The position numbers and the translations under genes were made by a program. Under the pieces are notes generated by a model. The model was not told where the DNA came from, did not search any database, and was given only the letters and a program-made list of their open reading frames with translations. Of a stretch of DNA of 55,481 nt, positions 1-55,481 are shown one piece after another; within the stretch, counting starts at the first letter, position 1; each line of letters starts with the position of its first letter. The stretch spans positions 1 to 55,481 of the forward strand of contig JAFRHT010000133.1 in NCBI GenBank assembly GCA_017433125.1. The letters are read 5' to 3'. The DNA comes from Solobacterium sp. (GTDB lineage: Bacteria > Bacillota_I > Bacilli_A > Erysipelotrichales > Erysipelotrichaceae).

Positions 1-144
1 CAGGCTGTAGCTGTTGTAATACATGTCAGCACAGAAGTACTTCATGACCGTATAGCCGAGAATATTGCCGATCAGGGCACTGATCAGCGTCACAATGACC
101 GGCATGACCATGTAATGGCGGATCAGTTCACCCCGGCTGAACAT
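1..144 (-). pseudogene. Fragment of an FtsX-like ABC transporter permease
   Basis: The minus strand is open from about 144 to the window edge. It encodes a hydrophobic stretch (about 48 codons) with a MPVIVTLISALIGNILGYT-like helix followed by MYYNSYSL. That pattern is typical of the transmembrane part of large FtsX-family permeases in Bacillota, which move lipids or export substrates with a separate ATPase. Only this piece is visible, running off the left edge. It meets the GH94 reading frame of the opposite strand head-on at about 139-144, so one or both genes are broken here or the assembly is joined wrongly. The family call is by pattern recognition over a short stretch and is moderate in strength. 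Confidence 0.45.
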
Positions 145-1625
145 ATGTATCCCGTTCGTTTGCCTGGACCCAGAAAGCATACCGGGAAACCGGCTTCCGG
201 GAAATTCAGGACCTCTACGCTTCCATGTATTATTTCCATGCCCAGGGCAAGGATGCGCTGATCCGGGAACTGCTTTCCGCATGGATCGTCAATGTCTTCC
301 CGATGGGTTATGCCTATCACAACTTCACCACCCGCGGCAAGGAACCGGGCATGTGCTCGGATGATCAGCTGTGGCTGGTGCAGGCAGTATACCGCTACGT
401 CACATTGACCGGTGACATCGCTTTTCTGCACCAGGAATTCCCGATGGCCGGTTCCGGCAGGACAAGAACCCTGCTGAATACGCTGAAGGCTATTATCATT
501 TATTCCGGCCGTATTTCCGTCGGGAAGCACCGGCTGCCGCTGCTGGATACCGCTGACTGGAACGATACGCTGCGGCTCGACCGTTGTGTCATGAACGGGC
601 CGGAGAAAGAACAGCAGTACCGCCGGCAGATCGAACAGCAGCACCAGCCGTACGGCGCCGCGCTGCAGAATACCCAGAGTGAAAGCGTCATGAACGGCTT
701 CCTGCTGGTCAGGGCGGCCGAAGAGACAGCCCGGCTGGCGGAACTGGCACACGATCAGGCCCTGGCTGAGCTGGCTGAAGATATCTGCACGGAAACCCGC
801 GAGAGCCTGCGGCAGCACGCCTGGAAGGATACCTGGTATGCCCGCTGCCTGATCAATGATGACCGCTCCTTCCGTTATCTCGGTGCCCCGGGTGACGGGC
901 TCTCAGCCGATCCGGATACCGACGGCACATTCTATCTGAACTCCTACAGCTGGGCATTGCTGAGCGGCTGTGCCGATGATGAACAGATCAGAGCCATGCT
1001 GGACCATGTGGAAACTTCCCTGAAAACCCCGGCCGGGCTGAAACTGTGCACGGCGGTTGACTACGACCGGCTCGGTGTCATCACCGGGACATCGTTCTAC
1101 TTCCCCGGTGACCGGGAGAACGGCGGTGTCTTCAAGCATGCGGCGATGATGGCGGTCACGGCTTCCCTGCAGGCCGCCAGAACAGCTGCCGATCCGGAAC
1201 TGGCCGCCCGGCTGCGTGATCTTGCCTTCTTCATGATCGACAAGACCCTGCCCTGCCGGACCATGGATGATCCCTTTGTCCTCAAGGGGAACCCGCGGTT
1301 CTGCACGCAGTACAACAACTCGATCACCGGTGAAAACATCGGCCCGATCCTCTCCGGCACCGCTTCCTGGCTGACCCTGGCCCTGTATGAGATCTGCGGC
1401 CTTGAGTTCCGTGAGGGCCGGCTGCGGATCCGTCCGGTTCTGAAAGCACCGTGGTTTGCCTATGACCTGCAGATCGGCGGCACAACCCTGCATGTCGAAA
1501 TCGACGGCAGCGCTTCCTTCCGGGCCCGGCCGGAAAGCACATATATGCTTGACGGAAAACCGGCTGAGGATGAATTCCTGTTCCCGGCTGACCAGAAAGA
1601 ACATTCCCTCAGAGTCATGCTCTGA
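141..1625 (+). CDS. 1,2-beta-oligoglucan phosphorylase (GH94), 5'-truncated
   Basis: GH94 inverting phosphorylase that would split beta-1,2-glucan chains with phosphate, giving glucose 1-phosphate in the cytoplasm. The frame is open from 141 and homologous-looking from its first codon (TYVSRSFAWTQ, FREIQD), though the first ATG is at 225. Hallmarks are GKEPG-x2-SDD, SVGKHRLPLLD, the catalytic-acid motif ADWND (about 555-566), SESVMN, LSADP-x3-G, PGDRENGGVFKHA and TGENIGPILSGTA. The order and wording match the C-terminal half of the Listeria-type enzyme of about 1,100 residues. Roughly the first half or more is missing: an in-frame TGA at 138-140 and unrelated permease sequence precede it. No ribosome site is evident at 225. 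A terminator follows. Probably a non-functional remnant, or a full gene cut by an assembly join. Confidence 0.8.
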   Translation, partial: TYVSRSFAWTQKAYRETGFREIQDLYASMYYFHAQGKDALIRELLSAWIVNVFPMGYAYHNFTTRGKEPGMCSDDQLWLVQAVYRYVTLTGDIAFLHQEFPMAGSGRTRTLLNTLKAIIIYSGRISVGKHRLPLLDTADWNDTLRLDRCVMNGPEKEQQYRRQIEQQHQPYGAALQNTQSESVMNGFLLVRAAEETARLAELAHDQALAELAEDICTETRESLRQHAWKDTWYARCLINDDRSFRYLGAPGDGLSADPDTDGTFYLNSYSWALLSGCADDEQIRAMLDHVETSLKTPAGLKLCTAVDYDRLGVITGTSFYFPGDRENGGVFKHAAMMAVTASLQAARTAADPELAARLRDLAFFMIDKTLPCRTMDDPFVLKGNPRFCTQYNNSITGENIGPILSGTASWLTLALYEICGLEFREGRLRIRPVLKAPWFAYDLQIGGTTLHVEIDGSASFRARPESTYMLDGKPAEDEFLFPADQKEHSLRVML

Positions 1626-1640
1626 TCATTCTTTCCTCTT

Positions 1641-1679
1641 ACACAGAAGCCCCTGTTCAATTCAGGGGCTTTTGTGTTT
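1641..1679 (+). terminator. Intrinsic terminator after the GH94 gene
   Basis: Long stem ACACAGAAGCCCCTG / CAGGGGCTTTTGTGT (14 of 15 positions pair) with a 7-nt loop and a short T-rich tail, starting 16 bases after the GH94 stop. Confidence 0.8.
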
Positions 1680-1750
1680 CTGCATACAGGCATCATCATT
1701 TCCGTCTGAAAATACTATAATAAAAGAATTGAGAGGAGAACCACGGCGCT

Positions 1751-3010
1751 ATGATTACAGACCGGATTGATAAAGGCATACTGGAGCTTGCGGCACAGTC
1801 CGACCGGGAATTGGAGGAAATCTATCACAGCATCGACAGAATCAGCCTGATCAATTCCGACCGGATTCTGTCTGCTTTCATGGAGAATAACGTTTCCTAT
1901 TCGGACTTTGCGGATATTAACGGCTACGGCAATTACGATGCCGGACGGGACAAGCTGGAGAAGATCTTCGCGTCCGTTCTGGGCTGTGAAGATGCCCTGG
2001 TAAGGCCGCAGATCATGAGCGGCACCAACGCCCTCTGGCTGGCTTTCTCCGCCCTGCTCCGGCACGGTGACACCATGATCTCTTTGACCGGCACGCCATA
2101 CGATTCCCTGCAGGAAATGATCGGCCTGTACGGTGAATCCAGCCAGTCACTGAAAAATGCAGGCGTCAGGTATGAGCAGATTGATCTGGTCAGCAACGAA
2201 TTCGACGAGGACGCCATTGTCAGAAGGCTGCAGAGAAACGATGTGAAACTGGTGGAAATCCAGCGCTCCCGCGGCTACTCCGCCCGGAAGTCCCTGACCA
2301 TCGCCCAGATCAGTCATCTGGTTAGCCGGATCCGGGAAGTCAACACAGAGGTCATCATCATGGTGGACAACTGCTATGGTGAACTGGTCGAAGACCGTGA
2401 ACCCGGGCATGCCGGGGCAGACCTGGTTGTCGGCTCCCTGATGAAAAACCTGGGCGGCGGTGTCGCCCCGACAGGCGGTTATATTGCCGGCCGGGCTGAC
2501 CTGATCGCCATGGCTGCCGACCGCCTGACCGCCCCTGGTCTCGGCAAGGAACAGGGCGCAAACTTCAACCTGAACAACGCTTTTTTCAAAGGCCTCTTCC
2601 TGGCCCCGAGGGCTGTGTCAGGCGCTTTGAAAACCGCGGTCTTTACGGCCTATATGATGGAAAAACTGGGCTATAACAATGTATCCCCGCGCTATGACGA
2701 ATTCCGCACCGACATCATCCAGACGGTTGAACTGGGAGACAAGGACAGCCTGGTCCGCTTTACCCAGGGCCTGCAGGAATCTTCACCAATCGACTCCTTT
2801 GTCCGTATCATGCCGGCGCCGATGCCCGGTTATCCGTTTGACGAAGTCATGGCCTGCGGGGCCTTTACCCAGGGCAGCACGATTGAACTGAGTGCCGATG
2901 CGCCGGTGATCCCGCCCTATACGCTGTACATGCAGGGCGGCCTGTCACTGGAATACGGGAAGCTCTCCGTCATGCTTGCCCTGACCAAGGCAAAGAAAAA
3001 GGAAGCTTAG
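1751..3010 (+). CDS. Methionine gamma-lyase family protein (PLP-dependent, YnbB/aluminium-resistance type)
   Basis: A 419-residue fold-type I PLP enzyme of the PF06838 family, often annotated as aluminium-resistance protein or cystathionine beta/gamma-lyase-like. The true substrate of most members is unsettled; sulfur amino acid cleavage in the cytoplasm is the usual assumption. Seen: NGYGNYDAGRDKLE near residue 57, SGTNALWLA (90-98), the PLP-contacting Asp in MVDNCYGE (D206) and the Schiff-base Lys in GSLMKNLGGG (K232). Length is normal for the family. The start has a GAGGAG ribosome site about 12 bases upstream, and a TATAAT at 1716-1721 gives a plausible -10. The 3' end overlaps the convergent SDR gene by 4 bases and contains that gene's terminator hairpin. 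A homocysteine methyltransferase lies 3 kb away, so a link to methionine metabolism is possible but only inferred. Confidence 0.88.
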   Translation: MITDRIDKGILELAAQSDRELEEIYHSIDRISLINSDRILSAFMENNVSYSDFADINGYGNYDAGRDKLEKIFASVLGCEDALVRPQIMSGTNALWLAFSALLRHGDTMISLTGTPYDSLQEMIGLYGESSQSLKNAGVRYEQIDLVSNEFDEDAIVRRLQRNDVKLVEIQRSRGYSARKSLTIAQISHLVSRIREVNTEVIIMVDNCYGELVEDREPGHAGADLVVGSLMKNLGGGVAPTGGYIAGRADLIAMAADRLTAPGLGKEQGANFNLNNAFFKGLFLAPRAVSGALKTAVFTAYMMEKLGYNNVSPRYDEFRTDIIQTVELGDKDSLVRFTQGLQESSPIDSFVRIMPAPMPGYPFDEVMACGAFTQGSTIELSADAPVIPPYTLYMQGGLSLEYGKLSVMLALTKAKKKEA

Positions 3011-3018
3011 CAGCTTCC
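2993..3018 (-). terminator. Intrinsic terminator for the SDR gene, embedded in the neighbouring coding end
   Basis: Read on the minus strand: GGAAGC, loop TGCTAA, GCTTCC, then TTTTTCTTT. The stem spans the stop codons of both convergent genes (3001-3018), and its U-tract is the AAAGAAAAA-type lysine codons at the end of the plus-strand gene. Confidence 0.75.
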
Positions 3019-3753
3019 CATCTGTCCGCCATCGATGCGGATGACACTGTTATTGATATACGCGGCTTCCTCACTGACCAGGAACCGTACCAGCCGGGCA
3101 ACCTCTTCAGGCTGCCCGTATCTTTTCAGCAGGATCTTCTCTGTCTCCTGTTTCAGGAATTCCTCGTCATAGCCTGCCAGTTCCTTCTCCGTCCCGATAA
3201 AGCCGGGCGCCACTGCGTTCACCGTGACATACGGGGCAAACTGCACCGCCAGGTTATGGGTCAGGGATATCAGGGCCGCCTTGGACGCGTCATAGTCCAG
3301 GCACATCGGATAGTATGTATTAATGCCGTTGGTGGAAGATATATTGATGATCTTTCCGTATTCATGTTCCATCATGGAACGGTAAACCCGGCGGGCACAG
3401 TTGAAGGCTCCGACCACATTGACATCAAGGATCCGCCGGAAGGTTTCTGCATCCTTGCGGGAAAACAGATCCGGCATATCCACTGCCGCATTGTTGATCA
3501 GTACGGACACCGGTCCGAGTTCCTTTTCAACCGCGGTGAACATCCGGTCGGTTTCCGTTTCACTGGCCACATCCGCCTGCACAACCATGGCCCGCACGCC
3601 ATACGCAGAAGTCAGCTCCTGCTGCAGCCGGCGGGCTTTTTCTTCCGCCTGGTGATAATGAACGGCAATGTCATCACCGTTTTTGGCCAGTTCCCGGGCA
3701 ATGGCACTGCCGATTCCCCCGCTGGCTCCCGTAATCAGCACTGTTCTTTTCAT
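3007..3753 (-). CDS. Short-chain dehydrogenase/reductase (FabG-like SDR)
   Basis: A 248-residue classical SDR, an NAD(P)-dependent oxidoreductase of the cytoplasm. Seen: Rossmann motif TGASGGIG (8-15), NNAAVD (87-92), the active-site Ser in INISS (139/140) and YxxxK (Y154, K158), then APGF-x-GTE and the C-terminal IRIDGGQ. This resembles FabG and sugar/polyol SDRs, and the substrate cannot be told. FabG itself is usually inside a fatty-acid cluster, which this is not. The start is oddly placed: ATG lies 7 bases after the U-tract of the EF-P terminator, and no Shine-Dalgarno can be seen, yet the Rossmann motif begins at residue 5 so no later start is possible. Expression may therefore depend on read-through from efp. 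Confidence 0.88.
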   Translation of the reverse strand: MKRTVLITGASGGIGSAIARELAKNGDDIAVHYHQAEEKARRLQQELTSAYGVRAMVVQADVASETETDRMFTAVEKELGPVSVLINNAAVDMPDLFSRKDAETFRRILDVNVVGAFNCARRVYRSMMEHEYGKIINISSTNGINTYYPMCLDYDASKAALISLTHNLAVQFAPYVTVNAVAPGFIGTEKELAGYDEEFLKQETEKILLKRYGQPEEVARLVRFLVSEEAAYINNSVIRIDGGQMGSC

Positions 3754-3760
3754 AGATCAG

Positions 3761-3783
3761 AAAAAAGAGCTTGTTAAGCTCTT
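3761..3783 (-). terminator. Terminator hairpin between efp and the SDR gene
   Basis: Minus strand AAGAGCTT-AAC-AAGCTCTT followed by TTTT. The hairpin overlaps the efp stop codon, and the U-tract ends 7 bases before the SDR start codon. Confidence 0.75.
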
Positions 3784-4331
3784 CCTGCGTACTTGCCGTC
3801 GCTGGTTGTGACAGAGATTGTTTCACCCTGGTCAATGAACTGCGGAACCCGCAGCGTCAGACCGGTCTCGGTTACGGCGACCTTTGTCTGGGTTGACGGC
3901 GCGCCCTTGATGACCGGGGTTGTCTCGGCAATCGTCAGCTGGACGCTGGCCGGCAGCCCGATATCGAGGATGTTGCCCTCGAACATCATCAGCACGACTT
4001 CCAGACCGTCGGTAATATAATACTTCTTGTCTTCGATCTGCTTTTCGGCCACTTCATATGTCTCATATGTTTCGACATCCATGAAGTAGTATGTACCGTC
4101 AGCGGAATAAGAGAATGTCGCTGTGATTCTCTCGATATTGGCCGCTTCGAATTTTGTTGACGCGTTAAAATTTCTTTCCTGCGTGGAACCGGTCTTCAGA
4201 TTCTTCATCTTGGTCTGCAGAATCGCAGCGCCCTTACCCGGTTTCACATGCATGAAATCCAGAACAACCCATGGATCTCCGTCCACGATCAGTGTCAGTC
4301 CGGTTTTAAAATCTCCTGCTTCAATTGCCAT
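3774..4331 (-). CDS. efp: Elongation factor P
   Basis: 185 residues, the normal length for EF-P, which binds stalled ribosomes between the P and E sites and relieves arrest at polyproline stretches. Three beta-barrel domains are recognisable: KOW-like N-domain (1-64), middle OB domain (about 67-125, with MDVETYE) and C-terminal OB domain ending in VTTSDGKYAGRA. The tip loop reads HVKPGKGAA, with K33 at the position that is modified in other bacteria. No epmA/epmB/epmC-type modification gene is present nearby. An AGGTG ribosome site lies a few bases before ATG. The gene ends in a terminator hairpin that is also the immediate leader of the SDR gene. Confidence 0.97.
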   Translation of the reverse strand: MAIEAGDFKTGLTLIVDGDPWVVLDFMHVKPGKGAAILQTKMKNLKTGSTQERNFNASTKFEAANIERITATFSYSADGTYYFMDVETYETYEVAEKQIEDKKYYITDGLEVVLMMFEGNILDIGLPASVQLTIAETTPVIKGAPSTQTKVAVTETGLTLRVPQFIDQGETISVTTSDGKYAGRA

Positions 4332-4396
4332 AGTACACCTGCTTTCGTTTTAACATGTTTATTTTACTAACTTTATCCGGCATTATCAATGCGTGT

Positions 4397-5623
4397 TTAG
4401 AAGAGCGACAATTCTTCTTCCCTGTGTGTTTTGATATACCTGCTCCATTTGATATAACCGTAGGTCGTATTTGTAAAGTAACCCAGTTTGAGCACCAGCA
4501 GGACATACTGCCCGGCCAGGATATTCATGATCGCCTCCAGAATCGCACAGATATACCAGGCAATCCATTGTTCCCGCATGCGGAAGAAGATAAACAGGCC
4601 ATTGGCGATGCCGACTGCCGAGGCACAGGCATCCATGTAGATGACCATGATTTCCAGATTGCGGTTGCCGCCGAAGAAGTCCGTCTGGATATTCAGCCCG
4701 CTCAGCAGCCAGCCGACCACGGCCGTCCAGACAGCGATTGCCAGGATCACCAGCACTTCCTGATATCCCTTCAGTCTTCTGACCCGGGTCAGTTCGTCTT
4801 CCTCATCATCTTTGTGCTTCGACCAGTTGATGAAGCTGAGAATGTCAATCGGCAGCCAGAACAGCAGGGTTACCATCATTGTGGCAAAGCGGTACATCAG
4901 CACCAGGCATATCACAATCTCGGTTATTTCAACGGCTATCGACACCAGGAAGTTATACCGTGACTGTTTCGAGATCAGCAGCTCACACAGAATATTCAGG
5001 AAGGTATCCAGCAGATACAGCAGCATGATCACGATGCCGTTGACCCCGTTGGCGCTCTCTTCCGGGAAGAAGACCGACACCACCGTTGCCAGAGCCATGA
5101 TGGACATGAACCAGCATTTCTCATAGGTCGTAAAGAACTGTGAGAACAGCAGGACCACGCCCAGGGAGACGGTCAGGATCAGCAGCGCGTTGCCGAGGTT
5201 GAACACCGGCATGAGCTCTTCTGCTGTCACATGCCTGTATGTGCTCCGGATTTCCTCCGGGGCCGGATTTTCATGATCGAACAGCAGTTCCGTGCCGCTG
5301 CCGGCCGTATAGGCATAGGCTGTGATTGTATCGGCTTCCAGCTGCTCATATTTCTCATACGGATAGGTCACCGTCAGTTTCCTGTCACCGCTGACGTAGA
5401 TGACATCACAGACGGTGCTGTCCTCATCATAGTCTTCCGCGTCCCGGTCCCGCTCCATCACCAGTGTGCCGGTATACGTCAGTTCCCCGGGATCACGGTT
5501 CAGCTGCGCACTGCCGAAGATATAAGACCCGGCCGCAACCGCCAGGAAGAGGATCAGAAAGACCAGTTCCGCGGTTCTGATTTTCCGGTTCGGTTCCATA
5601 TATTTCTTTATTGTTTCAATCAT
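4397..5623 (-). CDS. PnuC-like nicotinamide riboside transporter with N-terminal extension
   Basis: 408 residues. The C-terminal half (about 175-400) looks like PnuC, the facilitator that imports nicotinamide riboside for NAD synthesis: hydrophobic helices, a FWLPID-x-FINWSKH segment between helices, and REQWIAWY...NTTYGYIKW near the end. The first about 165 residues are not typical of PnuC: one helix (about 18-40), then a soluble, acidic, probably extracytoplasmic part (about 42-140), then another helix. Start chosen at MIETIKKYMEP because AAGGA lies 8 bases upstream; this overlaps the preceding small gene by 8 bases, implying translational coupling. No nadR or ribosylnicotinamide kinase gene is near, so the substrate is inferred from the family only. 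Confidence 0.7.
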   Translation of the reverse strand: MIETIKKYMEPNRKIRTAELVFLILFLAVAAGSYIFGSAQLNRDPGELTYTGTLVMERDRDAEDYDEDSTVCDVIYVSGDRKLTVTYPYEKYEQLEADTITAYAYTAGSGTELLFDHENPAPEEIRSTYRHVTAEELMPVFNLGNALLILTVSLGVVLLFSQFFTTYEKCWFMSIMALATVVSVFFPEESANGVNGIVIMLLYLLDTFLNILCELLISKQSRYNFLVSIAVEITEIVICLVLMYRFATMMVTLLFWLPIDILSFINWSKHKDDEEDELTRVRRLKGYQEVLVILAIAVWTAVVGWLLSGLNIQTDFFGGNRNLEIMVIYMDACASAVGIANGLFIFFRMREQWIAWYICAILEAIMNILAGQYVLLVLKLGYFTNTTYGYIKWSRYIKTHREEELSLF

Positions 5624-5807
5624 TTTTGCTGTCCTTCGCTTCCTGTTCTTTCGCTCTGGCGGCATTCGGGCCCCAATACATATAAAGTGCCCCGAGGCAT
5701 ACCCCGATCACTATCCCGGCCGGACTGTTCAGAATACCGCTTAAAACGGCACTCCAAATCAGTCCCATCCCGATCCCGTACAAAACTCTGATAGCATTCT
5801 TTTTCAT
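5616..5807 (-). CDS. Small two-helix membrane protein
   Basis: 63 residues: a basic start (MKKNAIR), two hydrophobic stretches (about 8-25 and 30-46) and a charged C-terminal tail rich in Ala, Glu and Lys. GGAGCGGA precedes ATG. It is the first gene of a two-gene unit with the PnuC-like transporter, overlapping it by 8 bases, so it may be a helper subunit. I do not recognise a family. Confidence 0.65.
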   Translation of the reverse strand: MKKNAIRVLYGIGMGLIWSAVLSGILNSPAGIVIGVCLGALYMYWGPNAARAKEQEAKDSKND

Positions 5808-5824
5808 ATTCCGCTCCGAAAAGA

Positions 5825-5867
5825 AAACTGTCCGTACAGTTTCCTGAACAATTATACTACAGTTGAC
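5825..5867. promoter_or_regulatory. Divergent promoter region with inverted repeat
   Basis: AAACTGT-ccgt-ACAGTTT (5825-5842) is a perfect 7-bp inverted repeat between a minus-strand TATAAT (5851-5856) and the ribosome site of the small membrane gene. It is an operator-like or leader-hairpin position. A plus-strand TTGACC (5862-5867) could be a -35 for the methyltransferase gene, although no good -10 follows. Confidence 0.45.
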
Positions 5868-5917
5868 CGATAGTTGTTTTTATGCATGAATGTAGAAAAA
5901 AGCATGAGGCAGACAGA

Positions 5918-6865
5918 ATGAAAACAGACCTGAATGAAATCCTGCGGCAGAACCGCATCATGATCATCGACGGTTCCATGTCAACCGCCCTGGAAGCCCT
6001 CGGGGCTGATCTGAACAATGCCCTGTGGACCGCGTCCGTTCTGAAGGATCAGCCGGAACTGGTCCACCGGGTTCACTATGATTATTTCAGTGCCGGCGCC
6101 GACTGCGGCATCACCTGCAGTTACCAGGCAACCATTCCGGGCCTGATGGCAGCCGGATGCACCGAGACAGAAGCAGAGCAACTGATCACCCGTTCCGTTA
6201 CCCTGTTCCTGGAAGCGCGGGAACAGTGGTGGAACGACGAGGGCAAAGCAGCCGGCCGCATGTATCCCCTCTGCCTGGGGGCTGTCGGCCCTTATGGGGC
6301 ATATCTTGCCGATGGTTCGGAATATACCGGCAATTATTCCATGGACCCGGAATTCCTCCGGGATTTCCATTACCGGCGGATGCAGCTGCTGCATGAGGCA
6401 GGGGCGGATATCCTGCTGCTGGAAACCCAGCCGGCTTTGCCGGAGGTGCTTGTCGAGGCCGATATTGCCGAACAGCTCGGGGCGGACTACTGGATCAGCT
6501 TCACCTGCCGTGACCGTTCACATACCTGCCATGGCGAGGACATCCGTCACTGTGCCGAGGTGCTTTCCCGAGATCATCCGCATCTGCGAATGCTTGGCAT
6601 CAACTGCACAAAACCGGAATACATCACATCTTTGATCCGCCGGCTGCGAAGCGGGACGGGTCTGCCGGTTGCCGTCTATCCCAACAGCGGCGAAGTCTAT
6701 GACCCTGTTACAAAGACATGGAGCAGCAGCGACAGGCTGGATTTTGAAGCATATGCCCTGGCTTATATGGCGGCAGGCGCGGACGCTGTCGGCGGCTGCT
6801 GCACGACTACCGGAAAACACATCCGCCAGGTGGTGGCTGCCCGCCGCAAATATCTTTCACAATGA
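5918..6865 (+). CDS. mmuM: Homocysteine S-methyltransferase
   Basis: 315 residues, close to the usual length of MmuM, which moves a methyl group from S-methylmethionine (or SAM) to homocysteine to make methionine. Seen: IIDGSMSTALEALG near 17-29, GAVGPYGAYLADGSEYTG (121-138), LLLETQP (166-172), and the three zinc-binding cysteines, C230 in LGINC and C294/C295 in GGCC. YPNSGEVYD (254-262) is also typical. The start at 5918 is preferred over one 12 codons upstream because GAGG lies 9 bases before it. It is followed after 28 bases by the rhodanese lipoprotein gene, probably in one transcript. No S-methylmethionine permease (mmuP) is adjacent. Confidence 0.93.
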   Translation: MKTDLNEILRQNRIMIIDGSMSTALEALGADLNNALWTASVLKDQPELVHRVHYDYFSAGADCGITCSYQATIPGLMAAGCTETEAEQLITRSVTLFLEAREQWWNDEGKAAGRMYPLCLGAVGPYGAYLADGSEYTGNYSMDPEFLRDFHYRRMQLLHEAGADILLLETQPALPEVLVEADIAEQLGADYWISFTCRDRSHTCHGEDIRHCAEVLSRDHPHLRMLGINCTKPEYITSLIRRLRSGTGLPVAVYPNSGEVYDPVTKTWSSSDRLDFEAYALAYMAAGADAVGGCCTTTGKHIRQVVAARRKYLSQ

Positions 6866-6893
6866 AACGCATATGAGCAGATAGAATGAAATC

Positions 6894-7685
6894 ATGAAGA
6901 AAACAGTTAAAAAAATCTCCTGCCTGATGGCAGCTGCTGTCCTGCTGACCGCCTGTACGGTTACATCAACTTCACAGAATCACTCCATGTATACTTATAT
7001 TTCACAGGATGAAGCAGCTGAAATGATGCGGCAGGACAACGGCAGCGTCATCGTGGATGTCCGGACTCATGAGGAATTCGCCGAGGGCCATATCCCCGGG
7101 GCCATCTGCATTCCCAATGAAACCATCACAGACACCATGCCGGAAGAACTGCCGGACAAGGAACAGATCATCCTCATTTACTGCCGTACCGGGGTCCGGG
7201 CAAAGACGGCGGCGGAAAAACTGGCCGGACTGGGTTATGAACATGTCTATGAATTCGGCGGAATCGTCGATTGGAAAGGAGAAATCGTGAAGGAAACTGC
7301 CAACAATATCCCGGAGGAGTGCCAGCTCGCTTTCCGGATCAATGACCAGCTGCTGTATGCCGTTCCCGCAGAAAATGCTTCGGCCGAAGCCCTGATCGCC
7401 AGGCTGGGCGAAAGCAGCATTGAGATCACCATGTCCGATTACGGCGGTTTTGAAAAGGTCGGTTCCCTGCCCTGGGACCTGCCGCACAGCGATGAAAGAA
7501 TCACAACCGTTCCGGGTGACGTTATCCTGTATCAGGGCAGCCAGCTCAGTATCTACTATGGCGAGAACACCTGGGACTTCACACGCCTCGGCAGGATCAT
7601 CGGGGTTTCCCCGGACGAACTCAGGGAGATCCTGGGAGACGGCGACATCGTTGCCGAAGTGATGATTGAGCCGCTGGATTACTGA
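6894..7685 (+). CDS. Rhodanese - cyclophilin-like fold fusion lipoprotein
   Basis: 263 residues. A lipoprotein signal (KKISCLMAAAVLLTAC, lipid Cys at 21) anchors it outside the membrane. Residues about 32-135 form a rhodanese domain: DVRTHEEF-x-EGHIPGA and the catalytic-loop Cys97 in YCRTGVRA. Residues about 150-263 match the small cyclophilin-like fold family: MSDYGGFEKVG, LPWDLP, PGDVILYQG-x-QLSIYYG, and WDFTRLGRI. The first domain would handle persulfide sulfur or thiols outside the cell. The second is a fold of unclear function, with flavin- or metal-related roles proposed for some relatives. Both domains are known separately, and their fusion on one lipoprotein is notable. It probably shares a transcript with mmuM. 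Confidence 0.85.
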   Translation: MKKTVKKISCLMAAAVLLTACTVTSTSQNHSMYTYISQDEAAEMMRQDNGSVIVDVRTHEEFAEGHIPGAICIPNETITDTMPEELPDKEQIILIYCRTGVRAKTAAEKLAGLGYEHVYEFGGIVDWKGEIVKETANNIPEECQLAFRINDQLLYAVPAENASAEALIARLGESSIEITMSDYGGFEKVGSLPWDLPHSDERITTVPGDVILYQGSQLSIYYGENTWDFTRLGRIIGVSPDELREILGDGDIVAEVMIEPLDY

Positions 7686-7709
7686 GTACCGGCGTTATTA
7701 TCCAAAAGC

Positions 7710-7760
7710 AAAGGAAGCACGTGTCTCTCGGCAATAAACCGCGGCCCGGCTTCCTTTTCC
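7710..7760 (+). terminator. Possible long-loop terminator
   Basis: AAAGGAAGC (7710-7718) pairs with GCTTCCTTT (7749-7757) across a 30-base loop, followed by TCC. The long loop makes this weak. It lies 24 bases after the rhodanese gene, and the 207-base gap to the next gene holds nothing else clear. Confidence 0.35.
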
Positions 7761-7892
7761 GTAACAGACTCATCATTCCTGAACTGCCGGCAGCCCTTTT
7801 TCTGCCTGTCTTCATGGCGGTGGATGATGATAAGATATTTTTTATACAGGGCTGCTATCCGCTGTACGGCGGTCAGCGCAGGAGGTGGATCC

Positions 7893-8705
7893 ATGAGTGT
7901 AGATGTGAATAAACCGGTTGAAAACCCGAAACTGAGAGAACTCCTGAACGTGTTCCGCAATCAGGACGAAACAAAGCGGAATGCCGCAGCTGAAGCAGTT
8001 GCGGAAGAGCTGGCAATGAATGCCCACCTGCTTGCCGTCATTCAAATGGATGAAAATGCTGTTGAACATAATGACAACGGCACAGCCGTGTTCAAACAGA
8101 ATTCCACGATATCGTTCGAGATGATTGCCGATGCGAACGGAACACATTATCTGCCCGTCTACACTGACTGGACGGAGCTGCGGAAGAATGAAAAATACAG
8201 GGATATCCATGTCGATACACTGATCGTTTCTTTTGATGACATCGCCGCCGTCACAGCGGGAAAAGCCGGAGCGGTCATCAACCCGTTCAGTGATAATTTT
8301 GTCATTACGCCCCAGAATGTGGTTCATATCAAACAGCACAAGGATTATCTCAAAAAAGGTTTTACGGAAAACACGGTTGAACAGGATACCCGCGTCCAGA
8401 TCGGTGAACCTGCCGATTATCCGGCCGAAATGGTTGAGGCGATCCGGCAATACGCAAAAACCAACAAGGCCATCAGCGCCATCTGGCTGAAACTGATGAT
8501 CAATAAAGATGAACAGAGCTACCTGCTGATTGTGGACTTTACCGGAGACCGGAATACCGTGTTTTCAGCGATCGCGCGGGCAGGAACACCGCATATTCAC
8601 AACGGCATTCCCATCGATATGGTTCCGTTCACGGATTCATTCGGCAAAAGCGCCGCCACAGGAGCGCCCTTCTATAAACGCAGAAAAGGACTGTTCGGAT
8701 GGTGA
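7893..8705 (+). CDS. SseB family protein
   Basis: 270 residues with the two-part SseB organisation: an N-terminal SseB domain (about 10-135, with YLPVYTDW and AGAVINPFSDNFVI, both common in this family) and an SseB C-terminal domain (about 150-255, KLMINKDEQSYLLIVDFTGD). E. coli SseB affects serine sensitivity. In Gram-positives the family is found near type VII secretion or polymorphic-toxin genes, but a biochemical role is not settled. The start is fixed by AGGAGG 7 bases before ATG at 7893; an upstream in-frame ATG has no ribosome site. It is the only plus-strand gene at the edge of a strip of small minus-strand genes that includes an Imm32-type immunity protein. Confidence 0.85.
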   Translation: MSVDVNKPVENPKLRELLNVFRNQDETKRNAAAEAVAEELAMNAHLLAVIQMDENAVEHNDNGTAVFKQNSTISFEMIADANGTHYLPVYTDWTELRKNEKYRDIHVDTLIVSFDDIAAVTAGKAGAVINPFSDNFVITPQNVVHIKQHKDYLKKGFTENTVEQDTRVQIGEPADYPAEMVEAIRQYAKTNKAISAIWLKLMINKDEQSYLLIVDFTGDRNTVFSAIARAGTPHIHNGIPIDMVPFTDSFGKSAATGAPFYKRRKGLFGW

Positions 8706-8775
8706 ATGCATGATCCGTGCATCCGGGCCGCCCGGAAACAGTCCCCTTTCATCAGCACAATTCTTAACTGCGCAG

Positions 8776-8794
8776 GCCCGGAATCATTCCGGGC
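8776..8794. terminator. Shared hairpin between convergent genes
   Basis: GCCCGGAAT-c-ATTCCGGGC, almost a perfect palindrome, overlaps the stop codon of the minus-strand gene (8784). T-rich sequence follows on the plus side only after a few bases, so it is a modest terminator. Confidence 0.5.
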
Positions 8795-9272
8795 TTTCCA
8801 CGTCTTTTCCCGTGTAAAGATAACGCAGACGGAAACCGGCTGAAGGATCTTTCAGAGCCGAGTATGCAATACTCACGCCATAGGCTTCCGATATATCCAG
8901 GGCCTTATCACCGAAGCCACAGACATAGTGATAATGAGGATGCGCATCTTCAACCAGTCTCGGCTTCCTGTCCCTGACCCACTCCGCATCCTGCATGAAG
9001 AAAGCTCTTTCCTCTATGCGCCTGATGGTGCTTTCCCCGGGCATGTCTTTAACGGTTTTCTTTTTTCCCTTTCCCTTGATCAGGCGGTCGGACCATACGC
9101 CGTCTTTCAGCGTTCCGATATATGTCTCCCTGACCGACTGATCCCGCATGATCACAAACCAGTATGTGTTGTCTTTACCTCCGATGACCCAGTCGACTTC
9201 ATCACGGAAAGCCTGGTAGAATTCGAACCCTTTTTCTTTTTCCACAAGTGCTGGAAACCGATAATCTGCCAT
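8784..9272 (-). CDS. Conserved-looking hypothetical protein (162 aa)
   Basis: Soluble, mixed-charge protein with no signal peptide or membrane segment. Features are a Lys-rich patch KGKGKKK near the middle, a VEDAHPHYHYVCGFG segment with three His, and IAYSALKDPSAGFRLRYLY near the end. An AGGAGGTACAGGGTA-type ribosome site precedes the start. It lies 23 bases downstream of the Imm32-type gene in the same direction. I do not recognise the family. Its context (SseB, Imm32) makes an immunity-like or effector-related role conceivable, but nothing in the sequence shows it. Confidence 0.6.
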   Translation of the reverse strand: MADYRFPALVEKEKGFEFYQAFRDEVDWVIGGKDNTYWFVIMRDQSVRETYIGTLKDGVWSDRLIKGKGKKKTVKDMPGESTIRRIEERAFFMQDAEWVRDRKPRLVEDAHPHYHYVCGFGDKALDISEAYGVSIAYSALKDPSAGFRLRYLYTGKDVESPE

Positions 9273-9295
9273 TACCCTGTACCTCCTTGATGCCT

Positions 9296-9505
9296 TCAGC
9301 GTATTCTTTCAATAATCATTTCCGCCGAGCCCTCTTCAAGAGAATTAAGCTCATCATAATGGATATGTTCCCCCGGCACGGCGTCAGCGAGCGCTGTGAG
9401 CTGTTTTGCCAGTGAGAGCAGCCCTTCCCGGTTTGCCGTTATCACGATTTCGTTATTATCTACAGCAGCCTTGATTTCAAAACCGTCAACCCATTCAATT
9501 TTCAT
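9296..9505 (-). CDS. Imm32-family immunity protein
   Basis: 69 residues matching the short Imm32 pattern: an N-terminal strand, ITANREGLLSLAKQLTALAD (29-48), then EHIHYDELNSLEEGSAEMIIER (51-68), with the His-x-His-x-Asp and NSLEEGS signature. Imm32 proteins are named from polymorphic-toxin loci, where they are thought to neutralise a neighbouring toxin in the cytoplasm. They also occur widely as solitary genes. Here no toxin (LXG, RHS or nuclease) gene is in sight. Codirectional with unknown genes on both sides (gaps of 23 and 31 bases), probably one transcript. Confidence 0.7.
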   Translation of the reverse strand: MKIEWVDGFEIKAAVDNNEIVITANREGLLSLAKQLTALADAVPGEHIHYDELNSLEEGSAEMIIERIR

Positions 9506-9536
9506 GATCGATTACCTCATTAATCCCGGTTTGCCG

Positions 9537-9953
9537 TCATTCCGGCAAATGAGAATCTTCCCTCTTTTCTCTTTCCCGGCGTTTCCTGCGCCGCTGCTCA
9601 CGGTTGTTCTCCTGTGAGGCAAATACTTCCACAACCGCATCTGTCATGTCATCACCCCACACCCTTCCGGCTGTCCGGGTCTTTGCCCACGGACAAATCG
9701 TCTGATAGTCAGAATCCAGCACAACCGTATACGGCGGCCCGCAGCGGTCATCAACCGCCTTAAACAGGAGCCTGCCATTGCTGATCATCAGCTCCGGCCA
9801 TTCTACATCAGGGTCATCCACATGGTCATAGATTTCCTTTGTGATCTCATAAAGATCCTGATTCCCCATGGATCCGGTCTGTGCCGTGTACAGGCCGGAC
9901 TCAGGATCATAGCAGCATTTCCAGCCGCTTCCCTCTTTAAATTCCAATGACAT
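9537..9953 (-). CDS. Hypothetical protein with basic C-terminal tail (138 aa)
   Basis: Residues 1-110 look like a small alpha/beta domain (WKCCYDPESGLYTA, VEWPELMISNGRLLFKAVDD, PYTVVLDSDYQTICPWAKT). The last 30 residues are very rich in Arg, Glu and Lys (NNREQRRRKRREREKR) and probably helical. No signal peptide or membrane segment. It heads the small run with the Imm32-type gene. The family is not recognised; a single-subunit cytoplasmic protein is the safest description. Confidence 0.6.
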   Translation of the reverse strand: MSLEFKEGSGWKCCYDPESGLYTAQTGSMGNQDLYEITKEIYDHVDDPDVEWPELMISNGRLLFKAVDDRCGPPYTVVLDSDYQTICPWAKTRTAGRVWGDDMTDAVVEVFASQENNREQRRRKRREREKREDSHLPE

Positions 9954-10038
9954 ATGATTCTCCGTTAAAAAGCATGATTCCTGAATGCTTAACGCCCGGC
10001 GCGGCAGCGCATCATGATGATTCAGCGCCTTCCCGCTC

Positions 10039-10351
10039 TTATTTTTTCTCTATGAAGATCTGTTTCCCCGGCGCATCAGGTTCAAACCGGTCGGATGCGG
10101 TCCGGACGATTGCCGTGCCGCAGAGCGCACTGATGAATTCGCTCAGGGCAGGCTCATAGAACAAAACGGAATTGACAGTCCGGAGTTCCCCGGAAGATGC
10201 CCGTTGACATACCAGTCGAAAGCCGTACCGTTTTTTCCGTTCATGTAAAAGACTGCACCGTCTTTTCAAGATCAGCCGTCTTTACACCAGGCAATTCCTT
10301 CTGCAGAACCTCACGCATAAAGCACTCTGTCTGTTCGAGCATTCTGTTCAT
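10039..10351 (-). pseudogene. Frameshifted small gene (about 105 codons)
   Basis: Coding-like sequence is spread over three frames of the minus strand. Frame one runs from ATG at 10351 for 36 codons (MNRMLEQTECFMREVLQKEL...) and then hits TGA at 10243-10241. Frame two continues from about 10246 with YMNGKNGTAFDWYVNGHLPG. Frame three gives the C-terminus, VNSVLFYEPALSEFISALCG...FIEKK, stopping at 10039. Read together they make one compact, plausible protein, so two small indels are likely. Only 10 bases separate it from the upstream small membrane gene. It could also be sequencing error, or frame three alone could be expressed from a TTG at 10269. Family not recognised. Confidence 0.5.
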
Positions 10352-10361
10352 ATACACCTGC

Positions 10362-10574
10362 CTACTTTTTATTCTGGACAATGAACGACGCGATAAACAG
10401 ATATATCATTACAGCCGCATATAAGGCATAGCATATCCGCCACAGCTTTGGCCCGAAGGCAAAATCCCCGATATAAATCACCTGGCCCAGGGCAGGATTT
10501 GACAGCGCAGCCGCCACAAATGCAGCCGCGATCACAAACATGATCAGACTGATAATTCTGAGTTTTCTTTTCAT
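10362..10574 (-). CDS. Small two-helix membrane protein (70 aa)
   Basis: Basic start (MKRKLR), hydrophobic helix 8-27, short polar stretch (IYIGDFAFGPKLWRI), second helix about 47-66 and a short basic tail. It starts 9 bases after the methyltransferase stop on the same strand. Unknown family; probably a minor membrane protein of this small-gene strip. Confidence 0.55.
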   Translation of the reverse strand: MKRKLRIISLIMFVIAAAFVAAALSNPALGQVIYIGDFAFGPKLWRICYALYAAVMIYLFIASFIVQNKK

Positions 10575-10583
10575 AGACGCACT

Positions 10584-11450
10584 TTATTCTGATGGAATCA
10601 GTTCCTTTCTCCCGCGGACAATCATTGTCACTGAAACATTTGTGTCCCACTGCCTGATCCCCTCACGGTACAGGCGGAGGCGCTTGTCATATTTGGCATT
10701 GACACTGTCAACTGCTTTCTGTGCGCCGGGTGAATGCGCAGACCGGATCGCTTCCAGATCATTCTGCCGCATCGCTTCAATCATGGTTTCGGCCATCTGT
10801 GAAGAATATCCCGGGTTATCCGGAGTAAGATCAATCAGCGCATACCCGGTCGTCACATCCGCAAAGCCATGCTGTTCCATGGAAATGGGAAGGCCTGCCT
10901 CCGATACCCGGTACCTGCCGACACCATACTTTTCCAGTTCATCATCTGCCGGCGGGACACTGTCCCAGAAGTCTTTTTCTCCCGCTGTCATTTCCAGGCA
11001 CGGTGCGACGCACTGTATTCCTCTCCTGGCAGACAGGCACAGGCATACCCCGCCGGGTTTGAGCACCCGTTTCTGTTCATTCCAGAAGGCTGACGGTTCA
11101 ACATGTTCCTGCACCGTATAGGAAATTGTGACATCAAACGAATCGTTTTCAAACGGCAGATGTACAGCGTCAGCTTCCATGAAATTTACACCTGTTACGT
11201 TTTCCCGGGCGAACGCTATAAATCTGCTGTCCCTGTCAATGGCCGTGATCTGTGCCCTGGGATACCACCTGTGCAGTGCTTCCGCCAGCGCGCCGGGCCC
11301 GCAGCCGATTTCCAGAATCTTCAGTTCGCTGTCATGGTCAAGGCTGAACACCCTGTCATACTGCGTAAAGAAATGGTCGTCAAATCTCAGCTTTCTGCTG
11401 AGATAAAGCGTCATTACACCCTGCACATAATCTGACCATATGCTGTTCAT
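10584..11450 (-). CDS. Class I SAM-dependent methyltransferase
   Basis: 288 residues. SAM-binding motif I is LEIGCGPG (46-53), followed by the acidic residue in TAIDRD, then a motif II-like DSFDVTISYTVQEHV and KRVLKPGGVC, the typical Methyltransf_11/25 layout. After about residue 170 comes a C-terminal helical region seen in small-molecule methyltransferases such as UbiE/COQ5-like relatives, but the substrate cannot be inferred. Located in the accessory strip between small membrane-protein genes. The gene is intact and its start is well supported by a compact N-terminus. Confidence 0.85.
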   Translation of the reverse strand: MNSIWSDYVQGVMTLYLSRKLRFDDHFFTQYDRVFSLDHDSELKILEIGCGPGALAEALHRWYPRAQITAIDRDSRFIAFARENVTGVNFMEADAVHLPFENDSFDVTISYTVQEHVEPSAFWNEQKRVLKPGGVCLCLSARRGIQCVAPCLEMTAGEKDFWDSVPPADDELEKYGVGRYRVSEAGLPISMEQHGFADVTTGYALIDLTPDNPGYSSQMAETMIEAMRQNDLEAIRSAHSPGAQKAVDSVNAKYDKRLRLYREGIRQWDTNVSVTMIVRGRKELIPSE

Positions 11451-11535
11451 AGTTCTCCCTCATCATAGTCCGGTCTGCATGACTTATTATTCTTTCAGAC
11501 ATTGTCCCCGCCGGCGCTCTGCACCTGCCGTTCTG

Positions 11536-11859
11536 TCAGTGATTGTATTTCCTCACTGCTGCTGTCAGCAGCCCCAGTCCGATAACAAAGCCGGCCGTCA
11601 TTGGAACAAAGATGAGCACAGACTGATTCAATGCTGTGCAGATTCCGGAAAGCAGAAACCCGATTCCCATCACAAGAACTCCGCCGCCCGCAAACGTACA
11701 GTATGCCTGTCTGTTTTCCTCACTTACCCTGCCGCTGTGATAACTGATGATCAGATCCATCTTCTGCTTTTTCCAGATCTGCCAGCCCAGCATGATGAAT
11801 ATCATGCCTAAGAGCACAAACAGGACTCCCGTCATAACAAACCAGATGAAATCGCTCAT
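11536..11859 (-). CDS. DUF3784 family membrane protein
   Basis: 107 residues with three predicted helices (about 5-27, 57-77, 84-101). The cytoplasmic-looking stretch IWKKQKMDLIISYHSGRVSEENRQAY between helices one and two is the recognisable part of DUF3784, a family of small membrane proteins of unknown function in Bacillota. No partner gene is implied by the spacing; the next gene upstream is 37 bases away. Confidence 0.7.
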   Translation of the reverse strand: MSDFIWFVMTGVLFVLLGMIFIMLGWQIWKKQKMDLIISYHSGRVSEENRQAYCTFAGGGVLVMGIGFLLSGICTALNQSVLIFVPMTAGFVIGLGLLTAAVRKYNH

Positions 11860-11896
11860 ATCTTCCTCATTCTCATTCCCGCAGCCGCCTTATGGA

Positions 11897-12337
11897 TTAT
11901 GCCTTGCCTGCTTTCTGCAATACATCATATGTTTCCGACAGCCACTCACCATAGTGATCATAGGGCGCCCGGATCCACCAGTTTAACAGTTTGTTTAGTG
12001 TCTCGATGTCTGCTTCGATACTGCTGGACCTGTACTGTTCCGGGTCACGGTTGACCGTCACGATATGATGATTGTCTTTTTTAAAGTCAATCCGGTAAAT
12101 GCAGTGCCCTGTCCAGCTGCGGTGTGCCCAAAGCGTCGAATCCTCCATATACCAGAACCACTTGTCTTCCATCGCCTGGGGAATATTGCCGCGGCGGAGC
12201 ACAGCCATTTCCTCATCGCTGAAAGACCTGGTGAGTACGAAAACCTCATGCTGTTCAGGCATGGGCTCTGTCCTCCAGTCATTGCGGCGGGTAGTCCTTA
12301 TCTTGTTTTCATTATCTTCCGGCATACACTTCTCCAT
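11897..12337 (-). CDS. Hypothetical protein with a W-F-W-Y-x-E-D / HRSWTG signature (146 aa)
   Basis: Soluble protein. Central signature: GNIPQAMEDKWFWYMED, then HRSWTGHCIYRIDF, then VNRDPEQY, which I have the impression of seeing in small uncharacterised proteins of Bacillota, sometimes next to macro-domain hydrolases. No catalytic assignment can be made. A TATAAT supplied by the end of the upstream repeat (12366-12372 region) lies some 30 bases before the ATG, so the gene probably has its own promoter directly behind the terminator of the lipoprotein gene. Confidence 0.6.
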   Translation of the reverse strand: MEKCMPEDNENKIRTTRRNDWRTEPMPEQHEVFVLTRSFSDEEMAVLRRGNIPQAMEDKWFWYMEDSTLWAHRSWTGHCIYRIDFKKDNHHIVTVNRDPEQYRSSSIEADIETLNKLLNWWIRAPYDHYGEWLSETYDVLQKAGKA

Positions 12338-12365
12338 TTCAAACTCCGCTTTGCCTTTTCAGCAT

Positions 12366-12485
12366 AATTATACAAAAACAGGACAGTAACAGTCCTGTCT
12401 GTTGTCCAAATGGAATTAACAGCAGTTCAGATGAATCCTTCGGCGGAGATTTTCCAGCCCCTTGCAGAACAACATGAAAAGGAAC
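12366..12485. repeat. Dispersed repeat copy A (terminator-bearing)
   Basis: On the minus strand it shares with copy B a TTGTT-TTCTGC start, a GGATTC-rTCTGAACTGC core, and an end made of a CAGGA/TCCTG hairpin, a T-run and GTATAATTA. It shares GACAACAGACAGGACTG with the tmRNA terminator (copy C). Confidence 0.6.
12374..12398 (-). terminator. Terminator of the small lipoprotein gene
   Basis: Minus strand ACAGGAC-tgttact-GTCCTGT followed by TTTT and GTATAATTA. The last bases also form a -10-like box for the next gene. Confidence 0.75.
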
Positions 12486-12493
12486 ATGCGGTT

Positions 12494-12916
12494 CTATCCC
12501 GAAAAGTAAGCGAATTTGCCCTCAGCCCATTCAAGGATACTCTCATATGAGACACCATCTGCAGGCAGGAAATACTCTGTATTGATCTGCACATAGTCCG
12601 AATGAAAAGAAACTATGATTTCATCGGTTCCTGTCACTTTCTCAGAAGGGTTGAAGACAATGCGGTACAGCCAGTCCTCTTCACTGTCAGCAGGTTCCAA
12701 AGGAGATGCCTTTATGTCCAGATCAGCAAAAGAATGGAGTGATGCAATCTCACTGTCAATGATCGTGCTTGATCCATCCGGCAGTTCCATCCTTGCGGCA
12801 GGGCTCTCTCTGATCATGTCAAACACTGTTTTCTCTTTGCCGGAAGAACAGGCGGCCAGTGAAACAACCATTATAACGACAAGAAACCCTGCCAGAATGT
12901 TCGTTCGCTTCTGCAT
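12494..12916 (-). CDS. Small lipoprotein of unknown function (140 aa)
   Basis: Signal peptide 1-22 ending in a lipobox SLAAC (Cys23), so it should be lipid-anchored on the outer face of the membrane. The mature part is about 118 residues, acidic, with ELPDGSSTIIDSEI and IIVSFHSDYVQINTEYFLPADG as the more ordered parts. No known domain recognised. Flanked by repeat copy A downstream. An AGGAAAGAA-type ribosome site lies before ATG. Confidence 0.7.
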   Translation of the reverse strand: MQKRTNILAGFLVVIMVVSLAACSSGKEKTVFDMIRESPAARMELPDGSSTIIDSEIASLHSFADLDIKASPLEPADSEEDWLYRIVFNPSEKVTGTDEIIVSFHSDYVQINTEYFLPADGVSYESILEWAEGKFAYFSG

Positions 12917-12958
12917 GTTCTTTCCTCCATAAATTCCGATTGGCTCTCGCTATAAATA

Positions 12959-13165
12959 TCATAATATGATTTGTTCACCATAAAGTTTAAGATCCCGTTT
13001 GTTGATGGTTCGAATCACAAAGAAAGATACCGCTGTCCCCGCCGGCAGATGATTACTCTTCCATAGTTCAAAGAACAGGCAGTTAACGGAACCCCGGCAA
13101 AGCGGCATATCACGGTCAGCCATCCATGCCGGTATCCCGTGGCATTGCTGTTTTCTTATCATCAT
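12959..13165 (-). CDS. Doubtful small ORF (68 aa)
   Basis: Begins 27 bases after the alpha/beta-hydrolase stop, with an AGGTCAGGAT-like ribosome site. The translation mixes hydrophobic and basic stretches (NCLFFELWKSNHL, TAVSFFVIRTI) and has no recognised family. It may be a decayed C-terminal piece of a longer gene or simply an open frame. Kept only because of its position and ribosome site. Confidence 0.25.
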   Translation of the reverse strand: MMIRKQQCHGIPAWMADRDMPLCRGSVNCLFFELWKSNHLPAGTAVSFFVIRTINKRDLKLYGEQIIL

Positions 13166-13192
13166 ATCCTGACCTGTTTCACAGTCTGGTAT

Positions 13193-13939
13193 TTATTCAC
13201 CATGAATGATCCGCCGTATGGCTTCCGCGTACTGATCCGCGTGGTTGATTGAAAACTCTCCATGCCGCAGGCCTTTCATACGGTGCAGGCTGCAGGAGGG
13301 ACGCATCCTGCAGATGGCTTCCGCGGAGCGCAGAATCTCCCCTGTCTCCTTTTCCCCGACATAAACGTGTACGTCCGCAGCTGTTTCCCTGAATGCATCC
13401 TTCAGCGCATATGACGTATTTGCTTTCATGAAAGCGATCATGTCCTGCTTTTTAATCAGGCAGGTATCCCGGTAATAATCTTCAAACAGCTCCGGCTTCA
13501 TGTGCAGGGATTGAAACTGCAGTCTGGCGAAACTTCTGTTGCTGATCAGTCCGTAGCTGCTGCCGAAAGCCGGGGCAATCAACGCGTTCGTCAGTTTTGA
13601 AGGAATGACCGCCGCGCTCTCGACCAATGCATGGGTGCAGATATCTCCCCGCTGAGACAATAGTTCAAGCAGGATCTGACCGCCCAGAGAAAGACCACCG
13701 ATCAGCAGAACATGCCCGCCCAGATGCACATCAATGAAGGAAATGATCTCGGCCGCATTTTCTTCAATCGTTGTAAACGGCCGGTCACTGCCTGCATGTC
13801 CGTCAAGAATCGGGAGAACGATATGATACTCATTCTGCAGGAGCATCGCCGATTCCCGGTAGTTCCACCATGACAATCCGCCGCCATGAAGCAGAATAAT
13901 CGTATCTTTATGCTCAGTGCCATACTCAACTATATTCAT
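13193..13939 (-). CDS. Alpha/beta hydrolase
   Basis: 248 residues, a complete alpha/beta-hydrolase fold without signal peptide. Seen: oxyanion HGGG (18-21), nucleophile elbow GLSLGG (Ser84), VYVGEKE near 193 as the region of the acid residue, and the final His in GLRHGEFSINH. Relatives include small esterases and carboxylesterase-like proteins; the substrate is unknown. It follows the XRE pair after repeat copy B and a terminator, and a TATAAT within the end of that repeat suggests its own promoter. Its base composition looks more A+T rich than the glycogen genes, as for its neighbours. Confidence 0.85.
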   Translation of the reverse strand: MNIVEYGTEHKDTIILLHGGGLSWWNYRESAMLLQNEYHIVLPILDGHAGSDRPFTTIEENAAEIISFIDVHLGGHVLLIGGLSLGGQILLELLSQRGDICTHALVESAAVIPSKLTNALIAPAFGSSYGLISNRSFARLQFQSLHMKPELFEDYYRDTCLIKKQDMIAFMKANTSYALKDAFRETAADVHVYVGEKETGEILRSAEAICRMRPSCSLHRMKGLRHGEFSINHADQYAEAIRRIIHGE

Positions 13940-13977
13940 GTCCTGCTTACCACCCCATCAATTTGATTTTATCCTTC

Positions 13978-14105
13978 ACTTAATTATACAAAAAAACAGG
14001 ATCTTCAGATCCTGTTCATCGTTCATGGAGGATCCAATGGCAGTTCAGACGAATCCCTGATCATCAGCAGGGAGTATAAGATTCTTCGCAGAATAACAAG
14101 TTGAA
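13978..14105. repeat. Dispersed repeat copy B (terminator-bearing)
   Basis: Minus strand: TTGTTATTCTGC start, GGGATTCGTCTGAACTGCC core, then AACAGGATCT/AGATCCTGTT hairpin, seven T and GTATAATTA. It has the same order of parts as copy A at 12366-12485, with a diverged middle. Confidence 0.6.
13990..14016 (-). terminator. Terminator of the XRE operon
   Basis: Minus strand AACAGGATCT-ga-AGATCCTGTT then TTTTT and GTATAATTA. The stem is 10 bp, perfect. Confidence 0.85.
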
Positions 14106-14111
14106 AACTTC

Positions 14112-14303
14112 CTATTTCAGACTGAAGATCTCGTTCACACTCATTTCAAAGTATTCAGAAATCTTCATCGCCAATTCCAGTGTCGGATCATATTTATTGT
14201 TTTCTATCGCAATAATGGTCTGTCTGGTAACTCCGAGGATCTCCGCCAGGTCTTCCTGCCGCAGGCTTTTACTCTTCCGGAGTTCTTTGATATTATTCTT
14301 CAT
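14112..14303 (-). CDS. XRE-family helix-turn-helix regulator (YozG type)
   Basis: 63 residues, almost entirely one HTH_3 domain: LRKSKSLRQEDLAEILGVTRQTIIAIENNKYDPTLELA, followed by EYFEMSVNEIF. This minimal form is common in Bacillota as the second gene of pairs with a small membrane protein. It starts inside the preceding membrane-protein gene (11-base overlap), so the two are translated together. Palindromes in the promoter at 14553-14612 are good candidates for its own operator. Confidence 0.92.
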   Translation of the reverse strand: MKNNIKELRKSKSLRQEDLAEILGVTRQTIIAIENNKYDPTLELAMKISEYFEMSVNEIFSLK

Positions 14304-14532
14304 CAGAATCCCCCGGAGCAGTAAGACGCTTTGTTTCTATCGATTTCGTTCCCCAGAACACTAAACCGGAACCAATGAAGATCAGCCAGACCCAGGGCAG
14401 TTCCCCTGTTCTCAGACGATAGATCAGACAATACACCGCAAGTGACACCTCTAAAAACACATAGGTATTACGGGCTGCTTTGTAATTCACTGCCATTTCC
14501 ATTTCATCTGCTTTCATAAAAATCTTTTTCAT
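14293..14532 (-). CDS. Small membrane protein paired with the XRE regulator
   Basis: 79 residues from the start MKKIFMKADEMEM. One or two hydrophobic helices (about 25-40 and 47-62) and a charged tail (ETKRLTAPGDSDEE). The start at 14532 is preferred to an ATG two codons upstream because GAGGGA is then 6 bases away. Such partners are thought to sense or to be controlled by the regulator; the function is not known. Confidence 0.7.
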   Translation of the reverse strand: MKKIFMKADEMEMAVNYKAARNTYVFLEVSLAVYCLIYRLRTGELPWVWLIFIGSGLVFWGTKSIETKRLTAPGDSDEE

Positions 14533-14552
14533 AACCATTCCCTCGTAATGTT

Positions 14553-14612
14553 AAATGTATTTTACATTTTTATCATACAAAATGAACTGTCAAATGTAAA
14601 TAGAATTTGACA
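14553..14612 (-). promoter_or_regulatory. Promoter with two palindromic operators for the XRE pair
   Basis: AAATGTA-ttt-TACATTT (14553-14569) and TGTCAAAT...ATTTGACA (14588-14612) are perfect inverted repeats built from the same AAATGT/TGTCAAAT words. A minus-strand TTGACA (-35 type) lies inside the second (14593-14588), which would let a bound repressor block polymerase. Confidence 0.6.
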
Positions 14613-14628
14613 TTTCCACCAATAAACA

Positions 14629-14655
14629 CAAAAAACAGGACTGTTGCAGTCCTGT
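14629..14655 (-). terminator. tmRNA terminator
   Basis: Minus strand ACAGGACTG-caa-CAGTCCTGT followed by TTTTTTGTG, 11 bases past the CCA end. It shares GACAACAGACAGGACTG with repeat copy A. Confidence 0.85.
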
Positions 14656-14665
14656 CTGTTGTCTA

Positions 14666-15022
14666 TGGTGGAGCTGAGGGGAGTCGAACCCCTGTCCAAG
14701 AGTCGTCCCACATCCGGATATCTACAGTTTAGACCGCTGATTGATAAGACGGCGACATGACAGCGGACTACCCGTCAGCCGAATCTGCCTGTAAATTTGT
14801 CAGGATCCTCTTCCAGGCGCGGGATTCACCTTATCCGCTTGAATTACACAGTCGACAGCAAACGGCAATCTGCCGGCCGGCTCAGCTGCAGCTCTTTATC
14901 GAGCGATTAAGCAGCGAATGCGAAACTATTGTTTCTGTTAGCGTTTAAATTTAATAGTGCTTAGGGCACAACTCCACTGCAATCCGGATCAAACGTAAAC
15001 CTGTCGAAACCTTGACAGCCCC
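14666..15022 (-). ncRNA. ssrA: Transfer-messenger RNA (tmRNA)
   Basis: 357 nt on the minus strand. The 5' end GGGGCUG pairs with CAGCUCC before A-CCA at the 3' end (one G-U pair), giving the tRNA-like acceptor stem. The T-arm-like GGGGUUCGACUCCCC and the 5' GGUUUCGACAGG are both diagnostic. The tag frame starts at GCU (14942) and reads ANRNNSFAFAA, ending with UAA at 14909-14907; the Ala-Ala end is the usual ClpXP/ClpAP degron. It frees stalled ribosomes with SmpB, whose gene is 560 bases upstream in the same direction. Encoded CCA. A terminator follows. Confidence 0.97.
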
Positions 15023-15039
15023 GTGTCTGATGCGAGAGT

Positions 15040-15068
15040 AATGTATCACTTTTCTGCCGGAATATCAA
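15040..15068 (-). promoter_or_regulatory. tmRNA promoter
   Basis: TTGATA (15068-15063), 17 bases, TACATT (15045-15040), ending 17 bases before the mature 5' end, which leaves a short leader for RNase P to remove. The -35 and spacer lie inside the 3' end of the preceding protein gene. Confidence 0.65.
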
Positions 15069-15573
15069 CTGTCTCCCAGAGCCCCATGCGGATGACACGG
15101 TAATGCGGATGGTACAGGTTCCGGTATTCTTCGCTGTGATGAACCGCCGGATAGGCATTACCGCGGTAAAAGGCAAGATATGCCTCCATCTCTTCACGGC
15201 TGACAGAGAAGCCGAAGGACTCAAAATGATTCCTGAAGAATTTCAGCTTCCGCATGAACTCGGTCATGGAGCCGGTCGTGACAGCGGCGCTGCGGACAAA
15301 CCAACCGTTGATCTCTTCAGCGGAATACAGCGTCATTGCCCTGGCCAGGTTCAGCCGGCACATGCCGCTGCCGATCGGCACATACAGTTCCGCTTCCGGA
15401 TCCGGTTCAACCTCCTGCAGTTCCTGTTTCAGGTATGCCAGGGACTTTTCCGGATCGGCAATCATATGCCCGCCGCCCCAGGTATTCTGATACAGCAGCT
15501 TGATGCAGTCCTGCGGTTTCATGCCGGGGTATTTTTCAGCATGCAGACGCATAATTTCAGCCAGTTCTTCCAT
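15046..15573 (-). CDS. Conserved hypothetical protein (175 aa)
   Basis: Cytoplasmic, no membrane segment. Recognisable stretches: MKPQDCIKLLYQNTWGGGHMI (18-38) and YVPIGSGMCRLNLARAM (64-80), then an aromatic C-terminal part (YHPHYRVIRMGLW). The GGGH and GSGMCRLNL motifs look conserved, as in a family of uncharacterised clostridial proteins, and may be catalytic or metal-binding. It starts 6 bases after the smpB stop with an AGAGGTAGGA ribosome site, so it is cotranscribed with rnr-smpB, and its 3' end carries the tmRNA promoter. Confidence 0.7.
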   Translation of the reverse strand: MEELAEIMRLHAEKYPGMKPQDCIKLLYQNTWGGGHMIADPEKSLAYLKQELQEVEPDPEAELYVPIGSGMCRLNLARAMTLYSAEEINGWFVRSAAVTTGSMTEFMRKLKFFRNHFESFGFSVSREEMEAYLAFYRGNAYPAVHHSEEYRNLYHPHYRVIRMGLWETVDIPAEK

Positions 15574-15579
15574 CGTTTC

Positions 15580-16047
15580 CTACCTCTTGAATTTCAGCGC
15601 TTTCTCCACCTCCCGCTTGGCGTCGCGCAGTTTCGCGCTTTCCCGCTTGTCATAGAGATTCTTGCCGCGGGCCAGGGCGATTTCCAGTTTGGCCCGCCCG
15701 CTTTTCAGATACATGCGGACCGGAATCAGCGTGTAACCCTTGAGCCGCACTTTGTCATAAAGCTTGCGGATCTCATATTTATGCATCAGCAGTTTGCGGT
15801 CCCTGGTTTCATCCACATTGAAGATATTGCCGTATTTGTAGGGGGAAATATGCATTCCCTTGATCCAGGCTTCCCCGTTGCGTATGGAAATATAGGAATC
15901 CTGAAACTGGATCTTCCCCTCCCGCACCGATTTGATCTCCGTACCGGTCAGGGCAATACCGCATTCGATTTTCTCATCCAGGAAATAATCATGGCTGGCC
16001 CGGCGGTTCTGGGCGACAACCTTCATTCCATCATTTTTTTCTGCCAT
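15580..16047 (-). CDS. smpB: SsrA-binding protein SmpB
   Basis: 155 residues, normal length. Binds the tRNA-like part of tmRNA and brings it into the A site of stalled ribosomes. Typical stretches: NRRASHDYFLDEKIECGIALTG, GTEIKSVREGK, GEAWIKGMHISPY, RDRKLLMHKYEI and GYTLIPVRMYLKSGRAKLEIALARGKNLYDKR, then the basic C-terminal helix REVEKALKFKR that reaches the mRNA channel. AAGGAG lies 9 bases before ATG. The start overlaps the rnr 3' end by 17 bases, so the two are coupled. Confidence 0.98.
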   Translation of the reverse strand: MAEKNDGMKVVAQNRRASHDYFLDEKIECGIALTGTEIKSVREGKIQFQDSYISIRNGEAWIKGMHISPYKYGNIFNVDETRDRKLLMHKYEIRKLYDKVRLKGYTLIPVRMYLKSGRAKLEIALARGKNLYDKRESAKLRDAKREVEKALKFKR

Positions 16048-18214
16048 GCCGCTCTCTCCTTCCCGGCCGGGTCTGCCGTCTTCTTTTCTGATTGCCGGAC
16101 GGCCTGTGCATCGGCTTCTTTCCTGATTGTATCAGTTCAAAGTCAATTGTGCGCGTATTCTTATCAGCTGCCACGACTCTGATCCTCACCTTCTGGCCAA
16201 GCCGGTATGTATTGCCGCGGCTGCGGCCGACCAGGGAGCCCTCTTCTTCGCTGTAACGGTAGTAATCATCACTCAGGCTCTGGATACGGACCAGACCTTC
16301 AACTGTATTGGCAAGCAGGACATAGAAGCCAAAACCGGTAACGGAAGAGATGATTCCTTCATACTGCTGACCGATGTGGTCTGCCATGTATTCGGCCTTC
16401 TTCATATCCGTAACAGTCCATTCGGCATCGTCAGAAATCCGCTCCCGCATGCTGGCCTGGACGGCTATTTCCTGAACTGCCGCTTCGTCCCCGGCCCGGT
16501 CTTTCCCCGCGCCGTTTTCATCAAATGCATATTTCCGCAGCATCCGGTGGACAATCAGGTCCGGATACCGGCGGATCGGTGAAGTGAAATGCAGATAATC
16601 TTCTTCGGCAATGCCGAAATGTCCGGCACAGACACTGTCATACCTGGCTTTCTGCATGCATCTGAGCAGGCTGCGGGACAGCACTTCATACTGCGGTTCT
16701 TCCCGGCAGCTTTCCAGAAATGCCTGCAGATCCTTCGCCTTTACCGAACTGTCCCGGGGCCGGGTAAACCGGCAGCCCAGCCGGAATGACAGCTGTTCAA
16801 ATGCCCGCAGTTTCCGCAGCTGCGGTTCTTCATGAATCCGGTAAACACAGGGAATGGCATTGGCGTGCATGAAGCGGGCAACACTGACATTTGCGGCGAT
16901 CATGCAGTCTTCGATGACCCGTTCGGCCACACCCCGCACCCGGGCTCTCACCTCTGTCGGATGGCCTTTCTCATCAACGATGATCTCGGCTTCTTCCGTA
17001 TCAAAATCGATGGCCCCGCGCCATGTTCTATCCCTTCGCACCGCATCGGCACAGGCCCGCAGATCCTCCAGCATATTGAGCAGATGACTGTATTTCGTCC
17101 GCATGTCCTCATCACCGCTGTAAATCCGGTTGACATCTTCATAGGTCATCCGTTCATCCGAGTGGATCACAGACGGAAAGATTTCCGCGGCAGTGGTTTT
17201 CCCTTCAGGAGAAATCCGCATGGCACAGGTGATCGTCAGCCGGTCTGCCTGCGGATTCAGGCTGCAGATCCCGTTGCTCAGCGCATGCGGCAGCATCGGC
17301 ACCACCCGGTCGGTCACATAGACCGAAAAACCCCGTTCGTATGCTTCTTTGTCCAGAGCCGAACCCGGTGTTACATAATGGCTGACCTCCGCGATGGACA
17401 CCAGCAGTTCCCAGCCCTCATCTGTCTTGCTGACCGCCACGGCATCATCGAAGTCCTTTGAACCGGCCCCGTCCATCGTGATGGTCAGTATATCGCGCAG
17501 ATCCCGCCGTCCGGCCAGTTCTGCCGGAAGGACTTCCTGGGGAACCTGCTGCGCTTCCTGCATAGCCTTTTCGCTGAATTCCGGATCCACCCCGCTGTCC
17601 AGCAGCAGGGAAAGAATATCCATGCCGGGGTCATCCGCATGCCCGATGATCCGCTCCGGCCGCAGTTTCAGCGGCTGGTCATAGGACTCGATCCTGAGCA
17701 GCACCCGTGAGCCTTCTGCCGGTGACAGTGATTTTTCATTCATGACCAGATATCTGCCGCTGCGGATCCGGTCGTCATCCGGGATGCAGCGCAGCGTACT
17801 GCCGGTTCTGACGTACGTTCCCGTTACATGGGTGCGGGCATGCTTCAATACCTGCAGAACCGTCCCGGTGCCGCCGTCATATGGTTTGAACAGCACGAGA
17901 TCACGGTCCATCGCGTGATTCTGTTCCTCAGCCGGAATCAGCACTGTACCGTCTTCCAGATCAATATACCCGCTGCCCTTGCGGCTAATATGGATAACTG
18001 CTTCGATAAAGCCGGCCTGGCTGCGGGTCTGATACATGTTTTTCTTGTTGCGGACCAGCTGCCAGGATTCCTCCAGCTCATCCATTGCTTTGTCAAAGAC
18101 GATAAAATCCGCAGATTTCTCCACGCCAAGACGCGACGCGATGGCACTGCGGTTCAGGGTATTCTTCTTCTCGTTCCCGACCAGGGCGAGAATTTTCTGT
18201 TTCATAGTTTCCAT
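16031..18214 (-). CDS. rnr: Ribonuclease R
   Basis: 727 residues: N-terminal winged-helix part (1-70), cold-shock OB domains (about 70-230), the RNB catalytic domain with DGAGSKDFDDAVAV and a SHYVTPGSALDKEAYERG motif (about 250-290), FTSPIRRYPDLIVHR, and an S1 domain near 620-700, ending in a Lys/Arg-rich tail. A 3'-5' hydrolytic exoribonuclease that degrades structured RNA and, with SmpB-tmRNA, the mRNAs of stalled ribosomes. The start at 18214 (or 3 codons later) is 6 bases after a terminator-type U-tract with no clear Shine-Dalgarno. The order secG-rnr-smpB-ssrA is common in Bacillota. Confidence 0.97.
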   Translation of the reverse strand: METMKQKILALVGNEKKNTLNRSAIASRLGVEKSADFIVFDKAMDELEESWQLVRNKKNMYQTRSQAGFIEAVIHISRKGSGYIDLEDGTVLIPAEEQNHAMDRDLVLFKPYDGGTGTVLQVLKHARTHVTGTYVRTGSTLRCIPDDDRIRSGRYLVMNEKSLSPAEGSRVLLRIESYDQPLKLRPERIIGHADDPGMDILSLLLDSGVDPEFSEKAMQEAQQVPQEVLPAELAGRRDLRDILTITMDGAGSKDFDDAVAVSKTDEGWELLVSIAEVSHYVTPGSALDKEAYERGFSVYVTDRVVPMLPHALSNGICSLNPQADRLTITCAMRISPEGKTTAAEIFPSVIHSDERMTYEDVNRIYSGDEDMRTKYSHLLNMLEDLRACADAVRRDRTWRGAIDFDTEEAEIIVDEKGHPTEVRARVRGVAERVIEDCMIAANVSVARFMHANAIPCVYRIHEEPQLRKLRAFEQLSFRLGCRFTRPRDSSVKAKDLQAFLESCREEPQYEVLSRSLLRCMQKARYDSVCAGHFGIAEEDYLHFTSPIRRYPDLIVHRMLRKYAFDENGAGKDRAGDEAAVQEIAVQASMRERISDDAEWTVTDMKKAEYMADHIGQQYEGIISSVTGFGFYVLLANTVEGLVRIQSLSDDYYRYSEEEGSLVGRSRGNTYRLGQKVRIRVVAADKNTRTIDFELIQSGKKPMHRPSGNQKRRRQTRPGRRERHGRKK

Positions 18215-18220
18215 AAGATC

Positions 18221-18246
18221 AAAAAAGCCGGTACTTCATGCCGGCT
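18221..18246 (-). terminator. Hairpin terminator between secG and rnr
   Basis: Minus strand AGCCGG-catgaagta-CCGGCT then TTTTT, immediately upstream of the rnr start. It may partially terminate or regulate rnr. Confidence 0.75.
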
Positions 18247-18252
18247 GTGTGA

Positions 18253-18477
18253 TTAATCGAGAATACGGATGGCGATGACCAGGGCAAAGAAGATAACCCC
18301 GAATGCCATTGTCAGGTTCGTGATCACCTTTTCAGATCCCCGTTCCTTGACGTTAGCAAACAGATTCAGGCCGCCGGTTCCGGTAAACGCTCCGGATATT
18401 CCATCTGATTTTCCGCTCTGCAGCAGGACCAGAACGATCAGTATTGCCGATACAATCATCAGTAAAGCACTCAGCAT
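18253..18477 (-). CDS. secG: Preprotein translocase subunit SecG
   Basis: 74 residues with two helices (2-20 and about 54-72) and the loop LLQSGKSDGISGAFTGTGG typical of SecG, which helps SecA-driven export through SecYE. AAAGGAG is 7 bases before ATG. First gene of the secG-rnr-smpB run. Confidence 0.95.
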   Translation of the reverse strand: MLSALLMIVSAILIVLVLLQSGKSDGISGAFTGTGGLNLFANVKERGSEKVITNLTMAFGVIFFALVIAIRILD

Positions 18478-18549
18478 GGATAAACTCCTTTCGCTTTTGC
18501 CAAGTTATTATACAAAACCGGCGCCTGAATGTAAATGTTTATCTGTGAA

Positions 18550-19290
18550 TTAGACGTGTCCGGGAACATATAGTTCCGGCGCATTGGTAAAGATATCCGT
18601 GATGCCGGCCGCTTCCAGGGCGGCGGTATCCTGTACTTCAATCTCCCCGCCATCCGGATAAAACGGTTCAAAATGCGTGACATTCCAGGCCCTGACCGGC
18701 TTGTCTGTCCTGGTCTTCAGATCCGGGATATCAATCCGCTTGATAAACGGATGCAGCGCGTCCGCCCCGGCTGCTTCGGCAATTTCCAGGCAGCGGCTGG
18801 CATACTCTGCCAGGGCCCCGACATGGAGGTCCGGCCGCATCTTCTTCAGCATGGCCACAGACTCCGGATTGAATGACGAGTAGATGATATACGGTTCCAT
18901 CCCGTACTCCCTGACCAGGTCCAGGATCATCTGCTCCATGCCTTCATAACGCACCTCGCTGTTTTTCAGCTCGATATTAAGCAGAACCCCGCGGCTGACG
19001 CAGGCATCGTGAATCAGTTCCAGCACTTCACGGATTGTCGGCACGTGTTCATTGTCATCACCGCGGATATGCATTGCCTTCAGTTCAGCCAAAGTATAGT
19101 CCTTCAGCCAGCCGGTGTGGTCGGTCGTACGGTCTACGGTCTCGTCATGCATGACCACGATGTGGCCGTCACGGCTGAGCTGGATATCCAGTTCGATACC
19201 GGTAATTTCATAGTTCAGTGCTTCCCTGAATGCGGACAGCGTATTTTCCGGGTATCTGTAGCTGCAGCCCCGGTGAGCCCATATTTTCAT
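18550..19290 (-). CDS. Glycerophosphodiester phosphodiesterase
   Basis: 246 residues of the GDPD family, cytoplasmic type without signal peptide. It would cut glycerophosphodiesters, the deacylation products of phospholipids, into glycerol 3-phosphate and an alcohol. Catalytic pattern: WAHRG (H6, R7), YPENTLSAF (13-21), GIELDIQLSRDG (E33, D35) and VVMHDETVDRTTDHTG (H48). Also LNIELKN near 119 and the closing PELYVPG. The start is placed at MKIWAHRG because the motif begins three residues later; an in-frame upstream ATG would add 19 basic residues with no better ribosome site. Terminator-separated from fprA. Confidence 0.92.
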   Translation of the reverse strand: MKIWAHRGCSYRYPENTLSAFREALNYEITGIELDIQLSRDGHIVVMHDETVDRTTDHTGWLKDYTLAELKAMHIRGDDNEHVPTIREVLELIHDACVSRGVLLNIELKNSEVRYEGMEQMILDLVREYGMEPYIIYSSFNPESVAMLKKMRPDLHVGALAEYASRCLEIAEAAGADALHPFIKRIDIPDLKTRTDKPVRAWNVTHFEPFYPDGGEIEVQDTAALEAAGITDIFTNAPELYVPGHV

Positions 19291-19363
19291 TGTCTTTTTT
19301 CTTCTTTCTTTTCTTCTGATATACACCGTTCTTCTGTTCCGCGTCAATTCCTGCGCTGAACAG

Positions 19364-19393
19364 AGAAAAGCCGGAAGCTTTCACTTCCGGCTC
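19364..19393 (-). terminator. Terminator of fprA
   Basis: Minus strand AGCCGGAAG-tgaaag-CTTCCGGCT then TTTCTC, 10 bases after the stop. Confidence 0.8.
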
Positions 19394-19402
19394 TGCCGGT
19401 AC

Positions 19403-20629
19403 TTATTCGGCGTCGGCTTTGACCGTACCGCGGACAAGATGTCCGAAGTATTCACCGTAAGCCTTGGCTTCCCGCAGGTCAGCCTCCGACGGCTTGAAGC
19501 GGATGCGCAGGCCGTCATGCACCTTCATGTTGAGCTGCTTCAGGCGTTCGGTCAGATGCGGAACTGCCTCACCGCTCCAGCCGAAACTGCCGAAGGCCGC
19601 CGCATGCTTGCCCTTGACCAGGGCAGCGTGCAGACCCGTCGTCAGGTTGAAAATCGGCGGCAGGGCTTCCCCGACAATGGTCGGACTGCCGAAGAGAACA
19701 CCGTCGGCCCGGTTGATTTCATCAATGACTGTCTCCGGATCGTCTTCCTGCATGTTGTGCAGCAGAACATCCATATTGCCGTCGGCGCTCTCCACCAGGC
19801 CTTCCGCAATGGCCTTTGCGATCATTTCGGTATAGCCGTAGGCCGTGACATACGGGATCACCACGGTCGGTCTGGCAAACGGCCGCGGCGCGGACCATTC
19901 CTTTGTCTTCTCCACAATTTCATCGATGTGGTTGTCCAGCACAGGGCCATGACCCGTGCAGATCATATCGACATCAAGCTCTCCCAGACGGACCAGCCCG
20001 TTTCTGACAAACGGTTTGGCGAACGGCGCCATAATGCAGTCAAAATAGTACTTCGCGGCTTTCCAGTAACCCTCTTCATCCGTCACTTTCGAGCGCAGCA
20101 CTTCCTCCGTGGCAAAGTGCGCCCCGAACGAATCACACGGGAACAGGGTCTTAATTTCCTTCGCGTATGTCCACATGGTATCCGGCCAGTGCAGGTTCGG
20201 CAGGACATGGAATTCCAGGGTGATGTCACCGAGTGACAGGGTATCCTTGTCCTTTACTGTTCTGGCTTTGAAATCCGTGCGGTTGATAATCTGTTTCAGG
20301 TTGTTGATGGCCACCGCTGTACCGACTACGGTGATCTCCGGATTCTTTTCCAGCAGCAGGCCGATGCCGTCCGCATGGTCCGGTTCCGTGTGGTTCATGA
20401 TGATGTAATCAACATCGCCCAGCGGTGTGACTTCCTCGATCCTGCCCAGATACTCATCAAAGAACCTGCTCTTTTCCGTTTCAAACAGTGCGGTTTTTTC
20501 ACTGCCCTTCAATACGTAGGAATTGTAGCTGGTGCCATATTCCGTCGTCATGATAATATCAAACACTTTCAGATCGAAATCTTCGATTCCGACCCACCAG
20601 AGTCTGTCTTTCAGCTGAATACTGTTCAT
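19403..20629 (-). CDS. fprA: Flavo-diiron protein (A-type flavoprotein, oxygen/NO reductase)
   Basis: 408 residues, two domains. The metallo-beta-lactamase-like diiron domain (1-250) carries HTEPDHAD (H80, E82, D84, H85), LHWPDTM and TGHGPV. The flavodoxin domain (about 255-395) has YVTAYGYTEMIAKAIAEG for FMN binding and GSFGWSGEAVP. Such proteins reduce O2 to water (or NO to N2O) with electrons from rubredoxin or F420-like carriers and protect anaerobes. No rubredoxin domain is fused and none is adjacent. AGGAGG precedes the ATG. Its own terminators on both sides make it a monocistronic unit. Confidence 0.95.
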   Translation of the reverse strand: MNSIQLKDRLWWVGIEDFDLKVFDIIMTTEYGTSYNSYVLKGSEKTALFETEKSRFFDEYLGRIEEVTPLGDVDYIIMNHTEPDHADGIGLLLEKNPEITVVGTAVAINNLKQIINRTDFKARTVKDKDTLSLGDITLEFHVLPNLHWPDTMWTYAKEIKTLFPCDSFGAHFATEEVLRSKVTDEEGYWKAAKYYFDCIMAPFAKPFVRNGLVRLGELDVDMICTGHGPVLDNHIDEIVEKTKEWSAPRPFARPTVVIPYVTAYGYTEMIAKAIAEGLVESADGNMDVLLHNMQEDDPETVIDEINRADGVLFGSPTIVGEALPPIFNLTTGLHAALVKGKHAAAFGSFGWSGEAVPHLTERLKQLNMKVHDGLRIRFKPSEADLREAKAYGEYFGHLVRGTVKADAE

Positions 20630-20671
20630 GGTTTACCTCCTGTATTCTCAAGTAAGTGTACCACGCCGGAA

Positions 20672-20697
20672 GAAAAAGGTCATCCGCAGATGACCTT
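20672..20697 (-). terminator. Terminator of the glycolytic operon (after eno)
   Basis: Minus strand AAGGTCATC-tgcg-GATGACCTT then TTTC, 12 bases past the eno stop. Confidence 0.85.
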
Positions 20698-20708
20698 GAT
20701 CTTTCAGC

Positions 20709-22780
<2,072 letters not shown>

Positions 22781-22781
22781 C

Positions 22782-23960
22782 TTACTTCTCACTCAGAACA
22801 GCGATGCCAGGCAGCTGTTTCCCTTCCATATATTCCAGAGATGCGCCTCCGCCTGTGGAGATGTGGGTGAACTTATCCGCGTAGCCGAGGTTCTTCGCAG
22901 CCGATGCGGAGTCACCGCCGCCGATGATGGATGTGCAGTCTTCCAGACCGGCAATGGCCTTGCAGACACCGATGGTGCCGACCGCAAACTGTTCTTTTTC
23001 AAAGACACCCATCGGGCCGTTCCAGAATACTGTCTTTGCCCCGGCGAGTTCCTTTTCAAACAGTTCAACGGACTTCGGGCCGATATCCAGACCCATGAAG
23101 CCATCCGGGATTTCATTGCACGGAACCGTCTTCACTTCGGTCGGATCATCAAACGCATTTGCGACAACGGTATCAACCGGCAGGATCAGCTTGCCTTCAG
23201 CCTTGGCCAGGAATTCCTTCGCGATTTCAACCTTGTCTTCTTCCAGCAGGGATGTGCCGATGCCATAACCCTCTGCCTTATAAAATGTATAAGCCATGCC
23301 GCCGCCGACAATGATCTTGTCCGCGATCTTCAGCAGGTTTTCAATGACACCGATCTTATCGGAAACCTTGGCACCGCCGAGAACTGCCACAAACGGCCGC
23401 TTCGGATCATCCAGGGCCTGGCCCAGGTACTTCAGTTCCTTTTCAATCAGGAAACCGCAGGCATTCGGCAGAAGCTCCGGAATACCGACGGTGCTGGCAT
23501 GCGCGCGGTGCACGGAACCGAAAGCATCTTCAACGAACAGATCGCCCAGACCTGCCCAGTACTTTGCCAGTTCCGGAGCATTCTTTGTTTCGCCCGGTTC
23601 ATAACGGGTGTTCTGAACCAGCAGGATCTCGCCGTCCTTCAGTTCGGCCACAGCCTTCTCCAGTTCTTCCCCGCGGGTAGCGGCGGAGAAGTAAACCGGC
23701 GCACTCTGCAGAGCCTTCAGCGGCTCCACAACAATAGCCATGTCATTCTTCAGTTTGTCTTCGTCTGTCTTGATCTTCCCGAGGTGGCTCAGCAGGATCA
23801 CCTTTGCGCCATGTTCAGTCAGATAGTTGATGGTCGGCAGGGCAGCCCGGATCCGATTGTCATCCGTTACTGCGGTGCCTTTGTGGGGAACATTGAAGTC
23901 CACGCGGACAATAACCTTCTTGCCCTGAACATCAAGTTCCCTGATTGTACGTTTAGCCAT
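22782..23960 (-). CDS. pgk: Phosphoglycerate kinase
   Basis: 392 residues, normal length. Transfers phosphate from 1,3-bisphosphoglycerate to ADP. Seen: [10 protein letters not shown] (17-26), LLSHLGK, the [18 protein letters not shown] hinge part, [18 protein letters not shown] and the nucleotide loop [33 protein letters not shown] sits 8 bases before ATG. It begins 23 bases after glgA, apparently without a terminator between. gapA is not in the window, so the usual gap-pgk link is broken here and replaced by glycogen genes. Confidence 0.98.
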
Positions 23961-23983
23961 AAAAATCGCCTCCTGTATATCTT

Positions 23984-25432
23984 TTATCGCCCGAGCATCT
24001 GATCGTACAGCTGCTCATAGAGCAATGCGCTCTTTTCCCATGAAACATCTGTTGCGAAGGCACTGCTGACCAGTGCATCCCAGCCTTCCGGATTATCATA
24101 ATACTGCTTCAGCGCATAGTTAATAGTATAAACCATATCGTCTGCGTTGGCGGTATAAAAACTGAAGCCGTTGCCATCGCCTGTATACTGGTTGAACGGT
24201 CTGACCGTATCCCGCAGGCCGCCTGTTTCACGGACCAGCGGCAGGGTTCCGTAACGCATCGATACCATCTGGCTGATCCCGCACGGTTCATACAGTGACG
24301 GCATCAGGAACAGGTCGGAACCGGCATAGATGCGGTGTGCCAGGTCTTCGTTGTACCCCTGGTAGTAGACAGCCCTGCCCTTATATTCGTTTTCCATCCA
24401 GCGGAAGGCGCTTTCGGCAGCCTCCTCACCGGTGCCCAGGATCACCAGCTGGACATTGGCGCTCATGATTTCCCGAAGTTTCTGGGAAATCAGATAGACA
24501 CCCTTCTGTTCCGTCAGCCGGGACACCATGCCGATCAGGCAGGTATCCGGCAGGATCTCCAGCCCGAGTTCCTTCTGCAGGGCCGCCTTATTGGCTGCCT
24601 TGCCGGTTTTCCAGGTTTTCGGCCCGTAGTTCTTGGCCAGCCGGCGGTCCGTCTGCGGATCCCACTCGACGGTATCAATACCGTTGGTAATGCCCCACAG
24701 GTCTTCCCGTCTGTACCGCAGGATCTCGTCCATCCGCTCGCCGTACTGGCTGGTCAGGATTTCCGAGGAGTAGGTCGGCGATACGGTCGAGATCTTGTCG
24801 GCGTAGACCAGCGCAGTCTTCAGGAAACTGATGCCGTTGTCAAAGCGGGTTGAACCGTTGTCGAAGTAATAGTAGTCAAGGCCCAGGCAGCTCGGCAGCA
24901 TCTCCACCCCGAAATTACCCTGGAAAGCCAGATTGTGAATCGTAAAGACGTGCTTGATGCGCTGGTAGCGTTCATCGCCGCCGAAACACACATGGCACAG
25001 CAGCGGTACCATGCCGCTCTGCCAGTCGTTGCTGTGGATGATGTCCGGCCACCAGTCCAGGAAGCCCAGCATATCGAGCAGGGCCCGCTGATAGAAGGCA
25101 AACCGCTCGCCGTCATCCACATATCCGTACAGCGCCCTGCGCTCAAAATATCCCTGATGCTCGATGAAATAGTAAGTCACCCCGTCCGTCACGGCCTGAT
25201 AGATGGTAGCCGGCTGATTGATCAGCCAGCCGGACTGCACCCGGATCCTTCCGAGCCGTTCCAGTTCACCGTAGTGACGGTCGATGATCCCCTGATAAAG
25301 CGGCAGGACAATACGTACATCATTTCCATGCTCAGCCAGCACTTTCGGCAGACTGCCGATGACATCTGCCAGACCGCCGGTTTTGATATACGGAAGGCCT
25401 TCCCCGGCCGCAAACAGAATCTTCCTGCTCAT
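23984..25432 (-). CDS. glgA: Glycogen synthase (ADP-glucose, GT5)
   Basis: 482 residues, usual length. Extends alpha-1,4-glucan from ADP-glucose. GT5 features: ADP-glucose-binding [14 protein letters not shown] (K17), [54 protein letters not shown] and the C-terminal [11 protein letters not shown]. The start [12 protein letters not shown] at 25432 has GAGG a few bases upstream; a longer frame begins 11 codons earlier inside glgD and is less likely. It lies 7 bases after the glgD stop and leads directly into pgk. Confidence 0.97.
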
Positions 25433-25439
25433 AAAAGCC

Positions 25440-26552
25440 TCAGATCCTGTCCCTTCTGCGGACATAGATCGGCTGCGCGTCCGTGCCTTCCAGCCGGCGC
25501 ACCCGCTCTACAGTCGCATATTTGTCAACGATGGCATGATCCAGATGGGTATCCTCACCGATCACGGCATCCGCCAGAATAATACTGTCCCGGACAACCG
25601 CGCCTTCCTCGATAATGACGTTGCGGCCAAGGACGCAGCCATCCACCGTGCCCTTGATGACGCAGCCGTCAGCTACCGCGCTCTCCCTTACGGTTGCGGT
25701 TTCCGCAATGCGGGTCGGGCAGGAGTCATTGGTCTGGGTATAAATCGGCCATTCCGGGCGGAACAGGTCACCGGCCGCGCTGTAATCCCGCAGGCGCATG
25801 CTGGCCTGATAATACTCCGACAGGGAGTTCAGGCAGATGACCGGCGTATGTACGTTGTAGCCACGGAAATTCATCGTCTCACAGAGATCAGCCAGGATAT
25901 CCTTGAACCAGTACAGGGAAGACGCATCAGCCGCCTTGTTGCACAGGGAGATGAACATCTTCTTGGTCATGACATACGCTTCCATGGAGATGTTGCGGGT
26001 CTTGAAATTGCCGTGGTTCTTGCCGAACGCGGTAATCCGCTTGTCCTTGTCCACGGTCAGGACATCACAGCCGAGGAACCTGGTCTTGGCATCCCGGGTA
26101 GCGGTGTACAGGACGGTAACGTCAGCACCGCTGCTGATATGTTCATTCAGCACATCGCGGAAATCCAGGGAATAGACAAAGTAGCTCGGGGCCAGGATCA
26201 CATACGGATTCGGGTCTGATTCAATGTACTGCATGTTCAGCAGGAAATTGGCTACGTCATTGTTGTAGACCGGCGACGAGAACGGCTTCTCCCCGTAGAG
26301 GATCCGCAGGCTGCCGCGTTTGGAATTGATGTTGTAGTAGGAACCGGAACCAAGGTGCTCAATCAGGTTCCGCGGTTTTTCCTTGCAGTATACCTGGACA
26401 TGATCAATCCCGCTGTTGGTGAAATTACTGAGAATGAAATCAATGATCCGGTATCTTCCCATGAAGGAAACTGCCGGTACCGGACGGAAATCTCCCAGCC
26501 CGTCAATCGAGGCAGTGCTGTCTTCAAAATTAACAATTCCCAGTGCTTTCAT
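25440..26552 (-). CDS. glgD: Glucose-1-phosphate adenylyltransferase subunit GlgD
   Basis: 370 residues. It is related to GlgC, but the nucleotide-binding GGxGTRL loop is absent; instead the N-terminus reads [12 protein letters not shown], then RPVPAVSFMGRYRIIDFILSNFTNSGI, the GlgD hallmark. The C-terminal part (about 280-355) is a left-handed beta-helix of acyltransferase-like hexapeptides (SAVADGCVIKGTVDGCVLGRNV). In Bacillota GlgC and GlgD form a hetero-oligomer in which GlgD is the regulatory partner. Its start codon shares a base with the glgC stop (TAATG), so the two are translated together and in proportion. Confidence 0.96.
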   Translation of the reverse strand: MKALGIVNFEDSTASIDGLGDFRPVPAVSFMGRYRIIDFILSNFTNSGIDHVQVYCKEKPRNLIEHLGSGSYYNINSKRGSLRILYGEKPFSSPVYNNDVANFLLNMQYIESDPNPYVILAPSYFVYSLDFRDVLNEHISSGADVTVLYTATRDAKTRFLGCDVLTVDKDKRITAFGKNHGNFKTRNISMEAYVMTKKMFISLCNKAADASSLYWFKDILADLCETMNFRGYNVHTPVICLNSLSEYYQASMRLRDYSAAGDLFRPEWPIYTQTNDSCPTRIAETATVRESAVADGCVIKGTVDGCVLGRNVIIEEGAVVRDSIILADAVIGEDTHLDHAIVDKYATVERVRRLEGTDAQPIYVRRRDRI

Positions 26553-27691
26553 TATTTTTCACCTCCCGCATTCTTATCGGTAATCAAAGTGACATGCTCA
26601 CTGTTCTTGTCGCCGAGGACCGCCCCCGGCTTGACATGAACGTTTTCCGCGATCAGGCAGCGGGTCACCCTGGCCCCGGCCCCGATCACTGCGCCGGCCA
26701 TCACCACACAGCCGTCCAGAACCGCGTTTTCTTCAATTCTGACCCGGGTTCCGATCACGCTGCTGCGCACGCTGCCAAGCACCACGCTGCCCTGCGGGAT
26801 GAAGCAGTTGCACACACTGGCCTCCTCGCCGATATACTGCGGCAGGGAGTTTGTGTTTTCCGTATAGATCTTCCAGTTCGGATCACTCAGATCCAGCGGG
26901 GAATCCTCCCGCAGCAGTTCCATGTTCGCTTCCCAGAGGGAATCGACGGTTCCGACATCCTTCCAGTAGCCCCTGAACGGATATGCCATCAGGCACTTCT
27001 TGTCTTTCAGGTATGCCGGGATGATGTCCTTGCCGAAGTCATGGCTGGAATCCTTGAGTTTCGCGTCTGCCATCAGGTACTTGCGCAGGGTCTTGTACGT
27101 GAAGATGTAAATACCCATGCTGGCCAGGCGGCTCTTCGGCTTGGCCGGTTTTTCCTCGAACTCATACACCCGGTTGTTTTCGTCCGTGTTCATGATGCCG
27201 AACCGGCTGGCCTCCTTCAGTGTGACTTCCAGGACCGCAATTGTGATATCGGCGTTGTGTTCCTTGTGATAATCCAGCATCTTGCCGTAGTCCATCTTGT
27301 AGATATGGTCTCCGGACAGGACCAGAACATATTCCGGATTCAGATTATCCAGGAAGTCAATGTTCTGGGTAATGGCATCAGCTGTTCCCTTGTAGACATT
27401 AAAATCTGAGGAAGCTTTTTCCCGCGGCGGCAGGACGAAGACACCGCCGTCATTGGTGTTCAGACCCCAGTAGTGATCTCTGGAAACATAGGAATTCAGC
27501 AGTACTGACTCATACTGGGTCAGCACGCCGACTGTGGAAATGTCTGAATTGGCACAGTTGCTGAGCGGGAAGTCAATTATTCTGTACTTTCCGCCAAAAC
27601 GGACTGCCGGCTTAGCGACTTTCGCAGTCAAATCCAGCAGCCTGGTTCCCCGCCCGCCGGCGAGAATCATAGCGACCATATTATTGCTCAT
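26552..27691 (-). CDS. glgC: Glucose-1-phosphate adenylyltransferase GlgC
   Basis: 379 residues. Makes ADP-glucose from ATP and glucose 1-phosphate, the committed step of glycogen synthesis. Catalytic loop [37 protein letters not shown] at the N-terminus, [11 protein letters not shown] with the metal-binding Asp, and [11 protein letters not shown]. The beta-helix domain is at the C-terminus. The ATG at 27691 has GGGGGTG 7 bases upstream; a GTG three codons earlier lies inside that ribosome site. First gene of the glgC-glgD-glgA-pgk-tpiA-eno run, just after a terminator hairpin. Confidence 0.97.
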
Positions 27692-27708
27692 TTTGGGCAC
27701 CCCCTAGT

Positions 27709-27732
27709 AAAAAATGATCCTTTAGGATCATT
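27709..27732 (-). terminator. Terminator between folC and glgC
   Basis: Minus strand AATGATCC-taaa-GGATCATT followed by TTTT. A minus-strand TATAAT (27735-27730) overlaps the base of the stem, so a glgC promoter may start in or next to it. Confidence 0.75.
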
Positions 27733-27766
27733 ATAATGCCCCAGCGGGTTATTCGCATCCTGTATT

Positions 27767-28999
27767 TTACTGTTTTACCGCAAAAAGCCCGGGATTCTGC
27801 CCCATCCAGGCACGCACATCACTGATAAAATACAGGGAGCCGCAGATCAGCACACTGCCGTCCTGACCGGCTTTGCGGACAGCTGTCCCGATGGCTTTGT
27901 GCCAGTCGGTGATGACAGTGCCGCCATGGGCCGCCAGATGCTCTGCCGTATCGGCCCGGTACATGGTAAACTCAGTCACAATGAATTCATCCGCATACCC
28001 CCGCAGCTGATCAGCCATGGCCAGTCCCTGCTTGTCTTTCAGGGCGCTGAACACAATGACCAGCGGGCGCGGCAGAACCTTCAGTGAGGCACACAGCGCC
28101 GCGATCCCCTCGGTATTGTGGGCCCCGTCAAGAATGACCGCTGGATGGCGGGAAACGGTTTCAAACCGCCCGGCCCACAGGGTCTTCCGGACAGCCTCAC
28201 GGACCGCTTCACTCCCCGGGTCAATACCCAGAAGAGAAGCCGCCTGCAGGGCCAGGGAAGCATTGGTTTTCTGGTATTCCGCCATGGTCGCAAGGCTGTA
28301 TTCTGTCCCCCGCCAGGCAAACCGGCCCGGACCCAGATCCGTATACGGCTCGTACAGCACATGGCGCGCATTAACAGCCGCTGCCCTGGCCGCCACGACC
28401 GCCAGCGGCCCGGAAATCAGGTCACCGGTCAGGATCGTTGAACCCGGCATGATGATGCCGGACTTTTCTTCGGCGATCGCTTCCAGGGTATTGCCCAGCC
28501 GTTCCATATGGTCATAACCCACCGTGGTAATGATTTCCAGGGCCGGGTGCGGCAGGATATTGGTCGGACTGCCCCGGCCGCCAAGACCCGCCTCTATAAC
28601 CGCGGTATCAACCTGTTCCTGCCGGAACCAGGCACAGGCCAGCAGCACGTCGATTTCAAACATGCCCAGGTCATACTGTTCAATCAATCCCAGATACCGG
28701 TTCAGCAGGTCCATGAACACTTCCGGGGCAATACAGGCATCATTGATCCGCATCCGGTCATAGTGGGTCACCAGATGCGGCGAAGTAAACAGCCCGGTCT
28801 TCCGGCCGGATGCCTGCAGGATATGATTCAGATAATAGCAGGTGCTCCCCTTGCCGTTTGTGCCGGTCACATGCACGGTTTCAAAAGCCTCCTGGGGACT
28901 GCCGGCAGCGGCCATGGCTTCCGCAAAATAAGCCACGGTATGATTTCTGCTGCGGCGTTCCATGACCCATTTCAGGGCCTCAGCGGCGTCGGTAAACAT
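27767..28999 (-). CDS. folC: Bifunctional folylpolyglutamate/dihydrofolate synthase
   Basis: 410 residues. Adds glutamate to folates. Seen: VHVTGTNGKGST (ATP loop), FTSPHLVTHYDRMRIND, VIEAGLGGRGSPTNI, the metal site in TTVGYDHMERLG, and DGAHNTEG in the C-terminal Mur-ligase-like domain. The start at 28999 makes a 20-base overlap with ung; an ATG eight codons earlier would overlap more. Housekeeping gene riding at the end of the glycogen-degradation transcript, closed by the terminator at 27709. Confidence 0.93.
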   Translation of the reverse strand: MFTDAAEALKWVMERRSRNHTVAYFAEAMAAAGSPQEAFETVHVTGTNGKGSTCYYLNHILQASGRKTGLFTSPHLVTHYDRMRINDACIAPEVFMDLLNRYLGLIEQYDLGMFEIDVLLACAWFRQEQVDTAVIEAGLGGRGSPTNILPHPALEIITTVGYDHMERLGNTLEAIAEEKSGIIMPGSTILTGDLISGPLAVVAARAAAVNARHVLYEPYTDLGPGRFAWRGTEYSLATMAEYQKTNASLALQAASLLGIDPGSEAVREAVRKTLWAGRFETVSRHPAVILDGAHNTEGIAALCASLKVLPRPLVIVFSALKDKQGLAMADQLRGYADEFIVTEFTMYRADTAEHLAAHGGTVITDWHKAIGTAVRKAGQDGSVLICGSLYFISDVRAWMGQNPGLFAVKQ

Positions 29000-29666
29000 C
29001 CTGGTCCGGCAGCTGCCAGTCAACTGCCCCGCGGCCGTGTTCCGTCAGGAACTGATTTGCATTTGAAAAATGCCGGCAGCCGAAGAACCCGTTGTAGGCT
29101 GACAGCGGGGACGGATGCGCCGCCGTCAGCACCAGGTGCTTCGCGGTATTGATCAGCCCCTGTTTCTGCCTGGCATTGCGGCCCCAGAGCAGAAAGACAA
29201 CCGGCTTATCCATGTCGCTGATATGGCTGATCGCGTGGTCGGTGAAGGTTTCCCAACCCCGGTTCGCATGCGAAAGCGGCTGGGACTGCCGGACGGTCAT
29301 GACCGTGTTGAGCAGGAACACCCCCTGCCCGGCCCACGGCATCAGGTAACCGTTGTCCGGAATCCGGAAGCCGATGTCATCGTGGAGTTCCTGAAAAATA
29401 TTGCGCAGGCTCGGCGGCACCGGCACACCCGGATTCACCGAGAAGCACATGCCGTGGGCCTGATACGGCTGATGATACGGGTCCTGGCCCAGAATCACCA
29501 CCCTGATATCCGGATAATCCACATTTTCAAAAGCACTGAATACCTGCACTTTCGGCGGATAGACAGTGCCCTTTTCATATTCATCATGAACAAAAGCGGC
29601 GAGGTTCCGGAAGTAAGGCTGCGCGAATTCGTTTTTCAGCCAGGGGGTCCATTCGTTCTGTTTCAT
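28980..29666 (-). CDS. ung: Uracil-DNA glycosylase
   Basis: 228 residues, family 1 UDG, which removes uracil from DNA. Water-activating motif GQDPYHQPYQAHGMCFSV (Asp62) and the DNA-intercalating HPSPLSAYNGFFGCRHFSNAN. Full length. Start and the preceding lipoprotein gene's stop share ATGA, and it overlaps folC at its end, so it is firmly embedded in this operon despite an unrelated function. Confidence 0.97.
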   Translation of the reverse strand: MKQNEWTPWLKNEFAQPYFRNLAAFVHDEYEKGTVYPPKVQVFSAFENVDYPDIRVVILGQDPYHQPYQAHGMCFSVNPGVPVPPSLRNIFQELHDDIGFRIPDNGYLMPWAGQGVFLLNTVMTVRQSQPLSHANRGWETFTDHAISHISDMDKPVVFLLWGRNARQKQGLINTAKHLVLTAAHPSPLSAYNGFFGCRHFSNANQFLTEHGRGAVDWQLPDQDVYRRR

Positions 29667-30940
29667 GACTTTTTCCTTTCCGGCAGGGTGCCGATGCGGA
29701 TCCAGTACGCAAGATCATCCAGGGCATCCTCATCCAGCAGCCCGTCTTCATCCCGCAGGTGATCATCCAGATCTTCATAAGACTGCAGAATGGTCCGGGA
29801 GCGGTTCTTCAGCTCTTTCTGCCAGTAAGCCCAGGTTTCTTTCCCGCCAGACAGTTCGCCATGCAGCAGCAGGACCGGGGCCTTGATGTATTTCATATAG
29901 CGGTTCTGGTCCTGTTCATCCCACTGTTTCCAGGCCGAAACGGGCCAGCCGTTCCACAGATCCGGCATTTCATCATCTGCCAGCTTCTGTTTCAGTTCTT
30001 CCAGATCTTCTTCCGGCAGGCCGGACTGCTTCGCAAAGTAGGCCACACCTGTTTCCTGCGGCAGGGCCATCAGCACCAGGCCGCCGGTGATTTCAAAATG
30101 GTTGTATACAGCCGCCGCGGCCAGCACGGCACTTTCCCCGATGCCGATCAGCGTGATGTCAGTCGGATCTACCGGCAGTTTTTCCATCCCGTGCACGGCT
30201 GCCGCCAGGTCATTGAGCACAGCCCGGTCCAGGGACATGCCCGGATCGTTCATCAGCACCGCCGGATCCGCATGCCGGCGCATTTCCCAGCGCAGCACTG
30301 CCACCCCGCGGGCGGCCAGCTCATGGGCCAGTTCCCGCCGGAAGCGGGAATCCTGACCGGAAGAATCAATATCTGCGTCCAGGTTTTCCGGCAGCAGCAC
30401 TGCCACCGGGGCATCGGTCCTGCCAGCCGGCACCGTAAGCAGCCCGTACATCTGGGGTTCATTGCCGATCATGACCAGCTGCTCCGTCCATTCCGCATCC
30501 CGGTCAGGAACCGGGGCCAGCGGTACGGGTTCGGTCATGAAAGCCGTAATGAAGAATTCACTGTCGTAGTGAAACACCACCCGGACCCGGCTGCCGAAAT
30601 CCGCATACCCGGCCATCCGTTCCTCATCATGGAACGCATGCAGGGTTACCGGCGCATCCGCCAGGGACAGATCCTGCAGCTGTATCTTCAGGCCGTCCAG
30701 GGACACCCGGGCATGTTCCTGCAGAGCCTGCCAGTCCTTTGCCTGGATGAGTTCCGCCAGCTTGCCGGTTTCGATCCGGGCTTCTTCAGTACTGAAGCGG
30801 CGGATCTCCGGCGTTTCGGCCGGTTCCGGGGAAACTGTTTCCGCCGCCGGCACAGGCTCCTTTTCCCGGGCACAGGCTGAAAGAAGGCCGCACAGAACCA
30901 GCCCGGTCATCAGTACGGTTTTCCAGCTTTTTTTCGTCAT
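29663..30940 (-). CDS. Lipoprotein with C-terminal alpha/beta-hydrolase domain
   Basis: 425 residues. A signal peptide ends in the lipobox LLSAC (Cys23), so the enzyme is anchored outside the cell. After a Pro/Glu linker comes a small alpha+beta region (about 50-140) like the NTF2/DUF3887-type domain often fused to these hydrolases. The alpha/beta-hydrolase part (about 150-420) carries the nucleophile in GIGESAV (Ser270), LLLHGE near 365, and DLDDHLRDE as the likely His region. Substrate unknown: an acyl ester or xylan-type side chain is possible, and nothing indicates a glycogen role. It starts 2 bases after the pullulanase stop, with GGAG in the pullulanase end. Confidence 0.8.
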   Translation of the reverse strand: MTKKSWKTVLMTGLVLCGLLSACAREKEPVPAAETVSPEPAETPEIRRFSTEEARIETGKLAELIQAKDWQALQEHARVSLDGLKIQLQDLSLADAPVTLHAFHDEERMAGYADFGSRVRVVFHYDSEFFITAFMTEPVPLAPVPDRDAEWTEQLVMIGNEPQMYGLLTVPAGRTDAPVAVLLPENLDADIDSSGQDSRFRRELAHELAARGVAVLRWEMRRHADPAVLMNDPGMSLDRAVLNDLAAAVHGMEKLPVDPTDITLIGIGESAVLAAAAVYNHFEITGGLVLMALPQETGVAYFAKQSGLPEEDLEELKQKLADDEMPDLWNGWPVSAWKQWDEQDQNRYMKYIKAPVLLLHGELSGGKETWAYWQKELKNRSRTILQSYEDLDDHLRDEDGLLDEDALDDLAYWIRIGTLPERKKS

Positions 30941-30942
30941 TT

Positions 30943-33027
30943 TTATTCAATCTCCATCACAATGACACTGATCGGCGCAGCTACCAGCCAATCCTGTACA
31001 TGTCTTTCACAGCGGCCGTGCTCATCAAACAATATGGTGCCCCGGCCGGAAAAATGATATTCTTCCGTTTCTGTTTTCGGATTGAAAATAACCCTGATAC
31101 GGCGGATGCCGGTGATATTGAGGCCGTTCTGCACATCTGCCCAGATCCCGCTGGCTTCCTCCGGTTTATACAGCCGCAGTTCCGGCAGGTCCTTCCGCAG
31201 GGAAATCGCCGCTTTGACATAATCGACGACATCACTGTATTGGCCGCGGCGGGCCCAGTCCAGGCCGTTGATCGCATCCCCGGCCCGGTAGGAGTTTGTC
31301 ATGCCGTTCTTGGTGCCGCAGAATTCCACCCCGGCATGCAGGAACGGGATTCCCTGGGCAAACAGGGCCGCACAGAGAATCTGTTTCTGCCTGGCCGCCC
31401 GGAACATTTCGTTTTCATGCCCGCAGACTATGGCCAGCTTGTCAAACAGTGTGGCGTTGTCATGGGTCTCCGGACCGTTGACGCTCTGGGCCGGGGAAAG
31501 ATAGCGGCTGAGGCTGAGCGCCGGATTGGCCATGCCGGCCATGGCGCTCTGGAAACCGGCATAATCCGCCGGATTGCCGCTGAGGAAACCCGGTTCCCCG
31601 AGCCGGTCATCGGTCGTACCGCCCTTGATCACATCCCGGAACAGATCGTTGAATGTCCCGATCCCCGGCATCATGCTTTCGTTGGCAATTGTTGCCTTTT
31701 CTTCCCGGGCCAGGGCGGTCGGCATATCCCAGCCTTCCCCGTAGATCAGGGCATCCTTCTTGCGGGAATGCACTTCCAGCTCCACCCGGTTCATCGTGCC
31801 GACATCCAGAATACCCATCAGATCAAAGCGGAAGCCGTCCACGTCATAGATATCCATCATGGAACAGACCGCGTCCACGATCAGCTTTCTGACCATGAAC
31901 CGGCCCGAATCCAGGTCATTGCCGCAGAATGAACCGTTGGACAGTGTATCTCCGGCATAACGGAAATAATAGTACGGCACACACTGCTCCAGGGCACTGC
32001 ACTCGAGGTCATAGACATGATTGAAGACCACGTCCGCAACCACCCGGATTCCGTGGTCATGCAGGGTGCGCACCAGCACCGCAAACTCCTTCATCCGCTG
32101 CACCGGGTTGTCCGGTGCGGTGGAGTATGAACCTTCCAGGGCAAAGAACTGCAGCGGGTCATAGCCCCAGTTGTAGCCCCGGGAAGGATGCCGTTCATCG
32201 ACCGTGACAAAATCCAGCACCGGCTGGAACTGCACATGCGTGATGCCAAGCTCCTGCAGATAGGACAGGCCGGTGGACCAGCCCTGCCATGAGGTGCCTT
32301 CCGCCATCAGTGAAATGAACTTTCCATGCACCTCCGTACCGGATGTCTCCCGGCTGGTCAGATCCCGGATACTGCACTCATAGACCACCGCATCACAGGG
32401 GGATGCCATTTCCGGCAGGGCTTTCCGGTTGGGTGACAGGATGACATCATGCAGGTCAATGACAGCGCTCCAGCGGCCGTTGGCATTGCTGCTGAGGCCG
32501 TACGGGTCAATCGTCTCCGTGCATGTGCCGTTATGACGGATATAGTACTTGTAAAGCGTGTTCTTCCAGTCGCCCGGCAGCCGCAGTTCATGCACCCCGC
32601 GGTCGGCACGCTCCAGCGGATACTGTTTCCGCTGCCCGTCCTGCAGGATGATCAGCTGTACTTCCAGGGCAGCCGGCGCCCACACGCGGAAAATGGTCGC
32701 CTGACGGTCATATTCCGCTCCCAGGGGACCATTGTAAGAGTATGTTTCTTCAAACCATGCCGTCCGGGTAATAAAACGTGTCCGGACCGGCACACTGCAG
32801 CCGTGCTCTTCCCAGAGAATGATCTCTTCCGACGGCAGCAGTTCCTTTTCTGTCCACAGCGTATAGGAAACGCTGTCAAGCAGTTCCAGCCGCTCTTCAA
32901 TAACGCAGGCAACGGGGCTGCGTCCCGTTTCGATATAAAAGCGGTCGCAGCTGCCGTCATAGAACTGCCTCGATATGGTCACATGAACGGTCCGGCGGTC
33001 ATCCAGCCAGGCTCTGACCTGTTCCAT
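30943..33027 (-). CDS. pulA: Type I pullulanase (GH13)
   Basis: 694 residues, no signal peptide, so it acts on intracellular glycogen limit dextrins. An N-terminal beta-sandwich part and a CBM48-like domain (about 100-200) precede the GH13 barrel. The pullulanase signature YNWGYDP is at 285-291. Catalytic triad: D402 in DGFRFDLMG, E431 in YGEGWD, D523 in THDN. It lies between glgP and a lipoprotein gene: glgP trims chains to a few glucose units and this enzyme removes the alpha-1,6 branch. It starts 8 bases after glgP with AGGAGG. Type I pullulanase replaces the GlgX found in proteobacterial glycogen operons. Confidence 0.95.
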   Translation of the reverse strand: MEQVRAWLDDRRTVHVTISRQFYDGSCDRFYIETGRSPVACVIEERLELLDSVSYTLWTEKELLPSEEIILWEEHGCSVPVRTRFITRTAWFEETYSYNGPLGAEYDRQATIFRVWAPAALEVQLIILQDGQRKQYPLERADRGVHELRLPGDWKNTLYKYYIRHNGTCTETIDPYGLSSNANGRWSAVIDLHDVILSPNRKALPEMASPCDAVVYECSIRDLTSRETSGTEVHGKFISLMAEGTSWQGWSTGLSYLQELGITHVQFQPVLDFVTVDERHPSRGYNWGYDPLQFFALEGSYSTAPDNPVQRMKEFAVLVRTLHDHGIRVVADVVFNHVYDLECSALEQCVPYYYFRYAGDTLSNGSFCGNDLDSGRFMVRKLIVDAVCSMMDIYDVDGFRFDLMGILDVGTMNRVELEVHSRKKDALIYGEGWDMPTALAREEKATIANESMMPGIGTFNDLFRDVIKGGTTDDRLGEPGFLSGNPADYAGFQSAMAGMANPALSLSRYLSPAQSVNGPETHDNATLFDKLAIVCGHENEMFRAARQKQILCAALFAQGIPFLHAGVEFCGTKNGMTNSYRAGDAINGLDWARRGQYSDVVDYVKAAISLRKDLPELRLYKPEEASGIWADVQNGLNITGIRRIRVIFNPKTETEEYHFSGRGTILFDEHGRCERHVQDWLVAAPISVIVMEIE

Positions 33028-33035
33028 GCGTCCTC

Positions 33036-35438
<2,403 letters not shown>

Positions 35439-35452
35439 GCAGATAACCCCCC

Positions 35453-37357
35453 TTATTTCTCCATTACCAGCCAGACGGCCCCGAACGGCGCAAGCCGTAC
35501 CGTCAGCTGATGTTCAATTCTGTATTTTTCTTTCTTTGCCGGCTTCTTCTTTGTCCCTGTCTTTCCCCTGACAGTTTCTTCCGCCGGTTTTTCCGGCTCA
35601 GCCGGCAGCGGGATCCTGACTTCTTTTGTCTTCACCGGCTTGAAATTGCACATATTGCAGCCGCCGTAGATATCCTTTTCGGAATTCATGATCTCCACAT
35701 ACTTTCCGGCTGCCGGCGCCTTCAGTACAAAGTCTTCATAGGAAGCCCCGGTCAGATTCATGATGCAGACCAGGATTTCCTTTTCATCCTCCCGGATGAA
35801 CGAATAGATGGACTGTCCGGCATTGTCGGCATCGATCCAGCGGAAGCCGCGCTCCCCGGCATAATCGTATTTCGACAGGCACGGGTGGTGCAGATAGATC
35901 TGGTTCAGATCGGTAAAATACCGCAGGAAAGCATCGTGAACCGGATACTTGAGCAGGAACCAGTCGAGTTCCTTGGCTTCATCGAATTCCCGGAACGTGG
36001 CAATCTCGTTGCCCATGAAATTCAATTTCTTGCCGGGGTGGGCAAACATATAGGCATACAGATTCCGCACCTGGGCGAATTTCTGTTCATAGTTCCCCCA
36101 CATCCGGTCGATGACGGTCTTCTTGCCATGCACATTTTCATCATGGCTGAACGGCAGGATAAACCGTTCACTGTAGAAATACATCATCGAAAATGTCAGC
36201 TTGTTATGGTCATAGTATCTGTAGATCGGATCGGTTTCATAATACTTCAGCGTATCATTCATCCAGCCCAGATCCCACTTATAGTCAAATCCGAGGCCGA
36301 TATCAACATCCGATGTGACATGCGGAAAATCCGAACTGTCCTCAGCGATCATCATGACTTCCGGATAAGCCTCGTGAATATGATAGTTCAGGCGCTTGAC
36401 GAATTCCAGTGATCCGCCATTGACGCCCCGGTCCCGATTGCCGCCCCAGTAAATCAGATTGGAAACCGCGTCAATCCGGATTCCGTCGATGTGATAGGTT
36501 TCCAGCCAGAAGGCCACCGCGCTCATCAGGAACGAACGGACCTCATCCCGGCCCAGATCGAAATTCAATGTACCCCATTCAGATTCGGCATCATTTTTGT
36601 ACGGATATTCATACAGCGGTGTTCCGTCGAATTCCCGCAGGCCGAAATCATCCTTTACGAAATGCACCGGCACAACGTCCATGATCACGCCGATGCCGGC
36701 CTCATGGCAGGCATTGACAAAGGCCGCAAACTCATCCGGGTTGCCGTACCGGCTGGTCAGGGCAAAATAGCCGCTGGCCTGGTAGCCCCAGGAACCGTCA
36801 AACGGGTGTTCATTCAGCGGCATCAGTTCAATATGCGTAAAGCCGTGCTCAACAACATAGGGAATCAGTTTCTCCCGCAGCTGGTCATATGTGCAGTTGC
36901 CCTTGTCATCCTTCTGCCAGCCGCCGGCATAGACCTCATATATGCTTACCGGCCGGTCAAAATTCCGGCTGCGCTGCTTCATCCACTGCTGGTCTGTCCA
37001 GGAAATCTTGTCCAGATCCGCAATTTTGGAAGCGGATGAGGGTCTTGTTTCACTGTAGACAGCGTAGGGATCCGCCTTATCAAAACTTTGCCCGGACTGA
37101 TCAGTAATATGGAACTTGTAGCTGTCCCACTCCCGGACTCCGGCAACTGTTGTCTCCCAGATGCCGTCCCCCGCTGTTGTCAGCGGATTCGCATTATTAT
37201 CCCATTCGTTGAAGGAGCCGATGACGCTGATGGCAGCGGCGCCAGGGGCATATACGGTAAATGTGCAGTCATTGCCATGACAGTGAGCCCCGAACACCTG
37301 ATAGGCTCTGATGGTATCTCCCTGGTGAAAGCGTTCAATGATAGTTTTCGCGTTCAT
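35453..37357 (-). CDS. glgB: 1,4-alpha-glucan branching enzyme (GH13)
   Basis: 634 residues. Makes alpha-1,6 branches in glycogen. CBM48 at about 15-105, then a GH13 barrel with LMPLNEHPFDGSWGYQ, nucleophile D296 in GIRIDAV, acid E339 in MIAEDSS, and D406 in FSHDENVHGKK. Unusual is a Lys/Pro/Glu-rich insert near residue 585-620 (EKPAEETVRGKTGTKKKPAK) before the last beta strands. The start MNAKTII at 37357 has AAAGGGG 11 bases upstream; a 14-codon longer reading has no ribosome site. First gene of the glgB-glgP-pulA-lipoprotein-ung-folC transcript. Confidence 0.96.
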   Translation of the reverse strand: MNAKTIIERFHQGDTIRAYQVFGAHCHGNDCTFTVYAPGAAAISVIGSFNEWDNNANPLTTAGDGIWETTVAGVREWDSYKFHITDQSGQSFDKADPYAVYSETRPSSASKIADLDKISWTDQQWMKQRSRNFDRPVSIYEVYAGGWQKDDKGNCTYDQLREKLIPYVVEHGFTHIELMPLNEHPFDGSWGYQASGYFALTSRYGNPDEFAAFVNACHEAGIGVIMDVVPVHFVKDDFGLREFDGTPLYEYPYKNDAESEWGTLNFDLGRDEVRSFLMSAVAFWLETYHIDGIRIDAVSNLIYWGGNRDRGVNGGSLEFVKRLNYHIHEAYPEVMMIAEDSSDFPHVTSDVDIGLGFDYKWDLGWMNDTLKYYETDPIYRYYDHNKLTFSMMYFYSERFILPFSHDENVHGKKTVIDRMWGNYEQKFAQVRNLYAYMFAHPGKKLNFMGNEIATFREFDEAKELDWFLLKYPVHDAFLRYFTDLNQIYLHHPCLSKYDYAGERGFRWIDADNAGQSIYSFIREDEKEILVCIMNLTGASYEDFVLKAPAAGKYVEIMNSEKDIYGGCNMCNFKPVKTKEVRIPLPAEPEKPAEETVRGKTGTKKKPAKKEKYRIEHQLTVRLAPFGAVWLVMEK

Positions 37358-37389
37358 AAGAGGCTTACCCCTTTCAGTTTTACCGTAAT

Positions 37390-37417
37390 ATTTTACCATT
37401 CAATACCCAGAATTCAA
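37390..37417 (-). promoter_or_regulatory. Candidate promoter of the glgB operon
   Basis: TTGAAT (37417-37412), 16 bases, TAAAAT (37395-37390), about 30 bases before the glgB start codon. The -35 box touches the base of the sortase-operon terminator, so the two elements are packed together. Confidence 0.5.
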
Positions 37418-37453
37418 AAAGGATATCTGAAATATCACCAGAATATCCTTTTT
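37416..37453 (-). terminator. Terminator of the sortase operon
   Basis: AAAAAGGATAT pairs with ATATCCTTTTT over a long loop; on the minus strand it ends in TTTTTG. It lies between the sortase stop (37474) and the glgB promoter. Confidence 0.7.
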
Positions 37454-37473
37454 CTTCTTTTATTCATACCCCG

Positions 37474-38226
37474 TTATTTGCTGCTTTGAGCAGCCGGTTT
37501 CCTGCCGTTTTCCCGGCAAAGCACCACCAGATGGGTATCCTCATCCCAGCGGCGGCAGGTTTCCAGGGTCAGAAGCCGGTCTTCTGCCTTGATTGTCTCC
37601 CCGCTGCCGGCAGCCCGGTGGGACGTGGCATATGCCAGCCACCGCCGTTTCCGCTCCCCTGACAATTCCGGATCATCATAGCCGAATTCCTCCAGTTCAC
37701 GGGCTGTTACATAAACTGCCGCGCAGACATCATACGTACGTTCTTCCGTTTCAAACAGCAGCCGCAGCCTGCCGTTTTCCTGCAGGCCGGCAGCGGTGGT
37801 CAGCACTGCCAGCGGGGAGAACCTGGCTTTGCTGTCATAGTATACGGTATGCCCGTAGAGAACCTGGTTCGGACTGTCCGGACCGGTGCTGCAGTGACGG
37901 AACACCGTGCCCTGGGATCCGGGGCTGCCGTCAAAATTACGGCTCAGATACTCTTCATTGTCTTTTCCCTGCACGACCGGCAGGGAGATCAGCCCGGAAT
38001 CAAAATCCAGCCAGGCGATGAAATCGCTGTTTTCCGCATGGAGCAGTTGCCACATTTCAGCGGTACAGTCTGTTCCTTCTTCAGTTTCCTTCCGGATTGT
38101 TCTGCGGATTTCCTCTTCCTCCGGACTTGCCGGGGTTTCCAGCACCGGCCGCATAAGAATGGCACAGGTACACAGAACCCCGGCAGCGAAAACAATCAGG
38201 GCATCATAAAGAATGCTTTCCCGCAT
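37474..38226 (-). CDS. Class B-like sortase
   Basis: 250 residues. A membrane anchor near the N-terminus (about 8-28), then an extracytoplasmic sortase fold. Seen: WQLLHAENSDFIAWLDF, PVVQGKDNEEYLSRNFDG, GTVFR, catalytic His126 in LYGHTVYYD and Cys224 in LTLETC. Class B sortases normally carry Arg just before a VV pair after the Cys; here that place reads THLVVL, so His232 seems to replace it (by-eye alignment). Sortases link surface proteins to the wall or each other. It starts 23 bases inside the preceding secreted-protein gene, last in the DUF5688-adhesin-partner-sortase operon. A longer reading from 38505 is Arg-rich and only an overlap of that gene. Confidence 0.82.
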   Translation of the reverse strand: MRESILYDALIVFAAGVLCTCAILMRPVLETPASPEEEEIRRTIRKETEEGTDCTAEMWQLLHAENSDFIAWLDFDSGLISLPVVQGKDNEEYLSRNFDGSPGSQGTVFRHCSTGPDSPNQVLYGHTVYYDSKARFSPLAVLTTAAGLQENGRLRLLFETEERTYDVCAAVYVTARELEEFGYDDPELSGERKRRWLAYATSHRAAGSGETIKAEDRLLTLETCRRWDEDTHLVVLCRENGRKPAAQSSK

Positions 38227-38815
38227 GTTTCCGGTACTGTTTCCACAGCAGCGGCAGGACCAGAATGCCGGCCGCCGCAGCCGGGAGATGCGGCGTCTCA
38301 GCGGGTTTTTCCGGCGCCGCCGGATCCGGTGTTTCCGGGGCAGTGATATCCGGCACTGCTGTTTCGTCCGTCTCCGGCTTTGATGTCTTCTGGTCCGGCA
38401 TCTTTTCCGGCTGCCTGCTGACATAGGTGACGGTGATTTCCGCCTTCTGCGCCTGCCCCGGATCCGCGTAGAGATCCGCTTCGGGAACCAGCTCGATATC
38501 GGCACTGAAGCCCGCCTCCACCGGGGTCATCACGGCGTCCCAGCCGCATTCACCGTTATTGCCGATGTGATACTCTGCCGGGCCGTTAGCCGGTTTGATC
38601 CAGACTTCACTGCCATGTGTGTACTGTTCCAAATCGTGATTGCGCCGCGGACATTCCGGAAACACATAGTGAATTGTCCGGATCCAGTCCTGTTCCTCCC
38701 CATAGGTTACGGTTTCGCCGTTCTCATCCACATAGGTCAGGGGATCCTGGGCATGCACCGGGACAAAACCCGCAAGGATTGTCAGCGCCGCCACTGCCGG
38801 CAGAGTTTTTTTCAT
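38204..38815 (-). CDS. Secreted partner protein of the sortase operon
   Basis: 203 residues from MKKTLPAVAAL, with a signal peptide cleaved near HAQDP. The mature part has a small folded region (about 25-130: TYVDENGETVTYGEEQDW, IHYVFPECP, GNNGECGWDAVMTPVEAGFSADIELVP), a Pro/Glu/Thr linker, then a hydrophobic helix (PAAAAGILVLPLLW) and a basic tail. This is the layout of a sortase substrate or membrane-anchored protein, but no LPXTG, NPQTN or similar motif precedes the helix (TPHLPAA). Start at 38815 overlaps the adhesin stop by ATGA, so translation is coupled. Unknown family. Confidence 0.75.
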   Translation of the reverse strand: MKKTLPAVAALTILAGFVPVHAQDPLTYVDENGETVTYGEEQDWIRTIHYVFPECPRRNHDLEQYTHGSEVWIKPANGPAEYHIGNNGECGWDAVMTPVEAGFSADIELVPEADLYADPGQAQKAEITVTYVSRQPEKMPDQKTSKPETDETAVPDITAPETPDPAAPEKPAETPHLPAAAAGILVLPLLWKQYRKHAGKHSL

Positions 38816-41800
38816 GATTTCACCTTCGTTCCTGTCAGTTTCATGCGTTTCCGCAGCAGGATCACCAGCATGATTCCGGCTGCCATTCCGCATATACCGG
38901 CCAGCAGGATTCCCTGCCCGGTTCCGGTATGAATCCAGCGTACCCGCCGGCGGACATTCCGCGGACTCCGGCTGATCAGGACGGACTGCTCCGCGCTGCT
39001 GATATCTGCATGAGTGCAGACAACCTGTCCGTCCGCGAGCAGTGTCTCAAATGCCACAACGGTATATCCGTTCAGTCCTTCCGCATTAAACCGGAATGAC
39101 ACTTCGGTTGCCCCGTCCGGTTTATCCGGGATAAATGTCCGTGATGCGCTTACCGCAGTACCATTGATCAGGAGTTCTCCCATATCATGGCCGTCCGGAT
39201 GTTTCTGATGCAGGACGCCGCGCACTTCATATGTCTGCCCGGGTTTCAGGTCTTTGAAGCGGATGATGTCATTGATCACCACATCCTTATCCGGGCCGAC
39301 ATTGTCATATCCGTCCGCGGCAGCGTAAGCCGTCGTGCTGATTCCAGGTCCCGGTGTTTCTGCCGGCCCCGGCACCGTAACGGTTACGGTCTGTGAGGCA
39401 TCACTGATATCACAATGGGAGGCGACCAGTTCACTGCCGGCATAGAGTTCCTCAAAGACAACCAGTTCCGTATCTGCCGCCAGCAAATCGGTATTCACAG
39501 TGAATCCCAAAGTGACAACCCCGGTTCTTTCTGCCGGCATGAATTCTGTTTCCGCCTGTACGGCAATGCCGTCCTGCGTGAATATGCCGCCGTCCCCGGC
39601 TGCATTTCTGACATGGAGTTCCCCTTTGAGCCGGTATGTGCTGCCCGGGCTCAGATCGGTATACCGGACCTCATCAAAGACGGTTATGATACCGCCGCGG
39701 ACGATAGTCTTCTCACGGGCGGCGCCAATCCCGGCCAGGGTGCGGATCTCCGGTCTGACGGCAACCGTCACCGTCTGGCCGGCATCACTGATATCCGCAT
39801 GTGCGGCAATCTGCTGTCCGTCCGCCAGCAGTTCCTCAAATACAACAAGCTCTTTTCCAAGCAGCCCGGATGCGTCAATTTCAAACACCGCTTCCGCTGT
39901 CCCGGAAGAATGCTGCGGCATCAGTTCTGCAACGACTTCATACGGCTGACCACCCGCTGCGGTCAACGGGCCGAGATCTTCGCCGTTTTCTCCCCTGACA
40001 TGCAGGCTGCCCTTAAGAACATACGTTTTCCCGGGTTCCAGGCCATCATATTTCACCTGGTCTGTAATCCGGGCACCGCCCTCAGGATAGAGTGTATGAT
40101 CCCCATCAGCGGAATCACTGGCGGTTGTACGCAGGAACGGTTCACGGAATTCCACGGTCTGGCGTATGTCATTCAGATCCTGATGCGCCGCCACTTCCCG
40201 GCCGTTCAGTGTACAGCTTTCAAATGCGACGACAACCGGATGCTCTGCCAGCACTTCCCGGTCCAGCGTGAACACCACATGAACCGTTCCGTCATAAACC
40301 GCCGGGATAAACTCCGCGGATACCGGCTCGCACCCGGGCAGAGGTGTTCCTTCCGCCTTGTCCATCAGGGTCCCGGTCATGACATAGGTACGTCCCGGCA
40401 GAAGCCCGCTGTAGCTCACGGTATCCGTCAGGATCACCTTTCCGTCATTTGGCCCGGCCGGGGTTGTGTCTTTGAGAGTGGTATGAATCCCCATTACACG
40501 GATGGTCTGGCTGCTGTCATCAAGATCCATGTGCCGGGAAACACGTTCACCTTCCGCATTGAACAGTTCCTCGAAAAAGACCACATCACGCCCGGCCAGA
40601 CCTGCTCCGTCAAAGACCATTTCCACTTCCAGCGTGCCGGACAGTTTTTTCAGTTCAACCTCGGTTTCCCGGACCAGTTCCCGGCCCTGGTCATCTGTGA
40701 CGGTTTCACCGCTGTCCGCATAGACCAGGGTTGTTTTCAACCGGTATGTACCGTAATCGGAAACACCGTGGTAGCGGACCTGATCAATCAGTTTCATCTG
40801 CGGACCGGCCGCGGCTGTCTGTTCCTGGCTGAGGCCGTCCCGGGCCACGGTGGACAGGGTAATGCCATAGTCCGTAATCGTGCCGAGATCCACAGCGGCA
40901 GCGTTCCTGACAATACTGAACTTGAACTGCTGCAGTTCCAGACCCTCATTCAGGTCTGTGCGGACTTCATGGAGAATGTACTGCCCGTAAGGCAGACTGC
41001 CGAGGCTGTCATCCACGGCCGCCATTCCTCCGTCCTCCGCCAGGCCAAACCACAGACCGCATTCCTCGTGAATGGATTTGTCCCTGAGCCCGGCAGTCAG
41101 ATCAATCTTTGTTTCATAACTGTCAAGATCTTTCAGCAGACCGTCATTCGCATTGACCTTCCCGGAATGCGGCATTTCATCGGAACGATATACCCCGTTG
41201 ATGTCCGTGAGCAGCACATGCCGTTCCCCGGTATTCGCGTTTTCCAGTACCCACAGGGTCTGGATCCGGTCAGTCGTGTAACCCATGGTTTTGACAAAGG
41301 AGAACTCACCGCGCTTGATCTGATCACGGAAGCGCATCGGTGTGCCGGGCTGCTGTTCATGATGCGTCAGTGTATCCGCTTCGACAATTTCGCCTTCCCG
41401 GTCAATTTCAAAGGTCCGCGGGGTGCCGTCGGTCAGCAGGTAGGCATTGTTCGTCTTTGTTTCCTGAATGGTATAGGTGCCGTAAGGCAGTGCTTTTCCT
41501 TCCGTCTCAGCCACGTACTTTCCCAGCGTTTTGTCATAATGTGTCGTAATGGCACAGACGAATTCGCCCGGCTGGTATTCCGTGAGACTGCCGGCGTCTG
41601 CCAGGATGGAAAGAGCTGAAGTATTCGTGATGCTGAACACAATATCATTGAGATGACCGGCCCGCAGCGCCTGGTGTTTCTTTCCGCCGATCGCCTGGGA
41701 GGGATTGGCAATGTCCAGCACAGCCAGTTCACGGTCTTCCTTGACAATTCTCACATCACCGCGGATGACCTGTTCAGCCAGCTGCCGGTTCTCTGTGTCC

Positions 41801-44800
41801 TCTCCGGCTGGCTGCGGGTCCGTCAGATCCAGTGTCATGTTATCCTCACGGACCGAGAAGACTGCCTGCCAATGCGTATTGAGCAGATATCCCTGTGAAG
41901 GCTTTGTCTCAACCGCCACGTATGTTCCGTACGGCAGGCAGCGGCTTTCCGTATGTGCCTGCCCGGTTTCATCCGTTGTCAGTGTCATTACTTTTTCCAT
42001 ACCGGCATATGAACGCGGGTCCGGTTCTCCATGGAGCAGGTCCACATGCGGTCCGCCCTCCGGTGCCGCCTGTCCCGGATTGATCCAGGCACCTGCGGCC
42101 AGCACATCGTTTTCGGAGATATTGTTGATGGAAATCTCAGCCCCGGCCAGCGACGCGTCGCCCTGGGCCTGCGGCAGCTGTCTTTCCGCATCTGTTTTCC
42201 GGAAACGGACACCGCCCCGGATCACTTCGTCCCGCATCTGTCCGGAGGGATCGGCATTGTCCCGGCCGGCGTCATACATATGTCCGTCTTCCCGGATTTT
42301 GATGACCGCCTGCCAGGCATTATTGTCCAGATAACCTTCGGGTGCTTTTGTCTCTTTGACCAGGTAGGTTCCGTACGGCAGTGCCTCCCGGCCCGTCTCA
42401 GCATGGCCGTTTTCGTCGGCTGTCAGCTTCAGGACAATGTTTTCCTCCTCTGCCGCTTCACCGGCGGGTATCCACTGACCCTCATAGTAAATATCATTGT
42501 TAGAAATGTTCCATACCGTAAACTCCGCCCCTCCCAGGGTACCGTCACCCTGGGGCCGGCCGGCAGGTTCCTTTCCGTCCCGGAAACGATCAGCATCCAG
42601 TTTGTTAACCTCAATGCCGCCCCGGAAAACCGTTTCCGGAACATCCTTCACTTTGCAGACAAGGCCGTCTGCACGGATGTCAAACGTTTCTTTCCAGTCC
42701 TGATTCAGGCGGTAGCCGGCCGGCGCTGAGACTTCATGGAGTTCATAATCACCCCACTTCAGCATGCTGCTTTCCGCGTGTCCGGTTTCATCAGTGGTTA
42801 TTTCCTCAACTGTACGGCCGTTGCGGCGGTTTACCACTGCGAAGACCGCCCCGCTGAGACCTGCATCCCCCTGGCCCGGGGCAGCCCCGCGCTCCTGATC
42901 GATTTTCTGCAGTTCCGCCTGCCCGTGCACACCCAGTCTGATTTCAATTTCCGTTTCGGCATATGTTTCACCCGGCGTCACATCTACCCGGCCGCAGAAC
43001 AGAAGCGTCTGGGAACCGGGTGAATGCGCGATGCCGCCGCTGCAGTTGGAATGCGGGGCTGTATTCGCTTTTGTGCTTTTCAGCCGGATCCTGATCTTCT
43101 CCGGCATTTCCGCTGCCTGCTCACTGACCGTTACCTGCAGGGTATTGCCGGAAAGTGAAACAGACACATCTTCCTGGTGAAGATCATCACCGCCGGACAA
43201 TTCCACACCGGCCACCTGATACTGATACTCACTCAATCTGCCGCCGGCGTCCGTAAACATCAGGAGTTCACCTGGAAGATAGACGGATGGCCCGGTCATC
43301 TGCGGCCTGTAGGATACCGCGCCGCCGGCCAGCCCGGCTGCCCAGTCATATGCCCGGTTCAGGGTTTCCTCTCGGTTGACACCCCACACTGCCAGCTGGG
43401 CGTCCACAAACGCGCCGCCGCCATAGGCATATGCCGCCAGCAGCGCATCCTCCGGATTGACATCCCACGAGTCTATGACATACGATGCCCCGTCAAGTAT
43501 CGGTACGTTTTCCTCGTAACAGAGGAAACTCGCATTGGCCGCATGAAAAAATGTGATGTAGTGTCCGTTATACATGCCGGAACGCTCTTTTGTCACAACA
43601 CAGCCCGGGGCCGTATAACAGTCATCATTGACATACAGACGGAGCGGATCGGCCGGATCAGCCACCGGCAGATGCGGTACATATTCCCCTTCTTCCTGAT
43701 CATGTGTGCTGAACAGTTCAGGATTGTCCGTCATGTTTCCGGCCGCCGCAAAACCGGACAGTTTCGCCGCCGCTTCTGAGGTGGACGAGGCACTGACGTA
43801 ATAATCCACACAAGGCCCGTAATTGGATGTTTCCGTCCTGGCCCCGGCAGTCAGCACCCCGGGCACATTGGCCGGGAAGAACCCGCCGGCATCCGCTGCC
43901 GCATTACCCGCTGCCGCCACCACGATAATGCCCTGTGCCACCGCTTCCTGCAGCAGTTCCTTCAGGGCAGCCGTGTTTTCCGAATCCGGTACGGAAGCCG
44001 AGATATTAATAATACCGGCATGGGCTTCCATGGCATATTTCACGGCTGCGTAGACATTGGCCAGGGATGCGGTGCCGTCATCGTTGAATGCCTTGATGGA
44101 CAGAATCGATGCCCGGTTCCCGGAAGCGGCAAGGATGATTTCCGCCATCCTGGTGCCATGCCCATGCTCATCTCTGTCCGGATCATCCGTCAGATTGACT
44201 GAGACCGCCGCCAGGTCATTGACACCGGTATCAATCAGCGCCACCAGACGGCTGCCGTCTGACGCATGCATGGCCAGCCCGTCCTGTGCATCCTGCAGAA
44301 CCCCGTCTGCCGGTGTGAATGATTCTTCCTCACACACTTGCATACGGATATCGCGAACCGCCGCGCTGCCGGCTTCTTCGGCTGCGGCCAGTGTTTCTTC
44401 CACCGCTTCCGGCCGCCTCAGGCAGACGATAACCGCATCATCATAAACGACTGCCTGCCCTTCCACATTGAGGCCGTCCGGCACTTCTTCTGTTCCGTAA
44501 ATAACAACCCTGGTATCACTGCTGTCAGCCAGTGCTGCTACCGCCGCGGCCATTTCCGCAGCCGTATCAGCCCGATACAGGACAAGGCCCTGTTCCGGTT
44601 CAGCAGCCGGTTCCGCTTCCTGTTCCTCCGCCGGATCCGGTCCGGATATTTCTTCCGGCGCAATGGCGGCCACTGCATCAGCTGTTTCTTCCGGGAACGG
44701 CACGATATCGTCTGCCGCCGTCACTTCATGTTCACTGATGGCAATTTCCGGCGGGTCTTCTGCCGGATTGGCAGCGGTTTCTTCTTCCGCTGCGGTTTCC

Positions 44801-44901
44801 GTCACTTCCTCTTCTTCGGCATTTGCCGGCAGGTTCATGCCTGTACAAAGCAGAAATCCGGCCAGCAGGACCGCCATGATTTTCTTCGTTTTATTCCTCA
44901 T
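38812..44901 (-). CDS. Giant surface protein: subtilase - thioester domain - CnaB repeats - VaFE repeats
   Basis: 2029 residues from 44901 (AAGGGG about 10 bases upstream). Signal peptide 1-28, acidic Ala/Glu linker to about 105. A compact S8 subtilase (about 215-388) has D224 in LIDTG, H248 in EHGHGTRMAE, oxyanion N333 in AAAGN and S375 in STSEAAAKLSG. Residues about 429-560 look like a thioester adhesion domain: Cys461 in FLCYEENVP and Gln502 in DAQLAVW. Then CnaB/SpaA-like repeats (about 655-1340) with LPYGTYLVKETKAPEGYL-type ends. Five VaFE ester-bond domains follow (about 1345-1470, 1471-1586, 1588-1715, 1717-1842, 1852-1977), each ending like FEELLADG...HADISDAGQTV. The tail has RRRVRWIHTGTGQG, one helix and a basic end, without LPXTG. 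Coupled to both neighbours by ATGA overlaps. Predicted to be a covalent host- or surface-binding fibre with its own protease. Confidence 0.85.
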   Translation of the reverse strand: MRNKTKKIMAVLLAGFLLCTGMNLPANAEEEEVTETAAEEETAANPAEDPPEIAISEHEVTAADDIVPFPEETADAVAAIAPEEISGPDPAEEQEAEPAAEPEQGLVLYRADTAAEMAAAVAALADSSDTRVVIYGTEEVPDGLNVEGQAVVYDDAVIVCLRRPEAVEETLAAAEEAGSAAVRDIRMQVCEEESFTPADGVLQDAQDGLAMHASDGSRLVALIDTGVNDLAAVSVNLTDDPDRDEHGHGTRMAEIILAASGNRASILSIKAFNDDGTASLANVYAAVKYAMEAHAGIINISASVPDSENTAALKELLQEAVAQGIIVVAAAGNAAADAGGFFPANVPGVLTAGARTETSNYGPCVDYYVSASSTSEAAAKLSGFAAAGNMTDNPELFSTHDQEEGEYVPHLPVADPADPLRLYVNDDCYTAPGCVVTKERSGMYNGHYITFFHAANASFLCYEENVPILDGASYVIDSWDVNPEDALLAAYAYGGGAFVDAQLAVWGVNREETLNRAYDWAAGLAGGAVSYRPQMTGPSVYLPGELLMFTDAGGRLSEYQYQVAGVELSGGDDLHQEDVSVSLSGNTLQVTVSEQAAEMPEKIRIRLKSTKANTAPHSNCSGGIAHSPGSQTLLFCGRVDVTPGETYAETEIEIRLGVHGQAELQKIDQERGAAPGQGDAGLSGAVFAVVNRRNGRTVEEITTDETGHAESSMLKWGDYELHEVSAPAGYRLNQDWKETFDIRADGLVCKVKDVPETVFRGGIEVNKLDADRFRDGKEPAGRPQGDGTLGGAEFTVWNISNNDIYYEGQWIPAGEAAEEENIVLKLTADENGHAETGREALPYGTYLVKETKAPEGYLDNNAWQAVIKIREDGHMYDAGRDNADPSGQMRDEVIRGGVRFRKTDAERQLPQAQGDASLAGAEISINNISENDVLAAGAWINPGQAAPEGGPHVDLLHGEPDPRSYAGMEKVMTLTTDETGQAHTESRCLPYGTYVAVETKPSQGYLLNTHWQAVFSVREDNMTLDLTDPQPAGEDTENRQLAEQVIRGDVRIVKEDRELAVLDIANPSQAIGGKKHQALRAGHLNDIVFSITNTSALSILADAGSLTEYQPGEFVCAITTHYDKTLGKYVAETEGKALPYGTYTIQETKTNNAYLLTDGTPRTFEIDREGEIVEADTLTHHEQQPGTPMRFRDQIKRGEFSFVKTMGYTTDRIQTLWVLENANTGERHVLLTDINGVYRSDEMPHSGKVNANDGLLKDLDSYETKIDLTAGLRDKSIHEECGLWFGLAEDGGMAAVDDSLGSLPYGQYILHEVRTDLNEGLELQQFKFSIVRNAAAVDLGTITDYGITLSTVARDGLSQEQTAAAGPQMKLIDQVRYHGVSDYGTYRLKTTLVYADSGETVTDDQGRELVRETEVELKKLSGTLEVEMVFDGAGLAGRDVVFFEELFNAEGERVSRHMDLDDSSQTIRVMGIHTTLKDTTPAGPNDGKVILTDTVSYSGLLPGRTYVMTGTLMDKAEGTPLPGCEPVSAEFIPAVYDGTVHVVFTLDREVLAEHPVVVAFESCTLNGREVAAHQDLNDIRQTVEFREPFLRTTASDSADGDHTLYPEGGARITDQVKYDGLEPGKTYVLKGSLHVRGENGEDLGPLTAAGGQPYEVVAELMPQHSSGTAEAVFEIDASGLLGKELVVFEELLADGQQIAAHADISDAGQTVTVAVRPEIRTLAGIGAAREKTIVRGGIITVFDEVRYTDLSPGSTYRLKGELHVRNAAGDGGIFTQDGIAVQAETEFMPAERTGVVTLGFTVNTDLLAADTELVVFEELYAGSELVASHCDISDASQTVTVTVPGPAETPGPGISTTAYAAADGYDNVGPDKDVVINDIIRFKDLKPGQTYEVRGVLHQKHPDGHDMGELLINGTAVSASRTFIPDKPDGATEVSFRFNAEGLNGYTVVAFETLLADGQVVCTHADISSAEQSVLISRSPRNVRRRVRWIHTGTGQGILLAGICGMAAGIMLVILLRKRMKLTGTKVKS

Positions 44902-45839
44902 ACTTTCAGTTCCCCTTCCCTGTTTTCCATACCGCACCGCCGGCGGTAATCATCTGCCGTCTCGAAGATCTCCGCTGCGCAGTCATAGTGATACAGATGA
45001 TCCGAGAGTTTTTCCTGCGGACTGACAGCCACGGCGTTAACCCGTCTGACCAGGCCGGTGAGTCCTTCGTAATCGGCATATCCTTCCGGCAGGGCCAGCA
45101 CTTCATGAATACTGGATGGAATCACGTAATAATCTCCAAGCGTACGGCCCAGTGTATCAAGAACTCCCGGATAGAACAGCACGGCTGCGCCGTTGATCAT
45201 CTGCCGGTTGGTGACCGTCATCAGCTCCGTTTTCCCGTTTCCGCTTTCTGACAGGTTCCAGCGCTGCATGAAGCAGTCGGTTCTTTCAATCAGCGCCGGC
45301 ATCCGGGACACACTGTTCTCCAAGGCCATATCGATCAGTTCATCTGCCTTTATCCCATACATCCCAAGCAGGCTGTTATTCACCATGGTGCTGCACAGTA
45401 CTTCATTCCGGCCGGACATGCTGATCTCCACATGTGCGGTCAAAGCCAGATCTGTGATCCGGCGGTGCGGTACCTTCTGCAGCAGGTCATGGTTGATAAC
45501 GGCATTGCTCAGTCTGACAAACAGATGCGGCCGGACTTCCGCCAGATTCTCCACCCAGCCGATATCCTCCTGTGCCGGCACCTTCGCAGCCGTTTCAGCC
45601 GCTTCCCGCAGAATCGCTTCCACCGCTTTACCATTGCGGTAATCCCCATACAGATCATCCAGATTAATGGTGACTGCAGCTTTCTGCCCGGGCAGGCGTA
45701 CGGCGAGTCCTTTGTAAGTACTGCCCAGTTTGGCCACCGGTCCGGCAGTTACTTCAGCCCCGGCATAATCCGGGCCCATCGCCGCCGGCATATTCTCACG
45801 CAGATATCTGACAAATTCGCTGTAGGTAAGTCTTCCCAT
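44898..45839 (-). CDS. DUF5688 family protein
   Basis: 313 residues. N-terminal pattern LTYSEFVRYLRENM, GSTYKGLAVRLPGQKAAVTINLDDLYGDYRNGKAVEAIL is that of DUF5688, a cytoplasmic family from Bacillota with no known function. No signal peptide or membrane segment. Start at 45839 (GAAAGAAATAG upstream) rather than 48 codons earlier, where the extra sequence would contain a terminator hairpin. Its stop overlaps the adhesin start by ATGA. A cytoplasmic protein leading a surface-protein operon is odd and may point to a role in expression or folding of that operon. Confidence 0.8.
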   Translation of the reverse strand: MGRLTYSEFVRYLRENMPAAMGPDYAGAEVTAGPVAKLGSTYKGLAVRLPGQKAAVTINLDDLYGDYRNGKAVEAILREAAETAAKVPAQEDIGWVENLAEVRPHLFVRLSNAVINHDLLQKVPHRRITDLALTAHVEISMSGRNEVLCSTMVNNSLLGMYGIKADELIDMALENSVSRMPALIERTDCFMQRWNLSESGNGKTELMTVTNRQMINGAAVLFYPGVLDTLGRTLGDYYVIPSSIHEVLALPEGYADYEGLTGLVRRVNAVAVSPQEKLSDHLYHYDCAAEIFETADDYRRRCGMENREGELKV

Positions 45840-45922
45840 GTCTATTTCTTTCGGGTTCCGTTCCCGAAATCCCCTTTCATAAGTACTATTCGCAGGTGAC
45901 CGCGCGATTCCCCGCCGAAAAT

Positions 45923-45949
45923 AAAAAAACGCAGATTTTCTCTCTGCGG
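45923..45949 (-). terminator. Leader terminator upstream of the DUF5688 operon
   Basis: Minus strand CGCAGA-gagaaaa-TCTGCG then seven T. No minus-strand gene lies upstream that it could end, so it sits in the 5' leader of the surface operon. A second GCAGATCC copy just before it could pair alternatively and act as anti-terminator. Confidence 0.6.
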
Positions 45950-46029
45950 CCGGATCTGCATCGGCAATAAAAAGACGTTTCACCGGCTGATCAGTGTTAT
46001 AGTTGAAACAGATGAAAGGGGTATTTTGA

Positions 46030-47193
46030 ATGAATATTCATGAATTAGCAGTTAAATATGAAGATTATATGATCTCCATACGCCGTCATTTCCACATGTA
46101 TCCGGAGCTTTCCCTGCAGGAGGAAAAAACTTCCCTGCGGATCCAGCAGGAACTGACGGAAATGGGCATCCCGTTTGATGTCGTCGGTCACCGCAATGTG
46201 GTCGGCCGTATTGATTTTGGCCGCCCGGGCAAGCGTCTGGCCATCCGGGCCGACATCGATGCCCTGCCGATGCAGGAAGAAATCGAGTCCGAATTCAAGT
46301 CCACCGTTCCGGGTGTCATGCACGCCTGCGGTCATGATGTCCATGCGGCAACGCTTCTGGCGGCCGCAAAGTGCCTGACTGAGATGAAGGACGAACTGTC
46401 CGGCACTGTCTATCTGTGCTTCCAGGTCGCCGAGGAAATCAGCGGCGGCGGCCCGCAGGAAATCATTGAATACCTGAACAGCAGGGGCGGCGTGGATGAA
46501 GTCATTGCCAACCACATGACACCGGCCCTGGACCCGTATGTTACTTCGGCCATCTCCGGACCGGCAAACGCCGGCAACTGCCAGTGGCGGATCACTGTCC
46601 GCGGCCGCGGCGGCCACGGTTCCCGTCCGGATCTCTCCATTGATCCGATCCGCCCGGCAACGGAAATCCTGCAGAAAATCTGCAGCATACCTTCCAACTA
46701 TCATGAGCCGTTCTACCCGCTGGTGGTCAGCCCGTGCATGATTCATTCCGGCACAGCCTACAACATCATTCCGGATGAATGTGTCACGGAAGGAAATATA
46801 CGCTATTTCCATAAGGGTGAACTGGAAGAAGTCCTGGCCAGGATGGAAACCATCGCCAAGTCCATCGCTGCCGCTTCCGGAGCTGAAGCCAAAGTCGAGA
46901 TGATCGCCGGCTGCGTACCGGTGGAAAACACGCCGGAAGTCACCGAGAAGGTCTACCGCATTATGGAAGAAATGGGTCTGAAGGTTGTCAAGCCGGAATA
47001 TCCGGGCATGGGTTCCGATGACTTCGGCTACTTCACCCAGGCATATCCGGGATGCTACTTCAATTTCGGCGCTTCCTCTGACCGTCCGGACGCGGCCCAC
47101 AACCTGCATAACACCAAACTGTTCTATGAGGAAAAAGGCTTCCTGCCAATCGTGGAGTTCTTTGTCAGATACACTGCCGATTTCCTGAAATAA
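46030..47193 (+). CDS. M20D-family amidohydrolase / N-acyl-amino acid deacylase
   Basis: 387 residues, normal length for this group of zinc/manganese peptidases, which remove acyl or amide groups from amino acids (hippurate, N-acetyl-diaminopimelate, indole-acetyl conjugates). Seen: RRHFHMYPELSLQEEKT (19-35), ADIDALPMQE, HACGHDVHAATLL (metal ligands), QVAEEISGGG, ANHMTP in place of the usual LHV-type motif, RGRGGHGSRPDLSIDPI (dimerisation domain) and GSDDFGYF near the end. AAAGGGG is 9 bases before ATG. Divergent from the surface operon. A terminator follows. Exact substrate unknown. Confidence 0.9.
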   Translation: MNIHELAVKYEDYMISIRRHFHMYPELSLQEEKTSLRIQQELTEMGIPFDVVGHRNVVGRIDFGRPGKRLAIRADIDALPMQEEIESEFKSTVPGVMHACGHDVHAATLLAAAKCLTEMKDELSGTVYLCFQVAEEISGGGPQEIIEYLNSRGGVDEVIANHMTPALDPYVTSAISGPANAGNCQWRITVRGRGGHGSRPDLSIDPIRPATEILQKICSIPSNYHEPFYPLVVSPCMIHSGTAYNIIPDECVTEGNIRYFHKGELEEVLARMETIAKSIAAASGAEAKVEMIAGCVPVENTPEVTEKVYRIMEEMGLKVVKPEYPGMGSDDFGYFTQAYPGCYFNFGASSDRPDAAHNLHNTKLFYEEKGFLPIVEFFVRYTADFLK

Positions 47194-47206
47194 TCATTGA
47201 TCTGAA

Positions 47207-47227
47207 AACGCCTGCGGGCGTTTTTTT
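47207..47227 (+). terminator. Terminator of the M20 gene
   Basis: AACGCC-tgcg-GGCGTT then TTTTTT, 13 bases after the stop. Confidence 0.85.
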
Positions 47228-47308
47228 ATGCCCCGTGTGCCAGTTATGATGTATATTTTTTTTCCTGTACCCGGAAAAAAACATCTGAAAAAGGCAAAAT
47301 CCACAAAC

Positions 47309-47342
47309 CTCACACATCTTTCACACAAAATTTTCTTATAAT
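47309..47342 (+). promoter_or_regulatory. PhoP-type box and promoter of the VTT gene
   Basis: CTCACA (47309-47314), 5 bases, TTCACA (47320-47325), 11 bases, TATAAT (47337-47342). Direct repeats of 11-bp period replacing a -35 box are the pattern of PhoP-controlled promoters in Bacillota. The leader to the ATG is 84 bases. Confidence 0.5.
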
Positions 47343-47426
47343 AATGCAAACAGAGAACTGAGCAGAATGACCCGATTATCTGTATTATTTGCGGATACAG
47401 GCGGGTACACTGATTAAAATACAGCG

Positions 47427-48227
47427 ATGAAAACAGGAAAACGGCTTGAACAGACCGGGGCGGTTATTGTCATTTCGGCAGTGGTCGCGGGTACCCTTCT
47501 GTTAATTCTGAAAATATACGGTCCGCACTTTGCGGATATTTTCCGTCTGCTGCGGCATGGGAGCCAGGAGGAAATCAGCGAGTTCCTCAACCGCAGCGGC
47601 CAGTGGGAAGGCCTGCTGATTGTCTACATGCTTTCCATCCTGCAGGTCATCAGCATCATTATCCCGGGCATGGCCATCCAGATCTCAGCCGGGCTGATCT
47701 ATTCCTGGTGGAAAGCCTTCCTGGTGACCTATCTGGGCTTTGTTTCGGGAAATATGCTCGTCTTCTTTGCTGCCCGCAAGCTCGGCGACCGGGTTTATGA
47801 CCTGCTGCCGGAAAAATCCCGGCAGACCTGGCTTGGCAACAAGATCAATTCCGCCAACAGCGGCTTTGTCATTGCCCTCGGCTATCTTGTTCCAGGTGTG
47901 CCCAACGGCATTGTGCCGTATATCGCCTCCACAACCGACCTGACCACATCCCACTTCGGCTTCTGCATCGGGGCGGCTTCCTGGATCCAGATTCTCTCCA
48001 ACTGCCTGGCCGGGCACTTCCTGGCCCGGGGTGAATTCTTCTATACAGTGATGTCGTTTGCCGTTCAGATCTTCATTATTATTTTCGTTTCCTTCAACAA
48101 GGAACAGGTCCTGCGCATCAGCACGAAAATCCGGACATTCCTGTGGCAGCTGCAGCGCCGCTCCCTGCAGAAACGTCTCGATGCTGCCCAGAAGGAACTT
48201 AATGAACTGCGGGCCAACCGTCATTAA
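47427..48227 (+). CDS. TVP38/TMEM64-family (VTT domain) membrane protein
   Basis: 266 residues. An N-terminal helix (about 12-30), then the VTT/SNARE-associated domain: VISIIIPGMAIQISAGLIYSWWKAFLVTYLGFVSGN, FFAARKLG, and RFxPGxP-like GYLVPGVPNGIVPYIA. Two more helices, then a charged coiled-coil tail (QRRSLQKRLDAAQKELNELRANRH). DedA/VTT proteins are polytopic inner-membrane proteins now linked to recycling lipid carriers such as undecaprenyl phosphate and to membrane homeostasis. A PhoP-type box upstream suggests control by phosphate. Confidence 0.88.
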   Translation: MKTGKRLEQTGAVIVISAVVAGTLLLILKIYGPHFADIFRLLRHGSQEEISEFLNRSGQWEGLLIVYMLSILQVISIIIPGMAIQISAGLIYSWWKAFLVTYLGFVSGNMLVFFAARKLGDRVYDLLPEKSRQTWLGNKINSANSGFVIALGYLVPGVPNGIVPYIASTTDLTTSHFGFCIGAASWIQILSNCLAGHFLARGEFFYTVMSFAVQIFIIIFVSFNKEQVLRISTKIRTFLWQLQRRSLQKRLDAAQKELNELRANRH

Positions 48228-48249
48228 TCCTGCCGGAAAAATCAATGAT

Positions 48250-48278
48250 AAAAAAATGCGGGAGAACCCGCATTTCTT
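48250..48278. terminator. Bidirectional terminator between the VTT and PNPOx genes
   Basis: AATGCGGG-agaa-CCCGCATT, flanked by A-run and T-rich sequence, serving both convergent genes. Confidence 0.85.
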
Positions 48279-48306
48279 TGTTGTGGCATCGGCTGCCGGT
48301 CCCGGT

Positions 48307-48708
48307 TCAGAAAGTCCAGGTTTCCGGTCCGGCGGCAAAGGACGAAATCGTTGCCGTGGCATTCTGCAGCCGGAATACGACATTGTTTCCGTCACCCGGC
48401 TGGTATCTGCCCCGCAGTGACGGATAATCTTCCAGCATGCTCTCCTGGGCTTCAATTCTCTCGTCTGCCACCGCTTCGGCCGCGATCCGGATCCATTTCC
48501 CGTCATTGAAGGCACAGAGTTCCACTTTCGGTGAAGCAAGCATCTGTTTTGCCACGTCCTTCGTCAGGCCGGTCTGGATGTAAAGGTTTCCTTCAAAAAT
48601 GTGAGCTGTCCCGAACGGTCTCACCCGCGGCTGATCCCCTTCGGCTGTTGCCAGGAAATATGTGCCCGCTTCTTTCAGAAATGCGCAGGCTTTCTCTGCT
48701 CCTGTCAT
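48307..48708 (-). CDS. Pyridoxamine 5'-phosphate oxidase-family protein
   Basis: 133 residues, a small split-barrel flavin-binding protein: FLATAEGDQPRVRPFGTAHIFEGNLYIQTG and KVELCAFNDGKWIRI are the typical strands. Such proteins bind FMN, F420-like or heme cofactors and are not vitamin B6 enzymes at this length. The start is at 48708, where AAGGAGG lies 9 bases upstream; a GTG seven codons earlier overlaps the FemX stop. Downstream gene of the FemX-like ligase, 17 bases apart. Confidence 0.88.
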   Translation of the reverse strand: MTGAEKACAFLKEAGTYFLATAEGDQPRVRPFGTAHIFEGNLYIQTGLTKDVAKQMLASPKVELCAFNDGKWIRIAAEAVADERIEAQESMLEDYPSLRGRYQPGDGNNVVFRLQNATATISSFAAGPETWTF

Positions 48709-48725
48709 CTGTCTGTTCCTCCTTT

Positions 48726-49958
48726 TCACTTCTGTTTTTTCTTGTATCGCTTCGCCCAGTAGCTGCGCTTGACGTGATTTACCGCCAGTTTTTCAAACCG
48801 GAAACGCTTCATTTCCCGTTCCCGGCGGACATAGTCAAACTCCCCGATCTGCTCGATGAATTCCGGTCCGAAAGACCGTTTATAGGCGTAAAGACCATAA
48901 TACGGGTCTTCCTTTGAGGCTGTCCCGCTGAAGCCGCACATGTCATAATGCCGCACCCCATGGGCCTTCATGTCCGCCATGGCAAACGCATGCAGACTGT
49001 CCACCGGTTTGATGAAGTTGAATTCCTTGTGATTGTATGTATAGAGATCCCAGGAAAAATCCCCGCAGCGGATAAACAGTCCGCAGGCTACCGGCACGGT
49101 ACTCCCGTATGCCTGTTTCAGCTCTTCTGCCCTGGCCAGTTCCTTTTCCTTGGTATCCCGGGCCTCCGGATCCTTCCGGTATTTCTTTCCGGCCAGTTCT
49201 TCGCTGATCCCGCTGATCATGTCATCCAGCCGGATCTCCGTCACATACATGACCGCATGCCTGCCAAAGCAGTCCAGCAGCCCCTGGAAGAACTGCCGGG
49301 AATGCGGGGCGAAACCGTCCTGCTCGGTCAGCTGCTTTTCCAGGGCCATCAGTGTGCCGATATCACGCTCGTCCCCCAGCCTGGTGGACACCCCGGTCAC
49401 TGCATGCCGGTTCAATGCTGTCCGGCGGGCTTTGGCATACCGGGAATAAATGGTGTCCAGATCTGCTGACAGGTCCGCGATCAGTGTATACCGGTTGGTC
49501 CACGAACCGTTATAGGCATAGCCGTATCCCTTATGTGTATAACCGAGTTCCTTCAGGGTTTCGGTGATCACTTCATTGCTGAAGCCGTCATCCACCGGCT
49601 CTCCGGTGATTGTCCGGTGGCAGCGGACCACATTCGGATCCACGCGCAGGAAAGCAACCTTCTTTTCATCCGCATGTTTCTGCAGCAGCCGGTATGCCTT
49701 CCGGACCTGCTCCGTATCCCCGTAATCCATGCATACACCCCACGGAACATAGAGATATTTATGGCCCAGCCAGCTGTTCTGCAGCACCATTGCGGTTCCG
49801 ACCAGCCGGTCCCCCTCATAAAAACCGAAAAACGCATGCCGGTCATGATCCGTTTTTTCCTTGAAACGGGCCCACATGCCTGTTTTCATATAATGCACGT
49901 TCGGGCTGCTCATGACAAAGTCATTCAGCTCTTTTTCTTCAATGCGGCGCAGTTCCAT
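48726..49958 (-). CDS. FemX/MurM-type peptidoglycan interpeptide-bridge ligase
   Basis: 410 residues of the FemABX family, which uses aminoacyl-tRNA to add bridge residues to lipid II on the cytoplasmic side. Seen: two GNAT-like halves, FARMWARF-like GMWARFKE near 27, WLGHKYLYVPWGVCMDYGD, FLRVDPNV, the RYTLIADLSADLDTIYSRYAKARRTALNRHA helical-arm region, and YDMCGFSG...EDPYYGLYAYKRSFGPEFIEQIGEFDYV near the C-terminus. A charged stretch around residues 240-275 (KKYRKDPEARDTKEKE) is the coiled-coil arm. The added residue cannot be read from sequence. Confidence 0.93.
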   Translation of the reverse strand: MELRRIEEKELNDFVMSSPNVHYMKTGMWARFKEKTDHDRHAFFGFYEGDRLVGTAMVLQNSWLGHKYLYVPWGVCMDYGDTEQVRKAYRLLQKHADEKKVAFLRVDPNVVRCHRTITGEPVDDGFSNEVITETLKELGYTHKGYGYAYNGSWTNRYTLIADLSADLDTIYSRYAKARRTALNRHAVTGVSTRLGDERDIGTLMALEKQLTEQDGFAPHSRQFFQGLLDCFGRHAVMYVTEIRLDDMISGISEELAGKKYRKDPEARDTKEKELARAEELKQAYGSTVPVACGLFIRCGDFSWDLYTYNHKEFNFIKPVDSLHAFAMADMKAHGVRHYDMCGFSGTASKEDPYYGLYAYKRSFGPEFIEQIGEFDYVRREREMKRFRFEKLAVNHVKRSYWAKRYKKKQK

Positions 49959-50035
49959 AGCAGTTCCCCGATTCTTCTGACACTATCATCTTACCCGAAA
50001 CCGGTCACACGGACAATCCGGCCCGGGCATCCCCT

Positions 50036-50064
50036 TTGCATTCTGTCTGCGGCTGACATAGAAT
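50036..50064 (+). promoter_or_regulatory. Promoter of the 60-residue protein gene
   Basis: TTGCAT (50036-50041), 17 bases, TAGAAT (50059-50064), 22 bases before the ATG. Confidence 0.55.
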
Positions 50065-50085
50065 AATGCCGAGGAGATCATAAAT

Positions 50086-50268
50086 ATGTGTGCACTCAGC
50101 GAAGACTCCCTGGCCTGGGAAATTCTCAATGAATACGATATCCATCCGGAAACCGACAGTCTCAGTGAACTGGCCGCCCGGATTGCCAGCGACAAGCTGG
50201 TTACACAAAGCGATATCATTGCCATTCTGAAACGTCATTTCGGTCCGGAAGCATGGAAAAACCAGTGA
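50086..50268 (+). CDS. Small conserved-looking protein (60 aa)
   Basis: Soluble, acidic: LAWEILNEYDIHPETDSLSELAARIASDKLVTQSDIIAILKRHFG. Predicted mainly helical. GAGGAG lies 9 bases before ATG, a good promoter precedes it and a terminator overlaps its stop, so it is a free-standing gene. No family recognised. Confidence 0.65.
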   Translation: MCALSEDSLAWEILNEYDIHPETDSLSELAARIASDKLVTQSDIIAILKRHFGPEAWKNQ

Positions 50269-50283
50269 GCTGTCACTGGTTTT
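50257..50283. terminator. Bidirectional terminator between two small genes
   Basis: AAAACCAGTGA-gctg-TCACTGGTTTT, overlapping the plus-strand stop codon; the minus-strand side also has a T-run. Confidence 0.8.
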
Positions 50284-50292
50284 CATTTGGTC

Positions 50293-50568
50293 TCAGTATT
50301 TCCTGTATCCTTTCAGGAACAGTCCGTACATGCAGAAGTTGTTGTCATCCTTGACGTAGACACCCCAGCGTCTGCAGCGACCGGTGGCGCCGATATACTC
50401 CATGCAGTCCTTGCAGCGTGTTACGCGTTCATATCCGGTTTGCGGCTGTGCGTTGATCAGTTCTTCCATTTCCTTCAAAGTAAAAACTTCTTCGTCAAAA
50501 GATCCTTTCTCTTCTGCAGCCTTGTGCAGTTCTTCCCTGAGGAGGGCTCCGTCGATCATTCTAGGCAT
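50293..50568 (-). CDS. Small four-cysteine (zinc-ribbon-like) protein (91 aa)
   Basis: An N-terminal helix-rich half (MIDGALLREELHKAAEEKG) and a C-terminal CKDC-x8-11-C-x14-C arrangement (RCKDCMEYIG, RCRRWG, NFCMYG) that looks like a zinc site. Similar CxxC proteins occur in phages and prophage remnants, but no phage genes flank this one. AAGGAG 8 bases before ATG. Unknown function. Confidence 0.6.
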   Translation of the reverse strand: MPRMIDGALLREELHKAAEEKGSFDEEVFTLKEMEELINAQPQTGYERVTRCKDCMEYIGATGRCRRWGVYVKDDNNFCMYGLFLKGYRKY

Positions 50569-50691
50569 GTTCCTGTCTCCTTAAATTAAATACTTTTACA
50601 TTATACTGGTATTTTTTTATTCTGTGTTAACTTTATGCTCCTGCTGATCTTCAGATACGGGCAAAATCCTTATCATTATTGACGGCTGTTG

Positions 50692-50706
50692 TATAATGCA
50701 ATTGCA
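50692..50706 (+). promoter_or_regulatory. -10 box with overlapping palindrome before the CobW pair
   Basis: TATAAT (50692-50697) shares its last base with the palindrome TGCAATTGCA (50697-50706), 26 bases before the ATG. The place suits a repressor that blocks the promoter, possibly a metal sensor given the genes downstream. No clear -35. Confidence 0.45.
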
Positions 50707-50731
50707 AAATTACGGAAAGAAGGTTGAGAAT

Positions 50732-51943
50732 ATGACAAAAGTAAATGTTATATCCGGATTTCTCGGCGCCGGGAAAACAACTTTGATTGCCAAACTCCTG
50801 AAAGATGTCTTCCAGGGCGAGCAGGTTGTCCTGGTGGAAAACGAGTTCGGCGAAATCGGCATTGACGGCGGTTTCCTGAAAGAAGCCGGCATCCAGATCA
50901 ACGAAATCAACAGCGGCTGCATCTGCTGCACGCTGAAGGGCGACTTTGAAGCCGCCCTGTACCAGGTCGTGGAAACCTATCATCCGGACCGCATCCTGAT
51001 CGAGCCGTCCGGGGTTGGCAAGCTCTCTGACATCCTGCGGGCAATCCGCACGGTTGAAGGCTTGGAAATCGACAGCTACAGCACTGTCGTGGACGCTGCC
51101 CGCTGCCAGATCTATCACAAGAACTTCCGGGAATTCTTTGATGATCAGATCGCTACAGCCACCTGTGTTATCCTGTCCCGGACCCAGAATGTCGACGGGG
51201 CAAAACTGGAAGCTGACATGACCATTATCCGGGGGCTGAATCCTGATGCCCGGGTTATCACCACCCCATGGGATGAACTCGACGGCAAAATCATCTTCGA
51301 TGCCATGACCGGGTCTACTGACGGCTTCCCGGCAGACCTCGGCGAAGACGAGGATGAAGACGACGAGGAAGAAGAACACGAGCATCATCACCATCATGAA
51401 GACGGTGAAGAGTGTGAGTGCCACCACCATCATGAAGACGGTGAGGAGTGTGAGTGCCACCACCATCATGAAGATGGTGAAGAGTGTGAATGCCATCACC
51501 ACCATGAAGACGGTGAGGAGTGTGAATGCCATCACCATGACCATGATGAGGAACATGAACACCATCATCACCATAAACACGCCGATCCGAATGAGGGCCT
51601 GAGTGAAGGCAACCGGATCTATCTCGGCGAGGATGAACATGAGCATCATCACCATCATCACCATGGTGAGCATGACGCCGATGAAGTCTTCGATTCGATC
51701 GGTATCGAGACCATCAACAAGTACTCCAGGGACGAACTGAAAGCTGCCCTGGCAGGACTTGGTGAGAACATCATCAGAGCCAAGGGTATTGTTCCGGACA
51801 AGGACGGCGGCTGGCTGTTCTTCGACTATGTCCCGGGTGACACCGAAATCCGCCCCGGTACTCCGGCCTATACTGGCCTGATCACCATCATCGGCGAAAA
51901 GGTCGATCTTGAACTGATCAAGCATCTGTTCGGAGTGAAATAA
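50732..51943 (+). CDS. CobW/COG0523-family GTPase with His-rich metal-binding repeat
   Basis: 403 residues. G3E P-loop GFLGAGKTT (9-17), ENEFGEIGIDG switch region (37-47), metal-binding CICC (C63-C66), IEPSG, and a C-terminal CobW domain (about 316-403: INKYSRDELKAAL...WLFFDYVPGD...ITIIGEKVD). Where NKxD would be expected the chain reads SRTQN, an odd guanine-specificity loop. Between the domains (about 200-315) is a very His-rich segment with four identical 12-residue repeats and a second His cluster. Members act as zinc or other metal chaperones. Start at 50732 with GAAGG upstream. Stop overlaps the next gene by one base. Confidence 0.92.
   Translation: MTKVNVISGFLGAGKTTLIAKLLKDVFQGEQVVLVENEFGEIGIDGGFLKEAGIQINEINSGCICCTLKGDFEAALYQVVETYHPDRILIEPSGVGKLSDILRAIRTVEGLEIDSYSTVVDAARCQIYHKNFREFFDDQIATATCVILSRTQNVDGAKLEADMTIIRGLNPDARVITTPWDELDGKIIFDAMTGSTDGFPADLGEDEDEDDEEEEHEHHHHHEDGEECECHHHHEDGEECECHHHHEDGEECECHHHHEDGEECECHHHDHDEEHEHHHHHKHADPNEGLSEGNRIYLGEDEHEHHHHHHHGEHDADEVFDSIGIETINKYSRDELKAALAGLGENIIRAKGIVPDKDGGWLFFDYVPGDTEIRPGTPAYTGLITIIGEKVDLELIKHLFGVK
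51386..51529 (+). repeat. Four 36-bp tandem repeats encoding HHHHEDGEECEC
   Basis: Units 51386-51421, 51422-51457, 51458-51493 and 51494-51529, identical in protein and differing by a few silent changes. In-frame, so unit number can change without breaking the gene. Confidence 0.9.
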
Positions 51944-52884
51944 TGGCAGCTCCGGTCTATCTGTTCACCGGCTTTCTTGACAGCGGCAAGACGACGCTGA
52001 TCAAGGATACGATGAATGACAAACAGTTCATGGAAGGTGCCGGCAGAACCCTGATTCTCTGCTTTGAACAGGGTGAAACCGGATATGATGAAAAGTTCCT
52101 GGATGAACATGATGCCTTTATCGAATTCTTTGATGCCTCTACCCAACTGACGGTTGAAAAGATGCGGGAACTGGATACGATCTACCACCCCGGACAGGTA
52201 TTCATTGAATACAACGGCAGTGAATCAATCAGTGAAACACTGCTGCGGGGCATGCCGGATTTCTGGCCGCTGGTGGAAATCCTGACAACGGTAGACGCCA
52301 CTACCTTCGGCATCTATGTCAACAACATGCGTTCCCTGATGTTCGAACAGATCCGCTACAGTGATGTTGTCATATGCAACCGCTGCACAGAGGATACCAG
52401 CGCGATGCAGCTGCGCGGCAACATCAAGGCCATGAACAAGTTCGCCCAGATATATTACGAGGGTGAATTCGGAGCCCCGGCCAACCTGAAAGGCGGCCTC
52501 CTGCCGTTTGACAAGAATGCCCCGGTGCTGGACATCAAGGATGATGATTACGGCCTGTGGTATATGGATGCCCTGGAAAATCCGGACAGCTACAACGACA
52601 AGAAGATCATCCTGCGCGGCATGTACGCAGACAATATCAAAGGCTATAAACAGTCCTTCGTCCTCGGCCGGCGGGCCATGGTCTGCTGTGAAGCGGATAC
52701 TTCCCTCTGCGGCCTGACTGTTACAGGCGTCAAGATCTGGGAAATGCAGATGGGCATGTGGGTTGAAGTGGAAGGCACGCTGAAGACCATGCCGGTTGAA
52801 AACGGCGGCAAGGCACTCGTCCTCTACGCCGAAAAAATCCGCAGTTACAAAGCTCCGGAAAACCCCTACGTTTACTTCAACTGA
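51943..52884 (+). CDS. CobW-like GTPase family protein, second copy
   Basis: 313 residues. N-terminal G3E domain with GFLDSGKTT (10-18), CFEQGETGYDE in place of the CxCC-containing switch, IEYNGSESI, TVDATTFG and VVICNRC. The metal CxCC is missing, so it is a divergent partner. The C-terminal third (about 210-313) differs from CobW_C: DKKIILRGMYADNIKGYKQSFVLGRRAMVCCEAD...GLTVTG, an OB-like strand pattern seen in some paired permease/GTPase loci. Starts on the last base of the first CobW stop (TAATG), so the two are made together and may form a complex. Confidence 0.88.
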   Translation: MAAPVYLFTGFLDSGKTTLIKDTMNDKQFMEGAGRTLILCFEQGETGYDEKFLDEHDAFIEFFDASTQLTVEKMRELDTIYHPGQVFIEYNGSESISETLLRGMPDFWPLVEILTTVDATTFGIYVNNMRSLMFEQIRYSDVVICNRCTEDTSAMQLRGNIKAMNKFAQIYYEGEFGAPANLKGGLLPFDKNAPVLDIKDDDYGLWYMDALENPDSYNDKKIILRGMYADNIKGYKQSFVLGRRAMVCCEADTSLCGLTVTGVKIWEMQMGMWVEVEGTLKTMPVENGGKALVLYAEKIRSYKAPENPYVYFN

Positions 52885-52890
52885 TCCGGT

Positions 52891-52919
52891 CAGGTTCCCA
52901 TGCGGGAACCTGATTTTTT
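52891..52919 (+). terminator. Terminator of the CobW operon
   Basis: CAGGTTCCC-atgc-GGGAACCTG then ATTTTTT. Confidence 0.9.
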
Positions 52920-52927
52920 GTCTTTAC

Positions 52928-53000
52928 AATGAAAAGGAACCTGCCGCAAATACAGGTTCCGTTTCTTAATTTGGGGGAAAGAAATATCAAGCAATGCTTG
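52928..53000 (-). ncRNA. Candidate small RNA with C-rich loop
   Basis: Minus strand, about 73 nt. 5' hairpin CAAGC-auu-GCUUG, unpaired UAUUUCUUUCCCCCAAAUUAAG, then terminator GGAACCUG...CAGGUUCC (52960-52936) followed by UUUU. It lies between two convergent genes and encodes no sensible peptide. The UUUCCCCC stretch is complementary to G-rich ribosome sites, a known feature of Bacillota regulatory RNAs. Promoter elements are in the next entry. Existence is inferred, not shown. Confidence 0.45.
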
Positions 53001-53006
53001 GTTGTC

Positions 53007-53064
53007 TTTATAATAGCCGGTACTTGTGAAACATCTATGCATGAATTGTGAAATATTTGTGAAA
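53007..53064 (-). promoter_or_regulatory. Three PhoP-type half-sites and -10 box for the candidate small RNA
   Basis: TTTCACAA occurs on the minus strand at 53064-53057, 53053-53046 and 53031-53024, starts 11 and 22 bases apart, so all face the same side of the helix. TATTAT/TATAAA (53015-53007) follows 9-12 bases after the last TTCACA, as in the VTT promoter at 47309. Confidence 0.5.
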
Positions 53065-53065
53065 T

Positions 53066-53686
53066 TCACTGCCGGATTTTCATGCCAAGCAGCGCCGCGC
53101 AGAGAACCGCCTGCTCCGGGCTGATGATTGCGCCCTGCAGTCCTTTCGGTTCCACCAGGATGCCGTCGATGATGTTGCCGGAAAGATCCACTCCCTTCAG
53201 GGATGTATCCAGGAATTCACTGCCGGTCAGGTCACATCCGTCCAGCTCCAGATCCTGCCAGCGGCACATCGTAAAGGCCGCCTCGTTCAGCAGGTTATCC
53301 CGGAACCCGCACATTTTCATGGTCCCGCCGCTGAAGTTGGCATAACTGCCTTTACAGCCGGCCAGCAGCACATCCTGCCATGAGGAACCTGAGAAGTCCG
53401 TTCCAGTCAGCCGGCAGGTATGGAATTCGCAACGCCGGAAAGCACATTCCCGGAAATCAAGATTGCTCAGGTCACAGCGTTCAAATATGCAGTCCGCAAA
53501 CAGACAGCCGCGCATCCGGCCGCTGAAAGCCGCATTCCGGAACGTACATTCCCGGAATTCATATCCGGCCAGGTTTTCCGGCATCCGGATTTCCGCAAAC
53601 AGACATCCTTCACTCTGCTGATCCGGCGGCAGGACAGCCGGGGTCTGTTCCAGGGTCTGGACCGGGCTGCGGCGGGGCTTTTTCAC
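53066..53686 (-). CDS. Pentapeptide-repeat-like protein
   Basis: 206 residues made of pentapeptide-like repeats (about 27-185): CLFAEI, YEFRECTFRNAAFSG, CLFADCIFERCDLSNLDFRECAFRRCEF and similar, which fold as a four-sided right-handed beta-helix. Cys is unusually common at repeat corners. Some relatives mimic DNA and shield gyrase, though most have no assigned role. The N-terminus (KKPRRSPVQ) is basic. Its start overlaps the PfkB stop by ATGA, so it is translated with that kinase. Confidence 0.85.
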   Translation of the reverse strand: MKKPRRSPVQTLEQTPAVLPPDQQSEGCLFAEIRMPENLAGYEFRECTFRNAAFSGRMRGCLFADCIFERCDLSNLDFRECAFRRCEFHTCRLTGTDFSGSSWQDVLLAGCKGSYANFSGGTMKMCGFRDNLLNEAAFTMCRWQDLELDGCDLTGSEFLDTSLKGVDLSGNIIDGILVEPKGLQGAIISPEQAVLCAALLGMKIRQ

Positions 53687-54600
53687 AGCCGGATCCCTCC
53701 GGCCAGCAGTTCCTCCCGGCTCAGTGAGGAGCTGCTGCTCTGCACCACCAGCCGGCTCACCTGCCCGGCCAGGGCAACAGCTTCCGGCAGGCTTCTGCCC
53801 GCGGTCAGGGCAGCCAGGACCGCGCCGGCATGCGCGTCCCCGGCCCCGGTCCCGTTGACCTGTTCCGCCGGTTCAACCGGGATTGTGTACACCTCCCGGT
53901 TCTGGCATACTGCCGCCGGCCGGCTGCCGTCCGTTACGACCGTATCCGCCCCGCAGATCCGGCTGAGTGCTTCTGCGGCAGCGGCTGCTGTTTCCGCAGC
54001 AATCCCCTCCCGTCTCAGCCACGATGCCGCTTCCGTCCGGTTCAGGTGGATCAGGGAGGCCAGCTCCATCATCTGCCGGCAGCGCCCGCGGTCAATCGCG
54101 AGAATCCGCGGCCCCGGCGCAAAACAGACCGGATGACTTCCGCAGGTCTGCAGGAAATCTATGATGTTCTTTCCGGTCTCCTCCTCGATTTCCAGCCCGC
54201 AGACGTAAATCCACCCGTAGCCGGACATATCCAGGGCGTCAAACCATTCCCGCCTGAATCTGTATTCCGCCCCATGCAGGGACATGAATGTGCGGTTGCC
54301 GCTGTCATCAATCAGACAGTAGCAGCAGCCGTTTTCCTCATCACTTTCCAGAACCGGGTGCACCTTTCCCCGGGCGCATTCGCTCCTGATAAAGTCGCCG
54401 TATATCCCCTTCCCGACCGGTGAGAACAGCGTATACGGCATGTCCAGGGCCGCAATCGCCGAAGCGACATTGTACGCGCAGCCGCCGAGGGCCAGGCGCT
54501 GTCCCCGCGGGTGAACATCTTCTTCCAGGGACGGCAGGTGATCCAGCGTGATATGCACATCGGCCACCGTTGAGCCGATCACAAGTATTCTGTTGTTCAT
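53683..54600 (-). CDS. PfkB-family carbohydrate/nucleoside kinase
   Basis: 305 residues. N-terminal IGSTVADVHITLDHLP and GGCAYNVASAIAALD, and the catalytic base in NGTGAGDAHAG (D256) of ribokinase-like kinases; most relatives have Phe where this has His258. Phosphorylates a sugar or nucleoside in the cytoplasm; the substrate is not evident. The ATG at 54600 has TGGAGAA upstream. A 25-residue longer reading starts inside the tRNA promoter region and is rejected. Two-gene unit with the pentapeptide protein. Confidence 0.9.
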   Translation of the reverse strand: MNNRILVIGSTVADVHITLDHLPSLEEDVHPRGQRLALGGCAYNVASAIAALDMPYTLFSPVGKGIYGDFIRSECARGKVHPVLESDEENGCCYCLIDDSGNRTFMSLHGAEYRFRREWFDALDMSGYGWIYVCGLEIEEETGKNIIDFLQTCGSHPVCFAPGPRILAIDRGRCRQMMELASLIHLNRTEAASWLRREGIAAETAAAAAEALSRICGADTVVTDGSRPAAVCQNREVYTIPVEPAEQVNGTGAGDAHAGAVLAALTAGRSLPEAVALAGQVSRLVVQSSSSSLSREELLAGGIRL

Positions 54601-54659
54601 AACAAGTTCTCCATCTTTTTTATTATGCCTTTTTTTCTGCCGGAGCAGAAGAAAACATG

Positions 54660-54665
54660 TATAAT
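54660..54665 (+). promoter_or_regulatory. -10 box of the tRNA gene
   Basis: TATAAT, 10 bases before the tRNA 5' end. No clear -35 box. Confidence 0.5.
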
Positions 54666-54675
54666 ACATGTACAT

Positions 54676-54750
54676 GCCCCCATAGTAAAAAGGATATTAC
54701 AAACCCCTCCTAAGGGTTAGTTGCAGGTTCGATTCCTACTGGGGGTGCCA
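54676..54750 (+). tRNA. tRNA-Arg (anticodon CCU)
   Basis: 75 nt cloverleaf. Acceptor GCCCCCA/TGGGGGT (one G-U pair), D-stem GTAA/TTAC, anticodon stem AACCC/GGGTT with loop CTCCTAA, T-arm CAGG-TTCGATT-CCTA (three of four stem pairs clean), discriminator G and encoded CCA. Reads AGG codons. Confidence 0.93.
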
Positions 54751-54756
54751 TGAAAG

Positions 54757-54781
54757 AAAAACAGGCGCAGGGCCTGTTTTC
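54757..54781. terminator. Bidirectional terminator after tRNA-Arg
   Basis: AAAACAGGC...GCCTGTTTT with T-rich flanks both ways. It ends the tRNA on the plus strand and the exported-protein gene on the minus strand. Confidence 0.75.
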
Positions 54782-54785
54782 ATTT

Positions 54786-55481
54786 TCAGTATGCGTAATG
54801 ATATGTGCTGATATACTCCAGGGTTCCGTCCGGGACTGTCTCATAGGTATGATGGCTGGACGGATAAAAATCAAATTCCAGTTCGTAGCGCTGGACCAGC
54901 GGATCGAAGACACTGCCGTCCGGCCACATGCTGTCATAATGCCGGTCAATGATCTTCTGATATTCCTTTTCGCTGTAGGCAATCTTATTGCCCCAGACAG
55001 CAGCGCGGAACGAAATATAGATACTGTTGTCCTTCAGGTCAACGCGCCCGCTCTGAATGTAATCCCGGTCAAAGTCGGCGATATTCATGTATTCCAGATA
55101 ATGCGTGGAATAGTATTCGTCATCGCGCAGGTTATACGGCACCTCTTCCTCCGGATCAATATGGATGGAGTAGGCCGTATAATCCCCGTACAGTTCCACA
55201 AACTCCTGCCAGCTGGCCCCGGGCGCCAGGCCGAAGGTAGTGGAACGGGCGTCATAATAATCCGCATAGCTGCGGTAGATCCACTGGTCTTCAAAGAACA
55301 GGCTGTTCAGGCTGTCCGTAGGTTCCATATCCTCATCCACCAGCAGGTAATCCTCAAGCGCGAGGTATCCGTCCGGGGCAGACGACTTGTTCACAAACAG
55401 GGCTGTCCGGTTGTAGAACTGCAGCCCGGTATAGGCAACCGCCACGGTCAGAATCGACAGAAAAAACTTCTTCCAGGAAGA
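54786..55481 (-). CDS. Membrane-anchored extracytoplasmic protein, 5' end outside the window
   Basis: The frame stays open to the right edge. The visible N-terminal end (SSWKKFFLSILTVAVAYTGLQF) is basic then hydrophobic, like a signal anchor, followed by about 200 residues rich in Tyr, Asp and Glu (EDYLLVDEDMEP, FFEDQWIYRSYADYYDARS, DLKDNSIYISFRAAVWG). An apparent GTG start at 55445 lies inside the hydrophobic helix and is not credible. Probably a sensor or surface protein; family not recognised. Confidence 0.65.
   Translation of the reverse strand, partial: SSWKKFFLSILTVAVAYTGLQFYNRTALFVNKSSAPDGYLALEDYLLVDEDMEPTDSLNSLFFEDQWIYRSYADYYDARSTTFGLAPGASWQEFVELYGDYTAYSIHIDPEEEVPYNLRDDEYYSTHYLEYMNIADFDRDYIQSGRVDLKDNSIYISFRAAVWGNKIAYSEKEYQKIIDRHYDSMWPDGSVFDPLVQRYELEFDFYPSSHHTYETVPDGTLEYISTYHYAY

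Follow-up and report, generated by a model that had tools for sequence, protein, structure and literature searches.

A probable thioester adhesin from a Solobacterium-type bacterium with a putative zymogen-type subtilisin encoded ahead of its thioester domain

Thioester adhesins are covalent grips and cell-envelope subtilases are cutting tools, and a gene from a Solobacterium-type member of the Erysipelotrichaceae raises the question of what the two could be doing in a single exported chain. The window (the whole stretch of 55,481 nucleotides that was analyzed) carries this gene on the minus strand, from an ATG at 44901 to 38812, and it encodes 2029 amino acids. An earlier note on this DNA had described the open reading frame and named residues D224, H248, N333, S375, C461 and Q502, all of which were found at those positions. 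The source genome groups with ruminant-gut members of this lineage, its nearest relatives being MAGs of sheep, cattle and further ruminant origin, and profile searches detected no S8 protein and no VaFE protein in it besides the fibre. From the N-terminus, the chain starts with a signal peptide, an acidic linker, an I9-like propeptide and a compact S8 domain; behind these lie a thioester domain (TED), a stalk of about five CnaB-like and five VaFE domains, and a sorting-type tail. These features and the neighboring genes are located as follows.

44898-45983, minus: DUF5688 gene, upstream of the fibre gene (PF18941, E 1.2e-60)
44818-44901, minus: signal peptide, residues 1-28, judged by eye from the sequence
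44590-44817, minus: acidic Glu/Ala/Pro-rich linker, residues 29-104 (22/77 Glu), poorly conserved among homologues
44326-44589, minus: I9-like propeptide domain, residues 105-192 (pLDDT ~80-90; aligns with pro-subtilisin propeptides)
43702-44259, minus: compact subtilisin-like S8 catalytic domain, residues 215-400 (Pfam PF00082, fold match, invariant residues)
44230-44232, 44158-44160, 43903-43905 and 43777-43779, minus: codons of D224, H248, N333 and S375, respectively
42937-43632, minus: class II-type thioester domain, residues ~424-655 (hhalign to a TED profile)
43519-43521, 43396-43398 and 43009-43011, minus: codons of C461, the helix-motif Q502 and the likely bond-forming Q631, respectively
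40867-42936, minus: CnaB/SpaA-type isopeptide stalk of about five domains, residues ~656-1345 (PF17802)
38977-40866, minus: five VaFE domains of the T-Q ester bond type (matched five times by NF033903, 39025-40860)
38812-38934, minus: C-terminal sorting-type tail with IHTGTG (1990-1995), TM helix and basic tail (from the sequence)
38204-38815, minus: small secreted/anchored accessory protein P0003, from an inner ATG at 38815
37474-38229, minus: class B-like sortase, with a probable start inside the listed ORF 37474-38505

The S8 domain was recognized by Pfam (Peptidase_S8, PF00082) at residues 220-385 with E 1.6e-12 and 47.8 bits against a gathering cut-off of 21.8, and its profile matched solved subtilisins at E 1e-30 in a search of solved structures. 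No PA or Fn3 domain was found in the fibre protein by Pfam. A structure model of the N-terminal part, built on an alignment of 27 homologous sequences, had pLDDT values of ~80-95 across most of the propeptide and S8 domain; a single-sequence model was discarded (pLDDT 41). Positions 25-306 of the retained model (residues 129-410) matched unautoprocessed pro-subtilisin E (3whi) with Z 25.1 over 252 residues at 3.2 A, pro-Tk-subtilisin and PCSK9 were also matched with their propeptides included, and subtilisins in general scored Z 22-25 against residues ~129-410. The subtilase fold on which the earlier note had staked its reading at residues 215-388 is thus present in the model, and over a longer span. 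The fold search of the whole model listed subtilases only; it barely probed the TED part, whose absence from that list is uninformative.

The propeptide is of the I9 type in that the fold alignment starts inside the propeptides of the pro-subtilisins; Pfam propeptide models gave no match to the fibre protein. Residues 193-215, between the propeptide and the catalytic domain, form a low-confidence stretch of the model, as would be expected of a processing loop. Further along the chain, the only conserved motif of the linker between S8 and TED, [VIL]F[TSP], was considered as a self-cleavage site and rejected, as it is modelled as a strand and lies inside the segment aligned to the end of the subtilisin fold.

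Asp224, His248, Asn333 and Ser375 are invariant in alignments of 11 and of 28 sequences, the latter being 25-90% identical to the query, and they stand in the proper order, in agreement with the intact compact triad and oxyanion Asn that had been proposed. The motif around the Ser is STSxAAA, not GTSxAxP. Judged by these residues, the protease looks catalytically intact. A distant relative (L056; G080:C8, 31638-48168), a 2421-residue surface-type protein, has an S8-like N-terminal region that has degenerated so far that its triad motifs are unrecognisable.

Three motifs characterize TEDs: the first, [YFL]C-Phi-zeta, contains the bonding Cys; the second, TQxxPhiW, is helical, and known TEDs can do without its Gln; the third, PhiQ-zeta-PhiPhi, lies on a C-terminal strand and supplies the bonding Gln (PMC4450167). 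In the fibre, LCYE (C461) corresponds to the first, AQLAVWGVN (Q502) to the helix motif and SQTLL (Q631) to the third, from which it departs at the first position in having Ser instead of a hydrophobic residue. Since AQLAVWGVN is the TQxxPhiW motif, whose Gln forms no bond, Q502 is unlikely as the bonding residue, and the Cys461/Gln502 pair put forward in the earlier note probably does not hold. The most likely pair is predicted to be Cys461-Gln631 in a class II TED. Gln631 is invariant in all five S8-TED sequences of the genus, one of which is just 43% identical. The Cys-Gln spacing of 170 in the fibre compares with 171 in SaTIE (C296-Q467), 195 in BaTIE (C71-Q266) and 204 in EfmTIE86 (C88-Q292), all class II TEDs (PMC6194298), and a modelled beta-rich stretch at ~545-610, which comes after the helices and before the Gln strand, agrees with the sandwich insert of class II.

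The Pfam models TED and TED_2 gave no match to the fibre protein, and membership in this domain family was therefore examined by profile comparison, using a profile of 26 TED matches from the same taxonomic family and 15 column shuffles as a control. By hhalign, the profile of the fibre TED matched the 26-TED profile with E 6.1e-6 and a probability of 68% over 228 columns, compared to E values of at least 0.017 for all 15 shuffles. In the joint alignment of 31 rows, the Cys461 column held Cys in 30 and the Gln631 column held Gln in most, and the helix Gln column was His or Asn in three. The thioester domain claimed for this region is accordingly present by the profile match and the conserved Cys and C-terminal Gln columns, despite the Pfam miss. 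The TED model showed helices and strands in the expected order, with an upper lobe mostly at pLDDT 30-65 and a low-confidence Gln631 loop; when the TED profile was run against solved structures, no TED was returned.

Behind the TED, both the CnaB repeats and the five VaFE domains that had been proposed were found independently by Pfam and NCBIfam, as was the subtilase domain. PF17802 (SpaA) matched over 4 stretches at E 7e-46, with four domains passing Pfam individually, and the VaFE part matched the Pfam T-Q ester model at E 9e-114 and NCBIfam VaFE (NF033903) at E 3e-130. The H-x7-Q pattern is kept in all five VaFE domains, and the D in four of them. Amongst the profile searches that the earlier note had suggested, those for S8 and VaFE thus gave matches, but Pfam's own TED models gave none.

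The chain ends in IHTGTG, a TM helix and basic residues, without a Pfam Gram_pos_anchor match. A similar HTG-type tail is seen in one homologue (TIHTGDGN in L062), and others have PKTGD or QTGD tails. The adjacent sortase matched TIGR03064 at E 1.4e-22, under the curated cut-off of that model. The ATG of the fibre gene overlaps the DUF5688 stop as ATGA, the accessory start overlaps the fibre stop likewise, and two other loci (L057 and L059) preserve the order of fibre, accessory protein and class B-like sortase. Because of these overlaps and the conserved gene order, the DUF5688, fibre, accessory and sortase genes look like one operon. The ATGA junctions of the DUF5688, fibre and accessory genes (44898-45983; 38204-38893) also suggest translational coupling. 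Elsewhere in the genome there is a second sortase (G000:C109, 8333-8848), nearer to the Pfam sortase model than the fibre-adjacent one, and a FemAB-family gene of the peptidoglycan cross-bridge type (48726-49958) lies <5 kb from the fibre operon. A PADLOC run gave no match.

A query consisting of propeptide, S8 and TED matched 32 of 273 genomes of the family, although matches beyond the first ~15 were mostly ordinary subtilases. Among 316 genomes of the order, five, all from one genus, contained the TED part of the fibre, and a sixth had a remnant of it. TEDs as such occurred in 103 of 268 genomes; TEDs are therefore frequent, and an S8 domain ahead of one is rare. In a genome scan, this compact S8 also turned up in Lachnospiraceae, Eubacterium, Saccharofermentans and one Coriobacteriaceae record, in most cases at the N-terminal end of proteins of 1000-2900 residues, many with sorting-type tails. 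Among its carriers are the cultured Lachnospiraceae AC2029 and YSB2008. Lachnospiraceae matches weaker than ~E 1e-60 were rejected as family members, as they have the ordinary GTS motif where it is readable and represent other subtilases. Two of the proteins (L063 and L067) have S8 followed by a Pfam TED above the cut-off (28.4 and 34.7 bits against 22) and then SpaA, and L063 carries an LPXTG anchor match. In L062, S8 is followed by a near-cut-off TED_2, SpaA and eight T-Q domains, and L071 and L076 retain the Cys motif and a candidate Gln motif. The earlier note was thus right that one chain unites S8, thioester, CnaB and VaFE domains, but the arrangement is not unique, as S8-TED heads recur within the genus and in several Lachnospiraceae, where Pfam's own TED model gives a score.

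The compact S8 also stands ahead of other heads. An NlpC/P60-type domain follows it in L046, L072 and L081, above the cut-off solely in L046. In these three and in L214, an NlpC/P60-like domain, a Cys-based enzyme fold, takes the TED's place, and in L081 this head sits on choline-binding repeats, without a long stalk. In L069, L070 and L077, the head after S8 has a C...YQDF pattern, like a divergent thioester domain without a Pfam TED match. Because the same module precedes these other heads, including the NlpC/P60 head of L081, it seems not to be a helper specific to the TED. On a tree of S8 domains, the TED label requires at least 3 changes and is clustered beyond chance, for which reason either a single ancestral S8-TED head has been exchanged on several occasions or heads have been attached more than once.

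In comparisons with close relatives, S8 and TED had the lowest dN and dN/dS of the fibre (dN/dS 0.06-0.10). The corresponding dN/dS values were 0.16-0.21 for CnaB, 0.18-0.19 for VaFE in full-length comparisons (one L058 VaFE value covers just 71 codons) and 0.19-0.39 for the acidic linker. Of all parts of the fibre, S8 and TED are thus the best conserved, and they are under purifying selection.

Altogether, we give about an even chance to the reading that this is a TIE (thioester, isopeptide, ester) adhesin of the sortase type whose tip bears, ahead of the TED, an active compact subtilisin made as a zymogen. The propeptide would fold the protease and then be cleaved off at the disordered loop 193-215, leaving the mature protease next to a Cys461-Gln631 thioester where a cross-linked stalk of CnaB and VaFE domains ends. 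The thioester would bond covalently to a surface amine, probably of a host or neighboring-cell protein or of mucus, and thereby hold the protease in place while a nearby protein is cut. This reading is based on the invariant S8 residues, the pro-subtilisin fold, the TED profile match, the S8-TED-SpaA order in L063 and L067, the low dN/dS of both domains, the downstream conservation of the accessory protein and the class B-like sortase, and the occurrence of the S8 ahead of non-TED heads. The STSxAAA motif, the low-confidence TED lobe and Gln631 loop, the atypical sorting motif and the sub-cut-off sortase count against it.

Its main rival, which we regard as somewhat doubtful, is that the S8 domain cuts its own linker to the TED after export and leaves, so that the TED then forms the N-terminal tip, just as it does in ordinary TIE proteins. 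Subtilases autoprocess, TEDs are almost always N-terminal in known proteins (PMC4450167), and the region linking S8 and TED is modelled as disordered; this explanation is weakened because the linkers of different clades show no common cut site and the same S8 stands ahead of heads other than TEDs. A protease acting mainly on the producer's own surface, where it would trim the accessory protein, other adhesins or matrix, or destroy antimicrobial peptides or bacteriocins, seems unlikely. The accessory protein and sortase are adjacent and conserved, the related curated profile QhpE describes a maturation protease (E 9e-17, under the cut-off) and the fold resembles that of CylA, which processes a lanthipeptide, but the S8 module has varied neighbors and heads and no constant partner gene in the loci read.

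The compact fold, the changed Ser motif STSxAAA and the loss of the triad in L056 could also point to an inactive structural or binding remnant, which is very improbable given four catalytic residues invariant in 28 sequences and an S8 dN/dS of 0.06-0.10. Slimmer still is the prospect, raised in the earlier note and favored by the adjacency of S8 and TED, that the protease activates the thioester, because isolated TEDs expressed alone, without any protease, form the bond spontaneously (PMC4450167, PMC6194298). A further reading, rather unlikely in our estimation, joins both activities on one ligand: the protease would open or expose the target and the thioester would bond a newly available amine, the same ligand being both processed and gripped.

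Secreted S8 zymogens displayed on sortase-anchored proteins are known from lactic acid bacteria and streptococci (PrtP, ScpA and SpyCEP). In contrast to these, the fibre has a far smaller S8 with no detected PA insert or Fn3-type stalk, carries a CnaB/VaFE stalk and has a TED beside the protease. It shares the propeptide and catalytic fold with pro-subtilisin E and Tk-subtilisin (3whi, 2e1p; Z 24-25) but differs in its compactness, in STSxAAA for GTSxAxP and in being part of a 2029-residue chain. The compact S8 also matched the profile of QhpE-type subtilisin-like proteases (NF049966) at E 9e-17, but with 61 bits against a cut-off of 165 and in a different context. TIE proteins with a class II TED (BaTIE, SaTIE and EfmTIE86; PMC6194298) likewise have the TED followed by CnaB and a C-terminal tail of the sorting type, and SaTIE has ester domains as well behind these. 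Unlike them, the fibre has a propeptide and subtilisin ahead of the TED, which is almost always N-terminal in known proteins, and an atypical IHTGTG tail. Although encoded behind the S8, the TED could become N-terminal after processing. The fibre is a variant of a TIE adhesin, not a new category.

A literature search, whose coverage was incomplete, found no paper on an S8-TED fusion, and a conserved single chain with both a covalent grip and a cutting tool is, as far as we found, undescribed. If protease and thioester did act in turn on one ligand, they would represent a working principle new among bacterial adhesins, present in several gut-bacterial families. Since S8 is repeatedly paired with a TED across two bacterial families and the S8 module caps other heads, these observations suggest that rumen and gut Firmicutes have a modular system of protease-tipped fibres.
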